From: Gemmatimonadales bacterium
GTDB lineage: Bacteria > Gemmatimonadota > Gemmatimonadetes > Longimicrobiales > Gaopeijiaceae
Direction of reading: 5' to 3'
Assembly (NCBI GenBank): GCA_007695225.1
Contig: REED01000173.1
Coordinates: 1-64,000 of the forward strand
DNA length: 64,000 bases
Below, in pieces: positions 1-64,000 of the stretch (its first letter is position 1; every line of letters starts with the position of its first letter). The notes beneath the pieces are model-generated. The model was given only the letters and a program-made list of their open reading frames with translations, was not told where the DNA came from and did no database searches. Both the position numbers and the translations under genes were made by a program.

Positions 1-80
1 CGGTGAGCCGGCCGAAGGTGGGCCGGACGACGGTGAGCCGGCCGAAGGTGGGCCGAGCGACGGTGGGCCGGCCGAGGGCG
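1..80 (+). repeat. 30-bp tandem repeat, in frame inside the NFACT gene
   Basis: Two nearly identical 30-bp units (1-30 and 31-60) and a third degenerate partial unit (61-80). Read in the NFACT frame they encode a decapeptide repeat of the form GEPAEGGPDD. The array may continue upstream of the window. The unit is a multiple of three, so copy-number change would preserve the frame. Confidence 0.85.
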
Positions 81-1159
81 CATCTCGCGGCGGGCCCCGG
101 GTCCCCCCCAGGGTGGAAGGGTATGGCCGCTGGCTTCGGATGAGGGATCCGGACGGATGGAGCCCACGGATCCTGAAGACCGACCGGGGCCTCCAGCCCT
201 ATCCCATCTCCGTTCCCGGGGTGGAGGAGGATCCCACCGAAACCTTCCTGGCCGCCATCCGCCGGGCCCGGATGGAGACGGAAGGCGACTCGGAGGCCTC
301 CCTGCGGGTCCCGGCAGCCCTCCTGGCTCGGGGAGAGCGGCGGGTGGAGCGCCTCAGGCGACGGGCGGAGGGAATGGGCCGGGAGTTGGCCCGGGCTCGG
401 GATCCGGGTCCGGTGAGGAGTGTGGGGGACCTGATCCTGGCCCGATTCGGGGAGATCCGGAAGGGCGCCAGCGCCGTTACCCTCACCGACTTCCAGGGGA
501 ACGAGGTGGAGGTGGAGCTGGACCCCACCCTCCCCCCCCACGAGAACGCAAAACGCTACTACGACGAGGCGGCCCGGCTGGAGCGAGTCCGGGAGGGCCT
601 CCCGGACCGGATCGCCGCCGCCCAGGAGGAGCTGGCCCGCTGGGAGGCCCTCATGGAGGGGGTCGCCGCCGGCACCACGCCCCCGGAGACGCTGGCCGAG
701 GCAATGGGGCCGGACCATGGATCAGGCCGTGGGAAGGGAGGAAAGGAACGGGGCCGGGGAGATCAAGCCACCGCTCCTCCCTACCGACGTTACCGGAGCT
801 CGGGGGGACTGGAGATCCGGGTGGGACGGGGAGCCAGGCACAACGATGATCTCACCTTCCACCACTCCGCCCCCGACGACATCTGGCTCCACGTCCGGGA
901 GGCGCCAGGGGCCCACGTCATCCTCCGATGGGGTCGGGAGGAGAACCCCCCGGCCCGGGACCTGGAGGAGGCGGCGGTCCTGGCGGCATTGGGGTCCGAG
1001 GCCCGCCACGCCGGAGTGGTCCCGGTGGACTGGACCCGGCGGAAACATGTGCGAAAGCCCCGGAAGGCAGCCCCGGGCGCGGTGATCCCGGGGCGGGTCC
1101 AGACCCTCTTCGTGGAGCCGGATCCAGCGCTGGAGAAGCGACTCCAGCCGGAGCGATGA
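2..1159 (+). CDS. rqcH: NFACT family protein (RqcH/Rqc2-like), C-terminal part
   Basis: Ribosome-associated quality-control factor; family members bind the 50S subunit with a peptidyl-tRNA and direct C-terminal Ala tailing of stalled peptides. The frame is open from base 2, so the real start and most of the NFACT-N domain lie outside the window. Visible in order: a Gly/Pro/Glu/Asp repeat segment, the end of the N-terminal domain (GYGRWLRM... LQPYPI), a charged coiled-coil region, then the NFACT-R RNA-binding domain with RHNDDLTFHHSAPDDIWLHV and the terminal VPVDWTRRKHVRKPRKA block. The GTG at 113 is only an internal in-frame codon. The low-complexity insert just before the preserved domain end is unusual. 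The family call is firm; Ala-tailing activity depends on residues outside the window. Confidence 0.88.
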   Translation, partial: GEPAEGGPDDGEPAEGGPSDGGPAEGASRGGPRVPPRVEGYGRWLRMRDPDGWSPRILKTDRGLQPYPISVPGVEEDPTETFLAAIRRARMETEGDSEASLRVPAALLARGERRVERLRRRAEGMGRELARARDPGPVRSVGDLILARFGEIRKGASAVTLTDFQGNEVEVELDPTLPPHENAKRYYDEAARLERVREGLPDRIAAAQEELARWEALMEGVAAGTTPPETLAEAMGPDHGSGRGKGGKERGRGDQATAPPYRRYRSSGGLEIRVGRGARHNDDLTFHHSAPDDIWLHVREAPGAHVILRWGREENPPARDLEEAAVLAALGSEARHAGVVPVDWTRRKHVRKPRKAAPGAVIPGRVQTLFVEPDPALEKRLQPER

Positions 1160-1169
1160 GGTCTGGGCG

Positions 1170-1316
1170 CTACACGCCCCTTCGACCGCCGAGGAGCTGG
1201 AGCACGAGCACCACCAGGGCGATGACCAAAAGGATGTGGATGAGGTTTCCCACCGCCGCAGTGGTGAACCCCAGAAGCCAGAGGATGAGGAGTACGGCGA
1301 GGATCGTCCAGAGCAT
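1170..1316 (-). CDS. lmo0937-like small membrane protein
   Basis: A 48-residue protein below usual ORF-calling length, read from the minus strand: ATG at 1316-1314, stop TAG at 1172-1170. It begins MLWTILAVLLILWLLGF and continues with GNLIHILLVIALVVLVLQLL before a short basic tail GGRRGV, giving two hydrophobic segments with a polar Asn/His turn. This is the pattern of the lmo0937 family (MLWTI start, GxxIHxLLVIA centre, Arg-rich end). A strong Shine-Dalgarno AAAGGAGG lies 5 nt before the ATG. It stands alone, convergent with the NFACT gene and divergent from the DUF3179 gene. Family function is unknown; in other bacteria such genes are often linked to envelope stress. Confidence 0.8.
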   Translation of the reverse strand: MLWTILAVLLILWLLGFTTAAVGNLIHILLVIALVVLVLQLLGGRRGV

Positions 1317-1571
1317 ATGGGCCTCCTTTGCGGGGAGTCTGATCAGGGATTCGCCGAACCGGTCCGAAGGTACGAGGTGGACCAGAATCCACTCTTGTAT
1401 AGTTGTATTCCCTACCCTTGACGTCCAGGGTGGAGACTCCTTGTGATCAGCCGGGGCGGCCCAGGCCCCTGCGACGGGGAACCCGTTTCAGCCCCTGGGG
1501 ATTGGCCGTGTAGAGGACATCTCTCGCCCCAGATTCTCATCCTACCACGTCCCCCTCGCCCGGAGGTCACG

Positions 1572-2666
1572 GTGCGCCCCCAACAACGACTCCTCCTCCC
1601 CGCCCTTCTCCTCCTCTTCTTCCTCCCGGCATGCAGTGACAGCTCCACGGGAAGCCGGAGCGGGGAACGTCTCTTCGCCGACCTCACCTGCAGTATTCCC
1701 GAGAATGACATCCTGGACGGAGGAGTGGGGATCGACGGGATCCCGTCGGTCCAGAACCCCCCCCTGGTCTTGGCCAATGCCCCGGGAGCTGCGTACCTGG
1801 AGCCCTCCGATCGGATCATCGGTTTGGTGCTGGACGGCCAGCCGGTGGCCATCCCCCACAACATCCTCTGGTGGCACGAGATCGCAAATCTGGACCTGGA
1901 CTCGGGGGAACGCCTGGCGGTGACGTACTGCCCTCTCACCGGAACCAGCATGGTCTTCGACCGGGCGCCGGTGGACGGGGCCGAACTGGGGGTGTCGGGT
2001 CTCCTCTTCCGGAGCAACCTGATCATGTTTGACCGGCAGAGTGGGCAGTCCCTCTGGCCCCAGATGCTCCGGGGCGCCCGCTGCGGCCCTGCCGACGGGA
2101 CGGAGCTTCCCATGGTGGCGTCGCTGGAGATGACCTGGCAGGGATGGCAAGCCCTCCATCCCTCCACCCAGGTGGTGAGCTCGGAACTGGGCTTCGCTCG
2201 GAATTACCGACTCTATCCCTACGGCGACTATGAGCGCGCCACCAACGCCCAGACCCTGGTGCCCCTGGGGGGACTGGATGAGCGTCGCCCCCCGAAGGAG
2301 CGGATCCTGGGGATCCCCACCTTGGGCGGAGGGGGAATCGCCTTCCCGTTCTTCGAGTTGAACGCCCTGGGCATGCGGGGCGTGGTGCACCCGGAAAGCG
2401 CTCCGGACCAGGTGGTGGTCTTCTGGGACCGGGAGGTGGAGGGGGCCATGGCCTACCGGCCCACGCTGGACGGGGAGTCCCTTGTCTTCCATGTGGTGGA
2501 TGGACGCATCCTGGACCAGGCCTCCGGGTCCCAGTGGCGGATCGACGGCGTGGCGGTGGAGGGCCCCCTGGCCGGTCGGGCGCTGGAGCCCATCGATGAG
2601 GCCTACGTGGCCTTTTGGTTCGCGTGGGCCGACTTCCACCCGGAGACCGAGCTCTGGCTTCCATGA
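1572..2666 (+). CDS. DUF3179 domain lipoprotein
   Basis: A 364-residue exported protein of unknown function. I chose the GTG at 1572 rather than the upstream GTG at 1443 because it follows GGAGGT by 4 nt and places a clean lipoprotein signal at the N-terminus: basic VRPQQR, a Leu-rich core and lipobox LPAC with the lipidated Cys at about residue 21. The mature part has the DUF3179 hallmarks: a DGIPSVQNPP segment, repeated G.VLDGQPVAIPHNILWWHEI, and the Cys-containing AVTYCPLTGTS block. The stop overlaps the start of the outer-membrane protein gene (ATGA), so the two are probably translated together. Biochemical role not known. Confidence 0.85.
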   Translation: MRPQQRLLLPALLLLFFLPACSDSSTGSRSGERLFADLTCSIPENDILDGGVGIDGIPSVQNPPLVLANAPGAAYLEPSDRIIGLVLDGQPVAIPHNILWWHEIANLDLDSGERLAVTYCPLTGTSMVFDRAPVDGAELGVSGLLFRSNLIMFDRQSGQSLWPQMLRGARCGPADGTELPMVASLEMTWQGWQALHPSTQVVSSELGFARNYRLYPYGDYERATNAQTLVPLGGLDERRPPKERILGIPTLGGGGIAFPFFELNALGMRGVVHPESAPDQVVVFWDREVEGAMAYRPTLDGESLVFHVVDGRILDQASGSQWRIDGVAVEGPLAGRALEPIDEAYVAFWFAWADFHPETELWLP

Positions 2667-3622
2667 CGCGCCGCTTCCCTTCCCGGAACCCATGGGGCGG
2701 GTGGCCACGGGGACGGTGGCCGAGGGGAGGGTCGCCCCGGGGCGGATGCTGCCCCCCCGCCCCGACCGGGCGGCCCGCGCGCTTCATCCTCGGCTTCCTT
2801 GTCGTCCTCGCCGCCCAGGGCGTGACCCCTTCGGAAGGCTCGGGGCAGTGGGTGAATGCGCCAGGGGCCGGGTGGGCGGACCTCACGGTCTATGCGCAGG
2901 ATACCCGCCAGACCTACCAGTTCGACGGGGTGAAGCGTCCGATCTTCGCCGACGGACGGGCACGGACCGTCTCCGCCTTCTTCACCGCCTCCGTGGGACT
3001 GCTACGGGGGCTGGACAGCTGGGTGCAGATCCCCTTCCACCGCCTCCAGTTCGAGGACGCCGCGGACCTCCGGGAGAGCACCGGATTCGGGGACCCGCGC
3101 CTCTATGTTCGCATCGACCCCACCCTCCTGGGAGGGCCCGCGATCCCGGTGGCTCTCCGCGGAGGGGTCAAGTTGGATGGTGGAGACTTCGACGTAGACG
3201 CCGAAGTGATCCCCCTGGGTGAGGGACAGCGGGACTGGGAACTTCTCCTGGAAGTAGGGCGCTCCTTCCACCCCCGACCCCTCTGGGCGGCGGGATGGGT
3301 GGGACACCGCTGGAGGGAGGACAACCAAGAGGCGGCCCGGAATCCCGGGAACGAATGGTTCTGGCTGGCCAATGTGGGTGGAAGCATGGGTGTCCTCCAC
3401 TGGCAGGTGGGAGCAGAGGGGATCCGGGGCGACCCGTGGGTCATCCAGGGCGTCCGACTCCGGAGCGCGAGGCGCGAAGTACTCCAGGTGTCGCCCAGCC
3501 TGGGAACGGACCTGGGAGGGGGACAGCTAAGGGTGGGCACCCGCACCACCCTGGAAGGGCGGAACCTACCGGCGGGAACGGCTGTCTTCGCCGGCTACTT
3601 CCGGGGGTTCTCCTTCCGGTGA
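2663..3622 (+). CDS. putative outer-membrane beta-barrel protein
   Basis: 319 residues; the ATG at 2663 overlaps the DUF3179 stop by 4 nt. The first 40 residues are Arg/Gly/Pro rich with a Cys pair, followed by a hydrophobic export segment (FILGFLVVLAAQG), an unusually long n-region. The rest alternates polar and hydrophobic residues as expected of beta strands, with Gly-rich turns and a C-terminus ending in an aromatic strand (FAGYFRGFSFR). Segments such as WVQIPFHRLQF and GDPRLYVRIDP resemble transporter-like or phenol-degradation-type barrels, but I do not recognise the family. The coupled lipoprotein suggests a common envelope function. Confidence 0.6.
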   Translation: MTRRFPSRNPWGGWPRGRWPRGGSPRGGCCPPAPTGRPARFILGFLVVLAAQGVTPSEGSGQWVNAPGAGWADLTVYAQDTRQTYQFDGVKRPIFADGRARTVSAFFTASVGLLRGLDSWVQIPFHRLQFEDAADLRESTGFGDPRLYVRIDPTLLGGPAIPVALRGGVKLDGGDFDVDAEVIPLGEGQRDWELLLEVGRSFHPRPLWAAGWVGHRWREDNQEAARNPGNEWFWLANVGGSMGVLHWQVGAEGIRGDPWVIQGVRLRSARREVLQVSPSLGTDLGGGQLRVGTRTTLEGRNLPAGTAVFAGYFRGFSFR

Positions 3623-3728
3623 CCCCGGAGTTCGTCCTGACTCCGAGGTGCCCTGCGCCGACGCGACCTGTCTGCGCAGAGCCCTGCCGGCCAGGGAACA
3701 CAGGCCCGAAGAGGGAAATCCGAAGGTG

Positions 3729-3754
3729 GGAACCCTCGGGGTGTCGTGCGGATT
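3729..3754 (+). promoter_or_regulatory. possible ECF-type promoter before doxX
   Basis: GGAACC at 3729-3734 resembles the -35 of ECF sigma promoters; a weak CGGATT lies 14 nt downstream. It is 45-70 nt before the doxX start, the right place for autoregulation of the doxX-sigma-anti-sigma unit. The -10 match and spacing are poor, so this is only a candidate. The rest of the 176-bp gap holds no gene. Confidence 0.25.
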
Positions 3755-3798
3755 GGTGAAGGAGACCGACCTACCCTCTTTCTTCTGACCCGGGTACC

Positions 3799-4203
3799 AT
3801 GAGACCCCTTGCCCTCCTCTTTCTCCGCATCTCCATCGGACTCCTGGTCTTCCTCTGGGGGATCGACAAGATCGTGGACCCGGAGCACGCCATCCGGGTT
3901 TCAGACAACTTCTACCTGGGGCTGCTCAGCCTTCCGTCCCTGCTTCCCCTCCTGGGGATCGGGCAGGTCGCGGTGGCGCTGCTGGCCATGGCGGGACTCT
4001 TTCGACGCTTCGTGGACCCGATGATCCTCCTCATCAATCTGGGCTCCCTCCTGGGGGTATGGCGCTCCATCGTGGATCCGTGGGGATGGGTGCTGGAGGG
4101 GACCAACGTCCTCTTCTTCCCCTCCCTCATCGTTGTGGCGGGATGCTTGGTCCTCATCGCATTCCAGGACGAGGAGAGATTCGTGCTGGATCGGCGGAAA
4201 TGA
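3799..4203 (+). CDS. DoxX family membrane protein
   Basis: A 134-residue integral membrane protein with about four hydrophobic helices and the DoxX-type start LLFLRISIGLLVFLWGIDKIVDP, in which the first helix leads into a G.DKI motif, followed by LLPLLGIGQVAVALLAMAGLFRR. DoxX proteins are linked in some bacteria to thiosulfate oxidation or thiol/redox stress, but many are uncharacterised. The stop overlaps the ECF sigma gene (ATGA at 4200-4203), placing it first in a three-gene unit. It may therefore be a stress-responsive target of the sigma factor (inference). Confidence 0.8.
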   Translation: MRPLALLFLRISIGLLVFLWGIDKIVDPEHAIRVSDNFYLGLLSLPSLLPLLGIGQVAVALLAMAGLFRRFVDPMILLINLGSLLGVWRSIVDPWGWVLEGTNVLFFPSLIVVAGCLVLIAFQDEERFVLDRRK

Positions 4204-4817
4204 CCGGACCCCCCGACGGGGACCGGGTCTTCCGGGAGGAAGTCCTGCCGGAGATGGATGCCGTCTACCGCTTTGCGCTCCACCTCTCCAAGGACCCCGA
4301 CCGGGCGCAGGACCTGACCCAGGAAAGCTTCCTCCGTGCCTATCGGAATCGGGCCAGCTACACACCCGGGACCCGGGCCCGGAGCTGGCTCTTCACCATC
4401 TGCCGGAACCTCTTTTTGAGGGGCGAGGACCGAAGTCAGCGCCATGACGAGATCGTGGCGGAGGTGGCCAGTGAGGACCCACGGCGCATCTCCAGGGAGG
4501 CCACCGTCTTCCTGGACGCCCGGGACCGGGACCCTGAGGGTGCCTTCTGGGACCAGGTGGTGGACGAGAAGATCCTGAAGGAGATCGATGCTCTTCCCGA
4601 GGAGTTCCGGGAGCCGGTGGTCCTCTCGGACCTGGAGGACCTCTCCTACCAGGAGATCTCGCAGATCCTGGAGGTCCCTCTGGGAACCGTGAAGAGTCGC
4701 CTGTTCCGGGGTCGGCGGATCCTGCAGAAACGGCTCTACGACTATGCAATCTCCACGGGTCTCATCGCCGCGCCCGTGCCGGATGTGGAAGCCAATACAT
4801 CGGAAGGCTCAGCATGA
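4200..4817 (+). CDS. ECF-family RNA polymerase sigma factor
   Basis: A 205-residue sigma-70-family factor with only regions 2 and 4. Region 2 is visible as YRFALHLSKDPDRAQDLTQE followed by FLRAYRN and the 2.4 segment ARSWLFTICRNLFL; region 4 as LPEEFREPVVLSDLEDLSYQ then EISQILEVPLGTVKSRLFRG, a helix-turn-helix of the GTVKSRL type. The start at 4200 (ATGA overlap with doxX) is preferred over the longer frame from 4059. It ends with ATGA onto the anti-sigma gene. The genetic layout is that of a sigma/anti-sigma pair controlling its own operon. The signal sensed is unknown. Confidence 0.92.
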   Translation: MTGPPDGDRVFREEVLPEMDAVYRFALHLSKDPDRAQDLTQESFLRAYRNRASYTPGTRARSWLFTICRNLFLRGEDRSQRHDEIVAEVASEDPRRISREATVFLDARDRDPEGAFWDQVVDEKILKEIDALPEEFREPVVLSDLEDLSYQEISQILEVPLGTVKSRLFRGRRILQKRLYDYAISTGLIAAPVPDVEANTSEGSA

Positions 4818-5149
4818 AATGGATCGAGGAGCTGCGGCGCCTGCTGCGGAAAGTGGAAAGAGAGGGCCCAACGGGGTCGATGTCTGAGGATGGCATGGAA
4901 GGAGGGGTCTCATGCCAGGAAGCGGCGGAAGGCCTCTTCGAGTGGCTCGACGGCGAGCTGGACCCGGAGCGGGCCGCAGGGGTGGGAGAGCACCTGGAAA
5001 CCTGCGCCCGGTGCTATCCCTTCCTCGTCTTCGAACGCTCCTTCCGAGAGGCGCTGGCCCGCGCCGCGGAGGAAGGGAGTGCGCCCGAGGAACTCCAGGA
5101 CCGGATCCTCGAATCCCTCAAGGCCGAGGGATTCGAAGCGGGCGAGTGA
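4814..5149 (+). CDS. zinc-finger anti-sigma factor (zf-HC2/ZAS)
   Basis: A 111-residue cytoplasmic protein with the zinc anti-sigma motif: Cys34, then His60-x3-Cys64-x2-Cys67 (SCQEA... GEHLETCARC), followed by a helical tail. Such proteins bind region 2/4 of the partner ECF factor; many of the HxxxCxxC type release it on thiol oxidation. There is no membrane segment, so it would be a soluble sensor. The start overlaps the sigma stop (ATGA). The soluble ZAS protein and DoxX neighbour together make redox sensing a reasonable inference, not a demonstration. Confidence 0.88.
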   Translation: MKWIEELRRLLRKVEREGPTGSMSEDGMEGGVSCQEAAEGLFEWLDGELDPERAAGVGEHLETCARCYPFLVFERSFREALARAAEEGSAPEELQDRILESLKAEGFEAGE

Positions 5150-5162
5150 GGCCAGGGCGCCC

Positions 5163-6146
5163 TCAGGGCGAGAGCCCCGACTCGAAATGGCCCACGAACT
5201 GGAGGAAGCGGGCCATTTCCACCATGTCGGTGGCCTGGAATCGGATGGTGCGAGCGCCGGCCCGATCCACGTTGGGGAGGTAAGCCAGCACCTCCGCCGG
5301 TCGGTAATTCTTGAAGGTGAGCTCCAACACCGGCGGGCCATCCAGTCGATGGGGGGTGAAGTCGCCCCGGGCCACGCCCTCCACCGCGCGGCGGGCCCCC
5401 TCCCGGATCCGGGCCTGGGCGGCCGCGGGGGTAAGGGTTCGGGCCGAGTGGAAGCCCAGCGCCTCCTTCACCGCCACCCCCTCCACCCGGTCCAGGAGCT
5501 CCTCCATCTCCCGAACGGTGACGTCGTCTCCGGTGACCAGCGCCACCGGCACCCCGAAGTGGCCGGCGATGGCGGCGCTCACCGCCCCCTCGGGAACGGG
5601 ACGTCCGTTCAGGACCACCGCGGCGTAGTCGGCGCTGGAGAAGGTATGGGCCCGAACCCCTTCCTCGTTGGTGGCGGCTGCGTGGTACCCGATGAGGAAG
5701 GCCGCATCGAAGGTTTCGTCCACCCCCTCCATCATCCCCAGGGGGCGGGGCCAGGCCCGAATGATCTCCACATCGTCGGGGAACCGTTCGATGAGGAGAT
5801 TCTGGCCATTCCCATGGGAGTCGGCCACCAGGAAGCGAGTCGCCCCGGCCTCCCGGGCCCCCTCGATGGCCGCCAGGGTCTCCGCCGTCATGAATTCCCG
5901 GAAGCGCGCGTACTCGAAGCCGCCGGGCCCCAGCTGCTCCGGCGTGACCGCCCCCGCCAGCCCCTCCATGTCCACCGAGATGAAGATGCTGAGGCCCTCC
6001 TGGGTCTGCGCCTCCGACACCGTGGGAGCCAACGCCATCGCCCACGCCCCGACCAGCGTCATCCCCAACCCCACGACCCTGCGGGGGAAGCGGCGGCCCG
6101 CGCCGCCTCCCATGGGGAGCCCGGCGCCGCCCGGGTCGGAGCTCAT
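5163..6146 (-). CDS. M55 family D-aminopeptidase, secreted (DppA-like)
   Basis: A 327-residue metallopeptidase of family M55, whose type member is the zinc D-aminopeptidase DppA of Bacillus. The N-terminus carries twin arginines (GRRFPRRVV) and a hydrophobic stretch ending in ...TVSEAQTQ, so it is likely exported. Family motifs: ISVDMEGLAGAV near the mature start, VADSHGNGQN, LIGYHAA and ALVTGDD. The ATG overlaps the trpA stop (ATGA), making it the last gene of the trp run. Export suggests turnover of D-amino-acid or dipeptide material outside the cytoplasm rather than a role in tryptophan synthesis. Confidence 0.85.
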   Translation of the reverse strand: MSSDPGGAGLPMGGGAGRRFPRRVVGLGMTLVGAWAMALAPTVSEAQTQEGLSIFISVDMEGLAGAVTPEQLGPGGFEYARFREFMTAETLAAIEGAREAGATRFLVADSHGNGQNLLIERFPDDVEIIRAWPRPLGMMEGVDETFDAAFLIGYHAAATNEEGVRAHTFSSADYAAVVLNGRPVPEGAVSAAIAGHFGVPVALVTGDDVTVREMEELLDRVEGVAVKEALGFHSARTLTPAAAQARIREGARRAVEGVARGDFTPHRLDGPPVLELTFKNYRPAEVLAYLPNVDRAGARTIRFQATDMVEMARFLQFVGHFESGLSP

Positions 6147-7000
6147 GAACCGGCCTCCGCCGGAGTCGGGGACGACGCGGCCGACGTGTGGGCGTCGGCG
6201 TGGGATGCGGTCGGGTCGTCCATGGCTTCCCGCAGCCCCCGGAGGAACCGGCCCCCTGCCTCCACCCCGCCCTCGTCCACCGCTTCCAGGAGCGCGCTTC
6301 CCACCACCACCCCGTCGGCGGCGGCGGCGGCCACCGCGGCCTGCTCCGGGGTGGAGATCCCGAAGCCCACGGCGATGGGAATCGCCACATGGGGCCGGAG
6401 GGCCGCGACCTCCCGGGCCAGCTCCTCCCGGAGGGCCACCCGGCCCCCGGTGACACCGGTACGGGAGATGTAATAGAGGAACCCCGACCCGTTCCGGGCC
6501 ACTTCGGGTACCCGCGCCGGAGCCGTGGTGGGCGCGAGAAGGCAGATGAGGTCCAGCCCACCGCGACGAGCGGCCCCCTCCAACTCCGGGTCGGCGCCGG
6601 CGGGAAGGTCGGTGAGGAGGAGGCCCTGGGCCCCTGCCTCCCGGGCTGCCTCCACAAAGGCATCCATCCCGAAGTGGTGGATGGGGTTCAGGTAGGTGAA
6701 GAGGACCACCGGGGTGTCCCGCTCCCGGCGGAACTCCGCCAGGATCTCCAGGCTCCCCCTTACCGTCATCCCCTTCTCCAGGGCCTGGAAGGTAGCTCGC
6801 TGGATGGTGGGGCCATCGGCCAGGGGATCGGAGAAGGGGATTCCCAGTTCCAGGACATCGGCCCCTGCGTCGGCGGCGGCGTGGAGAAGGGCCAGCGAGG
6901 CATCGCGGTCCGGGTACCCGGCGCAGATGTAGGGGACCAGGGCCGCCTGGCCCCGGGCCAGTCGGGACTGGAAGGCGTCGGCGATGGAGATGGAAGGCAT
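6143..7000 (-). CDS. trpA: tryptophan synthase alpha subunit
   Basis: Cleaves indole-3-glycerol phosphate to indole and glyceraldehyde 3-phosphate and passes indole to TrpB. 285 residues. The TIM-barrel catalytic acids are visible: Glu51 in LELGIPFSDP and Asp62 in LADGPT; the phosphate site is in the GFGIST and VVVGSALLE blocks and YYISRTGVTG is present. The C-terminal 25 residues (Ala/Ser/His/Pro rich) extend past the domain. Unlike in the usual trpBA pair, two signalling-type genes separate it from trpB; the 32-nt gap to the upstream HD-GYP gene still suggests one transcript. Confidence 0.96.
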   Translation of the reverse strand: MPSISIADAFQSRLARGQAALVPYICAGYPDRDASLALLHAAADAGADVLELGIPFSDPLADGPTIQRATFQALEKGMTVRGSLEILAEFRRERDTPVVLFTYLNPIHHFGMDAFVEAAREAGAQGLLLTDLPAGADPELEGAARRGGLDLICLLAPTTAPARVPEVARNGSGFLYYISRTGVTGGRVALREELAREVAALRPHVAIPIAVGFGISTPEQAAVAAAAADGVVVGSALLEAVDEGGVEAGGRFLRGLREAMDDPTASHADAHTSAASSPTPAEAGS

Positions 7001-7032
7001 ATGCGTGGGTTCTCTCTGGGAGTCAGGCGCAG

Positions 7033-8478
7033 TCAGGTGACGTAGTCCGCCACCTGGATGCCGTAGCGCTGGGGGTCGGCGGTCTTGATGATGGAACGCT
7101 TGAAGCCGCCGGTAGCCGGGTCCACCTCGTCCATCTGGATGCTGTAGGGCTCGGCCAGGGGAAGTCCCATCCCGTCGGAGAGGATCTTCACCTCGGGTTG
7201 ATGGAGCTTCTTGGGGTCGGTGTTGGTCCGGACCACCACGCCGAGTTCGTAGGAGTCCAGGATGACCAGTGTCCCCACCGGATAGACCCCGGCGGCAGAG
7301 ATGAGGGCCTTCACGATGATAGGGTCAAAGCCCCTCCCCGGATTGTCCCGCATCTCCCGGAGGACGGCATCGGGAGGCCAGGGCCTGTACTGGTAGCTCC
7401 GTTGCGAGGTGCCGGCGTCAAACCCGTCGGCCACCGCCACGATTCGCGAGAAGAGTCCGACCTCCCGGGGCCTGCGACTCCGGGGGTATCCCGACAGGTT
7501 CGTCTTCATGTGATGCTCGTAGGCCATGAGCATCTGGCGATACGGGACCTGGTTGAAGCCGTGGAGCTGGAAGAGTTCCAGGAGCCCGTCGGTGGCGTGC
7601 TCCTTCATGAGGATCCACTCCTTCTCGTCGAGTCCCCCAGCCTTGTTCAGCACATCCGCCGGAACCCGCATCTTCCCCACGTCATGGAAGAGGGCTCCGA
7701 GTCCCAGTTCGTAGAGCTGGAGCTTGTCCAGGCCCAGCCGCTGACCGATGACCACCGAGAAGATGCAGACGTTCACCGAATGGGTGAAGGTGTATTCGTC
7801 GAACTCCCGGAGGAGGGTCATGGCCATGATGGAGGGCTCGTTGGAGAGGACCTGATCCACGATCCCCTGCACGGCCCGCTTTACCCGTCGCACGTTCACA
7901 GCCCGGCCGATGCGTACGTCCGTGAGGACATCCCGAGCCATCTGCACCGAATAGGCATAGGTCCGCCGCGCACCCTCCAGGGATTCGTCCTCCAACTCGA
8001 GTTGCTGCACCTCCCGCTCGGGGCGGAGGAAGATGGCCACCACCGGAGTTCCGGTGAGGTGCTGCTCGAAGGCCTCGTAGCCATCCTCCTCGGCACCAGG
8101 CCGCAGAAGGAGGGACAGGAAAGGAGGCCATTCCTCACGCCGGATCCCCTCCTCCACGGTGATTCCCCCAATCCCGTGCTCCCTCAGTGCCCGGGCGAAA
8201 AACCCGAATGTGGAGAAGTTCTTGAGGTTGAGGCGGAGCCGGGTCTCGTTCAGGAAGAAGAAGTCGCCCATCACCCGGAAGTCCAGGACCCCCTCCCGTC
8301 CCACCAGGTCCACCACCTCTTCCTGGAGTTCCGTTATGGCCCGCTGCACGGTCTCGTTGTCCAGCGGGTAGAACTTGAGGGCCCGGAGTGCGGCATAGAG
8401 ACGGGTCAGGAGTCGGCGCCCATCCTCCTGGAGCGAATCCCTGGGGGCGCGGTTGTCGGGGGGATTATTGTCCGGCAT
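7033..8478 (-). CDS. HD-GYP-type phosphohydrolase with N-terminal partner-like domain
   Basis: 481 residues. The C-terminal half (about 225-420) is an HD-GYP domain: His233, His265-Asp266 in FHDVGKMRVP, His294, His322-His323 in YEHHMK and Gly-Tyr-Pro at 330-332, then ADGFDAGTS. The usual HHE..DG.GYP signature is altered to HHMKTNLSGYP. Canonical members degrade cyclic di-GMP; activity here is inferred from retained metal ligands only. Residues about 22-124 form a helical/beta domain similar to residues 31-130 of the HEAT protein immediately upstream (shared ALRA..Y and R..G...T...G...EE...FL.LL positions). One nucleotide separates the two genes. Confidence 0.85.
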   Translation of the reverse strand: MPDNNPPDNRAPRDSLQEDGRRLLTRLYAALRALKFYPLDNETVQRAITELQEEVVDLVGREGVLDFRVMGDFFFLNETRLRLNLKNFSTFGFFARALREHGIGGITVEEGIRREEWPPFLSLLLRPGAEEDGYEAFEQHLTGTPVVAIFLRPEREVQQLELEDESLEGARRTYAYSVQMARDVLTDVRIGRAVNVRRVKRAVQGIVDQVLSNEPSIMAMTLLREFDEYTFTHSVNVCIFSVVIGQRLGLDKLQLYELGLGALFHDVGKMRVPADVLNKAGGLDEKEWILMKEHATDGLLELFQLHGFNQVPYRQMLMAYEHHMKTNLSGYPRSRRPREVGLFSRIVAVADGFDAGTSQRSYQYRPWPPDAVLREMRDNPGRGFDPIIVKALISAAGVYPVGTLVILDSYELGVVVRTNTDPKKLHQPEVKILSDGMGLPLAEPYSIQMDEVDPATGGFKRSIIKTADPQRYGIQVADYVT

Positions 8479-8479
8479 C

Positions 8480-10243
8480 TCACTCCCCCCTGAGGGATCG
8501 GTTCACGGCACTCCGGACCACCGGATCCTGCTCATCCCGGGCCCGTTCCAGGGAATCGTACGCCGCATCGGTGCCCACCACCCCCAGGGCCCGGGCTGCG
8601 GCGGCACGGATCTCCGGCGGCTCCCGGAAACCCAGGATCCCCTTTCCATTCAGGAGCCGATCCAGGAAGGGGATTCCCCGCTCCGCCGCCAGACGGGCAT
8701 AGGCCTCGAAGAAGACCACTTTTTCGGTGACATCGGCACTCCGCAGCGCCTTCCCCTTGAGAATCTCCTGGAGGCGCTCCGCCGCCGGGGCGTAGCGGGT
8801 CCGCCCCAGGGCTCGGGCCGCCCCCACCCGAAGGTCCCTGTTCTGGTGGGTGAGGCTTCGCTCCAGCGCTCCCGCCAGCGCTGAGGACGGAATCTCTCCT
8901 GCTACCTCCACCACCGCCAACTGGACCCGAAGGGGACCCCCGTCCAGGAGCCGTGCCAGGCTTCCCGCGGCTTCGGAGAGCCCCATCCCTTCCAGAAGCC
9001 GGACCGCCCCCGCCGCCACGGCCGGGTCCGGGTCCTCCAGGAGCTGGAGTACCCCCTGGGGATTGGACGCGGCGATCTTCCGGATGGCGTCCTGGAGGAG
9101 GCGGCGGATGATGGGGTGGGCCGTCTCCTCGGTGGCCGCCAGGAGAGGGGCCAGGGCGGGCGCTCGGAGATGACGAAGTAGGCCGGCCAGCTCATTGGCG
9201 TCGGTACTCACCGAGCCATCCTCCAGGGCCCCTACGAGCTCCCTCACCGATTCGCCGGAGGCCAGCTCGTCCAGGATCTGGTCCGCTCGTTCCCTGGCCG
9301 CGTCGGACAGGAGCCCCCGGGCTCGCAGGGACTCCAATTCCTCCAGGACCCGGGAGGCGCCATCCAGCTCTCCCTGGCTTAGGAACCCGGGAAGTAGGGA
9401 CCGGAGAATCTCTGTGATCTCCTCCTGGCGGTCCGGACGGGCATTCTCCTCCAGGCGATCGAAGAGGGCGTTCAGCACGGGGATCCGAAGGTCCCGCTCC
9501 ATCTCCAGCCGGAGTTCGGCGTCCAGGTATTCCCGATCTCCGGGGTCCAGGGCATAGAGGGCAGGATTGAAGTCCTGGACCCGGAAGGCCGGCTCCACCT
9601 CCTTTGTCCGCTCCCGGACCATGGATTGATCTGCGGATGGATCTGCTTTCCCTTCCTCCCCGCCCTGGTTCAGCCCCACTCCCTCCTGCTCCAGGATGAG
9701 TCGTGGGTCGCCCAGCCCACCGTCGCCCCGCTCGGGTACGGCCACCCCCTCGGCCAGGAAATCCATGACCCCGTATTCCACGAACCGGAAGTCCTGGTCC
9801 CAGAGGAGGGTGACCAGGTCGTCGGCATCCCCCCTGGCGTGACGGGCCCGGTGGAGCACCTCCAGGAACCCCTCCACCTCCTCCTTCTCCAGCCCCTTCT
9901 TCAGGGTGAGTTCCCTCACTCCGTCCCGGAAGAGGAGGAAGGAGAGGGATTCGGCCCGACTGGGATTCCGGTAGACCTCCTCCCCCTGCCAGGTGATCCG
10001 ATCCTCCTCCACCAGGAGGGGCAAGCGATCCTGCCCCCTCCACAGGCGACCCATGGCCTGGCGGAGGTTGCTCAGGAACCGATGGTAGACCGGGTTGTTC
10101 CGATCGTAGAGCTGGAAGGCCCGAAGCGCCTTGGCCAGGGTCAGGAAGAACTCCTCCACTTCGGCCACCGGAAGGGAGGAGGGATCCCCCCAGTCCAGTG
10201 CCGTGGCGCCCTCCGCCAGCGGATTATGAAGCTCTTCTCCCAC
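8480..10243 (-). CDS. HEAT-repeat protein, partner of the HD-GYP gene
   Basis: 587 residues, GTG start preceded by GAGG. Three parts are visible: residues about 31-130, a domain homologous to the N-terminus of the downstream HD-GYP protein; about 130-340, an acidic helical linker; about 340-587, HEAT-like repeats with recurring D.DP.VAAGAVRLL, RDLRVGAARALG and IRAAAARALG helices, ending in DPVVRSAVNRSL. No catalytic motif or membrane segment is seen, so a scaffold or regulatory subunit is likely. It lies between trpB (47-nt gap) and the HD-GYP gene. The presumed job, inferred from the shared domain, is to form a complex with, or modulate, the HD-GYP enzyme. Confidence 0.75.
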   Translation of the reverse strand: MGEELHNPLAEGATALDWGDPSSLPVAEVEEFFLTLAKALRAFQLYDRNNPVYHRFLSNLRQAMGRLWRGQDRLPLLVEEDRITWQGEEVYRNPSRAESLSFLLFRDGVRELTLKKGLEKEEVEGFLEVLHRARHARGDADDLVTLLWDQDFRFVEYGVMDFLAEGVAVPERGDGGLGDPRLILEQEGVGLNQGGEEGKADPSADQSMVRERTKEVEPAFRVQDFNPALYALDPGDREYLDAELRLEMERDLRIPVLNALFDRLEENARPDRQEEITEILRSLLPGFLSQGELDGASRVLEELESLRARGLLSDAARERADQILDELASGESVRELVGALEDGSVSTDANELAGLLRHLRAPALAPLLAATEETAHPIIRRLLQDAIRKIAASNPQGVLQLLEDPDPAVAAGAVRLLEGMGLSEAAGSLARLLDGGPLRVQLAVVEVAGEIPSSALAGALERSLTHQNRDLRVGAARALGRTRYAPAAERLQEILKGKALRSADVTEKVVFFEAYARLAAERGIPFLDRLLNGKGILGFREPPEIRAAAARALGVVGTDAAYDSLERARDEQDPVVRSAVNRSLRGE

Positions 10244-10290
10244 AGATCCCTCGTGTGGTTGTCTCTGGTCGATCCCGGTCGGAATCAGGA

Positions 10291-11514
10291 TCAGAGAATG
10301 GACCCTCGACCCTCCACCCGGGCCACATGGGCCACGTCCTTGTCCCCCCGTCCGCTGAGGCAGAGGACCACCGGACCCTCTTCCACCTCGTGACGCCCTT
10401 CCCCGAGAAGGTATGCCACAGCGTGCGCCGTCTCCAGAGCGGGGATGATTCCCTCCAATTCTGCAAGGCGGTGGAAGGCGGCCAGCGCGTCGTCGTCGGT
10501 CACCGCCACGTAGGTGGCCCGCCCCGAGTCCTTGAGGAAGGAATGTTCCGGCCCCACCCCCGGGTAGTCCAGTCCCGCCGAGACGGAATGGGCCGGCGCC
10601 ACCTGGCCGTCGCCGTCCTGAAGGAGGTAGGAGAGGGCGCCATGGAGGACGCCTGGACTCCCGGCGGACAGAGAGGCGGAATGCCGGCCTGACGCCAGTC
10701 CCTCACCGGCGGCCTCCACCCCCACCAGTCGAACGTCGGCGTCCCCGGCAAAGGGATGGAAGATCCCCATGGCGTTGGAGCCCCCGCCGACGCAGGCCAC
10801 CACCGCCGCCGGCAGTCGTCCTTCCAGCTCCAGGATCTGCTCCCGGGTTTCGGTTCCGATGACGGACTGGAAGTCACGGACCATCCGGGGGAAGGGTGCG
10901 GGCCCCACCACCGACCCGATGATGTAGTGGGTATCGCCCACGTTGGTGACCCAGTCCCGGATGGCCTCGTTGGTGGCGTCCTTGAGGGTCTGGGTTCCGG
11001 AGCGCACGGGGCGGATGTCGGCCCCCAGGAGCTCCATGCGGAAGACGTTCAGCGCCTGGCGCTCCACATCTTCGGCGCCCATGTAGACGACGCACTCCAG
11101 ATCGAAGAGGGCGCAGGCGGTGGCAGTGGCCACCCCGTGCTGGCCGGCTCCTGTCTCGGCGATGATCCGCTTCTTCCCCATGCGTCGGGCCAGGAGTCCC
11201 TGACCGATGGTGTTGTTGATCTTGTGGGCCCCGGTGTGGTTCAGATCCTCCCGCTTCAGGTAGATGGGGCCGCCTCCCACCTCCGCTTCCAGACGCCGGG
11301 CGCGGTAGAGGGGAGAGGGCCGACCCACGAAGTTCTGGAGGAGGTACCGGAACTCCCGAAGGAACTCGGGATCGGCCATGGCCTGGGCGTAGGCCACCTC
11401 CAACTCGTCCAGGGCGGCGATGAGGGTTTCGGGAACGTAGCGTCCCCCGAAGGCACCGAAGCGGTCGGAGGGGACGGCGGTATCAGGATGGGCGGGAGCG
11501 GCGGAGCCGGACAT
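10291..11514 (-). CDS. trpB: tryptophan synthase beta subunit
   Basis: PLP enzyme joining indole and serine to make tryptophan. 407 residues from the ATG at 11514; a GTG at 11523 would add three residues. PLP Lys98 is in the HKINN motif; also present are [25 protein letters not shown], the phosphate-binding [10 protein letters not shown] and the C-terminal CLSGRGDKD, which mark the TrpB1 type that works with TrpA. trpF lies upstream with a 39-nt gap; a HEAT gene lies downstream. Length and motifs are intact. Confidence 0.97.
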
Positions 11515-11553
11515 ATGGAACACCCCGTTGGGGAAGGATGAGTATGATCGGGT

Positions 11554-12225
11554 TCAACGTGGAACCGCGGCGCGGGCCTGGCGGGCGGCCTCTACGAAGG
11601 CATGGAGCGCCCTCGGGTCCTTCTCTCCCGGAGAGACCTCGACACCGGAACTCACATCCACGAGATCCGGGAGAAGGCGGGTCACGGCCTCGGCCACATT
11701 CGCCGGCTGGAGGCCTCCAGCAGCCCCCAGCCGAAGGCCGGCCGGCCAGAGGTCACGCGCCTCCTCCAGCGCCTCCCAGGGGAACCGGGTTCCCGTACCC
11801 CCCCGCTGCAGGGGGTGCCAACCATCCAGGAGGAGAAGGTCCGCCACCCCCACCCAGCGACGGGCGGCGGCGAGGATCTCCGGACCGGAGCGGACCCTCA
11901 CCGCCTTCCAGAGTTCCCAGGAGCCTCGTCGACGGAGGGCGGTGAAGACCTCCTCGTCCTCTTCCCCATGGAGCTGGATGGCGGCTGCGCCGGCCCTCAT
12001 GGCCACCTCCGTCATCTCCGACACGGAGAGGTCCGCCACCACCAGGGTGAGGGGGAGTGACGCCACTTCCCCCAGCCGTTGCGCCTGGGCCGGGGAGACT
12101 TCCCGGGGGGTGCCGGGAACGAGAACCGCCCCCACCCGGTCGGCGCCAGCCTCGGCGGCGCTCCGGGCATCCTCCTCCCGGGTGAGACCGCAGATCTTGA
12201 TCTCCATTCCTCGCAGCCCCGTCAC
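11554..12225 (-). CDS. trpF: phosphoribosylanthranilate isomerase
   Basis: Amadori isomerisation of phosphoribosylanthranilate, the third step of tryptophan synthesis. 223 residues from a GTG whose first bases overlap the trpC stop (GTGA). An ATG at 12207 gives the more usual family start MEIKICG and is the main alternative; neither has a well-spaced Shine-Dalgarno. Motifs: catalytic Cys in KICGLT, IQLHGEE, LLLDGW with the catalytic Asp, and the phosphate site RLGAAGGLQPANV with DVSSGVE. Coupled to trpC and followed by trpB. Confidence 0.94.
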   Translation of the reverse strand: MTGLRGMEIKICGLTREEDARSAAEAGADRVGAVLVPGTPREVSPAQAQRLGEVASLPLTLVVADLSVSEMTEVAMRAGAAAIQLHGEEDEEVFTALRRRGSWELWKAVRVRSGPEILAAARRWVGVADLLLLDGWHPLQRGGTGTRFPWEALEEARDLWPAGLRLGAAGGLQPANVAEAVTRLLPDLVDVSSGVEVSPGEKDPRALHAFVEAARQARAAVPR

Positions 12226-13088
12226 CTCCGGGGGACCGGCCGGGGGCGGGAGAGTTCCCGGGACAGGGCCTCCGGATCGGGAGCCCGGACCAGCGCCTCT
12301 CCCACCAGAACCGCATCCACCCCCTCCGCGGCGAGGCGCGCCGCGTCCTCCCCTGTGCGGATCCCGCTCTCCGACACCAGGACCACCTCGGGGGGGACCG
12401 AATCCAGGAGGTCCAGGGTCACCTGCAGGTCGGTGGAGAAGGTGGCCAGATCCCGGTTGTTGATCCCCAGGATCCGGGCGCCGGAGGCCAGCGCCCGTTC
12501 CACCTCCTCCCCATCATGGGCCTCCACCAACACCGCCATCCCCAGCTCCTCAGCCAGGAGACGAAGGTCCCGTAGTGGGCCGTCCTCGAGGATCCGAACG
12601 ATGAGCAGGATGGCGTCGGCTCCGAACGCCCGGGCCTCGTGGACCTGAACCGGGTCCAGGACGAAGTCCTTCCTGAGACAGGGAAGGGGAACCGCCTCCC
12701 GAACCCCGGACAGATCGTCCAGGGATCCCTGGAAGTAGGAGGTGTCGGTGAGGATGGAGAGGGCCCGGGCCCCGCCGGCTGCGTACCGCTTCGCCAGGAC
12801 CACCGGGTCCAGTTCGGGCCGGATCGCACCGGCGCCAGGGGAGCGGCGCTTCACCTCGGCGATGAGGGAAAGACCCGAGGGATCCGCCAGGACCCCGTGG
12901 AAATCCCGGGGCGGGGGCGCCTCGGCGGCGCGTCGGGCCCACTCCGCGGCGCGGGGCCGAAGCGCCTCCACCTCCTTCCGCTTCGTCTCCACGATGCGCT
13001 GGAGGACATCCTCACGGCGGGACTCCGCCCCAGGGTGCGTTGGGGCGTCGGGTGTGGTGTCGGAAATCTTCTCTTGCGTTTCGGACAA
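12222..13088 (-). CDS. trpC: indole-3-glycerol phosphate synthase
   Basis: Decarboxylative ring closure giving indole-3-glycerol phosphate. Core motifs: LQRIVETKRKEVEAL at the N-terminus, LIAEVKRRSPGAG, LTD..YFQGS, LRKDFVLDP, ILLIVRIL, LGINNRDL, SESGI and AVLVGEALV. The frame is open far upstream across lexA, so the start must be chosen: I take the TTG at 13088 (288 residues), with AAGGA about 10 nt before it. Family members start 10-20 residues before the ETKRKEV helix, so a start anywhere from 13088 down to about 13000 is possible. Head-to-head with lexA. Confidence 0.9.
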   Translation of the reverse strand: MSETQEKISDTTPDAPTHPGAESRREDVLQRIVETKRKEVEALRPRAAEWARRAAEAPPPRDFHGVLADPSGLSLIAEVKRRSPGAGAIRPELDPVVLAKRYAAGGARALSILTDTSYFQGSLDDLSGVREAVPLPCLRKDFVLDPVQVHEARAFGADAILLIVRILEDGPLRDLRLLAEELGMAVLVEAHDGEEVERALASGARILGINNRDLATFSTDLQVTLDLLDSVPPEVVLVSESGIRTGEDAARLAAEGVDAVLVGEALVRAPDPEALSRELSRPRPVPRR

Positions 13089-13121
13089 CCTTCGGGTATC
13101 CTTGCTTCGGGTCCTGTTCGG
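13074..13121 (+). promoter_or_regulatory. lexA promoter with four TTCGG repeats
   Basis: A sigma-70-like promoter for lexA: TTGCGT (13074-13079), 17-nt spacer, TATCCT (13097-13102), predicting a start near 13109 and about 30 nt of leader. Overlaid on it are four TTCGG pentamers at 13080, 13091, 13106 and 13117, spaced 11, 15 and 11 nt. They sit in the spacer and around the -10 and start, where a repressor would act. The pentamers extend into the presumed trpC start region. LexA autoregulation is the obvious inference; no known SOS-box consensus is matched. Confidence 0.5.
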
Positions 13122-13139
13122 TTTCTTCCGGAGACAGCC

Positions 13140-13748
13140 ATGCCCCTGACCAAGCGGCAGAAGGAAATCCTGGATCACATCGGTTCCTACATCCAGGAAA
13201 ACGGGTACGCCCCAAGCTTCGAGGAGATCGCCGACGCCTTCGGCTATTCCTCCCTGGCCACCGTCCACGAGCACCTTAGCAATCTGGAGCGGAAAGGGTA
13301 CATCCGGAAGGCGTACAACGAGAGCCGGTCCATCGAGCTGGTCCGGGGGACGGCTCAGGCGGGGGCGGTGGAACTCCCCCTCCTGGGCGAGGTGGCCGCT
13401 GGCCAACCCATCGAGGCCATCACCGCCCAGGAAACGGTTCTCGTCCCCCCGGATCTCCTCCGGCGCCGGGGAGAGAACTACGTCCTCCGGGTGGTGGGCA
13501 ACTCCATGATCGACGAGCAGATCCGGGACGGGGATCAGATCATCGTGAACAGTCGCCCCACCGCCGACGACGGCGAGATGGTGGTGGCCCTCATCGGGGG
13601 AGAGGCGGCCACGGTGAAGAAGCTCTACCGGGAGCGGGACGGCCGGATCCGTCTGCAGCCTGCCAACGAGGCGCTGAAGCCCATGTACTTCCACCCCGAC
13701 GAGGTCACGGTGCAGGGGGTGGTGGTGGGCGTCATCCGCCGCTACTGA
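13140..13748 (+). CDS. lexA: LexA SOS repressor
   Basis: Represses DNA-damage genes and cleaves itself when RecA filaments form. 202 residues. The ATG at 13140 (GGAG about 7 nt before) is chosen over longer in-frame extensions. N-terminal winged helix: LTKRQKEILDHIGSYIQENG, YAPSFEEIADAFGYSS. Cleavage bond Ala87-Gly88 in EVAAGQP; catalytic Ser122 in VVGNSMIDEQI and Lys160 in AATVKKLY. All active residues are present. It sits alone on the plus strand inside the trp cluster, divergent from trpC. Confidence 0.96.
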   Translation: MPLTKRQKEILDHIGSYIQENGYAPSFEEIADAFGYSSLATVHEHLSNLERKGYIRKAYNESRSIELVRGTAQAGAVELPLLGEVAAGQPIEAITAQETVLVPPDLLRRRGENYVLRVVGNSMIDEQIRDGDQIIVNSRPTADDGEMVVALIGGEAATVKKLYRERDGRIRLQPANEALKPMYFHPDEVTVQGVVVGVIRRY

Positions 13749-13761
13749 ACCAGGAGATCCC

Positions 13762-13950
13762 ATGCGTATCCCCTTCATGGCCGGGTGGTTCGATCGGACG
13801 AAGGACCGAACCCGGGTGGTGGTGGCGGAGGGACGGACCCCCCGGGTCTTTCCCGGGCCTTGGCGCCTGGAGGCGGTGGTCCGGGAGGAGACCGAAAGTG
13901 ACCGGGGGCACGCCCCGGCCTCGCCCCCCGCCCCGGATCAATCCGACTGA
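13762..13950 (+). CDS. small hypothetical protein downstream of lexA
   Basis: A 62-residue ORF starting 13 nt after the lexA stop, with a good ribosome site (AGGAGA, 5 nt before ATG). It begins MRIPFMAGWFDRTKDRTRVVV and contains PRVFPGPWRLEAVVREE, then a Pro/Ala-rich tail that overlaps the convergent trpD end by 13 nt. The GPWRL...EE part vaguely recalls the small C-terminal modules found near lexA-imuA-imuB-dnaE2 mutagenesis cassettes (DUF6504-like), but the match is too weak to name. It could be a real co-transcribed gene, a remnant, or chance. Confidence 0.45.
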   Translation: MRIPFMAGWFDRTKDRTRVVVAEGRTPRVFPGPWRLEAVVREETESDRGHAPASPPAPDQSD

Positions 13951-14972
13951 CGGTGGTCCCGGGAGGCCTCCCGGAGCGCCGACAGGGTCCCAAGGGTCCG
14001 CCCCGAGTCCAGCGCGTCGGCTGCCCGGGCCACACCCTCCGCCATGTCGGCCACGACGCCCGCCACCAGGAGGGTGGCGGCGGCGTTCAGCAGGATGACC
14101 GTCCGGGCACCGCTCGGCCCCCTGCCTTCCAGCACCGCCAGAATCCGTGCGGCGTTCTCCTCCGGGCTCCCACCGGCGATTTCCTCCACCTTGGCCAGGG
14201 GGAGCCCCAGAGCCAGGGGGTCCACCTCATAGTCACGGATCACCCCGCCCTCCAGATCACTGATCCGGGTGGCGCCCAGGGGACTCACCTCATCCATCCC
14301 GGGGGCTCCGTGAAGGACCAGCGCCCGCTCGTGACCCAGTGTCCGGAGGGCCTCACTGATGAGAGGCCGCAGCGCCGGGTCCGAGACGCCCACCACCTGC
14401 CTGCGCACCCCGGCTGGGTTGGTGAGGGGCCCCAGGAGGTTCATGATGGTGGGGATCCCCAGCTCCCTGCGAACCGGGCCCACGTGCCGCATGGCCGGAT
14501 GGAGAAGGGGAGCGAACATGAAGACGATCCCTGCGTCCGCCAGGACCCGGGACATGGCCTCGGGCGAGAGCTGGATCTCCACCCCCAGCGCCTCCAGGAC
14601 GTCGGCGCTTCCACTCCGGGAGGTAAAGGAGCGATTCCCGTGTTTCGCCACCCGGACACCGGCTGCCGCGGCCACCAGGGCCGCCGCGGTGGAGATGTTG
14701 AAGGTGGTGACGCTCCCCCCTCCCGTGCCGCAGGTGTCCACCAGCGGGCCTGCCCCGGTGTCCACCACGGGAACCATGGCCGCCCGGAGGGCCTTCACTC
14801 CGCCGGCGATCTCCGTGGGGGCATGCCCCTTGGTCCGGAGCCCCACCAGGAGGGCGGCGATCTGCACCGGGGTGGCCTCTCCGGCCATGATCCGGGTAAA
14901 GGCGGCCTCCGCCTCCTCCACATCCAGATCCTGTCGTGATGCGACCTTCGCGATGAGGGTACCGAGGTCCAT
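13938..14972 (-). CDS. trpD: anthranilate phosphoribosyltransferase
   Basis: Transfers phosphoribose from PRPP to anthranilate. 344 residues from the ATG at 14972 (AAAGGAA 7 nt before); a TTG at 14999 is a poorer start. Motifs: the PRPP loop VDTCGTGGG, FNISTAAALVAAAAG, VAKHGNRS, and the NLLGPLTNPAGVRRQVVGV block with LVLHGAPGMDE. It is the first trp gene on this strand, split from trpC by about 850 bp that holds lexA in the opposite direction, so it needs its own promoter or upstream partner genes. No trpE/trpG precede it. Confidence 0.95.
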   Translation of the reverse strand: MDLGTLIAKVASRQDLDVEEAEAAFTRIMAGEATPVQIAALLVGLRTKGHAPTEIAGGVKALRAAMVPVVDTGAGPLVDTCGTGGGSVTTFNISTAAALVAAAAGVRVAKHGNRSFTSRSGSADVLEALGVEIQLSPEAMSRVLADAGIVFMFAPLLHPAMRHVGPVRRELGIPTIMNLLGPLTNPAGVRRQVVGVSDPALRPLISEALRTLGHERALVLHGAPGMDEVSPLGATRISDLEGGVIRDYEVDPLALGLPLAKVEEIAGGSPEENAARILAVLEGRGPSGARTVILLNAAATLLVAGVVADMAEGVARAADALDSGRTLGTLSALREASRDHRQSD

Positions 14973-15035
14973 CAGGGCGTTCCTTTCCCCGAACTCCAAC
15001 GTCCGGGATTGGCCTGATCAGGGCTGGGACAAGGG

Positions 15036-15080
15036 GCGTGGAATCGGCTCCACGCTAGTCAGGGGCAGGGGCACGGTCAA
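15036..15080 (-). promoter_or_regulatory. possible trpD promoter overlapped by a 20-bp palindrome
   Basis: On the minus strand TTGACC (15080-15075) is 17 nt from TAGCGT (15057-15052), a plausible -35/-10 pair for trpD. Overlapping the -10 is a perfect inverted repeat, GCGTGGA (15036-15042), six-base loop, TCCACGC (15049-15055). A second inverted repeat, GGCAGGGG (15064-15071) and CCCCTGCC (15086-15093), brackets the -35. Such placement fits repressor operators; RNA hairpins are the alternative for the first repeat. No run of Trp codons for a leader peptide was found in the gap. Confidence 0.45.
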
Positions 15081-15153
15081 CGTCACCCCTGCCTTCCGGA
15101 CCTGGGGGCGGGAATCGAGGGAGAGGGGGGGCCAGGGAGCCCGCTTTTCCCGC

Positions 15154-15181
15154 TTGACACCCCCTCCCCCCGAGGTACCTT
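15154..15181 (+). promoter_or_regulatory. sigma-70 promoter for truA
   Basis: A perfect TTGACA (15154-15159), 16-nt C-rich spacer and TACCTT (15176-15181). Transcription would begin near 15188-15190, at the GTG proposed as the truA start, so the message may have no 5' leader. It is the best promoter match I noticed in the window. Confidence 0.6.
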
Positions 15182-15188
15182 TTCCCGG

Positions 15189-16142
15189 GTGACCCACCCC
15201 GGCATGAAGCGATTCGCCCTGATCCTCCATTACGACGGGGGTCCCTTCCACGGCTGGCAGCTCCAGCGGGAGCAACCCACGGTACAGGGTGCCCTGGAGG
15301 GTGTGCTGAAACGCCTCACCGGAGTGCGGCGGCCCGTGGTGGGTTCGGGAAGGACGGACCGGGGGGTCCACGCCGCCGGCCAGGTGGCCACGGTGAAGCT
15401 CCCTCCCCGCTGGGAAGCGCCGGAGCTCCGGCGGGCGCTGAACGCTCTCCTCCCCCGGAGCATCTGGGTGGAAGAGGTGCGACAGGTCCCGGAGGCCTTC
15501 CACCCCCGATACCACGCCATTCGCCGCAGCTACGTCTACCAGGTGGGGCTCCAGCGGCGGGTCCGTTCCCCCTTCCTCCGGGGCGCGTGCTGGCCCCTGG
15601 ATGGAGAACGGCTGGATCCGGAGCTGCTGACCAAGGCGGCGGCCCTCATCCCCGGGGATCGGTCCTTCCGGAACTTCGCCAAGGCTGGGCAACCGGAGCG
15701 GGGGGAGCGGTGCCGGGTGGACGCCGCCGGATGGAGCCCGTGGATCGGCTCCGCCATGGGAGAACTGGAAGGCGGACCGATCCCGGAGAACGGGAGCCTC
15801 CACCCGGACGAGGCCCAAGGGGCAGGCCAGGCGGCCCCCCACCTGGAGGCCATGGGCGTCCGGTTCACCATCTCCGCGAATCGGTATCTCCACCACATGG
15901 TCCGGTATCTGGTGGGAACCATGATCGAGGTAGCCCGTGGAGGGCGGCCGCTGGAGGAGATGGCCGAGCTCCTCATGAACCCGGAGACGTCGCTGGTCAC
16001 CTCTCCCCCGGCTCCGCCCGAAGGGCTCTTTCTGGCTCGGGTGGAGTATCCATCGGCATCTTGGAATGGGGGTCCCGAACTTCCCCAGGACCGGGATCCC
16101 CCGCGACCCCCAACCCGACAACGGAGCACCGGAACCGAATGA
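15189..16142 (+). CDS. truA: tRNA pseudouridine(38-40) synthase
   Basis: Isomerises uridines 38-40 in the tRNA anticodon arm. 317 residues from GTG 15189; the ATG at 15204 ([12 protein letters not shown]) is the alternative. The catalytic Asp (about residue 57) lies in [36 protein letters not shown] and [20 protein letters not shown] are typical. Two departures from the family length of about 260: a 40-residue Gly/Pro/Glu loop around residues 180-220, and a Pro/Arg-rich tail. No Shine-Dalgarno precedes either start, in keeping with a leaderless message. The stop overlaps the transaldolase gene (ATGA). Confidence 0.93.
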
Positions 16143-16795
16143 AGATCTTCCTGGACACGGCCGACCTGGACGAAATCCGCCGGGCGGCGGAGGCCCGTCT
16201 CATCGATGGCGTCACCACCAACCCCTCCCTCCTTGCAAAGTCGGCGGGAGATCGGGAGCCGGTGGAGGTCTTCATGGAGATCAGTCGGCTGGTGGACGGT
16301 CCCATCTCCGCGGAGGTGGTGGCCACCGATACCGAGGGGATGGTGACGGAGGGGGAGAAGCTGGCCGCCCTCCACGAGAACATCGTGGTGAAGGTTCCCC
16401 TCACCGAGGCGGGCCTGCGGGCGTGTCGGACCCTTTCGGACCGGGAGATCCGAACCAACGTCACCCTCTGCTTCTCCGCGGTGCAGGCCCTCCTGGCCGC
16501 CAAGGCCGGAGCCACCTACATCTCCCCCTTCGTGGGCCGCCTGGACGACGTGGGGCATGACGGGATGGAGGTCCTGGCGGAGATCCGAGACCTCTACGAC
16601 ACCTACGGCTACGATACGGAGATCCTGGCCGCCTCCCTGCGGCACCCCCGGCATGTCCTGGAGGCCATGAAGGTGGGAGCGGACGTGGCCACCCTCCCCC
16701 CCAAGGTCCTTTACCAGCTCATGCATCATCCCCTCACGGAAAGTGGGCTGGCGACCTTCCTTTCGGACTGGGAAGGTTTGGGTCGAGCCCTCTGA
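16139..16795 (+). CDS. tal: transaldolase, short TalC-type
   Basis: 218-residue member of the transaldolase/fructose-6-phosphate aldolase family. The Schiff-base Lys85 is in [17 protein letters not shown] and [19 protein letters not shown] are typical. Two diagnostic positions separate the activities: Glu59 (SAEVV) and Phe131 (SPFVGR) are the transaldolase residues, whereas F6P aldolase has Gln and Tyr there, so transfer of dihydroxyacetone units in the pentose phosphate pathway is the better call. ATG overlaps the truA stop; longer in-frame extensions are truA shadow. Confidence 0.92.
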
Positions 16796-16833
16796 GCCCG
16801 ACCTCAGGTTCCCGATCCGCCTTGGAGGCTTTC

Positions 16834-18495
16834 ATGCCCCATCGCTCATCCTCCGTGCGTCGCTCCGGCCCCACGGCTCTGGCCCTTTCGGCTCTGGCCC
16901 TCTCAACCCTGGCCCTCCTCCTGCTGTCGGGCTGTGCCCCCGACACCGGGGAAGGGGCCCCTGCATCCGATGCCGTTGCCTTGAGCGGGGAGGGGAGTCC
17001 CCCCTCCCCGGACACCGAGTCTCCCGCCTCCGCACCCGCCTCCGCCTCCGCCCCCGGTGACCTCCGGACCTCCGGGTCCGGGTCCCCGGGGCTGACGGCC
17101 CTCCTCCCTCCCCGCCGGGAGGGCGCCCTTGCGGGGGCCGCGGGTACGGCCCTTGCGGGGGCCGCGGGTACGGGGGCCACGTCGGCCTCCGCCCAGGACC
17201 TGGATGCCTCCCGCACCACTGCGGTGGTGACGGCGGCGGCCCGGGTCTCCCCGGGAGTGGTGGCGGTGAACGTCCTCAGGACCCAGCAGGTCCAGGTCCG
17301 GGACCCCTTCTGGGACGACTTCTTCTTCTTCGGTCCCCCCTCGGGGCGGACCGCCACCCGACGGGTTCCGTCGCTGGGCTCGGGGTTCATCGTGGACGCG
17401 TCCGGGGTGATCCTCACCAACGACCACGTGGTGCGGGGGGCGGAGCGGATCCTCGTCTCCCTCCCCGACGGCCGGGACGCCGAGGCGCGACTGGTGGGCA
17501 CCGACGAAGCCACCGACGTGGCGGTGCTGCAGGTGGAGTTGGCGGACCTCCCGGTGGTCCCCGTGGGACGCTCCGACGACCTCCTCATCGGAGAGTGGAC
17601 CCTGGCCTTCGGGAACCCCTTCGGGAACCTCCTCTCCAACCCCGAGCCCACCGTCACCGTGGGGGTGGTCTCTGCCCTGGGACGCCACATCGTGGCGTCG
17701 GGGGAGGAGCGGGGGTTCTACCTGGGAATGATCCAGACCGATGCAGCCATCAACCCCGGGAACTCAGGGGGTCCGTTGGTGAACGCCCTGGGCGAGGTCA
17801 TCGGGATGAACGCCTCCATCTTCTCCCGGGGCGGCGGGAGCGAGGGGATGGGCTTCGCCATCCCCATCGAACGGGTCCTCCGCATCGCCGACGACCTGAT
17901 CCAGCACGGCCGGGTCCGGCGGGCATGGTCGGGGATGGACGTAGAACCGGTGGACGCCGACGAGTTCGGGCGAACCCGGGGGGTGCGGGCCAGCCGGGTC
18001 ACGCCAGGCTCCCCCGCCGAGCGGGCCGGGATCCGGGAGGGAGATCGGATCCTCGAGCTGAACGAACGGCGCCTCACCACCCCCCTCGACTTCGAGGCCC
18101 TCCTTCTCGATCTTCGGGCCGGGGATGAGCTTCGGGTGGGGGTGGAGGGACGGCGATCCCCCCTTGCCCTCCGGGCGGAGGAGTTCCCCTCCCAGCTGGC
18201 GGAACGGATCACGGTCCTCCGGGACCTGCAGGTGGTGACCCTGACCCCGGCGATTCGGGACGAGCAGGGCGTGACCAGCGAGGAAGGCGCACTGGTGGTG
18301 GACATCGCACCCGCCACCCAGCAGATCCTGGGACTCCGACCGGGGGACGTCATCGTGGGACTGAACAACCGGGGGATCCGGGGGGCCGACGACCTGGCCC
18401 AGGCGCTGGGACAGATCCCCGCAGGATCCCGGGTCCGCCTCTATTTCGAACGGAACCGGGGCCTGGTGGCCCGGGACTTCGTCATGGGCCGCTGA
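16834..18495 (+). CDS. HtrA/DegQ-like periplasmic serine protease, lipoprotein
   Basis: 553 residues. The ATG at 16834 follows GGAGG by 5-6 nt. Lipobox LLSGC with Cys34, so it is probably anchored to a membrane facing the periplasm. Residues 35-125 are a disordered Ser/Pro/Ala/Gly linker with a duplicated octapeptide. The protease domain has a complete triad: His198 (TNDHVV), Asp228 (TDVAV) and Ser311 (GNSGGP). Two PDZ domains follow (about 385-455 and 470-553), each with a G.R.GD.I motif. The role is degradation or chaperoning of misfolded envelope proteins. Not coupled to its neighbours; 38-nt and 84-nt gaps. Confidence 0.92.
   Translation: MPHRSSSVRRSGPTALALSALALSTLALLLLSGCAPDTGEGAPASDAVALSGEGSPPSPDTESPASAPASASAPGDLRTSGSGSPGLTALLPPRREGALAGAAGTALAGAAGTGATSASAQDLDASRTTAVVTAAARVSPGVVAVNVLRTQQVQVRDPFWDDFFFFGPPSGRTATRRVPSLGSGFIVDASGVILTNDHVVRGAERILVSLPDGRDAEARLVGTDEATDVAVLQVELADLPVVPVGRSDDLLIGEWTLAFGNPFGNLLSNPEPTVTVGVVSALGRHIVASGEERGFYLGMIQTDAAINPGNSGGPLVNALGEVIGMNASIFSRGGGSEGMGFAIPIERVLRIADDLIQHGRVRRAWSGMDVEPVDADEFGRTRGVRASRVTPGSPAERAGIREGDRILELNERRLTTPLDFEALLLDLRAGDELRVGVEGRRSPLALRAEEFPSQLAERITVLRDLQVVTLTPAIRDEQGVTSEEGALVVDIAPATQQILGLRPGDVIVGLNNRGIRGADDLAQALGQIPAGSRVRLYFERNRGLVARDFVMGR
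17125..17172 (+). repeat. perfect 24-bp tandem duplication in the HtrA linker
   Basis: Two identical adjacent 24-bp units, 17125-17148 and 17149-17172, encoding ALAGAAGT twice. In frame, in the low-complexity linker between lipid anchor and protease domain. No sequence divergence, so the duplication is recent or maintained by slippage. Confidence 0.9.
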
Positions 18496-18579
18496 CCCAC
18501 GTCACCCGAACGCACCCCCTGAGCGATTCCCATCGATCCCCATGAGCCATTCCCCGAGGACCCCTTCATTGGAGCGCAG

Positions 18580-20028
18580 GTGACGGAACAGGCACAGGAG
18601 CGATACTCCCACCCCCTCTCAGAGCGCTACGCCTCGAGAGAGATGCAGCGGATCTTCTCGCCGGCCCACCGCTTCGGCACCTGGCGCCGGCTCTGGCTGG
18701 CCCTGGCCACAGCCCAGCGGGAGCTGGGGCTCCCCATCCCCGAGGAGGCCCTCCGGGAGATGGAGGCGGGGCTGGATGACCTGGACCTGGTGCAGGCCGC
18801 CGAGTACGAGCGCCGGTTTCGCCACGACGTCATGGCCCACGTCCACCTCTTCGGAGATGTGGCCCCGGCGGCGAAGGGGATCCTCCACCTGGGAGCCACC
18901 TCGGCCTTCATCGGGGACAACACGGACCTCATCCTCCACCGGGACGCCCTTCTCCTCCTGAGGGCCCGGGTGGTCCGGTGCGTCCGGGCGCTGGCAGGCT
19001 TCGCCCACACCTACCGGGAGCTCCCCACCCTGGGGTACACCCACTTCCAGCCCGCACAGCCCACTACGGTGGGGAAGCGGGCCACCCTCTGGATCCAGGA
19101 CCTCCTCCTGGACCTGGAGGAGATGGAGTTCCGCCTTGAGACACTTCGCTTCCGGGGGGTACGGGGAACCACCGGGACACAGGCGTCCTTCCTGGAGCTC
19201 TTCCAGGGGGACCATGGGAAGGTGGAGGAACTGGACCGGCGGGTAGGACAGAAGATGGGGTTCCCCAAGAACTACGGGGTAAGCGGGCAGACCTACCCCC
19301 GGAAGGTGGACGCAGCCCTCCTGGGGACGGTGGCGGGGCTGGGAGCTTCCATCTCCCGATTCGGGAATGACCTCCGTCTTCTGGCGCACCTCCGGGAAGT
19401 GGAGGAGCCCTTCGAGGAGGAGCAGATCGGCTCCTCCGCCATGCCCTACAAGCGAAACCCGATGCGCGCGGAGCGGATGTGCGCCCTGGGGCGTCACGCC
19501 ATCACTCTCTTCCAGGATCCGGCCCAGACGGCCGCCACCCAGTGGCTGGAACGGAGCCTGGACGACTCGGCAAACCGGCGCCTCTCCATCCCCGATGCGT
19601 ACCTGACGGTGGACGGGGCCCTCGTTCTCTACGAGAATGTGGCCTCGGATCTCCGGGTCCACCCGGCGGTGGTCCGCCGAAACCTCCACGAACACCTTCC
19701 CTTCATGGCCACCGAGACCATCCTGATGCAAGCGGTGCGGGCCGGGGGCGACCGGCAGGAGCTCCACGAGCGGATCCGCCGCCACGCGCTGGCCGCCGCA
19801 GGTCGGATGAAAGAGGGTGAGGATGCCGACCTGGTGGAGCGAATCGCCTCGGATCCCGCCTTCGGGTTGGATCGGGACGGTGTGGAGGCCCTCCTGGACG
19901 CTCGACGCTTTGTGGGGCGGGCACCGGAACAGGTGGATGCCTTCCTTTCGGATTGGGTGGAGCCCGTGGTGACCCGCCTGGGCGATGATGCCGACGCCCG
20001 GGTCCGCCCCCCAGAAGTCCGGGTCTGA
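18580..20028 (+). CDS. purB: adenylosuccinate lyase
   Basis: Releases fumarate from SAICAR and from adenylosuccinate, serving both IMP synthesis and AMP formation. 482 residues from a GTG with GGAG 5 nt upstream. Signature GSSAMPYKRNP is present, with YTHFQPAQPTTVGKR and the fumarase-superfamily HLGATSAFIGDN. Length and the RRLSIPDAYLTVDG region resemble the longer, eukaryote-like branch of the family. First gene of the purine run; separated from purC by 97 nt in which I see nothing. Confidence 0.95.
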   Translation: MTEQAQERYSHPLSERYASREMQRIFSPAHRFGTWRRLWLALATAQRELGLPIPEEALREMEAGLDDLDLVQAAEYERRFRHDVMAHVHLFGDVAPAAKGILHLGATSAFIGDNTDLILHRDALLLLRARVVRCVRALAGFAHTYRELPTLGYTHFQPAQPTTVGKRATLWIQDLLLDLEEMEFRLETLRFRGVRGTTGTQASFLELFQGDHGKVEELDRRVGQKMGFPKNYGVSGQTYPRKVDAALLGTVAGLGASISRFGNDLRLLAHLREVEEPFEEEQIGSSAMPYKRNPMRAERMCALGRHAITLFQDPAQTAATQWLERSLDDSANRRLSIPDAYLTVDGALVLYENVASDLRVHPAVVRRNLHEHLPFMATETILMQAVRAGGDRQELHERIRRHALAAAGRMKEGEDADLVERIASDPAFGLDRDGVEALLDARRFVGRAPEQVDAFLSDWVEPVVTRLGDDADARVRPPEVRV

Positions 20029-20125
20029 CCCCCATGGCTCCCCTTCCTCCGCCCTCGCCTCACCAATCGCCGCAGCGTCCCGCGCCGGTGACGGCCATTC
20101 CGACTCCCTTCGCGCCCGTCACTCC

Positions 20126-21154
20126 ATGACCCCTCCTGACGGTCCCTCCGCTACTGGGGCCCTCCGGGCCTCGACCCTCCCCCTTCCCCTTCTCCATCGG
20201 GGGAAGGTCCGGGAGATGTACGAGGCGGGGGAGGGCCTCCTTCTCATGGTGGCGTCGGACCGGGTCTCGGCCTTCGACGTCGTCATGGAGGAGCCGGTCC
20301 CCCGGAAGGGCGAGGTCCTCACCCTCCTGACGGCATGGTGGCTGGACCGGCTCCCGGAGCTCCTGGGGGGTGGGGAGGCTGGAGAAGATGGGAGCGAAGG
20401 GAGGCCGCCCCTCCTCCACCACGCCGTGGCCGCCCGCCCAGAGGAGATCCGCGCACGGGTCCCGGCGCTCCGGGATCCGGCGCTGGCCCCCCACTGGGAA
20501 CGGAGGGCCCTACTGGTGCGCCGCACCGAGCCCCTTCCGGTGGAATGTGTGGTCCGGGGCTACCTGTCGGGATCGGCCTGGAGGGAGTACGTGGACGCGG
20601 GCACGCTGGCCGGAGAGCCCCTCCCGTCGGGGCTCCAGGAGGCGGACCGGCTCGCCGAGCCCCTCTTCTCCCCCGCCACCAAGGCGGTGAGTGGCCACGA
20701 CGAGAACATTCCCTTCCAGGGGGTGGTGGACCGGTTGGGAAGGACCCGGGCCGAGGCGCTGCGGGCGCTGTCCCTGGCCATCTACGACGCCGGATCCCGG
20801 GTGGCCCGGGAGCGGGGCATCGTCCTGGCGGACACCAAGTTCGAATTCGGGGTGGACCCCCAGGGGCGCCTGGTCCTCATCGACGAGGTCCTCACCCCGG
20901 ATTCCTCCCGCTACTGGCCCCTGGAAAGCTATCGGCCCGGGACGAATCCGCCCTCGCTGGACAAGCAGCCCGTCCGGGATTTTCTGGATTCACTCCCGGA
21001 CTGGGACCACGCCCCGCCCCCGCCGCCCCTCCCGGGGGGGGTGGTGGAGGCGGCCACGGCCCGATACCTGGAGATCTTCCGTCGCCTCACGGGGCAGGAG
21101 CTGGACGAGTACCGTCCCCCGGCCTTTCCAGCCCCCACCTCTCCGGGGGGGTAG
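20126..21154 (+). CDS. purC: SAICAR synthetase
   Basis: ATP-dependent condensation of CAIR with aspartate. 342 residues from the ATG at 20126; the frame extends to 19985 inside purB but nothing supports an earlier start. Motifs: HRGKVREMYE, LMVASDRVSAFDVVM, VVRGYLSGSAWREY, GHDENIPF, LADTKFEFGVD and DEVLTPDSSRYW. The loop around residues 80-95 is Gly/Glu rich, and the C-terminus has Pro-rich additions. Five nt before pssA. Confidence 0.96.
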   Translation: MTPPDGPSATGALRASTLPLPLLHRGKVREMYEAGEGLLLMVASDRVSAFDVVMEEPVPRKGEVLTLLTAWWLDRLPELLGGGEAGEDGSEGRPPLLHHAVAARPEEIRARVPALRDPALAPHWERRALLVRRTEPLPVECVVRGYLSGSAWREYVDAGTLAGEPLPSGLQEADRLAEPLFSPATKAVSGHDENIPFQGVVDRLGRTRAEALRALSLAIYDAGSRVARERGIVLADTKFEFGVDPQGRLVLIDEVLTPDSSRYWPLESYRPGTNPPSLDKQPVRDFLDSLPDWDHAPPPPPLPGGVVEAATARYLEIFRRLTGQELDEYRPPAFPAPTSPGG

Positions 21155-21159
21155 GGTCC

Positions 21160-22068
21160 ATGATCCCCACCCCGAAACGGCCCGGACTGCCCAGCCCCCG
21201 AGCGGGACTGCAGCGAGGGATCATCATCCTCCCCTCGGCCTTCACCCTGGGAAACCTCTTCTTCGGGCTCTACGCCATTGTGGCGGCCTCGAGAGGAGAC
21301 TTCGACTGGGCGGCGTGGTGTATCGTCATCGCCGCCGTGCTGGACATGCTGGACGGCCGGATCGCCCGCTTCACCCGGACCGGGACGCGCTTTGGGGCGG
21401 AGCTGGATTCCCTGGTGGACGCCATCTCCTTCGGGGTGGCCCCGGCCTTCATCCTTTACCACCTCTTCCTGGCGGATCAGCCCTGGAGCTGGATCCTCTC
21501 CTTCGTCTACGTGACGGCGGTGGTGGTGCGCCTGGCCCGGTTCAACGTGGAGCAGGGAGGCGAGGCGAAGCGGGCCTTCCACGGCCTTCCCTCCCCCACC
21601 GCCGGGATGATCCTGGCCACCATCCACCCTTTCTTCACCGCTCCGGGGGTGGCCGCCCTCACCGGTGGTCTTCCCTCCATGGAGCGGGTGGCCATGCTCA
21701 TGGTGGGGATCGCCGTCCTCATGGTGAGCCACGTCCCCTACCAGCTGGTCCCCCGGGTGGACATCCGGAGCCTCCGGGGAATCCTCATGAGCATCTTCCT
21801 GGGGGTCTCCGCCGTTGCGGCCCTCACCGTACCGGAATACTTCATCTTCCCCTTCCTGGTCCTCTACACGGCCCAGGGAGTGATCCGCTCCTTCGTCCTG
21901 GGCCTCTTGGAACGCCTTCCCGACCAGGACCCGCTCCTGGACGTGGAGGAGGACGACGGCCAGGCGGAGGTACGGGAACTGGACTACGGGGAGATCGCCC
22001 CGGAGAAGTACGACACCCTCGACCCCGTTCACGACACCGATCCGAACCCCCCGGAGAACGAACGTTGA
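21160..22068 (+). CDS. pssA: CDP-diacylglycerol-serine O-phosphatidyltransferase
   Basis: Makes phosphatidylserine, the precursor of phosphatidylethanolamine, at the inner membrane. 302 residues with about seven to eight membrane helices. The CDP-alcohol phosphotransferase motif DG..AR...(8)G...D...D is complete (DMLDGRIARFTRTG then FGAELDSLVD). The N-terminus IIILPSAFTLGNLFFGLYA is typical of PssA. The last 50 residues are an acidic tail. It is embedded in the purine operon: 5 nt after purC and overlapping purS (TTGA). The shared link with purines is not metabolic and probably reflects only co-expression. Confidence 0.92.
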   Translation: MIPTPKRPGLPSPRAGLQRGIIILPSAFTLGNLFFGLYAIVAASRGDFDWAAWCIVIAAVLDMLDGRIARFTRTGTRFGAELDSLVDAISFGVAPAFILYHLFLADQPWSWILSFVYVTAVVVRLARFNVEQGGEAKRAFHGLPSPTAGMILATIHPFFTAPGVAALTGGLPSMERVAMLMVGIAVLMVSHVPYQLVPRVDIRSLRGILMSIFLGVSAVAALTVPEYFIFPFLVLYTAQGVIRSFVLGLLERLPDQDPLLDVEEDDGQAEVRELDYGEIAPEKYDTLDPVHDTDPNPPENER

Positions 22069-22424
22069 AGCGATTTCAGATGGAAGTCCGCGTGAAGCCC
22101 CGTCCCGGCCTCCTGGATCCCCAGGGGAAGGCCATCCATCACGCCCTGGAGTCCCTGGGCTACCCCGGCGTGGCCGAGGTCCGGGTAGGGAAGGTCATGG
22201 ACCTGGAGGTGGATGCCGCCTCGGAATCCGAGGCCCGGGAGCGGGTGGAGGAGATGTGCCGGAAGCTCCTGGCGAATCCGGTAACCGAGGACTTCGAGGT
22301 GACGGTTGCAGGCTCCGGCGAGGTTCCCGAGGGGGACGGCGCCGGGTCGGGAGACCGGCCCGATCCGGCCGGCGGCGGGGTTCGGACCTCTGACGTCGGA
22401 ACCGCCGGAGGGGGTGAAGGATGA
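22065..22424 (+). CDS. purS: FGAM synthase subunit PurS
   Basis: Small structural subunit of the three-part formylglycinamidine synthase that bridges PurL and PurQ. 119 residues; the TTG at 22065 overlaps the pssA stop and gives [20 protein letters not shown], aligning with the first beta strand of known PurS; an ATG at 22080 would truncate that strand. Core motifs [21 protein letters not shown] and [12 protein letters not shown]. The last 35 residues are a Gly/Asp/Pro-rich tail missing from typical 80-85-residue PurS. Overlaps purQ (ATGA). Confidence 0.93.
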
Positions 22425-23122
22425 AGGTGGCCGTCCTGACCTTTCCCGGCTCCAACTGTGACTACGACTGCTACCAGGCGCTCAAGACCCTGGGCGGCTT
22501 CGAACCCGAGTTCCGGTGGCACCGGGACCGGGAGCTGGGCGACGTGGATGCGGTGATGATCCCCGGCGGTTTCTCCTATGGGGACTACCTCCGGCCCGGA
22601 GCCATCGCCCGCTTCTCCCCCATCCTGGAAGCGGTTGGGGAGTTCGCCCGGGCCGGAGGGCCGGTGGTGGGGATCTGCAACGGATTCCAGGTCCTGTGCG
22701 AGGCCGGTCTTCTCCCCGGCGCCCTCCTCCGGAACGAGAGCCTCCGCTTCCGGAGCTTTCCGGTCCATATCCGGGTGGAGACCACCCGGACCCCTTTCAC
22801 CTCGACCTATGAGAAGGGGCGGGTCCTCCAGATCCCCATCGCCCATGGGGATGGGAACTACCACGCCACCCCGGAGACGCTGGCGGAGCTGGAGGGGGAG
22901 GACCGGATCGTCTTCCGATACTGCACCCCAAAGGGGGCCCTGAGCCCCGAGGCCAACCCCAACGGCTCGGCCCACCACATCGCCGGAATCCTCAACGAAA
23001 CCCGCAACGTCCTGGGGATGATGCCCCACCCGGAACGGGCGGTGGAGGACATCCTGGGCTCCACCGACGGCACGGGGCTCTTCACCTCACTCAGAGCGCA
23101 CCTTCAGGGAGCGGCAGCATGA
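22421..23122 (+). CDS. purQ: FGAM synthase glutaminase subunit PurQ
   Basis: Class I glutamine amidotransferase supplying ammonia to PurL. 233 residues. Catalytic Cys86 in GICNGFQVL, and the His/Glu pair in [18 protein letters not shown] and [15 protein letters not shown] are family marks. Overlaps purS upstream and purL downstream, both by ATGA, consistent with equal synthesis of the three subunits. Confidence 0.97.
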
Positions 23123-25437
23123 CCCCGGTGACGGAAGTGACGGACATTCCCCAGCCCCGACAGGGCGATCCCGAGATCACCCCGGAGCTGGTGGCGGAGC
23201 ACGGCCTCTCCGAAGAGGAATACGAGCGGGTCCTGGGGATCCTGGGCCGGACGCCCACCTTCACGGAACTGGGGATCTTCTCCGCCATGTGGTCGGAGCA
23301 CTGCGGATACAAGAACTCCAAGCGACTCCTCCGCCTCCTCCCCACCGAGGCGCCCTGGGTGATCCAGGGGCCGGGAGAGAACGCCGGGGTCATCGACGTG
23401 GGGGACGGGCTGGCCATCGCCTTCAAGATCGAGTCCCACAACCACCCTTCCGCGGTGGAACCCTACCAGGGCGCCGCCACCGGGGTGGGGGGGATCCTCC
23501 GGGACATCTTCACCATGGGGGCCCGGCCCATCGCGGTGCTGGACTCCCTTCGGTTCGGAGACCTGGACTCGGGGCGGGTGCGCTACCTCCTGGCCGGGGT
23601 GGTGAAGGGAATCGGTGACTACGGGAACTGCGTGGGGATCCCCAACATCGGGGGCGAGGTCTTCTTCGACCGGGCCTACGAGGGAAACCCACTGGTGAAC
23701 GCCATGGCCATCGGCCTCATGAAGCGGGAAGAACTCATCCTGGGGGAGGCCACCGGAGTGGGGAACACCCTCATGGCGGTGGGCGCCCGCACCGGCCGGG
23801 ACGGGATCCATGGGGCGACGTTCGCCTCGGAGGAGCTTTCCGAGGATGCCGACGAGGCCAGCCGGCCCCGGGTACAGGTGGGGGACCCCTTCACCGAGAA
23901 GCTCCTCCTGGAGGCCTCGCTGGAGCTCATCCGGAGCGGCCATATCGTGGGAATCCAGGACATGGGGGCCGCCGGCCTCACCTCCTCGGCGTCGGAGATG
24001 GCGGGGCGCGGAGGGAGTGGCGTGGTGCTGGAAATGGCCGACGTCCCCGTCCGGGAGGAGGGGATGACACCCTACGAGATCCTCCTCTCCGAGTCCCAGG
24101 AGCGGATGCTGGTGGTGGCGGAGCGTGGGAAGGAACATGAAGTCCGGAAGATCCTGGAGAAGTGGGAGTTGGAGGCGGAGCCGGTGGGAGAGGTCACCGA
24201 CGACGGCCGCTTCCGCATCCTGGAACATGGGGCGGTGGTGGCGGACATCCCCGCTCTCCCCCTCACCGACGGGTGCCCCACGTACGAGCGGGAGGGAATC
24301 GAGGGGGAGGAGGTGAAGGCGGCCCGGGAGATGGATCTCTCCTCCTTCCTGGAGCCGGAGGGAGACCTGACTCCGATCTTCCTGGAGCTCCTGGGATCCC
24401 CGAATCTGACCTCGAAGCGGTGGATCTACGAGCAGTACGACACCACCGTCCGGACCGGGACGGTGATCCGTCCCGGTGGGGACGCCGGGGTGATCCGTCT
24501 GAGGGGGACGAAGAAGGGAATCGCCGCCACCACCGACTGCAACGGACGCTACTGCTGGCTGGACCCCCGGGAGGGAGCGAAGGCGGCGGTGGCGGAAGCG
24601 GCCCGGAACGTGGTGTGCGCCGGGGCTCTCCCCACGGCGGTGACCAATAACCTGAACTTCGGAAACCCGCTGAAGCCCCACATCTACCACCAGCTCCGGG
24701 AAGCCGTGCTGGGGATGGCCGAGGCCTGCTCCCTCTTCGAGACGCCGGTGACGGGCGGAAACGTCTCCCTCTTCAACGAGACCGACGGGGTGGCCATCTA
24801 CCCGACCCCGGTGATCGGGATGGTGGGGATCCTGGACGACGTGGAAGCCCACGCCACCTCCTCCGCCTTCCAGGCCCAGGGGGACGTGATCCTCCTCCTG
24901 GGGGAGAACCGGGAGGAAATCGGCGGCTCGGAGTATCTCTACCGCACCCAGGGGATGGTGGCGGGGAAGCCGCCGGTGGTGGACCTTCTGGCGGAACGTC
25001 GACTCCAGCACGGAGTGCTGGGGCTGATCCAACGGGGGCTCATCCGCTCGGCCCACGACTGCGCCGAGGGGGGGCTGGCCTTCGCCCTGCTGGAATCGGC
25101 ACTGGGCGACGGGAGTCAGGCTTTCGGCGTGGATGTGGAACTCCACGACCGGCTGGCGCCGGTGGCCCTCTTCTTCGGCGAGACCACGGGGCGGGTGGTG
25201 GTCTCCTGCGCCCCCGAGGATGAGGCGGATGTGCTGGAAGCTGCGCGGGGTTTCGGGATCCCGGTCCGGGTGCTGGGTCACGTGACCGCGCCCGATGGGG
25301 CCTTCTCGATGAGGACGCCCCGTGGTAGCCTACAGATCGAGATGAGTGCGCTGGCGGAGCGGTACTTCGGCACCCTCCCCGCCCTCATGGAACGCACGGA
25401 GCCGGCCCCCGAGGCCGGAGTCCAGGAGGAGTTTTGA
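23119..25437 (+). CDS. purL: FGAM synthase large subunit PurL (short type)
   Basis: ATP-dependent conversion of FGAR to FGAM. 772 residues, the short form that needs PurS and PurQ rather than the 1300-residue proteobacterial fusion. Motifs: [20 protein letters not shown], the ATP-site [38 protein letters not shown], and [13 protein letters not shown] near the end. Starts within the purQ stop (ATGA) and ends on the purF TTG (TTGA). Complete and unremarkable. Confidence 0.98.
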
Positions 25438-26969
25438 GGGTACCCGACAGGACGCTGCATCTGCCGGTAGTGAGGCCTTCCGCCCAACCGGAAACCGAAG
25501 CCGAAGAACCCGACATCGGGGCGCGGGCCGGTCAAGCCCGGGACATCCTCACCTCGGAGCTGGACCCCCTCCCCCGGGAGGAGTGCGGGGTGTTCGGAGT
25601 CTCAGGGGTTCCCGCCGCGGCCGAACTCACCTTCCTTGGTCTCTACGCCCTTCAGCACCGGGGACAGGAGTCGGGGGGGATCTGCGCCGTGGACGCCGAC
25701 GGCACGGCCCGGGTACGAAAGGGGCTGGGGCTGGTGGCGGACATCTTCAGCGCCGACGACCTGAACCAACTTCCCGGGGACACGGCACTGGGCCATGTCC
25801 GCTACTCCACCGCAGGCGGGAGCCGGATCCAGAACGCCCAGCCCATCGTGGTGCGCTATGCCCAGGGGGACCTGGCCATCGCCCACAACGGGAACCTCAC
25901 CAACGGCAACGAGCTCCGGAACCGCCTGGTGGAGGAGGGTGCGCTCTTCCAGACCACCTCCGATTCGGAGGTGATGGTCCACCTCATCGCCCGCTCCCGC
26001 CACGATTCGGTGGAGGCTCAGATTGATGACGCCCTCACCCACCTGGAGGGGGCCTTCTCCCTGGTCATCACCGTGGGGGACACCCTCTACGCAGCCGTGG
26101 ATCCCCGGGGCTTCCGACCGCTGGTCCTGGGGCGGCTGGGGTCCGGGCACATTGTGGCGTCGGAGACCTGCGCCCTGGACATCATCGACGCGGAATTCAT
26201 CCGCGACATCGAGCCCGGCGAGGTCCTCCGTATCCGGGGGCCCAAGGTGGAGCGCCTCCGGAGCCTTCCCCCGGCGCCCCGTCAGGCGCCCTGCGTCTTC
26301 GAGCTGGTCTACTTTGCCCGGCCGGACTCTCGCCTGTGGGGGGTCAGCGTGGACCGCTCCCGACGGGCCTTCGGACGGCGTCTGGCCGTGGAACATCCGG
26401 CGGAGGCGGACTGCGTCTTCGCCGTTCCCGACTCCGCGAACTCGGCGGCCCTGGGGTACGCCGAGGAGAGCGGAATCCCATATGAGCTGGGCCTCCTCCG
26501 GAATCACTACGTGGGGCGGACCTTCATCAAGCCCTCCCAGGCGGACCGGGATTTCGGCGCCCGGATGAAGTACAATCCGGTGCGGGAAGTGGTGAAGGAT
26601 CGCCGGGTGGTGGTGGTGGACGATTCCCTGGTGAGGGGGACCACCTCCACCTCGCTGGTGAAATTCCTCCGGGCCGCCGGAGCCAAGGAGGTGCACTTCC
26701 GCATCGCGTCGCCCCCGGTGACCAACCCCTGCTTCTACGGGATCGACATGCCCTCCAAGGAGGAGCTCGTGGGCTCCGCCCACTCGGTGGAGGAGATCCG
26801 GGCGCTCCTGGGCGTGGACTCCCTGGGCTACCTCTCCCTGGAGGGGATGCTGGAGTGCGTGGAGGACTTCGGACCCTTCTGTGACGCCTGCTTCTCCGGA
26901 AACTATACCGCCCCCCTTGTGGACGCCGAACGTGGGCTGGCCTCGCTGGTGAATCCTCCGGGATGCTGA
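25434..26969 (+). CDS. purF: amidophosphoribosyltransferase
   Basis: First committed step of purine synthesis: PRPP plus glutamine to phosphoribosylamine. 511 residues from a TTG that overlaps the purL stop, with AGGAGG 5 nt before. Catalytic Cys51 begins CGVFGV, so a 50-residue propeptide would have to be removed, longer than the roughly 10 residues of the Bacillus enzyme. Then [19 protein letters not shown], the PRPP loop [13 protein letters not shown], and C-terminal CDACF suggesting the 4Fe-4S form. A later start shortening the propeptide cannot be excluded. Confidence 0.95.
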
Positions 26970-28087
26970 GGGGGACGGACCAGGGGGATGGGGCGGACTC
27001 CGCCCGAAACGTTTCCTTGGCGCCCCCCCTTACGGTCCCCCCGGACGGACCCGAGATAGAGCATCAGATCCGGCGCCTCCGCGCCCTTCCCCGGGCGGAG
27101 CTCCACGTCCACCTGGATGGGAGCCTGCGACCAGAGACCCTGCTGGAACTGGCCAAAGAGAAAGGGAAGCCCCTTCCCGCCTGGGATCCGGAGACCCTCC
27201 GGAGGGCCATGCGCGCCGATGATGACGCCGACCTCACCCAGTATCTGGCTCGCTTCGAGACCACCCTATCGGTGATGCAATCCGCCCCGGCGCTGGAACG
27301 GATCACCAGGGAACTGGGGGAGGACCACGCCGCCGAGGGGGTCCGGTACGTGGAGATCCGGTATTCCCCGGTCCTTCATACCCGGGAGGGACTCACCCTG
27401 GAGGAGGCGGTGGACGCCCCGCTCCGGGGCCTCCGGGCTGCCGAGGCCGCTACGGGGATCCGGGGGAACCTAATCATCTGCGGGATCCGGACCATGGACC
27501 CAGTGGTCTCCACCGAGTTGGCGGAGCTGGCGGTGGCCTTCCAGGGGCGAGGAGTGGTGGCCTTCGACCTGGCCGGGGGGGAGGCGGGATATCCCGCTGA
27601 AGCCCACCGGGAGGCGTTCCAGCGAGCCAGGGATGCCAACCTGGCCGTCACCATCCATGCCGGAGAGGCGTGGGGTCCCTCCTCCATCCACCAGGCGATC
27701 CACCGCTGCGGGGCCAACCGCATCGGCCACGGCACCCGCCTCCAGGAGGATCCGGCACTGGAGAGCTGGGTCCGGGACTTCCAGGTCCCCCTGGAGATCT
27801 GCCTGACCTGCAACGTCCAGACCCGGGTGGCGCCCACCTTCGGAGCACATCCACTTCGGCGCTACTTCGACCAGGGAATCCGGCTCACCCTCTGCACCGA
27901 CAACCGGCTCATGTCCGGGGTAACGCTGGTGGACGAGTACCTCCGGGCAGCGGAGCACCTGGGCTTCACCTGGGAGGAACTCACGAAGGTGGCGCGGATG
28001 GGATTCGAGTCGGCCTTCCTTCCCTGGGACGAGAAGGGGACGCTGCTGGCGGCGTTCGACGCCGAGGTGGCGACCCTGATGGCCTGA
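26963..28087 (+). CDS. add: adenosine deaminase family protein
   Basis: Zinc hydrolase converting adenosine to inosine. 374 residues. Zinc and catalytic motifs: HVHLDGSLRPETLLEL, HAGE (catalytic Glu), GHGTRL, and LCTDNRLMSG, where the second Asp of the usual TDDP is Asn, as seen in actinobacterial-type members. The ATG overlaps the purF end by 7 nt, so it closes the purine operon and links salvage with synthesis. A related amidohydrolase, such as a nucleoside or aminofutalosine deaminase, is a less likely alternative. Confidence 0.9.
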   Translation: MLRGTDQGDGADSARNVSLAPPLTVPPDGPEIEHQIRRLRALPRAELHVHLDGSLRPETLLELAKEKGKPLPAWDPETLRRAMRADDDADLTQYLARFETTLSVMQSAPALERITRELGEDHAAEGVRYVEIRYSPVLHTREGLTLEEAVDAPLRGLRAAEAATGIRGNLIICGIRTMDPVVSTELAELAVAFQGRGVVAFDLAGGEAGYPAEAHREAFQRARDANLAVTIHAGEAWGPSSIHQAIHRCGANRIGHGTRLQEDPALESWVRDFQVPLEICLTCNVQTRVAPTFGAHPLRRYFDQGIRLTLCTDNRLMSGVTLVDEYLRAAEHLGFTWEELTKVARMGFESAFLPWDEKGTLLAAFDAEVATLMA

Positions 28088-28126
28088 CGGGGCGAGGCAC
28101 GGGCTTGGAGAGTCCAATCCTCCGGC

Positions 28127-31039
28127 TCAGGGCGCAGTGACCACCACCACCTCCGTCACCTCCGGCGAGAGGAGGGCCATCCCCTCTCGATCCACCCCTA
28201 CCATCACCAGCCGGACGGCACCGGAGGGCAGGTCCCGGGGTGGGGTCCATGCCAGCTCCCAGCGCCACTCCCTTCCCTCGGCGCCGGGTCCCACCTCTGC
28301 CATATCGGCCAGGGTCACCGTCCCCATCCAGCGATGGATCCCGTCCACCCGAGCCAGGAGATGGACGGCCTCGAAGGGACGGGAGAAGACGCCAGCCGCC
28401 CCCCGTGCCCGTCCCGTTAGGGTGAGGGTTCCGGGAACGGCGCCGCCACACCCTCCATCCTCCCGGCAGACCTCCTGGGCCGAGGCCTCCAGTTCCCAGC
28501 GCCGGACAGCGTCGTCCTCTCGCGCCTCCGGCCCGAAGCCCTGTAGAAGGAAGGCCCCCGGGCTCGGAAGGGAGGTAGCGGCCTCGGCGCGATTTCCCGC
28601 CGCGTCCACTGCCTGGGCCACCACGGCTGCCGCCGGTCGAAGGGTGCCGTCCGGGACTCCGTCGGGAGCTGACTCGACCCCCTTCACGAAGGGAAAGCGC
28701 ACAGAGAACCCCGCCTCGGTGGTCAGTTCTCCGCTGAAGGGACGGCCCAGGGTGTCCGGAGCGACGAAGGGGAGGGTCGGCCCCGAGCCGTCGCTGAATC
28801 GAATTCCCACCTGGCCCAGATGGAGGTCCACGTCATCCTCGGCCGTGGCGGCGAAGGAACGGATCTGCCCCCCTTCCAGCGCCGCAGGGAGGGAGGGAGG
28901 GGTCACATGGGGAGGAAGGACGTCCCGGAGGACTCGAGCTTCCAGCGGATCCGAGCGGTTCCCCCCCCGATCCACCACCCGGGCCCGAAGGGTGAGGTAC
29001 CCCGGCGGGGAGGAAGGGACATTTCGTACCAGCGTGCTCGCCACGGGCTCGCAGGGCCCGGAGCCCGGAAACAGGCAGCCTGCCTCTCCTTCGACCCCCG
29101 GAGCCTGGAGCCGAACCGTCACCCGCGCCGGGCTGGAGCCCAGTCCGCTCTCTCCGGATTCGGCCATCAGGACCCACTGGCTTCCGGCGGGGGGATTGAT
29201 GGCGGTGGCCCCCAGCCCCGCGCCGTCGGAGTCCAGCATCACCATCGGCGGTGTACGGTCCACGCCGAAGACCGCTCCCCGGGTGTTGGCCAGTGGATTT
29301 CCATCGGAAGGGGTCAGGGGGATCACCCGACGATTTTCCAGCGCATCGGAGAGGACGGCAACGGCACGATAGGCCGCATTTCCCGTCGTCGCCGGGAGCT
29401 GCCCCCCACGGACAACCGCCGGGCGCTCTGCCACCTCCTCGTCGGTGAGCCCCGCCTCTCCCACATGGAAGGTGGCACGGGCCCTACCTACCCCCTCATC
29501 CTCCAACTCCTCCAACCCCAGGACGAACGGGAAGTCAGACCCAACCCAGTTCTGAAGGCAGCATTCCACGGACCCGGAGGGACGTGGGAGAGCGAAAGCG
29601 GCCGAGACCGGGGGAACCAGGTCCACGCGCAGGCCGGCAGCCAGGGAGATGGGGAGGCCCGGGAGAAGACCTCCGTCGGCGTAGCGGGACGAAACCACCC
29701 GGACTTCATCCCCCGCCGGGGCCGTGGTCTGATACCCAGCCAGGGAGCCGGGAGCGCCGGGCGCCTCAGGAAAGGTGGCCAGGAAGGGCGCCTGGCCCAA
29801 GACGGTGACCCGGGCCACCTCCCCGACCTCCGGCGACCGGAACTCCACCACCGCCGAGGTCACCGCCCGCCCCGGGGAGTAGATCACGGGAAGAAGATGG
29901 ACGGACAGGTCCCCCCCCCACCAGCGCCGGCCCTCCAGATCCTCTTCAGGCCCGCGGCTCCCCTCTGCTGCTCGGGCGGTGAAGGTGTCCAGGTTGCGGA
30001 GGACCACCGGTACCGAGGCGGTCCAGGCCTCAGGCCCCCCCTCCCGGGTGGCGAGGAGGACGGTGAGGTTTCGCTCTCCGTTCAGGACCCGGGGCTGTCC
30101 CGTGGCAGGGTCGAACTCCGCGGTGTTCACCAGGAAGACGAGGTCCACCGGAGCCGAGGATGGGGCGTCCGGTTCTTCGGGAGCCCCCACCCCCTGGCGG
30201 AAGGTCTGTTTGCCCACCACCTCCCCTCCCAGCAGCACCAGGACCGAGTCGGGCGAATCCTCTCCCTTGTCCAGGGTCACGGTGACCTCGATCTGACCCC
30301 GGACATTGCCGGGGTCCACCGCCTGGGTCTCCCCCGACGGAAGACGGCGGGAAAGGGAGCGGATCACCGCGGTGGCGGTGATCTCGGGGCGGCCATCGAA
30401 GGAGACCACGTGATCCTGGCCCGTAGAGAGTTCCACCGTGGTGCGGGTACTGGGGAAGCTGAGGAAGGGGGGAATCCCGGTGATCTCCACCTCGTAGGAC
30501 CCGGATCGGAGCCCCGGAAAGGCGAAGGCTCCCGTGCCGTCGGTCTGGGTGGCTGCGGTGGCCGCTCCCCGCAGGTTCACTTCTACTCCTCCCACTCCCC
30601 GTCCTCCAGAGGTCACCGACCCCGAGATGGAGGCCGTGCGGATGAAGCTCCCCTGGAAGTCCACGATGACGCTCCCCCCCTCGGAGACCACAGCGGAGCG
30701 GGAGGTGGCCGGGAAGGCGGCGTCCAGGGGCACCCCACGTACCGAGACCACGTAGGCTCCGGCAGGAACGCCATCGAAGAGGAAGCGGCCACTGAAATCG
30801 GTGGTGGCGGTCCGGTTCAGCGGACCGGTGAGTTCCACCGTCACTCCTGTGAGGGCGTTCCCCTCCACCAGCACGATCCCCTGGACCACGCCCCGGGGGG
30901 TGGGGTCGGTGGTCCCGCAGCCCAGGAGAATGAGAGCCAGGAAGACGGACAGGAGACGCCGGGTCTCCTTCGACGAGGAGGCCTTCGGCGGCCTCCATCC
31001 CCGATCAGGGCCTCGATCAGGGCCTCGATCAGGACCCAT
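28127..31039 (-). CDS. large lipoprotein with carboxypeptidase-regulatory-like domains
   Basis: 970 residues. Lipobox LILLGC at about residues 36-41 follows a long n-region that contains three GPDR repeats. Residues about 45-220 hold two to three carboxypeptidase-regulatory/Ig-like beta domains ([11 protein letters not shown]...; [38 protein letters not shown]). The rest is beta-rich Ig-like sequence with [17 protein letters not shown] and [11 protein letters not shown] patterns of invertebrate-like bacterial surface repeats. Cys pairs in mid-protein may form disulfides. Likely exposed on a membrane surface; no enzyme motif seen. It overlaps the fbp end by 11 bp and converges on add. Function unknown. 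Confidence 0.75.
31002..31034 (-). repeat. 12-bp tandem repeat at a lipoprotein start
   Basis: Units of 12 bp at 31002-31013 and 31014-31025 and a partial third at 31026-31034. They encode [13 protein letters not shown] at residues 2-14 of the 970-residue lipoprotein. The third copy contains the fbp stop codon, so the repeat array grew, or was lost, right at the gene junction. Confidence 0.8.
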
Positions 31040-32045
31040 GGCCCTTCAGTTGCTCGTGGGCCATGTCCACCAGGGACCGGGCTCCGATGAAGAGGGGCGT
31101 TCGCTGGTGGAGTCCCTGCGGCTGGACATCCAGGATCTCCTGCTCCCCATCCGTGGCCCGACCGCCTGCCTGCTCAGCAATGAAGGCCAGGGGGTTGGCC
31201 TCATACACCAGGCGGAGCTTTCCCTCGGGATTGACGCTGTCCCCGGGATACATGAAGAGCCCGCCCCGGAGGAGCGTCCGATGGAAATCCGCCACCAGCG
31301 ACCCCACATAGCGGGAGGAAAACCCGCCAGAACCCGGCGATCCGTCCCGACCCTTCAGGTGGTCCACCAGCTTCTGCATGGGGGGGCTCCATCGGGAGTA
31401 GTATGCCTCGTTCACCGAATAGGAACGGGCCGGAGGCTCGGGGATCCGGATGTTGGGGTGGCTCAGGATGAACTCCCCGATGGAGGGATCCAGGGTGAAG
31501 CCGTGGACCCCATTCCCGGTGGTGTAGACCATCATGGTGCTGGAGCCGTAGACCACGTACCCGGCGGCCAACTGCTTCCGTCCGGGCTGGATGCAATCCT
31601 CCAGCGCCCCCCGCTCCGCTCCCGAGACCTTCCGGAAAATGGCGAAGATGGTACCGATGGAGACATTCACATCAATGTTGGAGGAACCGTCCAGGGGGTC
31701 GAAGAGGAGGACATAGTCCCCGGCGGGAAACTTCTCCGGAATGGGGAGCAATTCCTCCACCTCCTCCGAGCCCATGCAGCAGAGATGGCCGGTGTGATCC
31801 ATGGCCCGGTAGATGACATCCTGGGCGAAGACGTCCAGCTTCTGGACCTCCTCCTCCTGCACGTTCCGGTGGCCCGCCTGACCGAGGATGTCCATGAGCC
31901 CTGCCATGTTCACCTCACGGGAGATGACCTTGGCCGCCAGCGCCATGTCGGAGAGGATGTTGCTGAAGGCACCCCGGGCCCCGGGGTGCTTCCGCTCCTC
32001 CTCGATGATGTGGCGCTCGATGGTGACGATGTGGGTCTCGTTCAT
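31029..32045 (-). CDS. fbp: class I fructose-1,6-bisphosphatase
   Basis: Gluconeogenic phosphatase giving fructose 6-phosphate. 338 residues from the ATG at 32045; AGGAAGGA lies about 10 nt upstream, and the frame extension toward 32384 is comEC shadow. Metal and substrate motifs: [54 protein letters not shown], and the C-terminal [14 protein letters not shown]. Complete. 118 nt after comEC in the same direction. Confidence 0.96.
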
Positions 32046-32163
32046 CGGATCCCGTCCTTCCTGGTTCAGGGGAGCGGGGCCGGATCCGGCCCCCACGGCA
32101 CACCCTTCAACGTAGCCGGGCGGGCGCCGTGGAAGGAAGGCCCGGGCCTCCTTCCAGGGGGAA

Positions 32164-34737
32164 CTACCGCCCGGTCCTGACCGATACCCGTCCATCGGGG
32201 CGAATCCGAAGCCGAACCGATCCGTCCCGATCGGTTCGCAGGACCCGTGCCCCGACCCGCTCCAGACGCTCCTCCACCTCGGGATGGGGATGTCCATAGC
32301 GGTTCCCGTCCCCCACGGGGATGAGAGCCCAGCGGGGGCGCACGGCCTCCAGGAGGGAAGCAGAGGTGGAGGTCCGGCTCCCATGGTGCCCGAGCTTCAG
32401 AACGGTCAGGGGCGGGAGGTGGGGGAGGATGGCCTCCTCCACCCAGGCGTAGGCGTCCCCGGTGAGGAGGAGGTGGGCCTCCCCGAAGCTCACCAGGAGG
32501 ACCACGGAGAGGTCGTTGGCGTCCAGGGTGGCCGGCAGGGAGCCGTCACCGAAGAGGGGTTCCCCTCGATGGAGGGGTGGGGCGGAGGGGTCGGGGTGCA
32601 GGACCCGGATCTCCACGCCCCGTCGCCGGAGGACTTGCCCCTCCCGGGCGGGCCACCAGGACACGCCCCGATCCCGGGCCTTCTCCTGGAGTTCCAGGTA
32701 GGGGCGGGAGGGGACGGGATGGGCAGGATCCAGCACGCCCCGAACGGGGAACTCCCGGAGAAGGGCCGGGGCTCCTCCGATGTGATCCAGGTGGGGATGG
32801 CTCAGGACCAGGGCCTCCAGCCGTCGCACCCCCTCCCGGCGGAGGTAGGGAACCACGCGGCGCGCCCCGGCGTCCCACCCGGCACTGCGGGGACCGGCGT
32901 CCACGGCGACCCAACCCCCGTCGGGAAGGCGCAGCGCCAGGGCGTCCCCCTGGCCCACGTCGATGAGATGGAGGTCCAGGGTCGCAGGGCCCGGTGCCAG
33001 GGGGGCAAGGAGGACCCCGACGATCCCCGCCAGGGTGGCGATGGCGGTCCGGACCCTCGGCCGGATCCGCCCTGCGGTCCAGCGCCGGAGGATCCACCAC
33101 GCCAGCCCTCCCCCCACCCCCGCACCCATCAGCCCCGCCCGGGAAACCCAGAAAGCCGCCCCTGGAAGGTGGGCGGTCCAGAGAACCATGGCCTCCACCC
33201 CCGCCAGGAGGAGGTCCACCCCTCCCGCAAGGAATCCAGCGGCCGGGAGAGAGACGAGGGAGACGGCCAGCGCCGCCCCGATCCCGGGAATGGCCAGGGA
33301 GATCCAGGGCGCGATGGCCAGGGTGGCGGGGATCCCCACAAGCGAGATCCGGTCGAAATGCCACGCCAGGAAGGGGAGCGTGGGAAGAGTGGCGGCGATG
33401 CCGGCCACGAGCCCCTCGGAACTCCCCCGGAGCCACCGCTCCCCGGTCCCGGCCCCGGGGCGTCGGCGGGGCGGCGTCCGGCCCAACCGGCGCCACCCCC
33501 GATCCACCCACGCCTCCATGGGGCCCCGCAGGGTCACGAGCCCCAGGGTCCCGGCGAAGGAGAGTTGGAACCCCACCGAGCGAAGGGCCCCTGGATCCAC
33601 AACCAGGAGCCCCAGGAAGGCGGTGGAGAGCGTCCCCACCGAGAAGGCGGGACGCCCCCGGATCCGCGCCAGGGCCAGGAGGGAGAGGAGGACCGACGCC
33701 CGGAGCGCGGCGTCCGGAGCCCCGATGGAGAGCACATACCCCCAGGCCCCCAGGGCAGCGAAGAGGGCCGAACGCCGGGGGTGGAGTCCGGCCAAGCGGA
33801 GGAACGCCAGGAGGAGCCCCGCCACCACGCCCACGTGAAACCCGGATATGGCCAGGAGATGCGCCGTTCCCGACAGCCCGAAGGCGGCCCGGAGGTCTGG
33901 GTCCAGGTGTTCCCGCCGGGCCATGACCAGGGCCTCTACCATGGGGGCGCGCTGGGGCCAGAGGACCCCCACCCGGTCCAGGATCCGCCCCCTGAGGGCC
34001 AGGGCCCATTCCCGGGGCCCCGACTCCAGCACAGGGTGGGGAGGGGGCTCCCCCCCCAGCACCCCGGCGCCCCCCGGCGGCGGTGGCCCTCCCGGGTTCG
34101 CCGGGGAGGCCCGCACTGAACTCCCTCCGGGATGGAGCCGGAGCCGCCCGGCCCACTCGCCACGTCCCGCCTCAGGGAAGCCCCTTCCCTCCCACCGAGC
34201 GGGGAGATGGATCCGGGCACCGGTGGGCGGAACGGGGTGATCCCCCGGCCAGATGGCCCGGACCGTGCCCGTGCATCCCCCCGGGAGTCCGGCCTCCACG
34301 TGGAAAGGAACCCCACGGGCCGGTGCGGGCCGTCCCAGGAAGCGTCCGGTGACCTCCACCTCGGCGGAGGTGGGAAGATGGAGACGACAGTCCCGGGCCG
34401 CCCCTCGCACCGCCGACTCCCCTGCCACCACACCGGCCATCACTCCCAGGAGGAGGAGAAGCGCCGGGGGGAGGGGCGGGACACGATGTGGAAGACGGCC
34501 CAGGAGTCGATCCAGGGACCTGTCGGGGGAGGTGCCTGGGAACATCATCCCGGCGGAGATCCCAGGGGACCTCGGTGGTCTCACCGGAGCTCTCGCCAGA
34601 GCCCTTACCAGGGTCGGGGGGCGCCACCATAGCGCCAGGGGCAGGGCCAGGAGGAGAAGGAGGAGGGCCGGTTCCGAGGGGACTCCGGCCTGGGGGAGGG
34701 ATGCGCCGGCCCCATAGGCCAGCGCCACCCGGGTCAC
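32164..34737 (-). CDS. comEC: ComEC/Rec2 DNA-uptake channel protein
   Basis: Inner-membrane channel for single-stranded DNA during natural transformation. 857 residues from GTG 34737. In order: N-terminal hydrophobic and DUF4131-type region (about 20-220, Arg/Pro rich), the competence core of membrane helices (about 240-560, starting with [20 protein letters not shown]), and a C-terminal metallo-beta-lactamase domain (about 590-850) with IDVGQGDA and zinc motif [10 protein letters not shown], then LKLGHHGS. The full-length architecture suggests the cell could take up DNA, although other com genes are outside the window. Confidence 0.93.
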
Positions 34738-34809
34738 CGGGGGAAGGCGGGCGATCAGCGCCGCCTCCCCTCCGGATCTGCGCGGTGCGCAGGTGGGGGA
34801 AGCATGGGG

Positions 34810-35166
34810 TCAGATCACGGGTTTCTCAGCGGTGGGGCCTCCGGCCGTCTCCTCGGTATCGTCCTCCGGCTCCAGTCGGAAGAGATCCCGCTGGTATCGG
34901 TCGATCCGCTCCTGCTCCTCCCGGCCCTCCTCCGCAAGACGATCCCGAAGGAAGCGGCGCACCCTCAGGTCGGCATGGACGTTGGCCAGGAGCATCACCA
35001 GCATCCCCATGAGGACCCCGCCGAAGGCCACATACACCAGGGGCACCCGGTAGAAGATCCAGAGTCCCAGGTCCAGGGTCACCCGCTCGGTGCCGTTCCA
35101 GCGGGTGAAGAGCATGACCAGCACCAGGATGAGGGTCACACCCACAATCCCGGCGCCCCGGATCAC
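34810..35166 (-). CDS. LapA-like (DUF1049) small membrane protein
   Basis: 118 residues from a GTG that overlaps the miaB stop (GTGA). Two membrane helices, VGVTLILVLVMLFTRW and VPLVYVAFGGVLMGMLVMLLA, separated by a short loop of the form NGTERVTLDLG..IFYRVPL, match the LapA/YciS pattern. A charged cytoplasmic helix (ADLRVRRFLRDRLAEE...) and acidic tail follow. In enterobacteria the relative works in lipopolysaccharide assembly control; here the role is unknown. The 72-nt gap to comEC holds a short CTGCGC/GCGCAG inverted repeat without a T-run. Confidence 0.65.
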   Translation of the reverse strand: MIRGAGIVGVTLILVLVMLFTRWNGTERVTLDLGLWIFYRVPLVYVAFGGVLMGMLVMLLANVHADLRVRRFLRDRLAEEGREEQERIDRYQRDLFRLEPEDDTEETAGGPTAEKPVI

Positions 35167-36677
35167 GCCGACCCCGCCAGCGCCGCCGAAACCACGCACC
35201 GCCCCCGGAAGGTCGCTCCAGTGGTCCCGGTGAGTTCCACCCGCCGGAGCTCGCCGGGCCGCCAGCCCCCTTCCCCAGCCTCGGCGTCGGGAAAGGCAAC
35301 CACCTTGTTCCGCCGGGTCCTGCCCAGGAGATGGCCCGGATCCCGGGCCTCCTTCTCCACCAGTATCTCCTCCACCCGTCCCACCTCCGACGCATTGATC
35401 TCGCCCTGGATCCCCCGGGCCACCTCAATGAGCTCCTCCAGCCGGGCCTGGGCCTCGGCGTCGGAGATGGACTCCTCGGGGGGAAGGCGCGTGGCCGGGG
35501 TCCCCTCCCGGGGAGAGAATCGGTAGGTGTAGGCCTCGTCGAAGCAGACCGTGCGCATGAGCTCCAGGGTGTCCCGGAACTCGGCCTCCGTCTCGCCCGG
35601 GAAGGCGACGATGATATCCGTGGAGAGAGCGATGTCGGGAATTCCCTCCCGAACCATTTCCACCTTCTCCAGGAAGCTCTCCACGGTGTAGCGCCGGACC
35701 ATCCGCTTGAGCATGCGGTCATTGCCGGACTGGGCCGGGAGGTGGAGGTGCTCACACACCGCAGGCTCGGTGGCCATGACCTCCACCAGCTCGGGGGTCA
35801 CGTCGTTGGGGTGGGGGGAGGTGAAGCGAACCCTCTGGATCCCGTCCACCCGGGCCACCTCCCGGAGGAGGCGGGGGAAGGCGGCGCCATCATGCACCCA
35901 GGAATTCACCGTCTGCCCCAGGAGGGTCACTTCGGTGATTCCCCCCTCGGCCAGCCCCCGGACCTCGTCCAGGATCTCGGTCAGGGCGCGATTCTTCTCC
36001 GGCCCACGGACGTAGGGAACGATGCAGTAGGTGCAGCGGTGGTCGCACCCCCGCTGGATCGGGATCCACGCCGAGGCCTGAGAGCTTCGGCGCTGCTCGA
36101 GCCCCTCATAGTTCTCCCGGGGGTCCAGTTCCAGTACCGCCAGTTGGATCCGCCCCTTCCCTCCCCGCAGGGCGTTCCGGCCCGGCCCGCGGCGGGAGGC
36201 GGGACGGGCGTGCACGCCGGACCCGGCGGCGATCCTCCGCTCCGGGGCCGGGGCTCCCACCCCAGCGGCGCCGTCAGTCCGAGCTCCCTCCGGGGCCTCG
36301 CCCTGGCGAACCCGGCGAAGCTGCTCCGGGAGGGAGCGGTAGGCGTCGGGGCCCAGGACCAGGTCCACATAGGGCGCCTGCTCCAGAAGGGAGGTCCCCA
36401 TCCGCTGCGCCATGCACCCGGTGACCCCGAGGACGAGGTCGGGGCGCTCCTTCCGGATCCCGTTGAGCTGGGAGACGCGGCCCAGGACCCGCCGTTCGGC
36501 GTGATCCCGGATGGCACAGGTGTTCACCAGGATCACGTCCGCCTCCTCGGGGGAGGAGACGAGCTCGTATCCTTCCGCGGCGAGGATGCCCTGCATGAGC
36601 TCCCCGTCGGAAATGTTCATCTGGCAGCCGTACGTCTCGACGTACGCGCGCCGCTTCGAATCCGTGTTCACCGTCAT
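35163..36677 (-). CDS. miaB: tRNA-2-methylthio-N6-dimethylallyladenosine synthase
   Basis: Radical SAM methylthiotransferase acting on i6A37 of tRNA. 504 residues. N-terminal cluster cysteines in YGCQMN, NTCAIRDHAE and GCMAQ; radical SAM motif CDHRCTYC; C-terminal TRAM domain with VGRVEEILVE and LLGRTRRNKVV. Compared with family length of about 440-470 there is an insert of about 55 residues (roughly 125-180), Gly/Arg/Ala/Pro rich, just before the radical SAM core. Four nt downstream of its paralogue mtaB and coupled to the LapA-like gene. Confidence 0.95.
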   Translation of the reverse strand: MTVNTDSKRRAYVETYGCQMNISDGELMQGILAAEGYELVSSPEEADVILVNTCAIRDHAERRVLGRVSQLNGIRKERPDLVLGVTGCMAQRMGTSLLEQAPYVDLVLGPDAYRSLPEQLRRVRQGEAPEGARTDGAAGVGAPAPERRIAAGSGVHARPASRRGPGRNALRGGKGRIQLAVLELDPRENYEGLEQRRSSQASAWIPIQRGCDHRCTYCIVPYVRGPEKNRALTEILDEVRGLAEGGITEVTLLGQTVNSWVHDGAAFPRLLREVARVDGIQRVRFTSPHPNDVTPELVEVMATEPAVCEHLHLPAQSGNDRMLKRMVRRYTVESFLEKVEMVREGIPDIALSTDIIVAFPGETEAEFRDTLELMRTVCFDEAYTYRFSPREGTPATRLPPEESISDAEAQARLEELIEVARGIQGEINASEVGRVEEILVEKEARDPGHLLGRTRRNKVVAFPDAEAGEGGWRPGELRRVELTGTTGATFRGRCVVSAALAGSA

Positions 36678-36681
36678 GCCT

Positions 36682-38022
36682 CTAATTGAAGGCGGGGGGA
36701 TGGGTCAGATCAATAGCCAGATCGTCCCCCCTGGGAACCAGTCGGGCCCGGTGGAGTCGGGTGATGTCCCGTAGCGCGGGGTCGGACCGCTCCGCCCCCC
36801 CGGTCGAGGGCAGGACCGGGAGGCGAAGGTAGTCCCCGGTGAGGCCCAGGCGCCCCCGAGCCTCCAGGGTGACCTCCGTCCAGGATCCCGCCCGGGATCC
36901 AAGGTACGCCTTTCCCTTTGCCTGCGCCCGTTCCCGGAGTTCGCGGGCGCGCTCCCCGGCCACTCTCTGGGGCACGGGCATCTCCCGGTGGAGAGCGGCC
37001 GCCGGCGTCCCCTCCCGGGGCGAGAACGGAAAGACGTGGAGGTAGGTGAAGGGGAGTTCCTCCACGAGGCGCGCCGTTTCCCGGTGATCGGCGCCGGTCT
37101 CGCCGGGAAACCCGGTGATGATATCGGCGCCAAGCCCAAGCACCGGAACGACCTCGGCGATCTCCAGGGCTCGGATCCGATACATCTCACGAGTGTGCCA
37201 CCGCCGCATCCTCCGGAGCACCGGGTCGGCGCCGCTCTGCAGGGGCATGTGGAGGTGGGGAGCCACCCGTCCCCCGGAGCCGGCCAGGAGTTCCAGAAGG
37301 AGGTCGTCCACCTCGGTGGCCTCGATGCTCCCCAGCCGAAAGCGGACGTCGGGCACCCGTTCCAGTAGAATCGCCAGCAGGCGGGAGAGTGAGGAAGGTT
37401 TCTCCAGATCCATCCCGTAGTGGCCAATGTGGATCCCAGTCAGGACCAGCTCCGGGTGGGTACCGGCCAGGGCGCCAGCCTCCCGGACCACGTCCTCCGG
37501 TGTGCGGGATCGGCTCTCTCCTCGAGCCAGACGGGTGGCGCAGAAGGAGCACTTCCGATCACATCCGTCCTGGATCTTCAGCCACCCCCGGGTGGCGCCT
37601 TCCCGACGAAGAAGGATCTCGCCTCCCACCGGCTCCCGGTCCATGGCGTCCAGCGTCTGTCGCGTGCCAAGCTGGACCAGGGGAGGCGGCTCCACCCCGG
37701 CGGCCGCCGCCACCGCCACGGGGTCATGGCCCTCCACCACCGCGGCGACCCCAGGCATCTTCCGGTACTCCTCTCCACGGAGCGCCGCAGAGCATCCGGC
37801 CACCACCACCTGGATCCCGGGGTTCTCCCGACGAAGCCTGCGAATGAAGCGTCGAGCCTCGGCGTCGGCCTGATTGGTCACGGTGCAGGTGTTGACCACA
37901 CAGAGGCGGGCCCTCCCCCAGTCCTCGACCGTTTCAGCGCCCCGGGCCTCCAGCTCCTGGCGCATCCGATCGGAGTCGTACTGGTTTGCCTTGCATCCGA
38001 ACGTCCGGAAGGCCACCTGCAT
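36682..38022 (-). CDS. mtaB: tRNA t6A37 methylthiotransferase MtaB
   Basis: Paralogue of MiaB that converts t6A37 to ms2t6A37. 446 residues; AGAGGT 5 nt before ATG. Cysteines in FGCKANQYDS, VVNTCTVTNQAD and VVAGCSA, and radical SAM CDRKCSFC; the KANQ.DS and NTCTVTNQAD variants separate MtaB from MiaB. GIHIGHYG and SREGTPAA follow. Directly before miaB, so both position-37 methylthiolations are probably expressed together. Confidence 0.93.
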   Translation of the reverse strand: MQVAFRTFGCKANQYDSDRMRQELEARGAETVEDWGRARLCVVNTCTVTNQADAEARRFIRRLRRENPGIQVVVAGCSAALRGEEYRKMPGVAAVVEGHDPVAVAAAAGVEPPPLVQLGTRQTLDAMDREPVGGEILLRREGATRGWLKIQDGCDRKCSFCATRLARGESRSRTPEDVVREAGALAGTHPELVLTGIHIGHYGMDLEKPSSLSRLLAILLERVPDVRFRLGSIEATEVDDLLLELLAGSGGRVAPHLHMPLQSGADPVLRRMRRWHTREMYRIRALEIAEVVPVLGLGADIITGFPGETGADHRETARLVEELPFTYLHVFPFSPREGTPAAALHREMPVPQRVAGERARELRERAQAKGKAYLGSRAGSWTEVTLEARGRLGLTGDYLRLPVLPSTGGAERSDPALRDITRLHRARLVPRGDDLAIDLTHPPAFN

Positions 38023-38031
38023 GGGAAACCT

Positions 38032-39237
38032 CTACCGTCCGGAGAGCCGGAGGGTGAAGGTGGTGCGCCAGAAGTCCTCCTCCAGATCACCAGCGGTGCG
38101 GGTCCCCACCTCGAACCCCACGTGGAGCCGGGCCATGGGCGTGGTCTCGGCGTCCGCCAGATGGATTCCGATCCCCCCTGTGAAGGCGCTCTCCCGGGCT
38201 GCGGATCCCAGGAACGAGAAGGGGAGATCCCGACTCCGGTAGCCGGCGGCCAGCGGGATTTGTCTGCCCAGCACGGTGGTACCGGCCCACTCCAGCCCCG
38301 TGCCCCACTGCCAGACCATTCCCGGGGCTTCCGTATCGCCCAGGGCCTCGGCGGTCTCGGACCAGTCTGCCCGGTAGATGGACGCAGCCAGCCCCAGCCC
38401 CGGGGTGAGGGTGGCGAAGAGGCCGCCCCGAAGCTCCAGGGGCATGGGGACCCGCTGCACCTCTCCCTCGGTGTCGGCGGTGGGATCCAGGCGGAGATCC
38501 TCGGACCAGGTCACAGACCCACCCAGCCGGACAAGGGGCGTCACGTCCCAGTGGGCCCCCGCGGCGGCGGTGAGACCGGCGGAACGCCAGATCCCCTCGA
38601 GTTCGAAGGGTTCCACCTCGGTACCCACGTCATCGAGGTTCAACTCCCGGCTGAAGCGACGCTCCACCGAACCCAGGTGGCTCCCGATGTTCGCTCCCAC
38701 CGAAACCCGATCCTCCGCCAGGCGTCGGGCCACCCCGAAGCGGGCTGCGGAAACACCTCCGCGGCCCTCAAAGCGGTCCACGGCCCCCACCGGTTCGCCG
38801 GCCAGTTCCAGGACCCGGTCGACCTCGACATCCCACTCCTGGCTGAAGGTACCGGAGAAGCTGAGGGAATAGACCTGTCTTCCGTACGGGTAGACGATGC
38901 CCAGGAAAGGGAAGCGGGACTGATAGGCGGTGCCCCCGTCCTGGAAGGTCTCCCCCCCCGCCTGCCCCGACACCACGATCCCCGGGAGGATGGACCATCC
39001 CGCCGATGCTGGATCATTGGGGAGAAGGGCGGAACCGGAGAGGGCCACCCCTACGCTCCCCAGCATCCGGGAACGACCATCGGGCGCCTCCACGGGAATA
39101 CCCAGCCCCGACGCCGAGAGGAGGGACTGGGCCGCGCCGGGAACCGGTGAGACCAGGAAGGCGGTGGCGGCCAGGACCAAGGGCGCGAGGAGCGCCCCGG
39201 GGGCTGCCCGGGTCGGGAAAGCAGCGATCCGGATCAT
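38032..39237 (-). CDS. putative outer-membrane beta-barrel protein, partner of a lipoprotein
   Basis: 401 residues; ATG at 39237 overlaps the upstream lipoprotein stop (ATGA), so the longer frame to 39465 is rejected. Signal peptide: APGALLAPLVLAATAFLVSP then VPGAAQ with a cleavage-like AxA-type end. The mature part alternates hydrophobic and polar residues in strand-length blocks with Gly-rich turns (QVYSLSFSGTFSQEWDV, RVSVGANIGSHLGSV, LAASIYRADWSE) and ends in TTFTLRLSGR. It recalls PorV/FadL-like barrels, but no family is certain. Coupled genes suggest it works with the lipoprotein. Confidence 0.65.
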   Translation of the reverse strand: MIRIAAFPTRAAPGALLAPLVLAATAFLVSPVPGAAQSLLSASGLGIPVEAPDGRSRMLGSVGVALSGSALLPNDPASAGWSILPGIVVSGQAGGETFQDGGTAYQSRFPFLGIVYPYGRQVYSLSFSGTFSQEWDVEVDRVLELAGEPVGAVDRFEGRGGVSAARFGVARRLAEDRVSVGANIGSHLGSVERRFSRELNLDDVGTEVEPFELEGIWRSAGLTAAAGAHWDVTPLVRLGGSVTWSEDLRLDPTADTEGEVQRVPMPLELRGGLFATLTPGLGLAASIYRADWSETAEALGDTEAPGMVWQWGTGLEWAGTTVLGRQIPLAAGYRSRDLPFSFLGSAARESAFTGGIGIHLADAETTPMARLHVGFEVGTRTAGDLEEDFWRTTFTLRLSGR

Positions 39238-40550
39238 GGTAGACTGACTCCCTCGGAAACCGTGAGGATGATCCGGAGGCGGGGTCGTCCCTCGACTCCC
39301 GGCCCGGCGAAGGTGGCCACCCCCAGTGCGGCAGGCTCCGGAAGGGTCAGGAAGGAGAGGACCCCGGAAACGGGGTTGCCCCGGGAATCCTCGCCGCGTA
39401 GGACATCCCTGAGATACCGGGTGACGGCGATCTCGAACGAGGCACTCCCCCCGGGCGCGAACCAACTGGGGGCTACCCGCACCCCTTGGGTTCGGAGCGG
39501 GGGACCCAGGGGAGACCGGGGAAGAAGATCCTCCGCCAGCACCGGCCGGAGATCCAGGGTGATGGTGTCCGCAGGTGCCAGCGCCGCGGGCTCGGTGGGG
39601 ATGGAGGTGAGCTGGAGTGCGGCAAAGACCACCCGGTCGGCCGTGAGCCGGACCGGACAGGTGGCGGCCCCGCGGCAGATCGGTCCGGTGGCCTCCACCG
39701 TGGTCGGCAACTCCAGTCGGAAGCTACTCCGATGGGAGGGCGCACCCCCAACTGGAAGCACTCCTTCCCCGAACTCCGGGGTGGGGGTGTAGATCGTGGT
39801 GAATTCCCGGCTTGAAGGCTGGACCCGGATCACCGTGTCCGGATTCACCTCCGAGCGGACATCCATCTGGAGACTCAGACTCCGGAGTCGGAGACGGCTT
39901 CCATCGGTAGCGGTGGAGAGGACCAGGCCCTGCCCCGAACTGTCGGCATCCCGCCACTCCCGGAGGGTGAGGGAGTCCAGCTGCAGGATCACCGAATCCC
40001 CCTCGGAGGGGGTCCAGGGAGCCGAAGCCAGGGGCGTCAAAGGCCCCCCGCCCGGAGTGGACCACGCCCGCCGGTCGCCCAGGGTATCCACCGCGTGGGT
40101 CCAGGTGGCGGTGGGGGGATCCCAGCTTTCGGAGACGGTGGAGAGCTGAAGGTCGAAGGGTGCCGACCCGTCCACCCGCAGGGTGTCGAAGAGGAGGACA
40201 AGGCGTCCACCCACCGGCACATAGCTCGAGTCGGGCTCAGCCACCGTGGCTCCGGGAGGGATCACACCCACCGAGGCCGGGAAGTCGAGGAACCGAAAGA
40301 GGGGGCGAGCGGTGAGTTCCTCCAGCCATTCGGAGGCCACGAATACAGTGGCCAGATCGCCGGCGACCCCGAAGCCCCGATCCACCCGGAACGCGGTGGC
40401 GAAGGTCTCGAAGGGAAGGAGCACCTCAAAGGTCTCCGCCTCCACGGGGATGAGCCCGGGGTCCGGCGAAGTGGGGACCTCCTCGGTGCATCCCGCCAGA
40501 AGGATGAGGGAGGCGAGAAGTCCCGCTCCCGTGATCCGTAGTCGCTTCAC
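39234..40550 (-). CDS. lipoprotein of unknown function
   Basis: 438 residues. Clear lipoprotein signal: [21 protein letters not shown] with Cys21. The mature protein is beta-rich, with recurring VRLT or [11 protein letters not shown] type strands, [13 protein letters not shown] and [10 protein letters not shown], and a late GDVLRG.. region. It has the general look of DUF4270-like Bacteroidetes lipoproteins, but I cannot confirm that. It starts on the cdd stop (ATGA) and ends on the barrel gene start (ATGA), so an envelope pair is embedded between nucleotide and tRNA-modification genes. Confidence 0.7.
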
Positions 40551-41089
40551 CCGTCCGTCCTTCCCAGAATATGTTCAGGAACCTCGCCGTCCCGCTCCAT
40601 TCGGAAGCGGTGCGGGAGGAGTTCATCGAGCCGCCATTCTGCGCGGAGGGGACGGGTTGGAGGGGAAGCATCACCCATCTCCCCTTTCGTCCCACCCATC
40701 GTTCCTTTCCGATGCGCCCTATCCCCTGTCGTCGGTCCCTCCGGCTCCCGAGGAGCCGCCTCATCGACGGGGAGGGCCTCGGAGACGATCTCCAGTTCCG
40801 GTGCGAACTCCGCCAGCACCTGCCGGCAGGCGCCGCAGGGGGGGGTGGGGCGGGGAGCCCGGGTGCTGAGGGCCAGACGGCGGAAACTCCGGTGCCCCGC
40901 CGCCACCGCGTTTCCCACCGCCACCCGCTCGGCGCACACGGTGAGTCCGTAGGAGGCGTTCTCCACATTGCACCCCAGGAAGACCGTTCCATCCTGGGCC
41001 TCCAGCGCCGCTCCCACCTGGAAGCGGGAGTAGGGGGCATAGGCCCGTTCACGGGCCTCCCGGGCCCGGGCCAGAAGGGTCTCCCTCAC
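40547..41089 (-). CDS. cdd: cytidine deaminase with internal extension
   Basis: Zinc enzyme converting cytidine to uridine. 180 residues from a GTG overlapping the alr stop. Zinc and catalytic motifs: Cys52-Ala-Glu54 ([12 protein letters not shown]) and Cys85..Cys88 ([10 protein letters not shown]), the homotetramer class; NVENASYG is also intact. Between the strand IVSE and the terminal [10 protein letters not shown] there is an insert of about 45 residues (105-150) rich in Gly, Pro, Glu and Arg, not present in the usual 130-residue family, plus a short tail. Function is probably kept since all zinc ligands are present. Confidence 0.9.
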
Positions 41090-42243
41090 CCGTCATCCCC
41101 GGGAATCCAGACACGGGGCAGCCGCGGGGTGAACCCGGTGAAGATCTCATAGTTGATGGTACCCGCCTCCATGGCCATCTCCTCCACCGTGATCCGCTCC
41201 TCCCCATCCTCTCCCAGGAGGGTGGCCACATCGCCGGGGCGAACCCGGGGGATGCCGGTGATGTCTACCACCGTCATGTCCATACTGATCCGTCCCACCA
41301 TGGGAACCCGCTGCCCGTGAAGGAGGGCCACCCCCCGATTGGAAAGACTCCGGGGCAGCCCGTCCCCGTACCCGATGGTCAGGGTGGCCCATCGCTCGGG
41401 GCCCTGGGCCCGGTAGGTGGCCCCGTATCCCACCGTGGTACCCTCAGGCACCTCCCTCACCAGCGCCACCCGAGCCCGCACCGACACGGCCGGCTCCGGG
41501 GCGGGAAGCTCCTTCCCGGCACGACCCCCGTAGAGATGGATCCCAGGGCGCACCGCCCTTCCCACCAGATCCGGACGCCGGAGGGCCGCCGCCGAGTTCC
41601 CCAGGTGGGGGAGGATCGGTCCCTCCCAGGAAAGAGAGAGTTCTTCCATGACCTGACGGAACCGGTCCGCCTGCCGGGTCATGGAGTCCGGCCCCCCGGC
41701 TCCCCTCCCCTCGTCGGCGGAGTGGAAATGGGTAAAGCACCCCTCCCACCGCACCCATTCGTCTCCGGTGAGTTCCGCCACCCGGGGACCCCATTCCCGG
41801 GCCCGGTCCCAGGGCAATCCCGCCCGCCCCATCCCCGTATCCACCTCCACATGGATCGCCACCGGCTTCTCCCGGGCTTTCGCCTCCGCCCGAAGCCGCT
41901 CCAGGAGCCCCAGCGCCGAGACACCCAGGGTCAACTCCGCCTCCACCGCCCGGGCCGCCAGGGACGGAGGGACCGGCGCAAAGACCACCACCGGGCGGGA
42001 CACCCCCAGCGCTCGGAGCTCCTCGCCCTCCTCTACCGTTGCCACCCCCCAGCCCCAGGGCCCCTCCGGCTCCAGGGCTTCCAAGGCCCCAGCCACCCCC
42101 AGCCCGTAGGCATTGGCCTTCACCATGGGGAGAACGGCAACCTCCGGAGACACAGCGTCCCGGATCCCCCGGAGATTCCGGCGAACCGCGGCTCCGCGGA
42201 TCTCGATCCAGGCCCGGGCGAAGGGATCCCTCGTCATTGACAT
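41086..42243 (-). CDS. alr: alanine racemase
   Basis: PLP enzyme providing D-alanine for peptidoglycan. 385 residues from the ATG at 42243; ATG 42237 is two codons later. PLP Lys42 in [11 protein letters not shown]; catalytic Tyr in the VGYGATY block; [26 protein letters not shown] and [13 protein letters not shown] are all present. Heads the ten-gene minus-strand run and is divergent from mazG. Its product feeds the wall pathway encoded at the other end of the window. Confidence 0.95.
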
Positions 42244-42257
42244 AGACCTTGAAAGAT

Positions 42258-42275
42258 GCGAGAAAATACCCTCGC
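42258..42275. promoter_or_regulatory. AT-rich inverted repeat between alr and mazG
   Basis: GCGAG (42258-42262), eight-base AAAATACC loop, CTCGC (42271-42275), in the only AT-rich patch of the short divergent gap. It may mark the promoter region for one or both genes. No convincing -35/-10 pair was found on either strand. Confidence 0.25.
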
Positions 42276-42307
42276 AGCAAGGCCGCCTCACCTTCTTCCC
42301 CACTCCC

Positions 42308-43216
42308 GTGCCCTCCTCCCCTCCCCCATCACCCCCCTCTCCCGGCGACATTGCCGACGCCGGCCCCTTCCCTCCGGTGGAGGGCGTCCTGGACCGGGCC
42401 CTGGCCCTGGTCCAGTATCTTCGGACCCACTGCCCCTGGGACCGGAAGCAGACCGCCCGCTCCCTGGTGCCCCACCTCCTGGAGGAGACCCACGAGGCGG
42501 TGGACGCCATCCACGACGGGGATCCTGTGGCCCTGAGGGACGAACTGGGGGACCTCCTCCTGAACCTGGCATTCCAGGTGGTCGTTGGAGAGGAGGAGGG
42601 GTCCTTCTCCCGGGAGGAGGTGGTCCGGGGGCTGGAGGAGAAGATGATCCGGCGTCACCCCCACCTCTTCGGGCTGGGGGAAAAGGAATCCTGGGAGGCG
42701 ATCAAGGCCCGGGAGCGGGAGGCCCGGCAGGGGGAGGCCCGGCAGGGGGAGGCCCGGGGCGGGGCCGGAGGGGGGGAAGGGTCGTCTGCGGCCCCTGGCT
42801 CCGGCACCCTGGACGGGCTGGCCCGGGGACTGGATCCCCTCCTCCGGGCCCACCGCATCCAGGAAAGGGTGGCCGGCGTGGGGTTCGACTGGGAGAACCC
42901 CCGAGGGGCCCTGGAGAAGGTCCGGGAGGAGGTGGAGGAAGTGGCGGAGGCGCTGGACGATGGAGATCCAGAGCGCCTGGCCGAGGAACTGGGGGACCTC
43001 CTCTTCTCGGTGGTGAACGTGGCGCGCCTGGCCGGGACCCACGCCGTCCCGGCGCTGGAGGGGGCCAACGCAAAATTTCGCCGGAGGTTCGAGGCGCTGG
43101 AAGCCCGGGCCCGGGACCAGGGCGTGGCCCTCCCGGGGAGTTCCCTGGAGGCGTTGGACCGGCTCTGGGACGAGGTCAAGGCGGGGGAAGGAGACGCAGG
43201 CACGAGCGGGGAATAG
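42308..43216 (+). CDS. mazG: nucleoside triphosphate pyrophosphohydrolase MazG
   Basis: Hydrolyses NTPs to NMP and PPi, a housecleaning and ppGpp-related enzyme. 302 residues with GTG 42308; GTG 42377 is also possible, both without a Shine-Dalgarno. Two MazG domains: the first (about 25-115) with CPWDRKQTARSLVPHLLEET and the metal motif DELGDLLLNLAFQ; the second (about 185-275) with GFDWENPRGALEKVREEVEE and EELGDLLFSVVNVAR. The linker carries a short repeat. Divergent from alr. Confidence 0.92.
   Translation: MPSSPPPSPPSPGDIADAGPFPPVEGVLDRALALVQYLRTHCPWDRKQTARSLVPHLLEETHEAVDAIHDGDPVALRDELGDLLLNLAFQVVVGEEEGSFSREEVVRGLEEKMIRRHPHLFGLGEKESWEAIKAREREARQGEARQGEARGGAGGGEGSSAAPGSGTLDGLARGLDPLLRAHRIQERVAGVGFDWENPRGALEKVREEVEEVAEALDDGDPERLAEELGDLLFSVVNVARLAGTHAVPALEGANAKFRRRFEALEARARDQGVALPGSSLEALDRLWDEVKAGEGDAGTSGE
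42721..42755 (+). repeat. 15-bp tandem repeat in the MazG linker
   Basis: Identical 15-bp units at 42721-42735 and 42736-42750, then five bases of a third. Encodes EARQG-type pentapeptides between the two MazG domains, in frame. Confidence 0.75.
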
Positions 43217-43239
43217 CCCGGCCCGACGCCGACGCCGGG
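43217..43239. terminator. possible terminator between convergent mazG and dehydrogenase genes
   Basis: Immediately after the mazG stop: CCCGGC (43217-43222), 11-base loop with a repeated GACGCC, and GCCGGG (43234-43239). Located where two convergent transcripts meet. There is no T-run, so it is only a candidate structure. Confidence 0.3.
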
Positions 43240-43282
43240 ACCTGCGACTGGGACCTGCTTGGGCTGTGGGCCCGGTCCGCCC

Positions 43283-44365
43283 TCAGTACCCCGCGCTCCG
43301 ATCCACCTCGTTCCGGAGGGGGGCCTCCGGATCCGCCAGGATCCGCCGGAGGTTCTCCAGGATCAGGTCCATCTCCCGCCGCCAGAACCCCCGGGTGACC
43401 GCCGAGACGTGGGGGGTGATGAGGACGTTGGGGAGGCGCCAGAAGGGGCTCTCCGAGGGAAGAGGCTCCGTGCTGAAGACGTCCAGTCCCGCTCCCCGGA
43501 GGTGGCCGTCGGTGAGGGCCTCCAGGAGGGCCTCTTCGTCCACCAGGCGGCCCCGGGCCAGGTTCAGGACCACGGCGCCCCGGGGTAGGGCCCGGATCCG
43601 CTCCCGGGAAAGGACCCCCCGGGTCTCGGGGGTGTCCGGGGCGGTGACCACCAGGGCGTGGCTCTCCTGAAGGAGCCGGTCCAGTCCCTCGTCTCCATGG
43701 AGGAGTTCCACCCCCAGGTCATCCATGGGGAGGCCCGAAGGCGCCACCGGAAGGCCGTCCGGGGGATGGTTCCTTCGGAGCCCGAGCACCCGCCCGCCCA
43801 GCGCCCGAACCCTTTGGGCCACCTCCTTCCCCACGCCACCGTACCCCAGGATCCCCACCGTGGACGAGCCCAATTCCCGCACCGGGGTGTCGGCCTCCAG
43901 GAAGGGCGCGTTGTCCCAACGCCCCTCCCGCTGGGCCGCCACCGCGAAGTCCAGCCCCCGGAAGAAGTGGAAGAGCATCCCCACCGCCGTCTCCGCCATG
44001 GGCGGGCCATGGATCCCGGCAGAGTTGGTGAAGCGGACCCGGCTCCGGAGCATCTCGGGGTGGAGGGAGCTCCCCACCCCGGCGGCCCCGCTGTGGACCC
44101 ACTCCAGGCTTTCCGCCCCGGCCCGAAGGATCTCGGGGGCGATGCCGAAGCCCAGGTAGAAGCGGGCCCCCGCCACCGCCTCCAGGACCTCCTCCGACGC
44201 AACCCCGCTCCCATCGCCGGACCCGTCGGCGAAGCTCTTGGCCACGAAGAGTTCCCACTCCTCGGGAAGGGCCGCCTCCAGCTCCTCCAGCGCCCAGCCG
44301 GGCATCATCCACACGGGGCGTCGGTCCCGCATGTCCACCACCAGGCGGCTTCCCTCTGCCCTCAT
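43283..44365 (-). CDS. D-2-hydroxyacid dehydrogenase
   Basis: 360-residue NAD-dependent dehydrogenase of the D-isomer 2-hydroxyacid family. Nucleotide-binding loop VGILGYGGVGKEVAQ; catalytic Arg in NLARGRLVDEEALLEAL, Glu in VFSTEPLP and His in ITPHVSA. RFTNSAGIHGPPMAETAVGM is the usual dimer/hinge region. Substrate (glyoxylate/hydroxypyruvate, D-lactate, phosphoglycerate or other) cannot be read from sequence; it lacks the ACT tail of many SerA enzymes. ATG overlaps the asnS stop (ATGA). Confidence 0.9.
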   Translation of the reverse strand: MRAEGSRLVVDMRDRRPVWMMPGWALEELEAALPEEWELFVAKSFADGSGDGSGVASEEVLEAVAGARFYLGFGIAPEILRAGAESLEWVHSGAAGVGSSLHPEMLRSRVRFTNSAGIHGPPMAETAVGMLFHFFRGLDFAVAAQREGRWDNAPFLEADTPVRELGSSTVGILGYGGVGKEVAQRVRALGGRVLGLRRNHPPDGLPVAPSGLPMDDLGVELLHGDEGLDRLLQESHALVVTAPDTPETRGVLSRERIRALPRGAVVLNLARGRLVDEEALLEALTDGHLRGAGLDVFSTEPLPSESPFWRLPNVLITPHVSAVTRGFWRREMDLILENLRRILADPEAPLRNEVDRSAGY

Positions 44366-45663
44366 GGCGTGAGCCGGTTCATGAGGCGGGGGAAGGGGAT
44401 CATCTCCCGGACGTGGGGACGCCCGGTGATCCAGGCCACGGTGCGCTCGATCCCCAGGCCGAATCCGGAGTGGACGAAGGTGCCGTAGCGCCGGAGGTCC
44501 AGGTACCAGTTGTAGGCTTCCTCCGGGAGATCCTCCTCCCGGATCCGGTGGAGGAGACGATCCAGGTCGTCCTCGCGCTGGCTCCCGCCGATGATCTCCC
44601 CGTATCCCTCCGGCGCCAGGAGGTCGTTGCAGAGGACGGTGCGGGGGTCGTCAGGGTTCTCCTTCATGTAGAAGGCCTTCGCCTCCTTGGGGTAGTTGTA
44701 GACGAAAAGTGGAAGGTGGTGCTCCTCCGCCAGGAGGGTCTCGTCGGCGCCCCCCAGGTCCCTCCCCCACTCGATTCCGCTCCCCTTTGCCTGGAGCCGC
44801 TCCACCGCCTCGGTATAGGAAACCCGGGGAAAGGGCGGTCGAATCCGCTCCAGCACCGAGGTGTCCCGCTCCAGGGTCTCCAGCTCCGGGGCGCACCGCT
44901 CCAGGGCCCGCTCCACCAGGTAGCTCACGAATTCCTCCTGGAGGCGCATGTTCGCGTCGGAGTCGGCGAAGGCCACCTCCGGCTCCACCATCCAGAACTC
45001 GGTGAGGTGGCGCCGAGTCTTGGACTTCTCGGCCCGAAAGGTGGGTCCGAAGCAGTAGACCTTCCGGAAGGCGGGACAGGCCGCCTCCACGTAGAGCTGC
45101 CCCGTCTGGGCCAGGTAGGCCGTGTCCCCGAAGTAGTCCGTGGAGAAGAGGGTCCCCGCCGACTCGCCGATGGCCCCGGTGAGGATGGGGGTATCGATAC
45201 GTGTGAACCCCCGATCGTAGTAGAAGTCGTGGACCGCCTGCATGACCTCGGACCGGACCCGGAGCCCCGCCCGCTGCGCCGAGGAACGGAGCCAGAGGTG
45301 GCGGTGGTCCATGAGGAACTCCACCCCGTGTTCCTTGGGCTGGATGGGGTACTCCTCCGCAGGGCCCACCACGGAGAGGGTCGACACCAGGAGCTCGTTC
45401 CCCCCCGGGGCCCGGTCGTCGGGCTTCACCGAGCCGGTGAGCTCCACCGTGGATTCCTGGGTGACCCCGGTGGCCGCTTCCCAGGTGGCCTCGTCCACCT
45501 CCTTCTTCACCACCACGCACTGGAGGAGCCCCGTCCCGTCCCGGATCACCACGAAGGCGACCCGGCCATGGATCCGGACGGTTTCCACCCACCCGGCCAC
45601 GGTGACGGTGGCCTCGGCATGGCGGGAGAGATCCTTGACCTCGATAAGGTGTGTACGGCTCAT
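44362..45663 (-). CDS. asnS: asparaginyl-tRNA synthetase
   Basis: Class IIb synthetase charging tRNA-Asn. 433 residues from the ATG at 45663 (MSRTHLIEVKDL); the frame up to 45807 overlaps the J-domain gene and has no family support. N-terminal OB fold with VAGWVETVRIHGRVAFVVIRDG; motif 2 FGPTFRAEKSKTRRHLTEFW followed by MVEPE, which marks AsnRS rather than AspRS; motif 3 GFGLGIERTVAW. Presence of AsnRS means Asn-tRNA can be made directly, not only by transamidation. Confidence 0.96.
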   Translation of the reverse strand: MSRTHLIEVKDLSRHAEATVTVAGWVETVRIHGRVAFVVIRDGTGLLQCVVVKKEVDEATWEAATGVTQESTVELTGSVKPDDRAPGGNELLVSTLSVVGPAEEYPIQPKEHGVEFLMDHRHLWLRSSAQRAGLRVRSEVMQAVHDFYYDRGFTRIDTPILTGAIGESAGTLFSTDYFGDTAYLAQTGQLYVEAACPAFRKVYCFGPTFRAEKSKTRRHLTEFWMVEPEVAFADSDANMRLQEEFVSYLVERALERCAPELETLERDTSVLERIRPPFPRVSYTEAVERLQAKGSGIEWGRDLGGADETLLAEEHHLPLFVYNYPKEAKAFYMKENPDDPRTVLCNDLLAPEGYGEIIGGSQREDDLDRLLHRIREEDLPEEAYNWYLDLRRYGTFVHSGFGLGIERTVAWITGRPHVREMIPFPRLMNRLTP

Positions 45664-45751
45664 TTCGTTTTCGTCGGGAACGAGGGATTCAGGGGAGGGA
45701 CTCAGGTGAGGGACTGAGGGCAGGGGATTCATGGGATGGCCGGCGGCAGGC

Positions 45752-46405
45752 TCAGGAGGCGCCCCAGCCTCCATGACCCTGGTCGGGCGCTGGGTGGGGC
45801 GCGTCACCAGGTCCCGGGTCGGACGCCTCTCCCCTGGAGCCAGGCTCCTCCGGAGAGGGAGGACTCCCGGGCCCGAGGAGGTGAGGGGCGTCCGGCCCGC
45901 CCATCTCCATGACCCGGTCCACCCCGTCGGCGGTGATGGCCAGGGTTCCGTTGTCCAGACGCTGAAGCCACCCGTGTTCCCGGAGGTACCAGAGGTGGAA
46001 CTTCATATGGGCCTCGGGCGTGCCCAGAAGCTGCTCCAGGTCCACGATTCCCACCCCCGGGCGGTCCACATCGTTCCGGCGGGCCGAATAGAGGACCGAA
46101 AGGATGGCGCCCCGGAGCTGGCGATCCGCCGCCACGTCATCCTGGGCCGACTCCTGGTCGAAGACCTTCCAGCGGACCTGCTGGATCTCCTGGTAGTGGG
46201 CGTCGTACGCGGCCCGCTTTTCCGGGTCGGAGAGGACCCGGAATGCCTCCACCACCTGGCTGAATCGGTCGGAATCTCCGCTCTCCCCGTTGTCCGGATG
46301 GAATCGCTTGGCCAGGAGCCTGAAGACCCGCTCGATGGTGTCCCCGTCGGCGTGGGGGCTCACCTGCAGGACGGAGTAGTAGTCGGGGGTGTTCTCGTGG
46401 GACAT
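45752..46405 (-). CDS. J-domain protein with C-terminal winged-helix-like region
   Basis: 217 residues. J domain at about 8-70: DYYSVLQVSPHAD, RLLAKRFHPDN (His36-Pro37-Asp38, so the Hsp70-activating HPD is intact) and FRVLSDPEKRAAYDAHY. Residues about 90-170 look like a winged helix (LRGAILSVLYSARRN, LEQLLGTPEAHMKFHLWYLR, EHGWLQRL..GTLAITADG). A disordered acidic/Pro tail ends it. It is not DnaJ itself: no zinc-finger or substrate domain. Perhaps a dedicated Hsp70 co-chaperone or DNA-associated factor; function unknown. The 201-nt gap to recG holds GC-rich direct repeats only. Confidence 0.85.
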   Translation of the reverse strand: MSHENTPDYYSVLQVSPHADGDTIERVFRLLAKRFHPDNGESGDSDRFSQVVEAFRVLSDPEKRAAYDAHYQEIQQVRWKVFDQESAQDDVAADRQLRGAILSVLYSARRNDVDRPGVGIVDLEQLLGTPEAHMKFHLWYLREHGWLQRLDNGTLAITADGVDRVMEMGGPDAPHLLGPGSPPSPEEPGSRGEASDPGPGDAPHPAPDQGHGGWGAS

Positions 46406-46606
46406 GGAATGGGCTTCCGATTCCGGGGGTGATGGGTGTGGGCGGACGGGAGGGCCTGTGGCGGCCGGGGGCGGCCCCTGGCCGGCCCCTGGACGGCCCG
46501 GGCGGCGGGGATCGGAGGACAGAGGCGCCGCAGGACCGGTTGGGGAACAAGGTCGGCTCCAGCCGGGGAGTGTGCAATGCCCCGGGGAAGGGCGGCCAGG
46601 CAGGGC

Positions 46607-48766
46607 TCACCCCACCTTCCACATCTCGAGGCGCTCCCGGTGGCGAAGCTCCAGATGCCGCCGGATCGCCTCGTGGGCCGGAGCCTCCAGTTCCGGGTCC
46701 GACTCCACCACCTTGCGGGCCAGGGTCCGGGCCTCCAGCAGGAGCGCCTCGTCCCGGGAGAGGTCGGCGAAGCGGAGGAGGGGATCCCGGCCGTGCTGCT
46801 GGGCCCCGAAGAGGTCCCCCTGACCCCTAAGGCGGAGATCCTGACGGGCGATCTCGAAGCCGTCGGTGGTGCCGGCGAGGACCTGGAGGCGCTCCCGGGC
46901 CACATCCCCACCCTCTGCCACCAGGATGCACCAGGAGCGCTCCGCCCCACGTCCCACACGGCCCCGAAGCTGGTGCAGTTGGCTCAGACCGAAACGCTCC
47001 GCGTGCTCGATGACCATGACTGTGGCGTTGGAAACGTCGATCCCCACCTCCACCACCGTGGTGGCCACCAGGAGGTCCAGTTCCCCTTCCCGAAAGGCCT
47101 TCATCACCCCTTCCTTCTCCTCGCCGGAGAGCTTCCCATGGAGGAGTCCCACCCGGCGGTGGGGAAAGACCTCCTGGGAGAGGCGGGCATGCTCCTGGGT
47201 GGCGGCCCGCAGGTCTGATTTCTCCGACTCCTCCACAAGGGGGTAGACGATGTATCCCTGGCGCCCGGCGGCCAGCTCCTTTTCCAACCCGGCGTATACC
47301 TCGTCCCGCTGCTCGGGACGACGGAGGAGTGTGGTCACCGGGGTCCGTCCCGGGGGGAGTTCGTCCAGGAGGGAGAGGTCCAGATCCCCATAGAGGGTGA
47401 GAGCGAGGGACCGGGGGATGGGGGTGGCGGACATGACCAGGACATCCGGTCGGGGGAGCGGGTCGCTCCCCTTCCCCCTGGCACCATCCGCACCCTTCCC
47501 CGCCGGCGCGCCGGAGGCCCGGTCCCCCAGGGCCATCCGCTGCCGAACCCCGAAGCGGTGCTGTTCATCCACCACCGCCAGTCCCAGTTGCCGGAAGACC
47601 ACCCCCTCCTGGATGAGGGCGTGGGTCCCGACCACCAGGGGAATCCGCCCCTCCCGAAGCCCCTCCAGGGTCTCGGCCCTCGCCCGGGCATCCAGACTTC
47701 CGGTGAGGAGGGCGACGGGTAGCTCCAACTCTTCCACCATGGAACGGATCTTCAGGGCGTGCTGCTCCGCCAGTAGCTCGGTGGGGGCCATGAGGGCGGC
47801 CTGATGGCCGCTCTCCACCGCCAGGAGCATGGCGAAGAGGGCCACCAGCGTCTTCCCCGCCCCCACATCCCCCTGGAGGAACCGGGTCATCCGCCGGGGA
47901 GAGGTCATGTCCTCGTAGATCTCCTGGAGAACCCTGACCTGGGCACCGGTGAGGCGGAAGGGGAGGGACTCGTGGAGGGGTCGGATGAGGGCGTTGGTCC
48001 TCTGGAACCGGATCCCCGGTTCCCGTTCCGTCTCCCGCCACCGGACCAGGGCGTGGATGAGCTGGAGGAAGAAGAGTTCGTCGAAGGCCAGGCGGCGCCT
48101 TCCCTCCTCCGCCGCCTGGAGGGTCTCGGGTCGGTGAAGGCGGCGGAAGGCCTCGGCGATCCCGGGCAGCCCCAGTGGATCCAGGACCTCGGCGGGGAAG
48201 ACCTCCTCCTCCCCGGCATGCTCCAGGAGCCAGTCCAGGTTCTCCTCGAAGACCCTCCGAAGGACCCACTGGGGGATCTCGTCGGTGGAGGGATAGGTGG
48301 TGAAGATGGCTCCGGCGGACCCCCGTGCCTTCTCCTCTTCTTCCTCCTTCCCCGCCCGGGAAACCACGGTGAACTCCCGGGGGTGGAGCTGGCGACCGTG
48401 GAAGAATTTCACCGGCCCGGTGACCAGGATCCGGTCCCCTTCCCGGATCTTCCGCTCCAGCCACGGTTGCCCGGGCCAGGCACAGGTGATCATCCCGGAC
48501 TCGTCCTCCAGGACCGCCTGGAAGATGCGAAGGCGGGAGCGGGTGGGGATCACCCCCCGGGAGCGGACCCGGCCCAGGGCGGTGGCGTCCATCCCCACCT
48601 CGAGCCGAGCCACCGGGAGGATGGTGGACGCGTCATCGTAGCGCCGTGGGACGTGGTAGAGCAGATCCCTGGCCGTCCCGATGGTGAGTTTCTTGAAGAT
48701 GTCGGCCCGCTTGGGTCCGACCCCCTTGAGGAACTGGACCGGGCGGTCGAGGTGGGCGTACCCCAT
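46607..48766 (-). CDS. recG: ATP-dependent DNA helicase RecG
   Basis: Branch-migrating helicase that regresses stalled forks and processes Holliday junctions. 719 residues. N-terminal wedge domain (LDRPVQFLKGVGPKRADIFKK and an OB fold near 60-150), helicase motif I GDVGAGKT, motif II DEQHRFG, motif III SATPIPRSLALT, and C-terminal motif VI HQLRGRVGR followed by DLRLRGQGDLFG. A 17-residue Gly/Lys/Ala insert (about 425-442) sits between motifs II and III. Same orientation as ftsY, 62-nt gap. Confidence 0.96.
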   Translation of the reverse strand: MGYAHLDRPVQFLKGVGPKRADIFKKLTIGTARDLLYHVPRRYDDASTILPVARLEVGMDATALGRVRSRGVIPTRSRLRIFQAVLEDESGMITCAWPGQPWLERKIREGDRILVTGPVKFFHGRQLHPREFTVVSRAGKEEEEEKARGSAGAIFTTYPSTDEIPQWVLRRVFEENLDWLLEHAGEEEVFPAEVLDPLGLPGIAEAFRRLHRPETLQAAEEGRRRLAFDELFFLQLIHALVRWRETEREPGIRFQRTNALIRPLHESLPFRLTGAQVRVLQEIYEDMTSPRRMTRFLQGDVGAGKTLVALFAMLLAVESGHQAALMAPTELLAEQHALKIRSMVEELELPVALLTGSLDARARAETLEGLREGRIPLVVGTHALIQEGVVFRQLGLAVVDEQHRFGVRQRMALGDRASGAPAGKGADGARGKGSDPLPRPDVLVMSATPIPRSLALTLYGDLDLSLLDELPPGRTPVTTLLRRPEQRDEVYAGLEKELAAGRQGYIVYPLVEESEKSDLRAATQEHARLSQEVFPHRRVGLLHGKLSGEEKEGVMKAFREGELDLLVATTVVEVGIDVSNATVMVIEHAERFGLSQLHQLRGRVGRGAERSWCILVAEGGDVARERLQVLAGTTDGFEIARQDLRLRGQGDLFGAQQHGRDPLLRFADLSRDEALLLEARTLARKVVESDPELEAPAHEAIRRHLELRHRERLEMWKVG

Positions 48767-48828
48767 GAGATGGGACCGGCGGGCCCCTCAGGGGGACCCG
48801 TCGGAGGGCCCGAGCGGGGGACGATCCA

Positions 48829-49758
48829 TCACGCCTCCCCCTCGAAGACCCCGTCCAGGAAGGCCTTGGGGTCGAAGCCCTCCAGGTCGTCCATCTTCTC
48901 CCCCACGCCAACCATCTTCACCGGGAGGTGATGCTCCTCCTGAAGCGCCACCACGATCCCCCCCCGGGCGGAAGAGTCCATCTTGGCCAGCACGATTCCC
49001 GTCAGCCCCACTGCTTCGCCGAAGGCCCGGACCTGGGTCAGGGCATTCTGCCCCACGGTGGCGTCCAGGACGATGAGGGTTTCGTGGGGGGCGCCCTCCA
49101 GCTTCCTGCGGATGACCCGATCCACCTTCCGAAGCTCCTCCATGAGCCCCTGGTTCGTATGGAGGCGCCCCGCTGTGTCTACGATCACCACGTCCACCTT
49201 CCGAGCCATGGCCGCTTCCACCGCGTCGAAGGCCACTGCCGCCGGGTCCCCCCGCTCCTGGCCGCGGATGAAACCTGCACCAGCGCGGTGGGCCCACTCC
49301 TCGAGCTGGTGGACCGCACCGGCCCGGTAGGTGTCCGCGGCCGCCACCAGGACCGACTTCCCCCGCTGCACCAGGAAGTGGGCCAGCTTGGCGATGGAGG
49401 TGGTCTTACCCACCCCGTTCACTCCCACCACCAGGTAGACGGTGGGGCCGTCTCCGGGGTTCTCCGCCAGCTCCCCATCACCGGCGCCGGCAAGGATCCG
49501 AGCCACCTCCTCCCGAAGGGCCACCTTGAGCTGCCCCGGCCCCCGGATCTTCCCCCGTCGGGCCTGCTCCTCCACATGGTCCACCAGGCGAAGGGTGGCG
49601 GGCACCCCGAAGTCAGCGGCGAGAAGCCGTTCCTCCAGCTCCTCCAGGGATTCATGATCCATCCCGCCGGCCAGCACCCGGACGTCGGTGAGGGCCAGGT
49701 CCACCACCTTCTTCCAGAGGCTCTTGCGGCGCTCTTCCGGCTTCTTGAACAGTCGCAT
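48829..49758 (-). CDS. ftsY: signal recognition particle receptor FtsY
   Basis: SRP-receptor GTPase that docks ribosome-SRP complexes at the membrane. 309 residues from ATG 49758 (MRLFKKPEERRKSLWKK); the frame to 49848 reads into an upstream repeat. N domain about 20-95 and G domain with G1 GVNGVGKTTSIAKLA, DTYRAGAVHQLEEW, VIVDTAGR, AKMDSSARGG and GVGEKMDDLEGF.P. There is only a short basic N-terminus instead of the long acidic A domain of E. coli, so membrane contact would rely on that helix. Confidence 0.95.
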   Translation of the reverse strand: MRLFKKPEERRKSLWKKVVDLALTDVRVLAGGMDHESLEELEERLLAADFGVPATLRLVDHVEEQARRGKIRGPGQLKVALREEVARILAGAGDGELAENPGDGPTVYLVVGVNGVGKTTSIAKLAHFLVQRGKSVLVAAADTYRAGAVHQLEEWAHRAGAGFIRGQERGDPAAVAFDAVEAAMARKVDVVIVDTAGRLHTNQGLMEELRKVDRVIRRKLEGAPHETLIVLDATVGQNALTQVRAFGEAVGLTGIVLAKMDSSARGGIVVALQEEHHLPVKMVGVGEKMDDLEGFDPKAFLDGVFEGEA

Positions 49759-49790
49759 ATCAGGAGTGGGTCGTCGGTTCAGGGGGCACG

Positions 49791-49846
49791 GGCGATGCGG
49801 GATACAGGCGATGCATGGTCCAGGCGATGCATGGTCCAGGCGATGC
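49791..49846. repeat. four octamers at exact 16-bp spacing upstream of ftsY
   Basis: GGCGATGC occurs at 49791, 49807, 49823 and 49839, i.e. with a constant 16-bp period; the two middle units (49805-49836) are identical over all 16 bases. It lies in the 111-nt gap upstream of ftsY and downstream of the large membrane-protein gene. The array could be a minisatellite or a set of protein-binding sites. Confidence 0.85.
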
Positions 49847-49869
49847 AAGGGCTCCGGGTCCCCGTAATC

Positions 49870-51873
49870 CTAACGAAGTCCCGCCCGCCGGCGGAGGGCC
49901 CACTCCGCGCAGAGGATTCCCACCAGGAGAAGCCAGGGGAGGGGGTGGCTCCGGAGGGGACGACGGGAGGGGGCGGCCAGGGCCGGCTCCACCCCCGTCC
50001 CCGCCTGGGAGGTGAGTCGGTCCGCATCCCCTGCGGGTCGGAGGAGGGCATCGAGGAAGGCCTCCACCTCCACCTCCCCTGAGGAGACCGGCCCCTCCCC
50101 TCCCCGAGCCTCCCAGAGATAGCGACCCGGGGGGAGGACCGGGAGGGTGAAGCGGCCCCGATCATCGACCCTCGCTGAATCACGACGGAGGATGGGACCA
50201 TCCGGGTCCCCATCGAAGGGGCGGAAGAGCACCTCCACCTCGCCTCCCTCATGTCCTGGCGCCTCCCAGGGCTGGAGGCGGCCCCGCTCCAGCACCGGCG
50301 CCTCCGGACGGATCCGTCCCTCCCCCGCCACCCGCTCCAGCGCCAGGAGCCACCCAGCCACCCCTGCCCAGAGATTCCGATAGACTTCCCGGGCCTCTCC
50401 CTCCCGGACCCCCCAGCGCCAGAAGTCCGAGGCCAGGGCCACTCCCCGTCGTCCTGCCGCCTCCTCCCGGAGGAGGAGACCGGGAAGGACCTCGCCCCCA
50501 CCACCGCTCCCCCGGAGTTCCAGGGCGGGGATGCCCGAGGGGACTTCGGCAGGAGGGAGCACCCGACTCAGGGGGGGCAGCCCGCCCAGGCTTCGCCCCG
50601 AGAGGTACGGGGAGAGGGGGGAGGGGGGAAGCTCGGAAACCGCGATCCACTCTCCCGGAAGGGGGTTCCCGGTGACCACGCCGGCCAGACGGGCTCCGGA
50701 GAGTCCGTGGGGAAGGTGGATGACCCGGGGGTGATTGGTAACCAACTCCGCCACTCGCGCAGGAATCTCCCCTTCGGCCCCATGGAGGACCAGGAGGGCC
50801 GCCTCCCGTCCCCGGGCCACCACCCGGTCCAGGGAGGCGGAGGTGAGAGGCATGTCTCCCGCCACCAAGGGGAGAAACCGATCCGGGCCCACTCGCAGGA
50901 AGCCCTCCCCCTCCAGGCCCGTGGCCCGCTCCAGCACCGGGAGGAGGGTCCGTGGCTCCCAGTCGGGACGGAGGGAAACCACGACCACCCCTCCTTCCCG
51001 CCCCCCCACCCGCACCACCCGGACCCGAGCGTCGTCGGCGGGGAAGCGGTCCCCTTCCAGGACCGCCCAGGCCTCCACCCGGACGTTCCCGGAATCGGGA
51101 GGGAGGGCGAGGGAGAAGGGAATCCGGGTGGGAGCGCCGGCGGAAGGGAGGCCGCGGAGTTCCCGGAAGACCACCTCTCCGGCCAGCCGGAGCTCCACGG
51201 CCACCGAGTCGCCTGGCTCACCCCCCTCCCCCGCCAGGAGGATGGACCCGTCTACCGACTCCCCTGGATCGGCCCGGAGAGGGAGGTCTAGTTCTGCCAG
51301 CGCCGCGTTGCGGACCGTCCCACCCACCCGTTCCACCCGAACGGGCACGGGAAGACGGGCCAGAGCCGCCTCCAGAGGGCCGGGAGGACGGCGGAGGGGA
51401 GAAAGGAGAAGGAGGGAGTCGGCACCCAGTTCCGCCAGGCGGAGGAGAGCCGCCCCCGGGTCGCCGGGAAGTTCGTCGGGTGCGGAGTCCCTGAGGGTCG
51501 GGAGATCCACCCCACCCGGCCGATCTCCCTCCACCCGGGCCAGTCGATCGCCTCCGGCGGACCGGATCTCGGCCCGGTCCAGGAGCTCCTCCCAGTGGGC
51601 CCTTCCTTCCTCATCTCGAGCCAGAAGGGCGGGGTCGGCATCCAACAGGGTCCAGGGCGCCGCGCCGCGCCGCGCCGTGGTGGCTGGATCCTCCCCGGGG
51701 AGGGTTGGGTCGAGGAGAAGGGCCAGGAGGAGAGCGAACGCAGTAAGGCGAAGCGCCAGGAGAAGGGGACGGTCGGGTACGCCGGGCTCCCGCTTCAGAT
51801 AGAGGAAGGCGGCCGAGCCGAGCCCGACCGCCCCCAGAGCCCCAAGGAGTAGGAGGAGCCCTCCCGTCACCAC
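49870..51873 (-). CDS. large BatA/VWA-like membrane protein of unknown function
   Basis: 667 residues. Two N-terminal membrane helices (about 3-26 and 35-57), a 570-residue soluble region and a C-terminal helix (about 640-658) followed by RRRAGLR. This two-plus-one layout, with mixed alpha/beta segments (LLLLSPLRRPPGPLEAAL; VVVVSLRPDWEPRTLLPVLERA; LLVLHGAEGEIPARVAELV) and late beta-sandwich GRFTLPVLPPGRYLWEAR, is that of BatA-like proteins in which the von Willebrand or amidotransferase-like fold is degenerate. No MIDAS DxSxS motif was seen. It is situated between the M23 endopeptidase and ftsY, same strand. Function not known. Confidence 0.65.
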   Translation of the reverse strand: MVTGGLLLLLGALGAVGLGSAAFLYLKREPGVPDRPLLLALRLTAFALLLALLLDPTLPGEDPATTARRGAAPWTLLDADPALLARDEEGRAHWEELLDRAEIRSAGGDRLARVEGDRPGGVDLPTLRDSAPDELPGDPGAALLRLAELGADSLLLLSPLRRPPGPLEAALARLPVPVRVERVGGTVRNAALAELDLPLRADPGESVDGSILLAGEGGEPGDSVAVELRLAGEVVFRELRGLPSAGAPTRIPFSLALPPDSGNVRVEAWAVLEGDRFPADDARVRVVRVGGREGGVVVVSLRPDWEPRTLLPVLERATGLEGEGFLRVGPDRFLPLVAGDMPLTSASLDRVVARGREAALLVLHGAEGEIPARVAELVTNHPRVIHLPHGLSGARLAGVVTGNPLPGEWIAVSELPPSPLSPYLSGRSLGGLPPLSRVLPPAEVPSGIPALELRGSGGGGEVLPGLLLREEAAGRRGVALASDFWRWGVREGEAREVYRNLWAGVAGWLLALERVAGEGRIRPEAPVLERGRLQPWEAPGHEGGEVEVLFRPFDGDPDGPILRRDSARVDDRGRFTLPVLPPGRYLWEARGGEGPVSSGEVEVEAFLDALLRPAGDADRLTSQAGTGVEPALAAPSRRPLRSHPLPWLLLVGILCAEWALRRRAGLR

Positions 51874-51919
51874 GACTCAGACCAGCGAGCCCTGGCGGAG
51901 CGAGCCCCCGTGCCTGGGA

Positions 51920-53257
51920 TCACTCGCTGCCCCGTCCGTCCACCCCCTCCTCGTCCGGGTCTCCCCCCTCGGCATCGACCCCGGACCGGGCCATCCGGAG
52001 CACGGGACCGCGATCGGCGGCGTCCAGGAGGGCGAACCGGACATCCAATTCTCCGCTCCAGCGTTCCAGGTACTCCGGCGGAATGGGATCACCGGAGGGG
52101 ATGTCGATGTTGAGCGGGTCCACCGGATTGCCGTTCCGGTGGAGCTCGTAGTGGAGGTGGGGTCCCGTGGCCAGCCCCGTCATTCCCACGTATCCGATGA
52201 CCTGGCCCTGCCGGACCCGGCTCCCCACCCGGATGTCGGAGGCGAAGCCATTGAGATGGGCGTAGCGGGTCATGTACCCGTTGGCGTGACGGATCTGCAC
52301 CAGGTTTCCGTAGCCGCCCTGCACGCCCCGGACCTGCACCGTTCCGTCGGAAGTGGCCCGGACAGGCGTCCCGGTGGCCGCGGCGTAGTCCACCCCGATG
52401 TGGGGACGACGCACGTTCAGCACGGGGTGGAAGCGGTTCCGGTTGAAGCGGGAGGAGATCCGACGGTACTCCAGGGGAGCCCGGAGGAAGGCCCGTCGGA
52501 GGGACTCCCCCTCCAGATCATAGTAGCCCCCCTCCCCGTCCTCGTGGAGATCGAACCAGATGGCGTAAAGAGGCGCCCCTCGATTCACCAGCTCCGCCGC
52601 CAGGATCCGACCGGTCCGCATGGAGCCGTCGGGGCGGACCTGGCGTTCGAAAGCCAGGCGATAGCGGTCCCCGGACTGGATCTGCCGGGAGAAGTCGAGC
52701 TGCCACTGGAACACCCGGTCCATGAAATCGATGACCCGGGCCCGATCCCCCCGGGGCATGTCCTCGAGGGCGGGATTCAGGACCACGGCGCTCCAGAGAT
52801 CCCGGGTGATCTCGCCGGCCACGAAGACGGTGTCCGTCCAGACCGGGGTCTCCACCTTGGAAGAGCGCCACCCGAAGTCGTCCCGCTCCATCCGCACCAG
52901 CTCATCCGGACTCACCACCACATCCACTCCCCGGAGGCGTTCCTCTCCCCGCAGGTACCGGAACGTCACCTCGGTGCCCACCCGCAGGCGAGAGGGCGAG
53001 GCGTGTTCCTGGAAGGCCAGGAGGAGGGCCTGCTGCTCAGCGGACGCCAGGGCGGCCCGGTTCAGAACCCCCCCGAAGGTCTGGCCGAACTCCAGGAGTT
53101 CGACCTGTATCCGCTCGGCGGTTTCGGCGTGGAGGGGCTCCAGGGTCCCGGCGTCGGGAACACGGTCCAGGGTTGGAGCAAGGAGGAGCCAACCAAGGCC
53201 CACGAGTCCTCCCAGCCCCAGGAAGGTGCCGGCAGGAAGGATGGGAAATCGATTCAT
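51920..53257 (-). CDS. M23 family metallo-endopeptidase, membrane anchored
   Basis: 445 residues. One N-terminal membrane helix (about 10-28). Middle part resembles the OapA/LysM-like region of MepM-type enzymes (VGTEVTFRYLRGEERLRGV). The LytM domain (about 285-385) has the zinc motifs HIGVDYAAATGTPV and HLHYELHRNG, and YGNLVQIRHANGYMTRYAHL. It would cut peptidoglycan peptide cross-links in the periplasm or, if catalytically weak, activate amidases. An acidic Gly/Asp/Glu tail closes it. Positioned 112 nt after ftsZ, in line with a role in cell-wall splitting. Confidence 0.9.
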   Translation of the reverse strand: MNRFPILPAGTFLGLGGLVGLGWLLLAPTLDRVPDAGTLEPLHAETAERIQVELLEFGQTFGGVLNRAALASAEQQALLLAFQEHASPSRLRVGTEVTFRYLRGEERLRGVDVVVSPDELVRMERDDFGWRSSKVETPVWTDTVFVAGEITRDLWSAVVLNPALEDMPRGDRARVIDFMDRVFQWQLDFSRQIQSGDRYRLAFERQVRPDGSMRTGRILAAELVNRGAPLYAIWFDLHEDGEGGYYDLEGESLRRAFLRAPLEYRRISSRFNRNRFHPVLNVRRPHIGVDYAAATGTPVRATSDGTVQVRGVQGGYGNLVQIRHANGYMTRYAHLNGFASDIRVGSRVRQGQVIGYVGMTGLATGPHLHYELHRNGNPVDPLNIDIPSGDPIPPEYLERWSGELDVRFALLDAADRGPVLRMARSGVDAEGGDPDEEGVDGRGSE

Positions 53258-53296
53258 ATCTGACCGTTTCTAGTCGTCTTCGGGCCGACACACGAA

Positions 53297-53330
53297 CGGG
53301 CCGGGGAGCGATGTCGCACCCCCCGGCCCG
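53297..53330 (-). terminator. stem-loop downstream of ftsZ
   Basis: A perfect 10-bp stem, CGGGCCGGGG (53297-53306) pairing with CCCCGGCCCG (53321-53330), with a 14-base loop, 40 nt after the ftsZ stop. No T-run follows on the minus strand, so it may be a weak terminator, an attenuator or a processing site between ftsZ and the M23 gene. Confidence 0.45.
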
Positions 53331-53369
53331 CCACGCGGACTCTCCTGCAGGAGCGATGTGCCCTTCGGT

Positions 53370-54569
53370 TCAGTCCATCTGCCGACGAATGAACGTCGGA
53401 ATATCCAACTCGCCTACCCGGCTGCGATCCACCACTCGCTCCGGCGGACGGCGCAGAGGCATCACCTCTTCGTCCTGTCCTCCTCCCACTGCGACCCGGC
53501 GTCCGGGAGACGCAGGATGGGAGTTCGTCGAACTCGAGGCGCCCCCACGATGGTGCGCCGAATGTCGGAAATCAGGACGAATCACCTGCTCATCCCGACT
53601 CTCGTTTCCCGCGTCGAACCCGGTGGCAATGACGGTGACCCGGATCTTGCCTTCCAGCTCCGGATCGTGGACGGCGCCGAAGATGATCTCGGCTTCGTCT
53701 CCCGCCTCCTCCTGAATAATCGAAGAGATCTGGTGCACCTCGTCAATGGCGAGGTCCATCCCTCCGGTGATGTTGATGAGGACGCCCCGGGCCCCACGAA
53801 TGGAGACATCGTCCAGGAGGGGCGAGGAGATGGCCTCCTGGGCCGCCTCCTGGGAGCGGTTCTCGCCCTCTCCGAATCCGGATCCCATGAGCGCCGGTCC
53901 CCGGCAGGCCATGATGGTCCGAACGTCGGCGAAGTCCACGTTCACCTCACCGGTGACCCGGATGAGATCCGAAATCCCCTGGGTGGCGTGGAGAAGGACC
54001 TCGTCGGCCTTCTTGAGGGCATCCTTGAAGGTGGTCCCCTTCCCCACCACGGCCAGGATCCGGTCGTTTGGCACCACGATCATGGTGTCCACCGCCCGGC
54101 GGAGCTCCGCCAGCCCCTGGTCGGCCTGGCGCATCCGCTTCTTCCCCTCGAAGGAGAAGGGACGGGTGACGATGCCGATGGTGAGGGCGCCCATCTCCCG
54201 GGCGAGTTCCCCGATGAGGGGCGCGGCGCCGGTGCCGGTACCTCCCCCCATTCCGGCCGTGATGAAGACCAGGTCCGCGCCGTCCAGCGCCTTCCGTACC
54301 TCCTCCTCCGACTCGGCGATGGCCTGTCGGCCGATCTCCGGACGGGCTCCGGCCCCCAACCCCCGGGTGAGCTTCTTCCCGAGCTGGATGGTGATGCCGG
54401 CCTGCGAGGACTTGAGGGCCTGGGCGTCGGTGTTGGCCGAGATGAATTCCACCCCTTCCAGGTCCTCGTCCACCATGCGGTTTACTGCGTTTCCACCGGC
54501 GCCGCCTACGCCGATGACCCTCATCCGTGCGTTCTGGACGGGGGTCTCTTCGAATTCGAAGATCATCAT
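53370..54569 (-). CDS. ftsZ: cell division GTPase FtsZ
   Basis: Tubulin-like GTPase forming the Z ring. 399 residues from ATG 54569 (GGGAGGAG just before); the frame to 54677 is an upstream extension. [16 protein letters not shown], the tubulin signature [10 protein letters not shown], and T7 loop [11 protein letters not shown] are intact. After about residue 320 a short basic/Ser-rich linker leads to the conserved C-terminal peptide DIPTFIRRQ that binds FtsA. A 133-nt gap separates it from ftsA, room for its own promoter, though none is clear. Confidence 0.98.
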
Positions 54570-54702
54570 CGTCTCCTCCCGAGGTTGCGGGAATGTGCGG
54601 GTTGCGTGCTCTGTTGTCCAGCCTCTTGATCCTGTGGCGCTGCGATGCGCCCCTCCTTTCCCGGTCTCCTCCCCCATGGTCCTCTTGGGAGAGTGGAGGG
54701 AT

Positions 54703-55935
54703 TCAGAAGAATTCCCGTACCCAGGCCCCGATCCGGGTCAACCAGTTGGAGGAGAGGGTGCTGGCCCCCTCGCCTGTCTCATGGAATCGATCCGCCCCGT
54801 AGAGGCAGAGTCCGGTTACCGTGGAGAACCGGGGACGGGCCACGGAATCCGCCAGTCCGGAGAGCCCCTCGGAAGGCACCCCCACCCGAACCGGGGCGGC
54901 GAAGCACTGCTGGGCCATCTCCAGGATTCCGTTCAACGCCATCGTCCCCCCGGTGAGGACGATGCCGGCACCCAGGCGGTCCATGACCTCGGCCTTCTCC
55001 AGTTCCTGCTGGGCCAGCCCGAAGATCTCGTCCATGCGCTGTTCCACGATGTGGGCGATGAGCTCCCGGGCCACGTGGCGGGTCTGCCCGGGGCCAGGGC
55101 CCGGAAGCTCCACCGTCTCCTGGGGGTCCACCAACTGGGCAAAGGCCACGCCGTGACGCTCCTTCGCCCGCTGGGCCTCGGCGAAGGGGATGGAGAGCCC
55201 CCGGACCAGGTCATTGGTTACCGTGTCCCCTCCAAGGGGTAGGACGCCGATGTGCCGAATCTTCCCTTCCTGGTAGGCACAGACCTCGGTGGTGGCCGCC
55301 CCCACTCCCACCAGGGCCACCCCCACCTCCTTCTCGTCCTCGGTGAGGACGGCCCGGGCCGTGGCCAGGGGAGAGAGGACCAGCGCCTGGACCTTGTAGC
55401 CCGCCCGGTTCACCGCCTTTCGGAGGTTGGTGGCCGCCGATGAGGCGCAGGTCACGAGGTAGACTTCCGCCTCCAGGCGGGTCCCGGACATCCCGATGGG
55501 GTCCTTGATCCCCTTCTGGTGGTCCACCTCGTACTCCTGGGGGATGGCGTGGAGGAACTCCCGGTCCGGGGGGAGCGGGACGGCCCGAGCTACCTCGTGG
55601 ACCCGTTGCAGGTCGCCCCGGTTGATCTCGTCGCCTCCCACCGCCACCACCCCCATGGAGGTTCGGGCGTCGATGTGATCGCCGCCGATGGCCACCCAGA
55701 CCCGGTCCACCTCCACCCCGGCCATGAGCTCTGCCTCCTTCACCGCCCGACGGATGGATTCGGTGGTCTCCTCGATGTTGGTCACCACCTCCCGCCGGAC
55801 CCCGCCGGTTCGGGACTGGCCCACCCCGAGGACCTTGAGTTCGGGCCGCCGCCGCCCATCGCTGAGGAGTTCCGCGATGAGTGCGCAGGTCTTGGTGGTT
55901 CCGATGTCCAGTCCGGCGATGAGATTGGCGCGCAT
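54703..55935 (-). CDS. ftsA: cell division protein FtsA
   Basis: Actin-like protein tethering FtsZ to the membrane. 410 residues from ATG 55935 ([15 protein letters not shown]); the longer frame lies over ftsQ. Phosphate loops LDIGTTKTC and [10 protein letters not shown], adenosine site VLTGGTMAL. The C-terminus [15 protein letters not shown] is the expected amphipathic membrane-targeting helix. Two nt after ftsQ and followed by ftsZ, the classic order. Confidence 0.96.
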
Positions 55936-55937
55936 GG

Positions 55938-56735
55938 TCAACGTGATGTGGGAGGGGTATAGCGAAGGACGACCTGATCCTCGAAGCGCAGGTCCACAGC
56001 CCGGGGCCTCCGCTCGGGAGCCCGGTCCAGGGCGTCGCCCAGTACCTGCAGCCCTTCCCTGAGGCGGCCCGGCGAGAGGGGCGGGCGGTACCGGATCTCC
56101 ACCGCCGGATCGCTGAGGCGGAAGATCACATCCCCCCAGCGGTCCAGGGCGGCATCCGAGAGGGAGGCGGCCAGGTCGGGCTCCATGACTCCCAGGCGGG
56201 AGACCTCCCCGGCCAGGGTCTGGAGCTGAGTCGGGGTGAGGGTCACCTCGCCACCCTCGGCGTCCGACGCCGCGGCGGAAGCCGCCCCCTCCATGCCCGC
56301 CTCGTTCCATCCCTCCGCCCTGGCCTGGAGGAGGGGAAGGTCCAGGGGGTGCTCGGATGGGTCGATGGGGAGGCGCCGTCCATCCCGGTCCACCGGTGCC
56401 AGAACCGGGGTAGGCAGGAAGGCCACCGGGTCCCGCTCCTTCACCATGAGGATCAGGGTGGAGGGGGGGCGGCGCCGTACCCGGGCCTCCAACACCAGGG
56501 GATGGAAACGAAGCTTCTCCTCCAACGGTTCCAGGTCGTCCCAGACGGAACGCTCGGAGGAGAGGCCCAGGTGGTCCATCACCTCCTCCATCCCCAGATA
56601 TCGGTTCCCCTCCAGTTCCACCGTCCGGACATGGAACCACTCCACCTGGGCCAGGGCCTTGGCGACGCGACTCACGCCCAGGACCAGGGCGACGGTTCCC
56701 AGTCCAACGACGAGGAGGAAGAGTCCCCTAGGCAT
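55938..56735 (-). CDS. ftsQ: cell division protein FtsQ/DivIB
   Basis: Single-pass divisome protein. 265 residues from ATG 56735 (GGAGG 6 nt before), overlapping the murC end by 8 bp. One N-terminal membrane helix (RGLFLLVVGLGTVALVLGV), then the POTRA domain (FHVRTVELEGNRYLGMEEVMDHLGL) and the FtsQ beta domain (EARVRRRPPSTLILMVKERDP; VVLRYTPP end). An Ala/Glu-rich loop near 150 is low complexity. Longer in-frame extension to 57521 is murC shadow. Confidence 0.88.
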   Translation of the reverse strand: MPRGLFLLVVGLGTVALVLGVSRVAKALAQVEWFHVRTVELEGNRYLGMEEVMDHLGLSSERSVWDDLEPLEEKLRFHPLVLEARVRRRPPSTLILMVKERDPVAFLPTPVLAPVDRDGRRLPIDPSEHPLDLPLLQARAEGWNEAGMEGAASAAASDAEGGEVTLTPTQLQTLAGEVSRLGVMEPDLAASLSDAALDRWGDVIFRLSDPAVEIRYRPPLSPGRLREGLQVLGDALDRAPERRPRAVDLRFEDQVVLRYTPPTSR

Positions 56736-58170
56736 GGTGCCCTCCGTCGTGGGTGTGTCCAGGCAGCCTTCCCAACTCCCGAAGGAGGGATGGGCCCACC
56801 CCCTCGATGGAGCCCGCCCCCAGCGTGATGCAGACGTCACCGGTCTCCAGCCTCCCTGCCACCGCTCCTGCCAGGGTCTCCAACTCGGGATGGAAGACCA
56901 CCCGGGCGCCGGCCTCCCGGGCCGCCGCCGCCACCAGGTCGCCATCCACGCCGGGGATCGGCGCTTCCCGGGCGGGATAGATCTCGGTGACCCACACCTG
57001 GTCCGCCGAGGCCAGCGCCATCCCGAACTCCCGATGGAAGGCCTGGGTCCGGGAATAGAGGTGGGGCTGGAAGACCGCCACCAGTCGCGCCCCGGGGAAG
57101 GCGCGGCGGGCCGCCTCCAGCGCCGCGGTGATCTCGGTGGGGTGATGGGCGTAGTCGTCCACGACCCGCACCCCCCGGACCTGGCCCAGGTCCTGGAACC
57201 GACGGCGGACCCCCTCAAACGCCTCGATCCCCTCCTGGATGGCGGACCACTCCACCCCAAGCGCACGGGCCGCCGCGGCGGCGCCAAGGGCGTTCCGGAC
57301 GTTGTGGGTCCCGGGAAGCGCCAGGTTGATCGTCCCCCGGTCCTTCCCATCCTCCTGCACCCGGAAGCGGGTGCCGGAGCCTGCGGCAGAGAGGTCCACC
57401 CCACGGAGCTGGCTTCCCGCGGAGAGCCCATAGCTTCGTCCAAGGGCACCGACATCGGGAAGAAGTGCTGCCGCTCCCGGATCATCGGCGCAGGCCAGGA
57501 CGGCTCCTTTGGGGTCCACACCGGACAGGTAGCGGCGAAAGGCCTCCCGGACTCCTTCCAGGGATCCGTAGATGTCCAGGTGGTCCGCCTCCATGTTGGT
57601 GACCACGGTCACAAAGGGGCGGAGATGGTGGAACGAACGATCATACTCATCGGCCTCCACCACGAAGAGGTCCTGCGCTCCCGCACGGAGGTGGCTCCGC
57701 CAGCCCATCACCTCTCCTCCCACGAAGCCCGTGGGATCGCGGCCGGCGGCCACCAGGATCCCGGTGAGGAGGGCCGTGGTGGTGGTCTTCCCGTGCGTCC
57801 CGGCCACCGCCGCTACGGTTCCCCGCCCCACCCAGCTCCCCAGCGCCTCGGCGCGCTTCAGAACCGGGATCCCCGCCGACTCCGCCGCCTGCACCTCGGG
57901 GTGATCCCTCGGGACTGCAGCGGAAACCACCAGCGCGGCGACCCCCTGAATGTGACCAGGGTCATGTCCCCGCTCCACCCGAACCCCGAGCCCCTCCAGG
58001 GCCTCGATGGCCGTGCCCGGTCGAGCATCACACCCCGTGACGCGCCCTCCACCCCGCACCACGGCCTCGGCCAGGGCGCACATCCCCGCACCTCCCACGC
58101 CCATGAAGTGGATGGTTCCCGCGTCCATGAGGGCGTGGAGGTCCCGGATTCCCGTCGAGGCCGCAGTCAT
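56728..58170 (-). CDS. murC: UDP-N-acetylmuramate--L-alanine ligase
   Basis: Adds the first residue, L-Ala, to UDP-MurNAc. 480 residues. N-terminal HFMGVGGAGMCALAE, ATP loop AGTHGKTTTTALL, DEYDRSFHHLRP, TNMEADHLDIYG, and RVVDDYAHHPTEI. All Mur ligase signatures are present. It overlaps murG (ATGA) and ftsQ; murB and ddl, which often lie between murC and ftsQ, are missing here. Confidence 0.97.
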   Translation of the reverse strand: MTAASTGIRDLHALMDAGTIHFMGVGGAGMCALAEAVVRGGGRVTGCDARPGTAIEALEGLGVRVERGHDPGHIQGVAALVVSAAVPRDHPEVQAAESAGIPVLKRAEALGSWVGRGTVAAVAGTHGKTTTTALLTGILVAAGRDPTGFVGGEVMGWRSHLRAGAQDLFVVEADEYDRSFHHLRPFVTVVTNMEADHLDIYGSLEGVREAFRRYLSGVDPKGAVLACADDPGAAALLPDVGALGRSYGLSAGSQLRGVDLSAAGSGTRFRVQEDGKDRGTINLALPGTHNVRNALGAAAAARALGVEWSAIQEGIEAFEGVRRRFQDLGQVRGVRVVDDYAHHPTEITAALEAARRAFPGARLVAVFQPHLYSRTQAFHREFGMALASADQVWVTEIYPAREAPIPGVDGDLVAAAAREAGARVVFHPELETLAGAVAGRLETGDVCITLGAGSIEGVGPSLLRELGRLPGHTHDGGHHA

Positions 58171-59456
58171 GATCCCTCCCAGGTGGGTGGAAGGTGGGCG
58201 GCCAGGGACCGTGCAATCTCCAGGGCAGCATCGGGGCGGCCACGCTGACGGGCGGCCCGGGCCATGGAGTCCAGCGTTTCCCGATCCTCCAGAAGGCGAC
58301 GGATCCGGGCCCAGAGGTCGTCGGGGTCCAACTCCGATTCCGGGAGGTGCTCCGCCGCGCCGGCCTCGGCCAGGGCCTGGGCGTTCCGGGCCTGGTGATC
58401 TGCCGCGGCGAAGGGAAACGGAATCAGGAGGGAGGGGATGCCCCGGGCCAGGAACTCCGAAGTGGCCATGGCACCGGCCCGGCTCACCGCCAGGTCGGCC
58501 AACGCCAAGGCCATGGGCATCGCCTCCAGGTACCCATGGAGACGGATCCAGGTCGGGATGGACTCGCTCCCCGGCACCGACGCCACCGTCGTCTCCTCCA
58601 GGGCCTCCCGGATCGAGGTCAGGTGGTCGGGGCCGGTAACCCAGAGGAGTTGCAGACCGCCCGGTCGGGAGATCTCCCCCGCCAGTATCCGCCGGACGCC
58701 GTCCAACACGGCCTCGTTGACCGCGCGGGCGCCCTGGCTGCCCCCCACCACCAGGACCACCGGCCTGGAGGCGTCGAGATGGAAGGCCTCCGCAGCATCC
58801 TCCCGGGCCACCGGATGCGGAGGACGGACGGGATTCCCCGAGATCCGGGCCCTGGGACGAGCCAGACGGGGGAGTCGGGCCACCGCCTCGGGGAAGGCCA
58901 GGTGGACTTCCCGGGCCCAGAGGGAGAGCACCCGGGTAGTGAGACCAGGGACCGAATTCTGCTCCTGGAGCACGAGACGGATCCCCATGAGCCCGGCCAC
59001 CAGTCCCGCCGGCCCCCCGGCATACCCCCCGGTCACCACCACCAGAGAGGGACGAAGCCGGTGGAAGAGCCCTCCCACGGCGGCCAGGGCCTGGGCCAGA
59101 CTCCGGAGGACGGTGAGGTTTGCCAGGTGCAAACCCCTCCGAAATCCCTCCACCGGGACCAGGAGGTGTTCCAGGCCACGGGCGGGAAGGACCCGGGCTT
59201 CGATGCCCCGCTCGGCCCCTACGAAGACCGCCCGGACATCGGGACGGATGTCCCGGAGGGCGTCCGCCAACGCCAGGGCCGGATAAAGATGCCCCCCCGT
59301 CCCTCCTCCTGAGAAGACGGTGGCGGTCCCGGGTCGGACGGCCGCAGCGGAGGGGGCAGCGGATGACATGGGGTCTGCGATGGCGGAAGCGGACCGGGAG
59401 CCATTCCCAGTCCCCGCTGCGGAAGCTGGTACCACGCCCTGAGGAGCCTCAGCCAT
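58167..59456 (-). CDS. murG: lipid II synthase MurG
   Basis: Adds GlcNAc to lipid I on the cytoplasmic face. 429 residues from ATG 59456, with GAGGAG 6 nt upstream and 8-bp overlap with ftsW. The first 45 residues are an Ala/Ser/Pro extension; an ATG at 59369 would remove most of it. Motifs: FSGGGTGGHLYPALALA, VVTGGYAGGPAG, LQEQNSVPG, and the C-terminal donor site GGSQGARAVN, SRAGAMATSEFLARGIPSLLIPFPFAAADHQ. Confidence 0.95.
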   Translation of the reverse strand: MAEAPQGVVPASAAGTGNGSRSASAIADPMSSAAPSAAAVRPGTATVFSGGGTGGHLYPALALADALRDIRPDVRAVFVGAERGIEARVLPARGLEHLLVPVEGFRRGLHLANLTVLRSLAQALAAVGGLFHRLRPSLVVVTGGYAGGPAGLVAGLMGIRLVLQEQNSVPGLTTRVLSLWAREVHLAFPEAVARLPRLARPRARISGNPVRPPHPVAREDAAEAFHLDASRPVVLVVGGSQGARAVNEAVLDGVRRILAGEISRPGGLQLLWVTGPDHLTSIREALEETTVASVPGSESIPTWIRLHGYLEAMPMALALADLAVSRAGAMATSEFLARGIPSLLIPFPFAAADHQARNAQALAEAGAAEHLPESELDPDDLWARIRRLLEDRETLDSMARAARQRGRPDAALEIARSLAAHLPPTWEGS

Positions 59457-60624
59457 GGAGTCTCCTCGCCCTTGGGTCGCCCCGGGCCACCGAGATGAGA
59501 ATTCCGATGCCGATGAGTGTCACCAGCAGGTTGGAGCGACCGTAGGAAACCAGCGGGAGGGGGAGTCCCGTCGGCGGAATGACGCCCAGTCCCACCGCGA
59601 TGTGGAGTCCGGCGTGAATGGCGATGAGGCTGGTGAAGCCGATGGCCAGAAGCTGCCCGAAGAGGTCGGGGGTGCGCCCGGCAATGCGGAAACCCACCAG
59701 GACGATCCCCATGTAGGTGACGATGAGGAAGCCGGTACCCAGCAGCCCCCACTCTTCTCCGATCATGGAGAAGATGAAGTCGTTGTGGGGCTCGGGAAGG
59801 AACCCGAACTTCTGCCGCCCCTCTCCGAAGCCCACCCCCATGGCCCCCCCGGACCCCAGGGCGATGAGGGACTGATGCACCTGGTATCCGGCTCCGCCGC
59901 CATGCCCCTCGGCATCGATGAAAGCCCGAAGCCGCTCTCCCCGGAAGCCGGAGAAGAGCTGAGCCATGGCCAGGGGCGCCAGAAGGAGCCCGAGGAAGAG
60001 GAAATGGCCGATCCGGGCACCGGCGGCGAAGATCACCACGGCGCCCAGGAGCCCGGCTACGAAGGCGGTGGAGAGGTCCGGCTGCAGGAGGACCGGGAAG
60101 AGGAGCACGCTCCAGACAAGGAGAAAGGGGAGGAGCCCCCGGGAGAGACTCCGGAAGTGCTCCTGTTTCTTCACCGCCAGGTGCGCCGTCCAGACCAGGA
60201 TGGCGAGCTTGGCGAACTCCGAGGGCTGCACCGTGACTCCCAGGTGGAGCCAGCGCCGGGCTCCGTTGATCACCGGAGCCAGCTCCGTGGTCCACGGTAG
60301 GATCGTGAGAAGGGTGGCAAACCAGACCCCCGCCACCAGCGGCCAGGCCAGGAAGCGCCACCATGTGTAGGGAAACCGGGCGCATCCCGCCAGCAGGACC
60401 AGCCCCACCGCGACCCCAGCCGCCTGACGAAGCACGTAGAACGTGTCAGGAAGGGACTGCCGCTGGGCCAGAAACGCGGAGGCGGAATAGAGGTTCACCA
60501 GCCCGAAAGCCAGGAGAAGGAGGGTGGCCATGAGGAGAGCCGCCGGTTCCCATCCCGTCCCCAGCCCGGTGCCGGGGCTGTTGGCCGGCGCACGGGGGGT
60601 CACATCCGCGGAGATCCCTCTCAT
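59449..60624 (-). CDS. ftsW: divisome peptidoglycan glycosyltransferase FtsW
   Basis: SEDS-family polymerase acting with a class B penicillin-binding protein. 391 residues, about ten membrane helices. Signature RWLHLGVTVQPSEFAKLA, then LQPDLSTAF, and the C-terminal HNDFIFSMIGEEWGLLG and PPTGLPLPLVSYG, which favour FtsW over RodA. Its position between murD and murG supports this. ATGA overlap with murD. Confidence 0.96.
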   Translation of the reverse strand: MRGISADVTPRAPANSPGTGLGTGWEPAALLMATLLLLAFGLVNLYSASAFLAQRQSLPDTFYVLRQAAGVAVGLVLLAGCARFPYTWWRFLAWPLVAGVWFATLLTILPWTTELAPVINGARRWLHLGVTVQPSEFAKLAILVWTAHLAVKKQEHFRSLSRGLLPFLLVWSVLLFPVLLQPDLSTAFVAGLLGAVVIFAAGARIGHFLFLGLLLAPLAMAQLFSGFRGERLRAFIDAEGHGGGAGYQVHQSLIALGSGGAMGVGFGEGRQKFGFLPEPHNDFIFSMIGEEWGLLGTGFLIVTYMGIVLVGFRIAGRTPDLFGQLLAIGFTSLIAIHAGLHIAVGLGVIPPTGLPLPLVSYGRSNLLVTLIGIGILISVARGDPRARRLHG

Positions 60625-62051
60625 GCCGCCTCCTCGCCCCGGGCCAGTTCGGCAAAACGCCGTCCCCGGGCCTCGTAGTTGGTGAAGAGGTCGAAAGAGG
60701 AACAGGCGGGGGAGAGAAGGAGGAGGTCCCCGGGGAAGGCTCGGCGACGGGCTTCCGCCACTGCAGTGTCAAACCCCCCGGAAACCACCACCAACCGGGG
60801 GGCAGCAACCACTTCCCGGCCCGGACTCCCCATCTCCCGGAGCGCCTCTTCCAGCTCCTGTGCCAAACGGACGCGAGCCTCGCCGAAGAGGACGGCCACC
60901 CTTGCGTGCCGAACCAACGCGGGAGCCAGGGGGCGGAAGTCCTCCCCCTTGTCCTTTCCTCCCAGGAGGAGGACCACCGGGCGATCCAGGCTCTCCAGGG
61001 CGGACCGGGCGGCATGGACGTTTGTGGCCTTGGAGTCGTTCACCCAGAGGATGCCGTCCCGCTCCCCCACCGGCTCCATCCGGTGGGGGAGCGGCCGAAA
61101 GGAGAGGAGCCCCTTCCGGATCCCTTCCGGATCGGCACCGGCAAGACGGGCCGTGAGGGAGGCGCCCAGGGCATTCAGGAGGTTGTGGCGTCCCAGGACG
61201 GGAAGCTCCGAGGCGGGGAGGAGGGATTCCTCGTCCCCGCCGGGGATGCGGAGCGTGAGGACACCGCCCCGGAGAAACGCGCAGACCCCCACCTCGCCGT
61301 CACGGGCGTCTGTGGCTCCGGCGGAGGGATCAAGGGCGAAGAGGCACCGGACCCCCGGTGCGTCGCCCGGAAGATCCCGAACCGCCGGGTCCTCTCCATT
61401 CAGGATCCACAGGGAATCGATATGGGCGTTCTGGAAGAGTCGGGCCTTGTCGCGGTAGTAGGCCTCCAAAGAGGGGTACCGGTCCAGGTGATCGGGAGCC
61501 AGAGATGTGACCACGCCGATCTCCGGCGCGAAGTCCCGGGTGTCGGCGAGTTGGAAGGAACTCACCTCCAGGACGTACCACGCCGGCGCCGGCTCCCGAA
61601 GGGCCAGTTCCGAAGCCGCAGGAGCGAGCCCACCGCCCACATTCCCTCCCAGGGCCGCATCCACACCTGCGGCCTGGAGGAGGTGGGCGGCCAGCGCCGC
61701 GGTGGTGGTCTTCCCATTCGTCCCGGTCACGGCGATCAGTGAACCCTGGTAGAACCGTACGGCGAATTCAGGCTCGGACACCCACTCGAGGCCCCGGGCC
61801 CGGAGTGCTCGGAGCACCGGAGCGTCCGGCGGAATTCCCGGTGAGACGACGACGGTGTCCGCCTCCGCGATCCGGTCCATGTCGTGCCGGCCCAGATGGA
61901 CGTGGGCTCCCAGGGCTCGCAACTCATGGGCTGTAGCTGCAGTCGGGTCGTCGGTGCGTAGGTCCGAGGCATAGACCTCTCCTCCTTCTCTTAGGGCCAG
62001 TCGAGCCGCGGCGAGGCCGCTGGCTCCCAGGCCAATGATGGACACCCTCAC
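60621..62051 (-). CDS. murD: UDP-N-acetylmuramoylalanine--D-glutamate ligase
   Basis: Adds D-Glu to UDP-MurNAc-L-Ala. 476 residues from the GTG at 62051, which overlaps the mraY stop (GTGA); the frame to 62651 lies over mraY. N-terminal IIGLGASGLAAARL, ATP loop VTGTNGKTTTAALAA, LEVSSFQL, LAPDHLDRYPSLEAYYRDKARL, NDSKATNVHA and GGKDKGEDF. Complete family features. Confidence 0.96.
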   Translation of the reverse strand: MRVSIIGLGASGLAAARLALREGGEVYASDLRTDDPTAATAHELRALGAHVHLGRHDMDRIAEADTVVVSPGIPPDAPVLRALRARGLEWVSEPEFAVRFYQGSLIAVTGTNGKTTTAALAAHLLQAAGVDAALGGNVGGGLAPAASELALREPAPAWYVLEVSSFQLADTRDFAPEIGVVTSLAPDHLDRYPSLEAYYRDKARLFQNAHIDSLWILNGEDPAVRDLPGDAPGVRCLFALDPSAGATDARDGEVGVCAFLRGGVLTLRIPGGDEESLLPASELPVLGRHNLLNALGASLTARLAGADPEGIRKGLLSFRPLPHRMEPVGERDGILWVNDSKATNVHAARSALESLDRPVVLLLGGKDKGEDFRPLAPALVRHARVAVLFGEARVRLAQELEEALREMGSPGREVVAAPRLVVVSGGFDTAVAEARRRAFPGDLLLLSPACSSFDLFTNYEARGRRFAELARGEEAA

Positions 62052-63154
62052 CGGATCTTCAGCGTGCTGAAGGCCAGCAGGGCACACAGGATTCCCAGGA
62101 TCCAGAAGCGGATGACCACCTTGGTCTCGGCCCACCCCAGCTTCTCGAAGTGGTGATGGAGGGGGGCCATCTGGAGCAGTCGGACCCCCTCCCCCCGGGT
62201 CCGCTTCGTGTACTTGAACCACCCCACCTGGAGCATGACAGAGAGGGCTTCTGCCACGAACACGCCTCCAACGATGAGGAGAAGGAACTCCGCTTTCAGG
62301 AGGATCGCCATGACCGCCAGGGCGCCTCCGATGGCCAGAGATCCGGTGTCGCCCATGAAGACCTCGGCGGGATGGGCGTTGTACCAGAGGAAGCCGATGG
62401 CCCCCCCGGCCAGCGCCGCGGCGAAGACCGCCAGTTCCCCGGCTCCGGGGAGATAGAAGAGACCCAGGTACGCCGAGGTATCCACGCGGCCGATGAGGTA
62501 GGCGAACACCCCGAAGGTGGCCAGGGCGATAGCCCCCAGTCCGGCGGCCAGGCCATCCAGCCCGTCGGTGAGGTTCACGGCATTGGAGGAGCCGGAGACC
62601 ACCATGGCGACGAAGACCACGTAGGCCGGGACCCAGAAGGCCGCCACCCACCCCTCGAAGAAGGGAACCATGGTCCAGGTGGCTGGCATGGGGTGGATGG
62701 GCACCATCACGAGGAAGACCCCCAACCCCAGTCCGAAGGACAGCTGTCCCACCATCTTGTACCGGGCCACCAGCCCCCGTGGACGGCCCTGCACCACCTT
62801 CAGGTAGTCATCCATGAAGCCGATGGCCCCCATCCAGAGGAAGGCCAGGAGGCTCAGGACCACGTACCAGTTGGTGAGTTGGGCCCAGAGGAGAGTGGAA
62901 CCGGTGGCGGCCAGGATGATGAGCGTTCCCCCCATGGTGGGGGTGCCGGATTTCTTCAGGTGAGTCTCGGGACCATCCGTCCGCACCACCTGTCCCACCC
63001 GGAGATGGCGAAGCCAGGAAATGGTCCGAGGCCCCGCCAAGAAGGCGATGAACAGGGCCGTTACCCCCGCCCCTGCCGAACGAAAGGTGAGGAAGTTGAA
63101 GAGATTGAAGATGATGTGGACATCGGCCAGGCGGGGAAGGAAGTGGGAGAACAT
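62048..63154 (-). CDS. mraY: phospho-N-acetylmuramoyl-pentapeptide transferase
   Basis: Makes lipid I from UDP-MurNAc-pentapeptide and undecaprenyl phosphate. 368 residues from ATG 63154, about ten membrane helices. Motifs: SGTPTMGGTLII, GFMDDYLKV with the paired Asp, NAVNLTDGLDGLAAG, AEVFMGDTGSLAIGG, and the HHHFEKLGW loop. The start shares one base with the murF stop (TGATG). Confidence 0.97.
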   Translation of the reverse strand: MFSHFLPRLADVHIIFNLFNFLTFRSAGAGVTALFIAFLAGPRTISWLRHLRVGQVVRTDGPETHLKKSGTPTMGGTLIILAATGSTLLWAQLTNWYVVLSLLAFLWMGAIGFMDDYLKVVQGRPRGLVARYKMVGQLSFGLGLGVFLVMVPIHPMPATWTMVPFFEGWVAAFWVPAYVVFVAMVVSGSSNAVNLTDGLDGLAAGLGAIALATFGVFAYLIGRVDTSAYLGLFYLPGAGELAVFAAALAGGAIGFLWYNAHPAEVFMGDTGSLAIGGALAVMAILLKAEFLLLIVGGVFVAEALSVMLQVGWFKYTKRTRGEGVRLLQMAPLHHHFEKLGWAETKVVIRFWILGILCALLAFSTLKIR

Positions 63155-64000
63155 CAGGCGGTCCCTCCCCGGGGCCCGAAGGCCTCCTGGAAACGGGGGA
63201 GAAGCTCCTCCAGGGCCACCCCGCGGGAGGCCTTGAGGAGGACCGTCTCTCCTCCGCCGAGGCGAGACCGGAGGAGGGTCCAAGCCCGGTCAGGAGTGTC
63301 GGCACCCACGAATTCGGCCCCCCCATCCGAACCGGGGGCCCCTTCGGAGTCGGAGCTGGCTCGTGGGCTGGCTCCGGACTTCAGGGCCTCCTCGCGGATC
63401 TGCTCCGCGGGCACGGCGAATTCTCCCACGCCCACCACCAGGCGAAGGGGCAGGGTGCGGGCCCATTCCAGGAGGCGGCGGTGGAACGCCTCCGACCCGG
63501 GGCCCAACTCCAGCATGCTCCCGAGCACCGCGACCCGCCCACCGTGCGCCGGAAGATCGGAGAGGAGCTGCAATGCCGCCCGGGTGGACTGTGGATTGGC
63601 GTTGTAGCAATCCACCACCAGGGTGAGGTCCCCGAGACGAAGGAACTCCCCCCGAAGCCCTGGAGCCCGGGCCCTCTCCACTGCGGCGAATCCCCGTTGG
63701 GCCGGCACCCCCAGGAGGTCTCCGGCCGCAAGGGCCAGGAGAGCGTTCCGGACCCCGTGCCGCCCCGGGATTCCGCATCGGAAGGTCCCTGCGGGGATAT
63801 GTACCCGCCAGCGTCCCTCCCCGTCCACGTCCAGGAGCTCCCCCCTCCATTCGGGATCCGCCTGCACCGAGAGTCCAGCGACCCGCGTCGGAATGGAGAG
63901 GGCGCGGGTCCGGTCCGGAAGGGATGACGGCTCATCCCCCACCACCGCCGTTCCTCCTGGCTGGAGTCCCCTCAGAAGAGCGAGTTTCTCCTCCATCACC
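63154..64000 (-). CDS. murF: UDP-MurNAc-tripeptide--D-Ala-D-Ala ligase, C-terminal part
   Basis: Adds D-Ala-D-Ala to the wall precursor. Cut by the window end: 281 residues of the central and C-terminal domains are visible, and the frame continues past 64000, so the Met near 63999 is internal. Supporting features: LLRGLQPGGTAVVGDEPS (end of the ATP domain), HGVRNALLALAAGDLLGV, VVDCYNANPQSTRAALQLL, GGRVAVLGSMLELGPGSEAFH, and LLKASRGVALEEL. A 20-residue Ser/Gly/Ala insert lies near the end. Upstream neighbour in the cluster unknown. Confidence 0.93.
   Translation of the reverse strand, partial: VMEEKLALLRGLQPGGTAVVGDEPSSLPDRTRALSIPTRVAGLSVQADPEWRGELLDVDGEGRWRVHIPAGTFRCGIPGRHGVRNALLALAAGDLLGVPAQRGFAAVERARAPGLRGEFLRLGDLTLVVDCYNANPQSTRAALQLLSDLPAHGGRVAVLGSMLELGPGSEAFHRRLLEWARTLPLRLVVGVGEFAVPAEQIREEALKSGASPRASSDSEGAPGSDGGAEFVGADTPDRAWTLLRSRLGGGETVLLKASRGVALEELLPRFQEAFGPRGGTA

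Follow-up and report, generated by a model that had tools for sequence, protein, structure and literature searches.

The catalytic site of HD-GYP phosphodiesterases has been probed by mutation in PmGH, in which alanine replacement of the metal ligands H189, H221, D222, H250, H276 and H277, as well as of D183 and K225, essentially abolishes activity and that of D308 has a similar effect, while the E185 and D305 mutants retain some activity (PMC4159591). A motif of the Y-T-F type has been assigned to a binuclear subgroup of these proteins (PMC4159591), whose members are described in a review as hydrolysing their substrate in one step; in PmxA a glutamine has been linked to a preference for cGAMP (PMC8177086).

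The window considered here (the whole 64,000-nt stretch of DNA that was analysed) comes from a 4.18 Mb assembly whose close relatives, as judged from scans of genomes, lie in the Gemmatimonadota. On its minus strand, the strand of all coordinates that follow, we observe two genes 1 nt apart, at the positions given by the initial annotation: an upstream gene for a 587-aa HEAT-repeat protein (8480-10243) and a downstream gene for a 481-aa HD-GYP protein (7033-8478). The pair sits, as had also been annotated, inside the trp cluster, with trpB (10291-11523; NCBIfam TIGR00263) directly upstream and trpA (6143-7000; NCBIfam TIGR00262) directly downstream on the same strand. No promoter- or terminator-like sites were seen on this strand between positions 6000 and 13800, which fits a single transcript, though as weak evidence.

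Each protein begins with a domain of similar type, hereafter the N-domain, followed by a different output. In the HD-GYP protein the N-domain (8020-8445, residues ~12-153, delimited by its profile match to the HEAT protein and by modelled secondary structure) is joined through two long modelled helices (7819-7989, residues ~164-220) to the HD-GYP catalytic domain (7291-7809, residues ~224-396), for which Pfam reports HD_5/HD at residues 230-386 and the PDB gives matches to 4mcw, 5z7c, 9rbz, 4r8z and 3tm8; the model places a beta domain at the C-terminus (7036-7290, residues ~397-481). In the HEAT protein the N-domain (9767-10168, residues ~26-159, from profile match and model) is followed by a disordered linker (residues ~160-230) and a HEAT-repeat solenoid (8492-9544, residues ~234-584), identified by a Pfam HEAT_2 match (E 1.9e-14), by the AlphaFold2 model and by PDB fold matches to alphaRep and HEAT proteins.

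The two proteins have homologous N-termini. A profile of 43 HD-GYP orthologues and one of 35 HEAT orthologues can be aligned across 105 columns (HD-GYP residues 18-126 against HEAT residues 27-131) with a probability of 97.1 and an E-value of 7.7e-11, while control regions of the same two proteins reach a probability of at most 1.3, column-shuffled profiles (n = 100) at most 2.9 and a reversed profile 0.6. Plain BLASTP between the two proteins finds no match, the one observation that would suit a chance likeness of helix patterns; such an explanation has a negligible probability given the shuffle and region controls, the ability of single-family HMMs to find the partner family in most individual genomes (E ~1e-4 to 1e-8), and the recurrence of the paired domains in other phyla, and we regard it as ruled out. 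The AlphaFold2 models of the two proteins (pLDDT 84.5 and 85.4) place the elements of both N-domains in the same order, H-H-E-E-E-H-E-H-H-E, and it is from this order together with the profile match that we judge the folds to be the same. The homology proposed in the initial annotation thus held under both the profile-profile comparison and the structure prediction it had called for; its limits for the domain covered the correct region and were slightly short, as the domain reaches ~153 in the HD-GYP protein and ~159 in the HEAT protein. Its suggestion of duplication needs more amendment: one N-terminal module has indeed been fused to two different outputs, but a single recent duplication is not borne out by the N-domain tree, in which the main HD-GYP and HEAT N-domains form separate well-supported clades already within Gemmatimonadota.

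We find no described family to which this domain belongs. Pfam gives no family above cut-off across the shared N-termini of either protein, and searches of 22 diverse members against Pfam and NCBIfam give no consistent match. A known fold was likewise rejected, as a PDB sequence search with the N-domain returned nothing convincing and the top 50 Foldseek matches listed were to HD and HEAT structures, with no clear match to the N-domain. Its partners elsewhere are those of signalling proteins: one deltaproteobacterial genome encodes two GGDEF-AAA-N-domain-HEAT proteins with two N-domains each, the same form recurs in several Omnitrophota, the N-domain stands ahead of PAS-histidine kinase modules (kinases L301-L303, L312), and tandem copies occur in one chain (L261). 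The N-domain is most likely an alpha/beta signal-transduction domain without a name.

The two genes travel together. Among the 58 relatives surveyed, they are adjacent with the HEAT gene first wherever an intact locus was assembled in the order, so that separation of the genes in related genomes, which the initial annotation had named as grounds for doubt, was not encountered; the commonest arrangement is an overlap of exactly 4 nt (26 of 46 loci). The HD-GYP N-domain was detected in 208 of 298 Gemmatimonadota genomes, strongly in 201, and all 17 loci fetched from other families of the phylum contain the pair. Outside the phylum, Nitrospirota, Aminicenantota and Desulfobacterota have full-length orthologous pairs, whereas those of Omnitrophota, Acidobacteriota and, probably, Planctomycetota are more distant. 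In the phylum to which a Syntrophaceae genome belongs, 94 of 121 N-domain matches lie in adjacent same-strand pairs (47 adjacent pairs against 0.12 expected by chance, two of the 47 being tandem copies in one open frame), and in Omnitrophota 32 of 60 do so (16 pairs against 0.04 expected). Extra pairs in one relative (G003) group with another family in the trees of both proteins, as does one extra pair in a second relative (G006) in the HD-GYP tree; the pair therefore appears to have been transferred as a unit. Gemmatimonadota also contain a second, distant type of pair, again an N-domain-HEAT protein followed by an N-domain-HD-GYP protein, and the genome from which the window derives carries one (L079), adjoining a REC-GGDEF gene. 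These observations support the HEAT/HD-GYP pair as a conserved functional unit, and its recurrence in several phyla makes it look like an ancient signalling module and not a local oddity of tryptophan genes.

The occurrence of the pair depends on the presence of GGDEF proteins. At least six such proteins are encoded in all 42 relatives with an intact pair, and at most four in 13 of the 16 relatives without it. Across the 298 Gemmatimonadota genomes, GGDEF proteins are found in 201 of 201 strong pair-bearers and the pair in 0 of 44 genomes lacking GGDEF, in a tally where the highest counts are to be read as at least ~11, the genomes are related and genome size may confound. GGDEF proteins are not sufficient, as 35 of 97 pairless Gemmatimonadota have at least three. 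Two other associations were considered and rejected: a flagellar function, with FlhA found in only 9 of the 58 relatives, and type IV pili, with full-length PilM matches also found in several pairless genomes (G011, G021, G024).

To judge from its catalytic residues, the HD-GYP protein is likely an active enzyme. The metal motif H...HD...H...HH...D is complete (H233, H265-D266, H294, H322-H323 and D351, in 42-43 of 43 orthologues), the triad G330-Y331-P332 is invariant (43/43), and D227, H233, H265, D266, K269, H294, H322, H323, D351 and D354, which correspond to PmGH activity residues (PMC4159591), are kept in 41-43 of the 43 orthologues, and the sequences examined from other phyla have them too. 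The window protein departs from the full consensus HHExxDGxGYP, and its metal motif and GYP triad agree with the broader definition of HD-GYP. Where the initial annotation saw an altered motif, HHMKTNLSGYP (residues 322-332), we find a signature fixed throughout a subfamily, and hence not an individual change: the stretch EHHMKTNLSGYP (7483-7518, residues 321-332) shows E-H-H-M and G-Y-P without exception in the 43 orthologues, the consensus is HHMKxDLTGYP with M invariant in the 43 Gemmatimonadota sequences, and other phyla have Met, Leu or Ile where the HHE glutamate would stand, giving EHH[M/L/I]xx[D/N]xxGYP overall. The annotated motif and a likely active metal site stand, but the claim that all ligands are kept does not, as one of the eight of PmGH, the third-metal ligand E185, is replaced. 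Neither Glu nor Asp, the mark of the trinuclear subgroup, occurs at that position; it is Tyr229 in 43 of 43 orthologues, with the equivalent tyrosine changed in one distant member (L161), and the Y229-T-F motif places the protein in the subgroup predicted to be binuclear (PMC4159591); with the residues essential in PmGH kept, an active binuclear enzyme is predicted. PmGH R314 is kept as R360, and the guanine-contacting K317 is replaced by Gln363; because the HHE glutamate is hydrophobic throughout and the K317 equivalent is a glutamine, the substrate could differ.

These same substitutions could be taken to mean that the protein is no c-di-GMP phosphodiesterase: it might cleave a different phosphoester, or it might have no activity and serve as a binding module whose signal passes through contacts with the HEAT protein, a role suggested for some other degenerate HD-GYP and EAL domains. 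The loss of the HHE glutamate (to M, L or I) in the whole subfamily, the Gln and Tyr at the K317 and E185 equivalents, and a member of the second type (L076) in which the second histidine and the GYP are gone would all be compatible with this, as is the inactivity of Bd1817, a solved binuclear HD-GYP (PMC4159591, PMC8177086). Yet the residues whose alanine mutants are dead in PmGH are kept across phyla, the PmGH E185A protein is still partly active, and the GYP, which in Bd1817 is without its tyrosine, is intact here, so that we consider such a role unlikely, though far from negligible.

We therefore come to the reading we favour, and hold to be probable if by no means secure, that the pair is a two-subunit cyclic-dinucleotide phosphodiesterase module with the HD-GYP protein as catalytic subunit, the HEAT protein as its dedicated partner, and the shared N-domains serving for pairing and/or sensing. 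Catalytic activity, substrate, complex formation and direction of control are all things that we infer for the pair. The HD-GYP subunit would be a binuclear metal phosphodiesterase that opens a cyclic dinucleotide made by GGDEF proteins (c-di-GMP or 3',3'-cGAMP), a single cleavage probably giving the linear dinucleotide, and the HEAT subunit would act on it as a dedicated regulator or scaffold. The likeliest task of the N-domains would be to hold the subunits together and/or to take up the controlling signal, which may then pass through the long helical linker to the HD-GYP catalytic domain, and the HEAT solenoid may bind a further protein. Alternatively, the N-domain might sense one ligand independently in each of the two proteins, which would then form no stable complex: the domain stands N-terminal to or ahead of the output in the kinases (L301-L303, L312), much as sensor domains do, and is found within the cyclase fusions. 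On the other hand, genes that are strictly adjacent, overlap by 4 nt and are inherited and transferred jointly point to a stoichiometric pair, and the tandem N-domains of L261 suggest self-pairing, so that independent sensing seems to us the less than likely case, albeit one deserving attention. The term two-component-like used in the initial annotation is misleading, since neither protein contains a histidine kinase or receiver domain, even though the N-domain is fused to histidine kinases elsewhere. Taking the fusions and pairs together, we offer tentatively, as somewhat less likely than not, the idea that the N-domain, so far undescribed and present across phyla, is a signalling domain through which cyclic-dinucleotide enzymes are brought together with HEAT scaffolds, such that HEAT/HD-GYP pairs, GGDEF-AAA-HEAT fusions and histidine kinases interconnect through it as a new class of heteromeric complex, possibly with altered substrate preference.

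The position within the trp cluster had led the initial annotation to propose coupling of the pair to growth state. In most sampled Gemmatimonadota the pair does separate trpB from trpA, in a block that has truA/tal at one boundary and an rqcH-like gene at the other, and a group in Omnitrophota shows the order trpF-trpB-trpA-HEAT-HD-GYP (L296, L297) or parts of it (L160, L300); this group is split from Gemmatimonadota in the HD-GYP tree by pairs without nearby trp genes, and two trp linkages in two phyla keep alive the idea of a functional coupling to tryptophan synthesis or growth state. Against it, the pair and the trp genes are each found without the other: the pair stays in place without flanking trpB and trpA in three relatives and one family (G010, G019, G050, f9), extra copies lie apart from trp genes, and outside Gemmatimonadota most of the pairs examined lack a neighbouring trp gene, while many pairless genomes have intact trp genes with trpB and trpA directly joined, for which reason we reject the pair as a requirement for tryptophan synthesis. 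Three of the genomes without the pair retain remnants of it just upstream of trpA, with sequence of the C-terminal beta domain among them (HD-GYP residues 439-480 in G005, 401-480 together with HEAT residues 6-245 in G013, and 383-481 in G032), and have thus lost it secondarily. Growth coupling through trp is accordingly an improbable reading with weak support, old as the linkage is in Gemmatimonadota; the trp position is best seen as an old genomic address, possibly useful for co-expression and not the core of the function.

In the openly licensed papers searched, we found neither the HEAT/HD-GYP pair, nor the N-domain, nor the subfamily signature; the enzyme domain is of a known kind, and these three features are new relative to that searchable literature. 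The locus adds a domain that has no Pfam or NCBIfam entry, marks out an HD-GYP subfamily by the signature EHH[MLI]xx[DN]xxGYP, and reveals a two-gene unit that has stayed together in distant phyla. Should the two proteins form a complex, this would give a rule by which to find partner and regulator for many HD-GYP enzymes not yet characterised, and G005, G013 and G032, where the pair was lost naturally and the trp cluster is intact, would serve for comparison. The pair also offers a simple means of asking if a cyclic-dinucleotide enzyme is under the control of a HEAT solenoid.

Several known systems invite comparison with the pair. Bd1817 (3tm8), the unconventional binuclear HD-GYP of Bdellovibrio, shares with the HD-GYP protein the predicted binuclear site and gives a fold match with a TM-score of 0.63 (target-normalised), its sequence match beginning at the linker (query residue 198-200) and not in the N-domain; it is an inactive protein without the GYP tyrosine (PMC4159591), whereas the window protein keeps its GYP. 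The likeness to DUF3391-HD-GYP proteins is confined to the linker, where residues 153-198 weakly resemble the end of DUF3391 (E 0.0036, below cut-off), and the core of the N-domain is unlike DUF3391. With the HD-GYP phosphodiesterases PmGH (4mcw), V-cGAP3 (5z7c), DvhD (9rbz) and PA4781 (4r8z), the window protein shares the catalytic fold, the metal ligands apart from E185, the GYP loop and the R314 equivalent; it differs from them in the change of E185 to Tyr (binuclear subgroup), of HHE to HH[MLI] and of K317 to Gln, and in its unnamed N-domain, C-terminal beta domain and dedicated HEAT partner. Phosphatases of the PP2A type are HEAT-scaffolded, and by analogy the present pair would likewise set a HEAT solenoid beside a metal phosphohydrolase, of unrelated catalytic fold and in an association that is here predicted.

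In Omnitrophota, the N-terminal domain common to the HEAT-repeat and HD-GYP proteins also begins histidine kinases that contain PAS, HisKA and HATPase domains (loci L301:4224-6647, L302:2569-4923, L303:5217-7796 and L312:4170-6428). Single proteins of 1311-1450 aa combine GGDEF, this N-domain and C-terminal HEAT repeats in Omnitrophota (L304-L308) and in a deltaproteobacterial MAG (L261:3511-7860 and 8570-12856), the latter with tandem N-domains, two per protein; an AAA ATPase domain was confirmed by Pfam in all four of the GGDEF fusion proteins scanned. A further N-domain-like match in Omnitrophota (G370:C13:63717-63992) lies within a giant gene, an open frame of ~23,600 codons.

Additional HEAT/HD-GYP pairs occur in several genomes. 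On contig C116 of the window's own genome, a second, distant pair (L079:8157-12841) adjoins a REC-GGDEF gene, and in genome G003 a stand-alone receiver domain (L061:9020-9514) begins a few bases past an extra pair. One HD-GYP protein of the second, distant pair type (L076:8248-9624) has lost the second histidine and GYP (EHQLAYEADHPD) and is probably inactive. In G006, the HEAT gene of an extra pair (L063:8161-9660) is interrupted by a TAG codon in frame and its N-domain is truncated; it is possibly decaying.

Three genomes that have lost the pair still hold remnants of it (L235:6950-7075, L080:8444-9402 and L244:6097-6393), in each case including the stretch of the HD-GYP gene that encodes its C-terminus, immediately before trpA; retention of this C-terminal domain, or of its DNA, may serve some purpose, for example in trpA expression. 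Elsewhere in the trp neighbourhood, a lexA-like gene (window positions 13150-13748, + strand) separates trpC from trpD and is transcribed in the opposite direction, a placement seen in several relatives. Linkage to trp extends to a second phylum, Omnitrophota, where trpA is followed immediately downstream by the pair or by its HEAT gene (L296 and L297, from genomes G343 and G346, and also L160 and L300), in a gene order unlike that in Gemmatimonadota.
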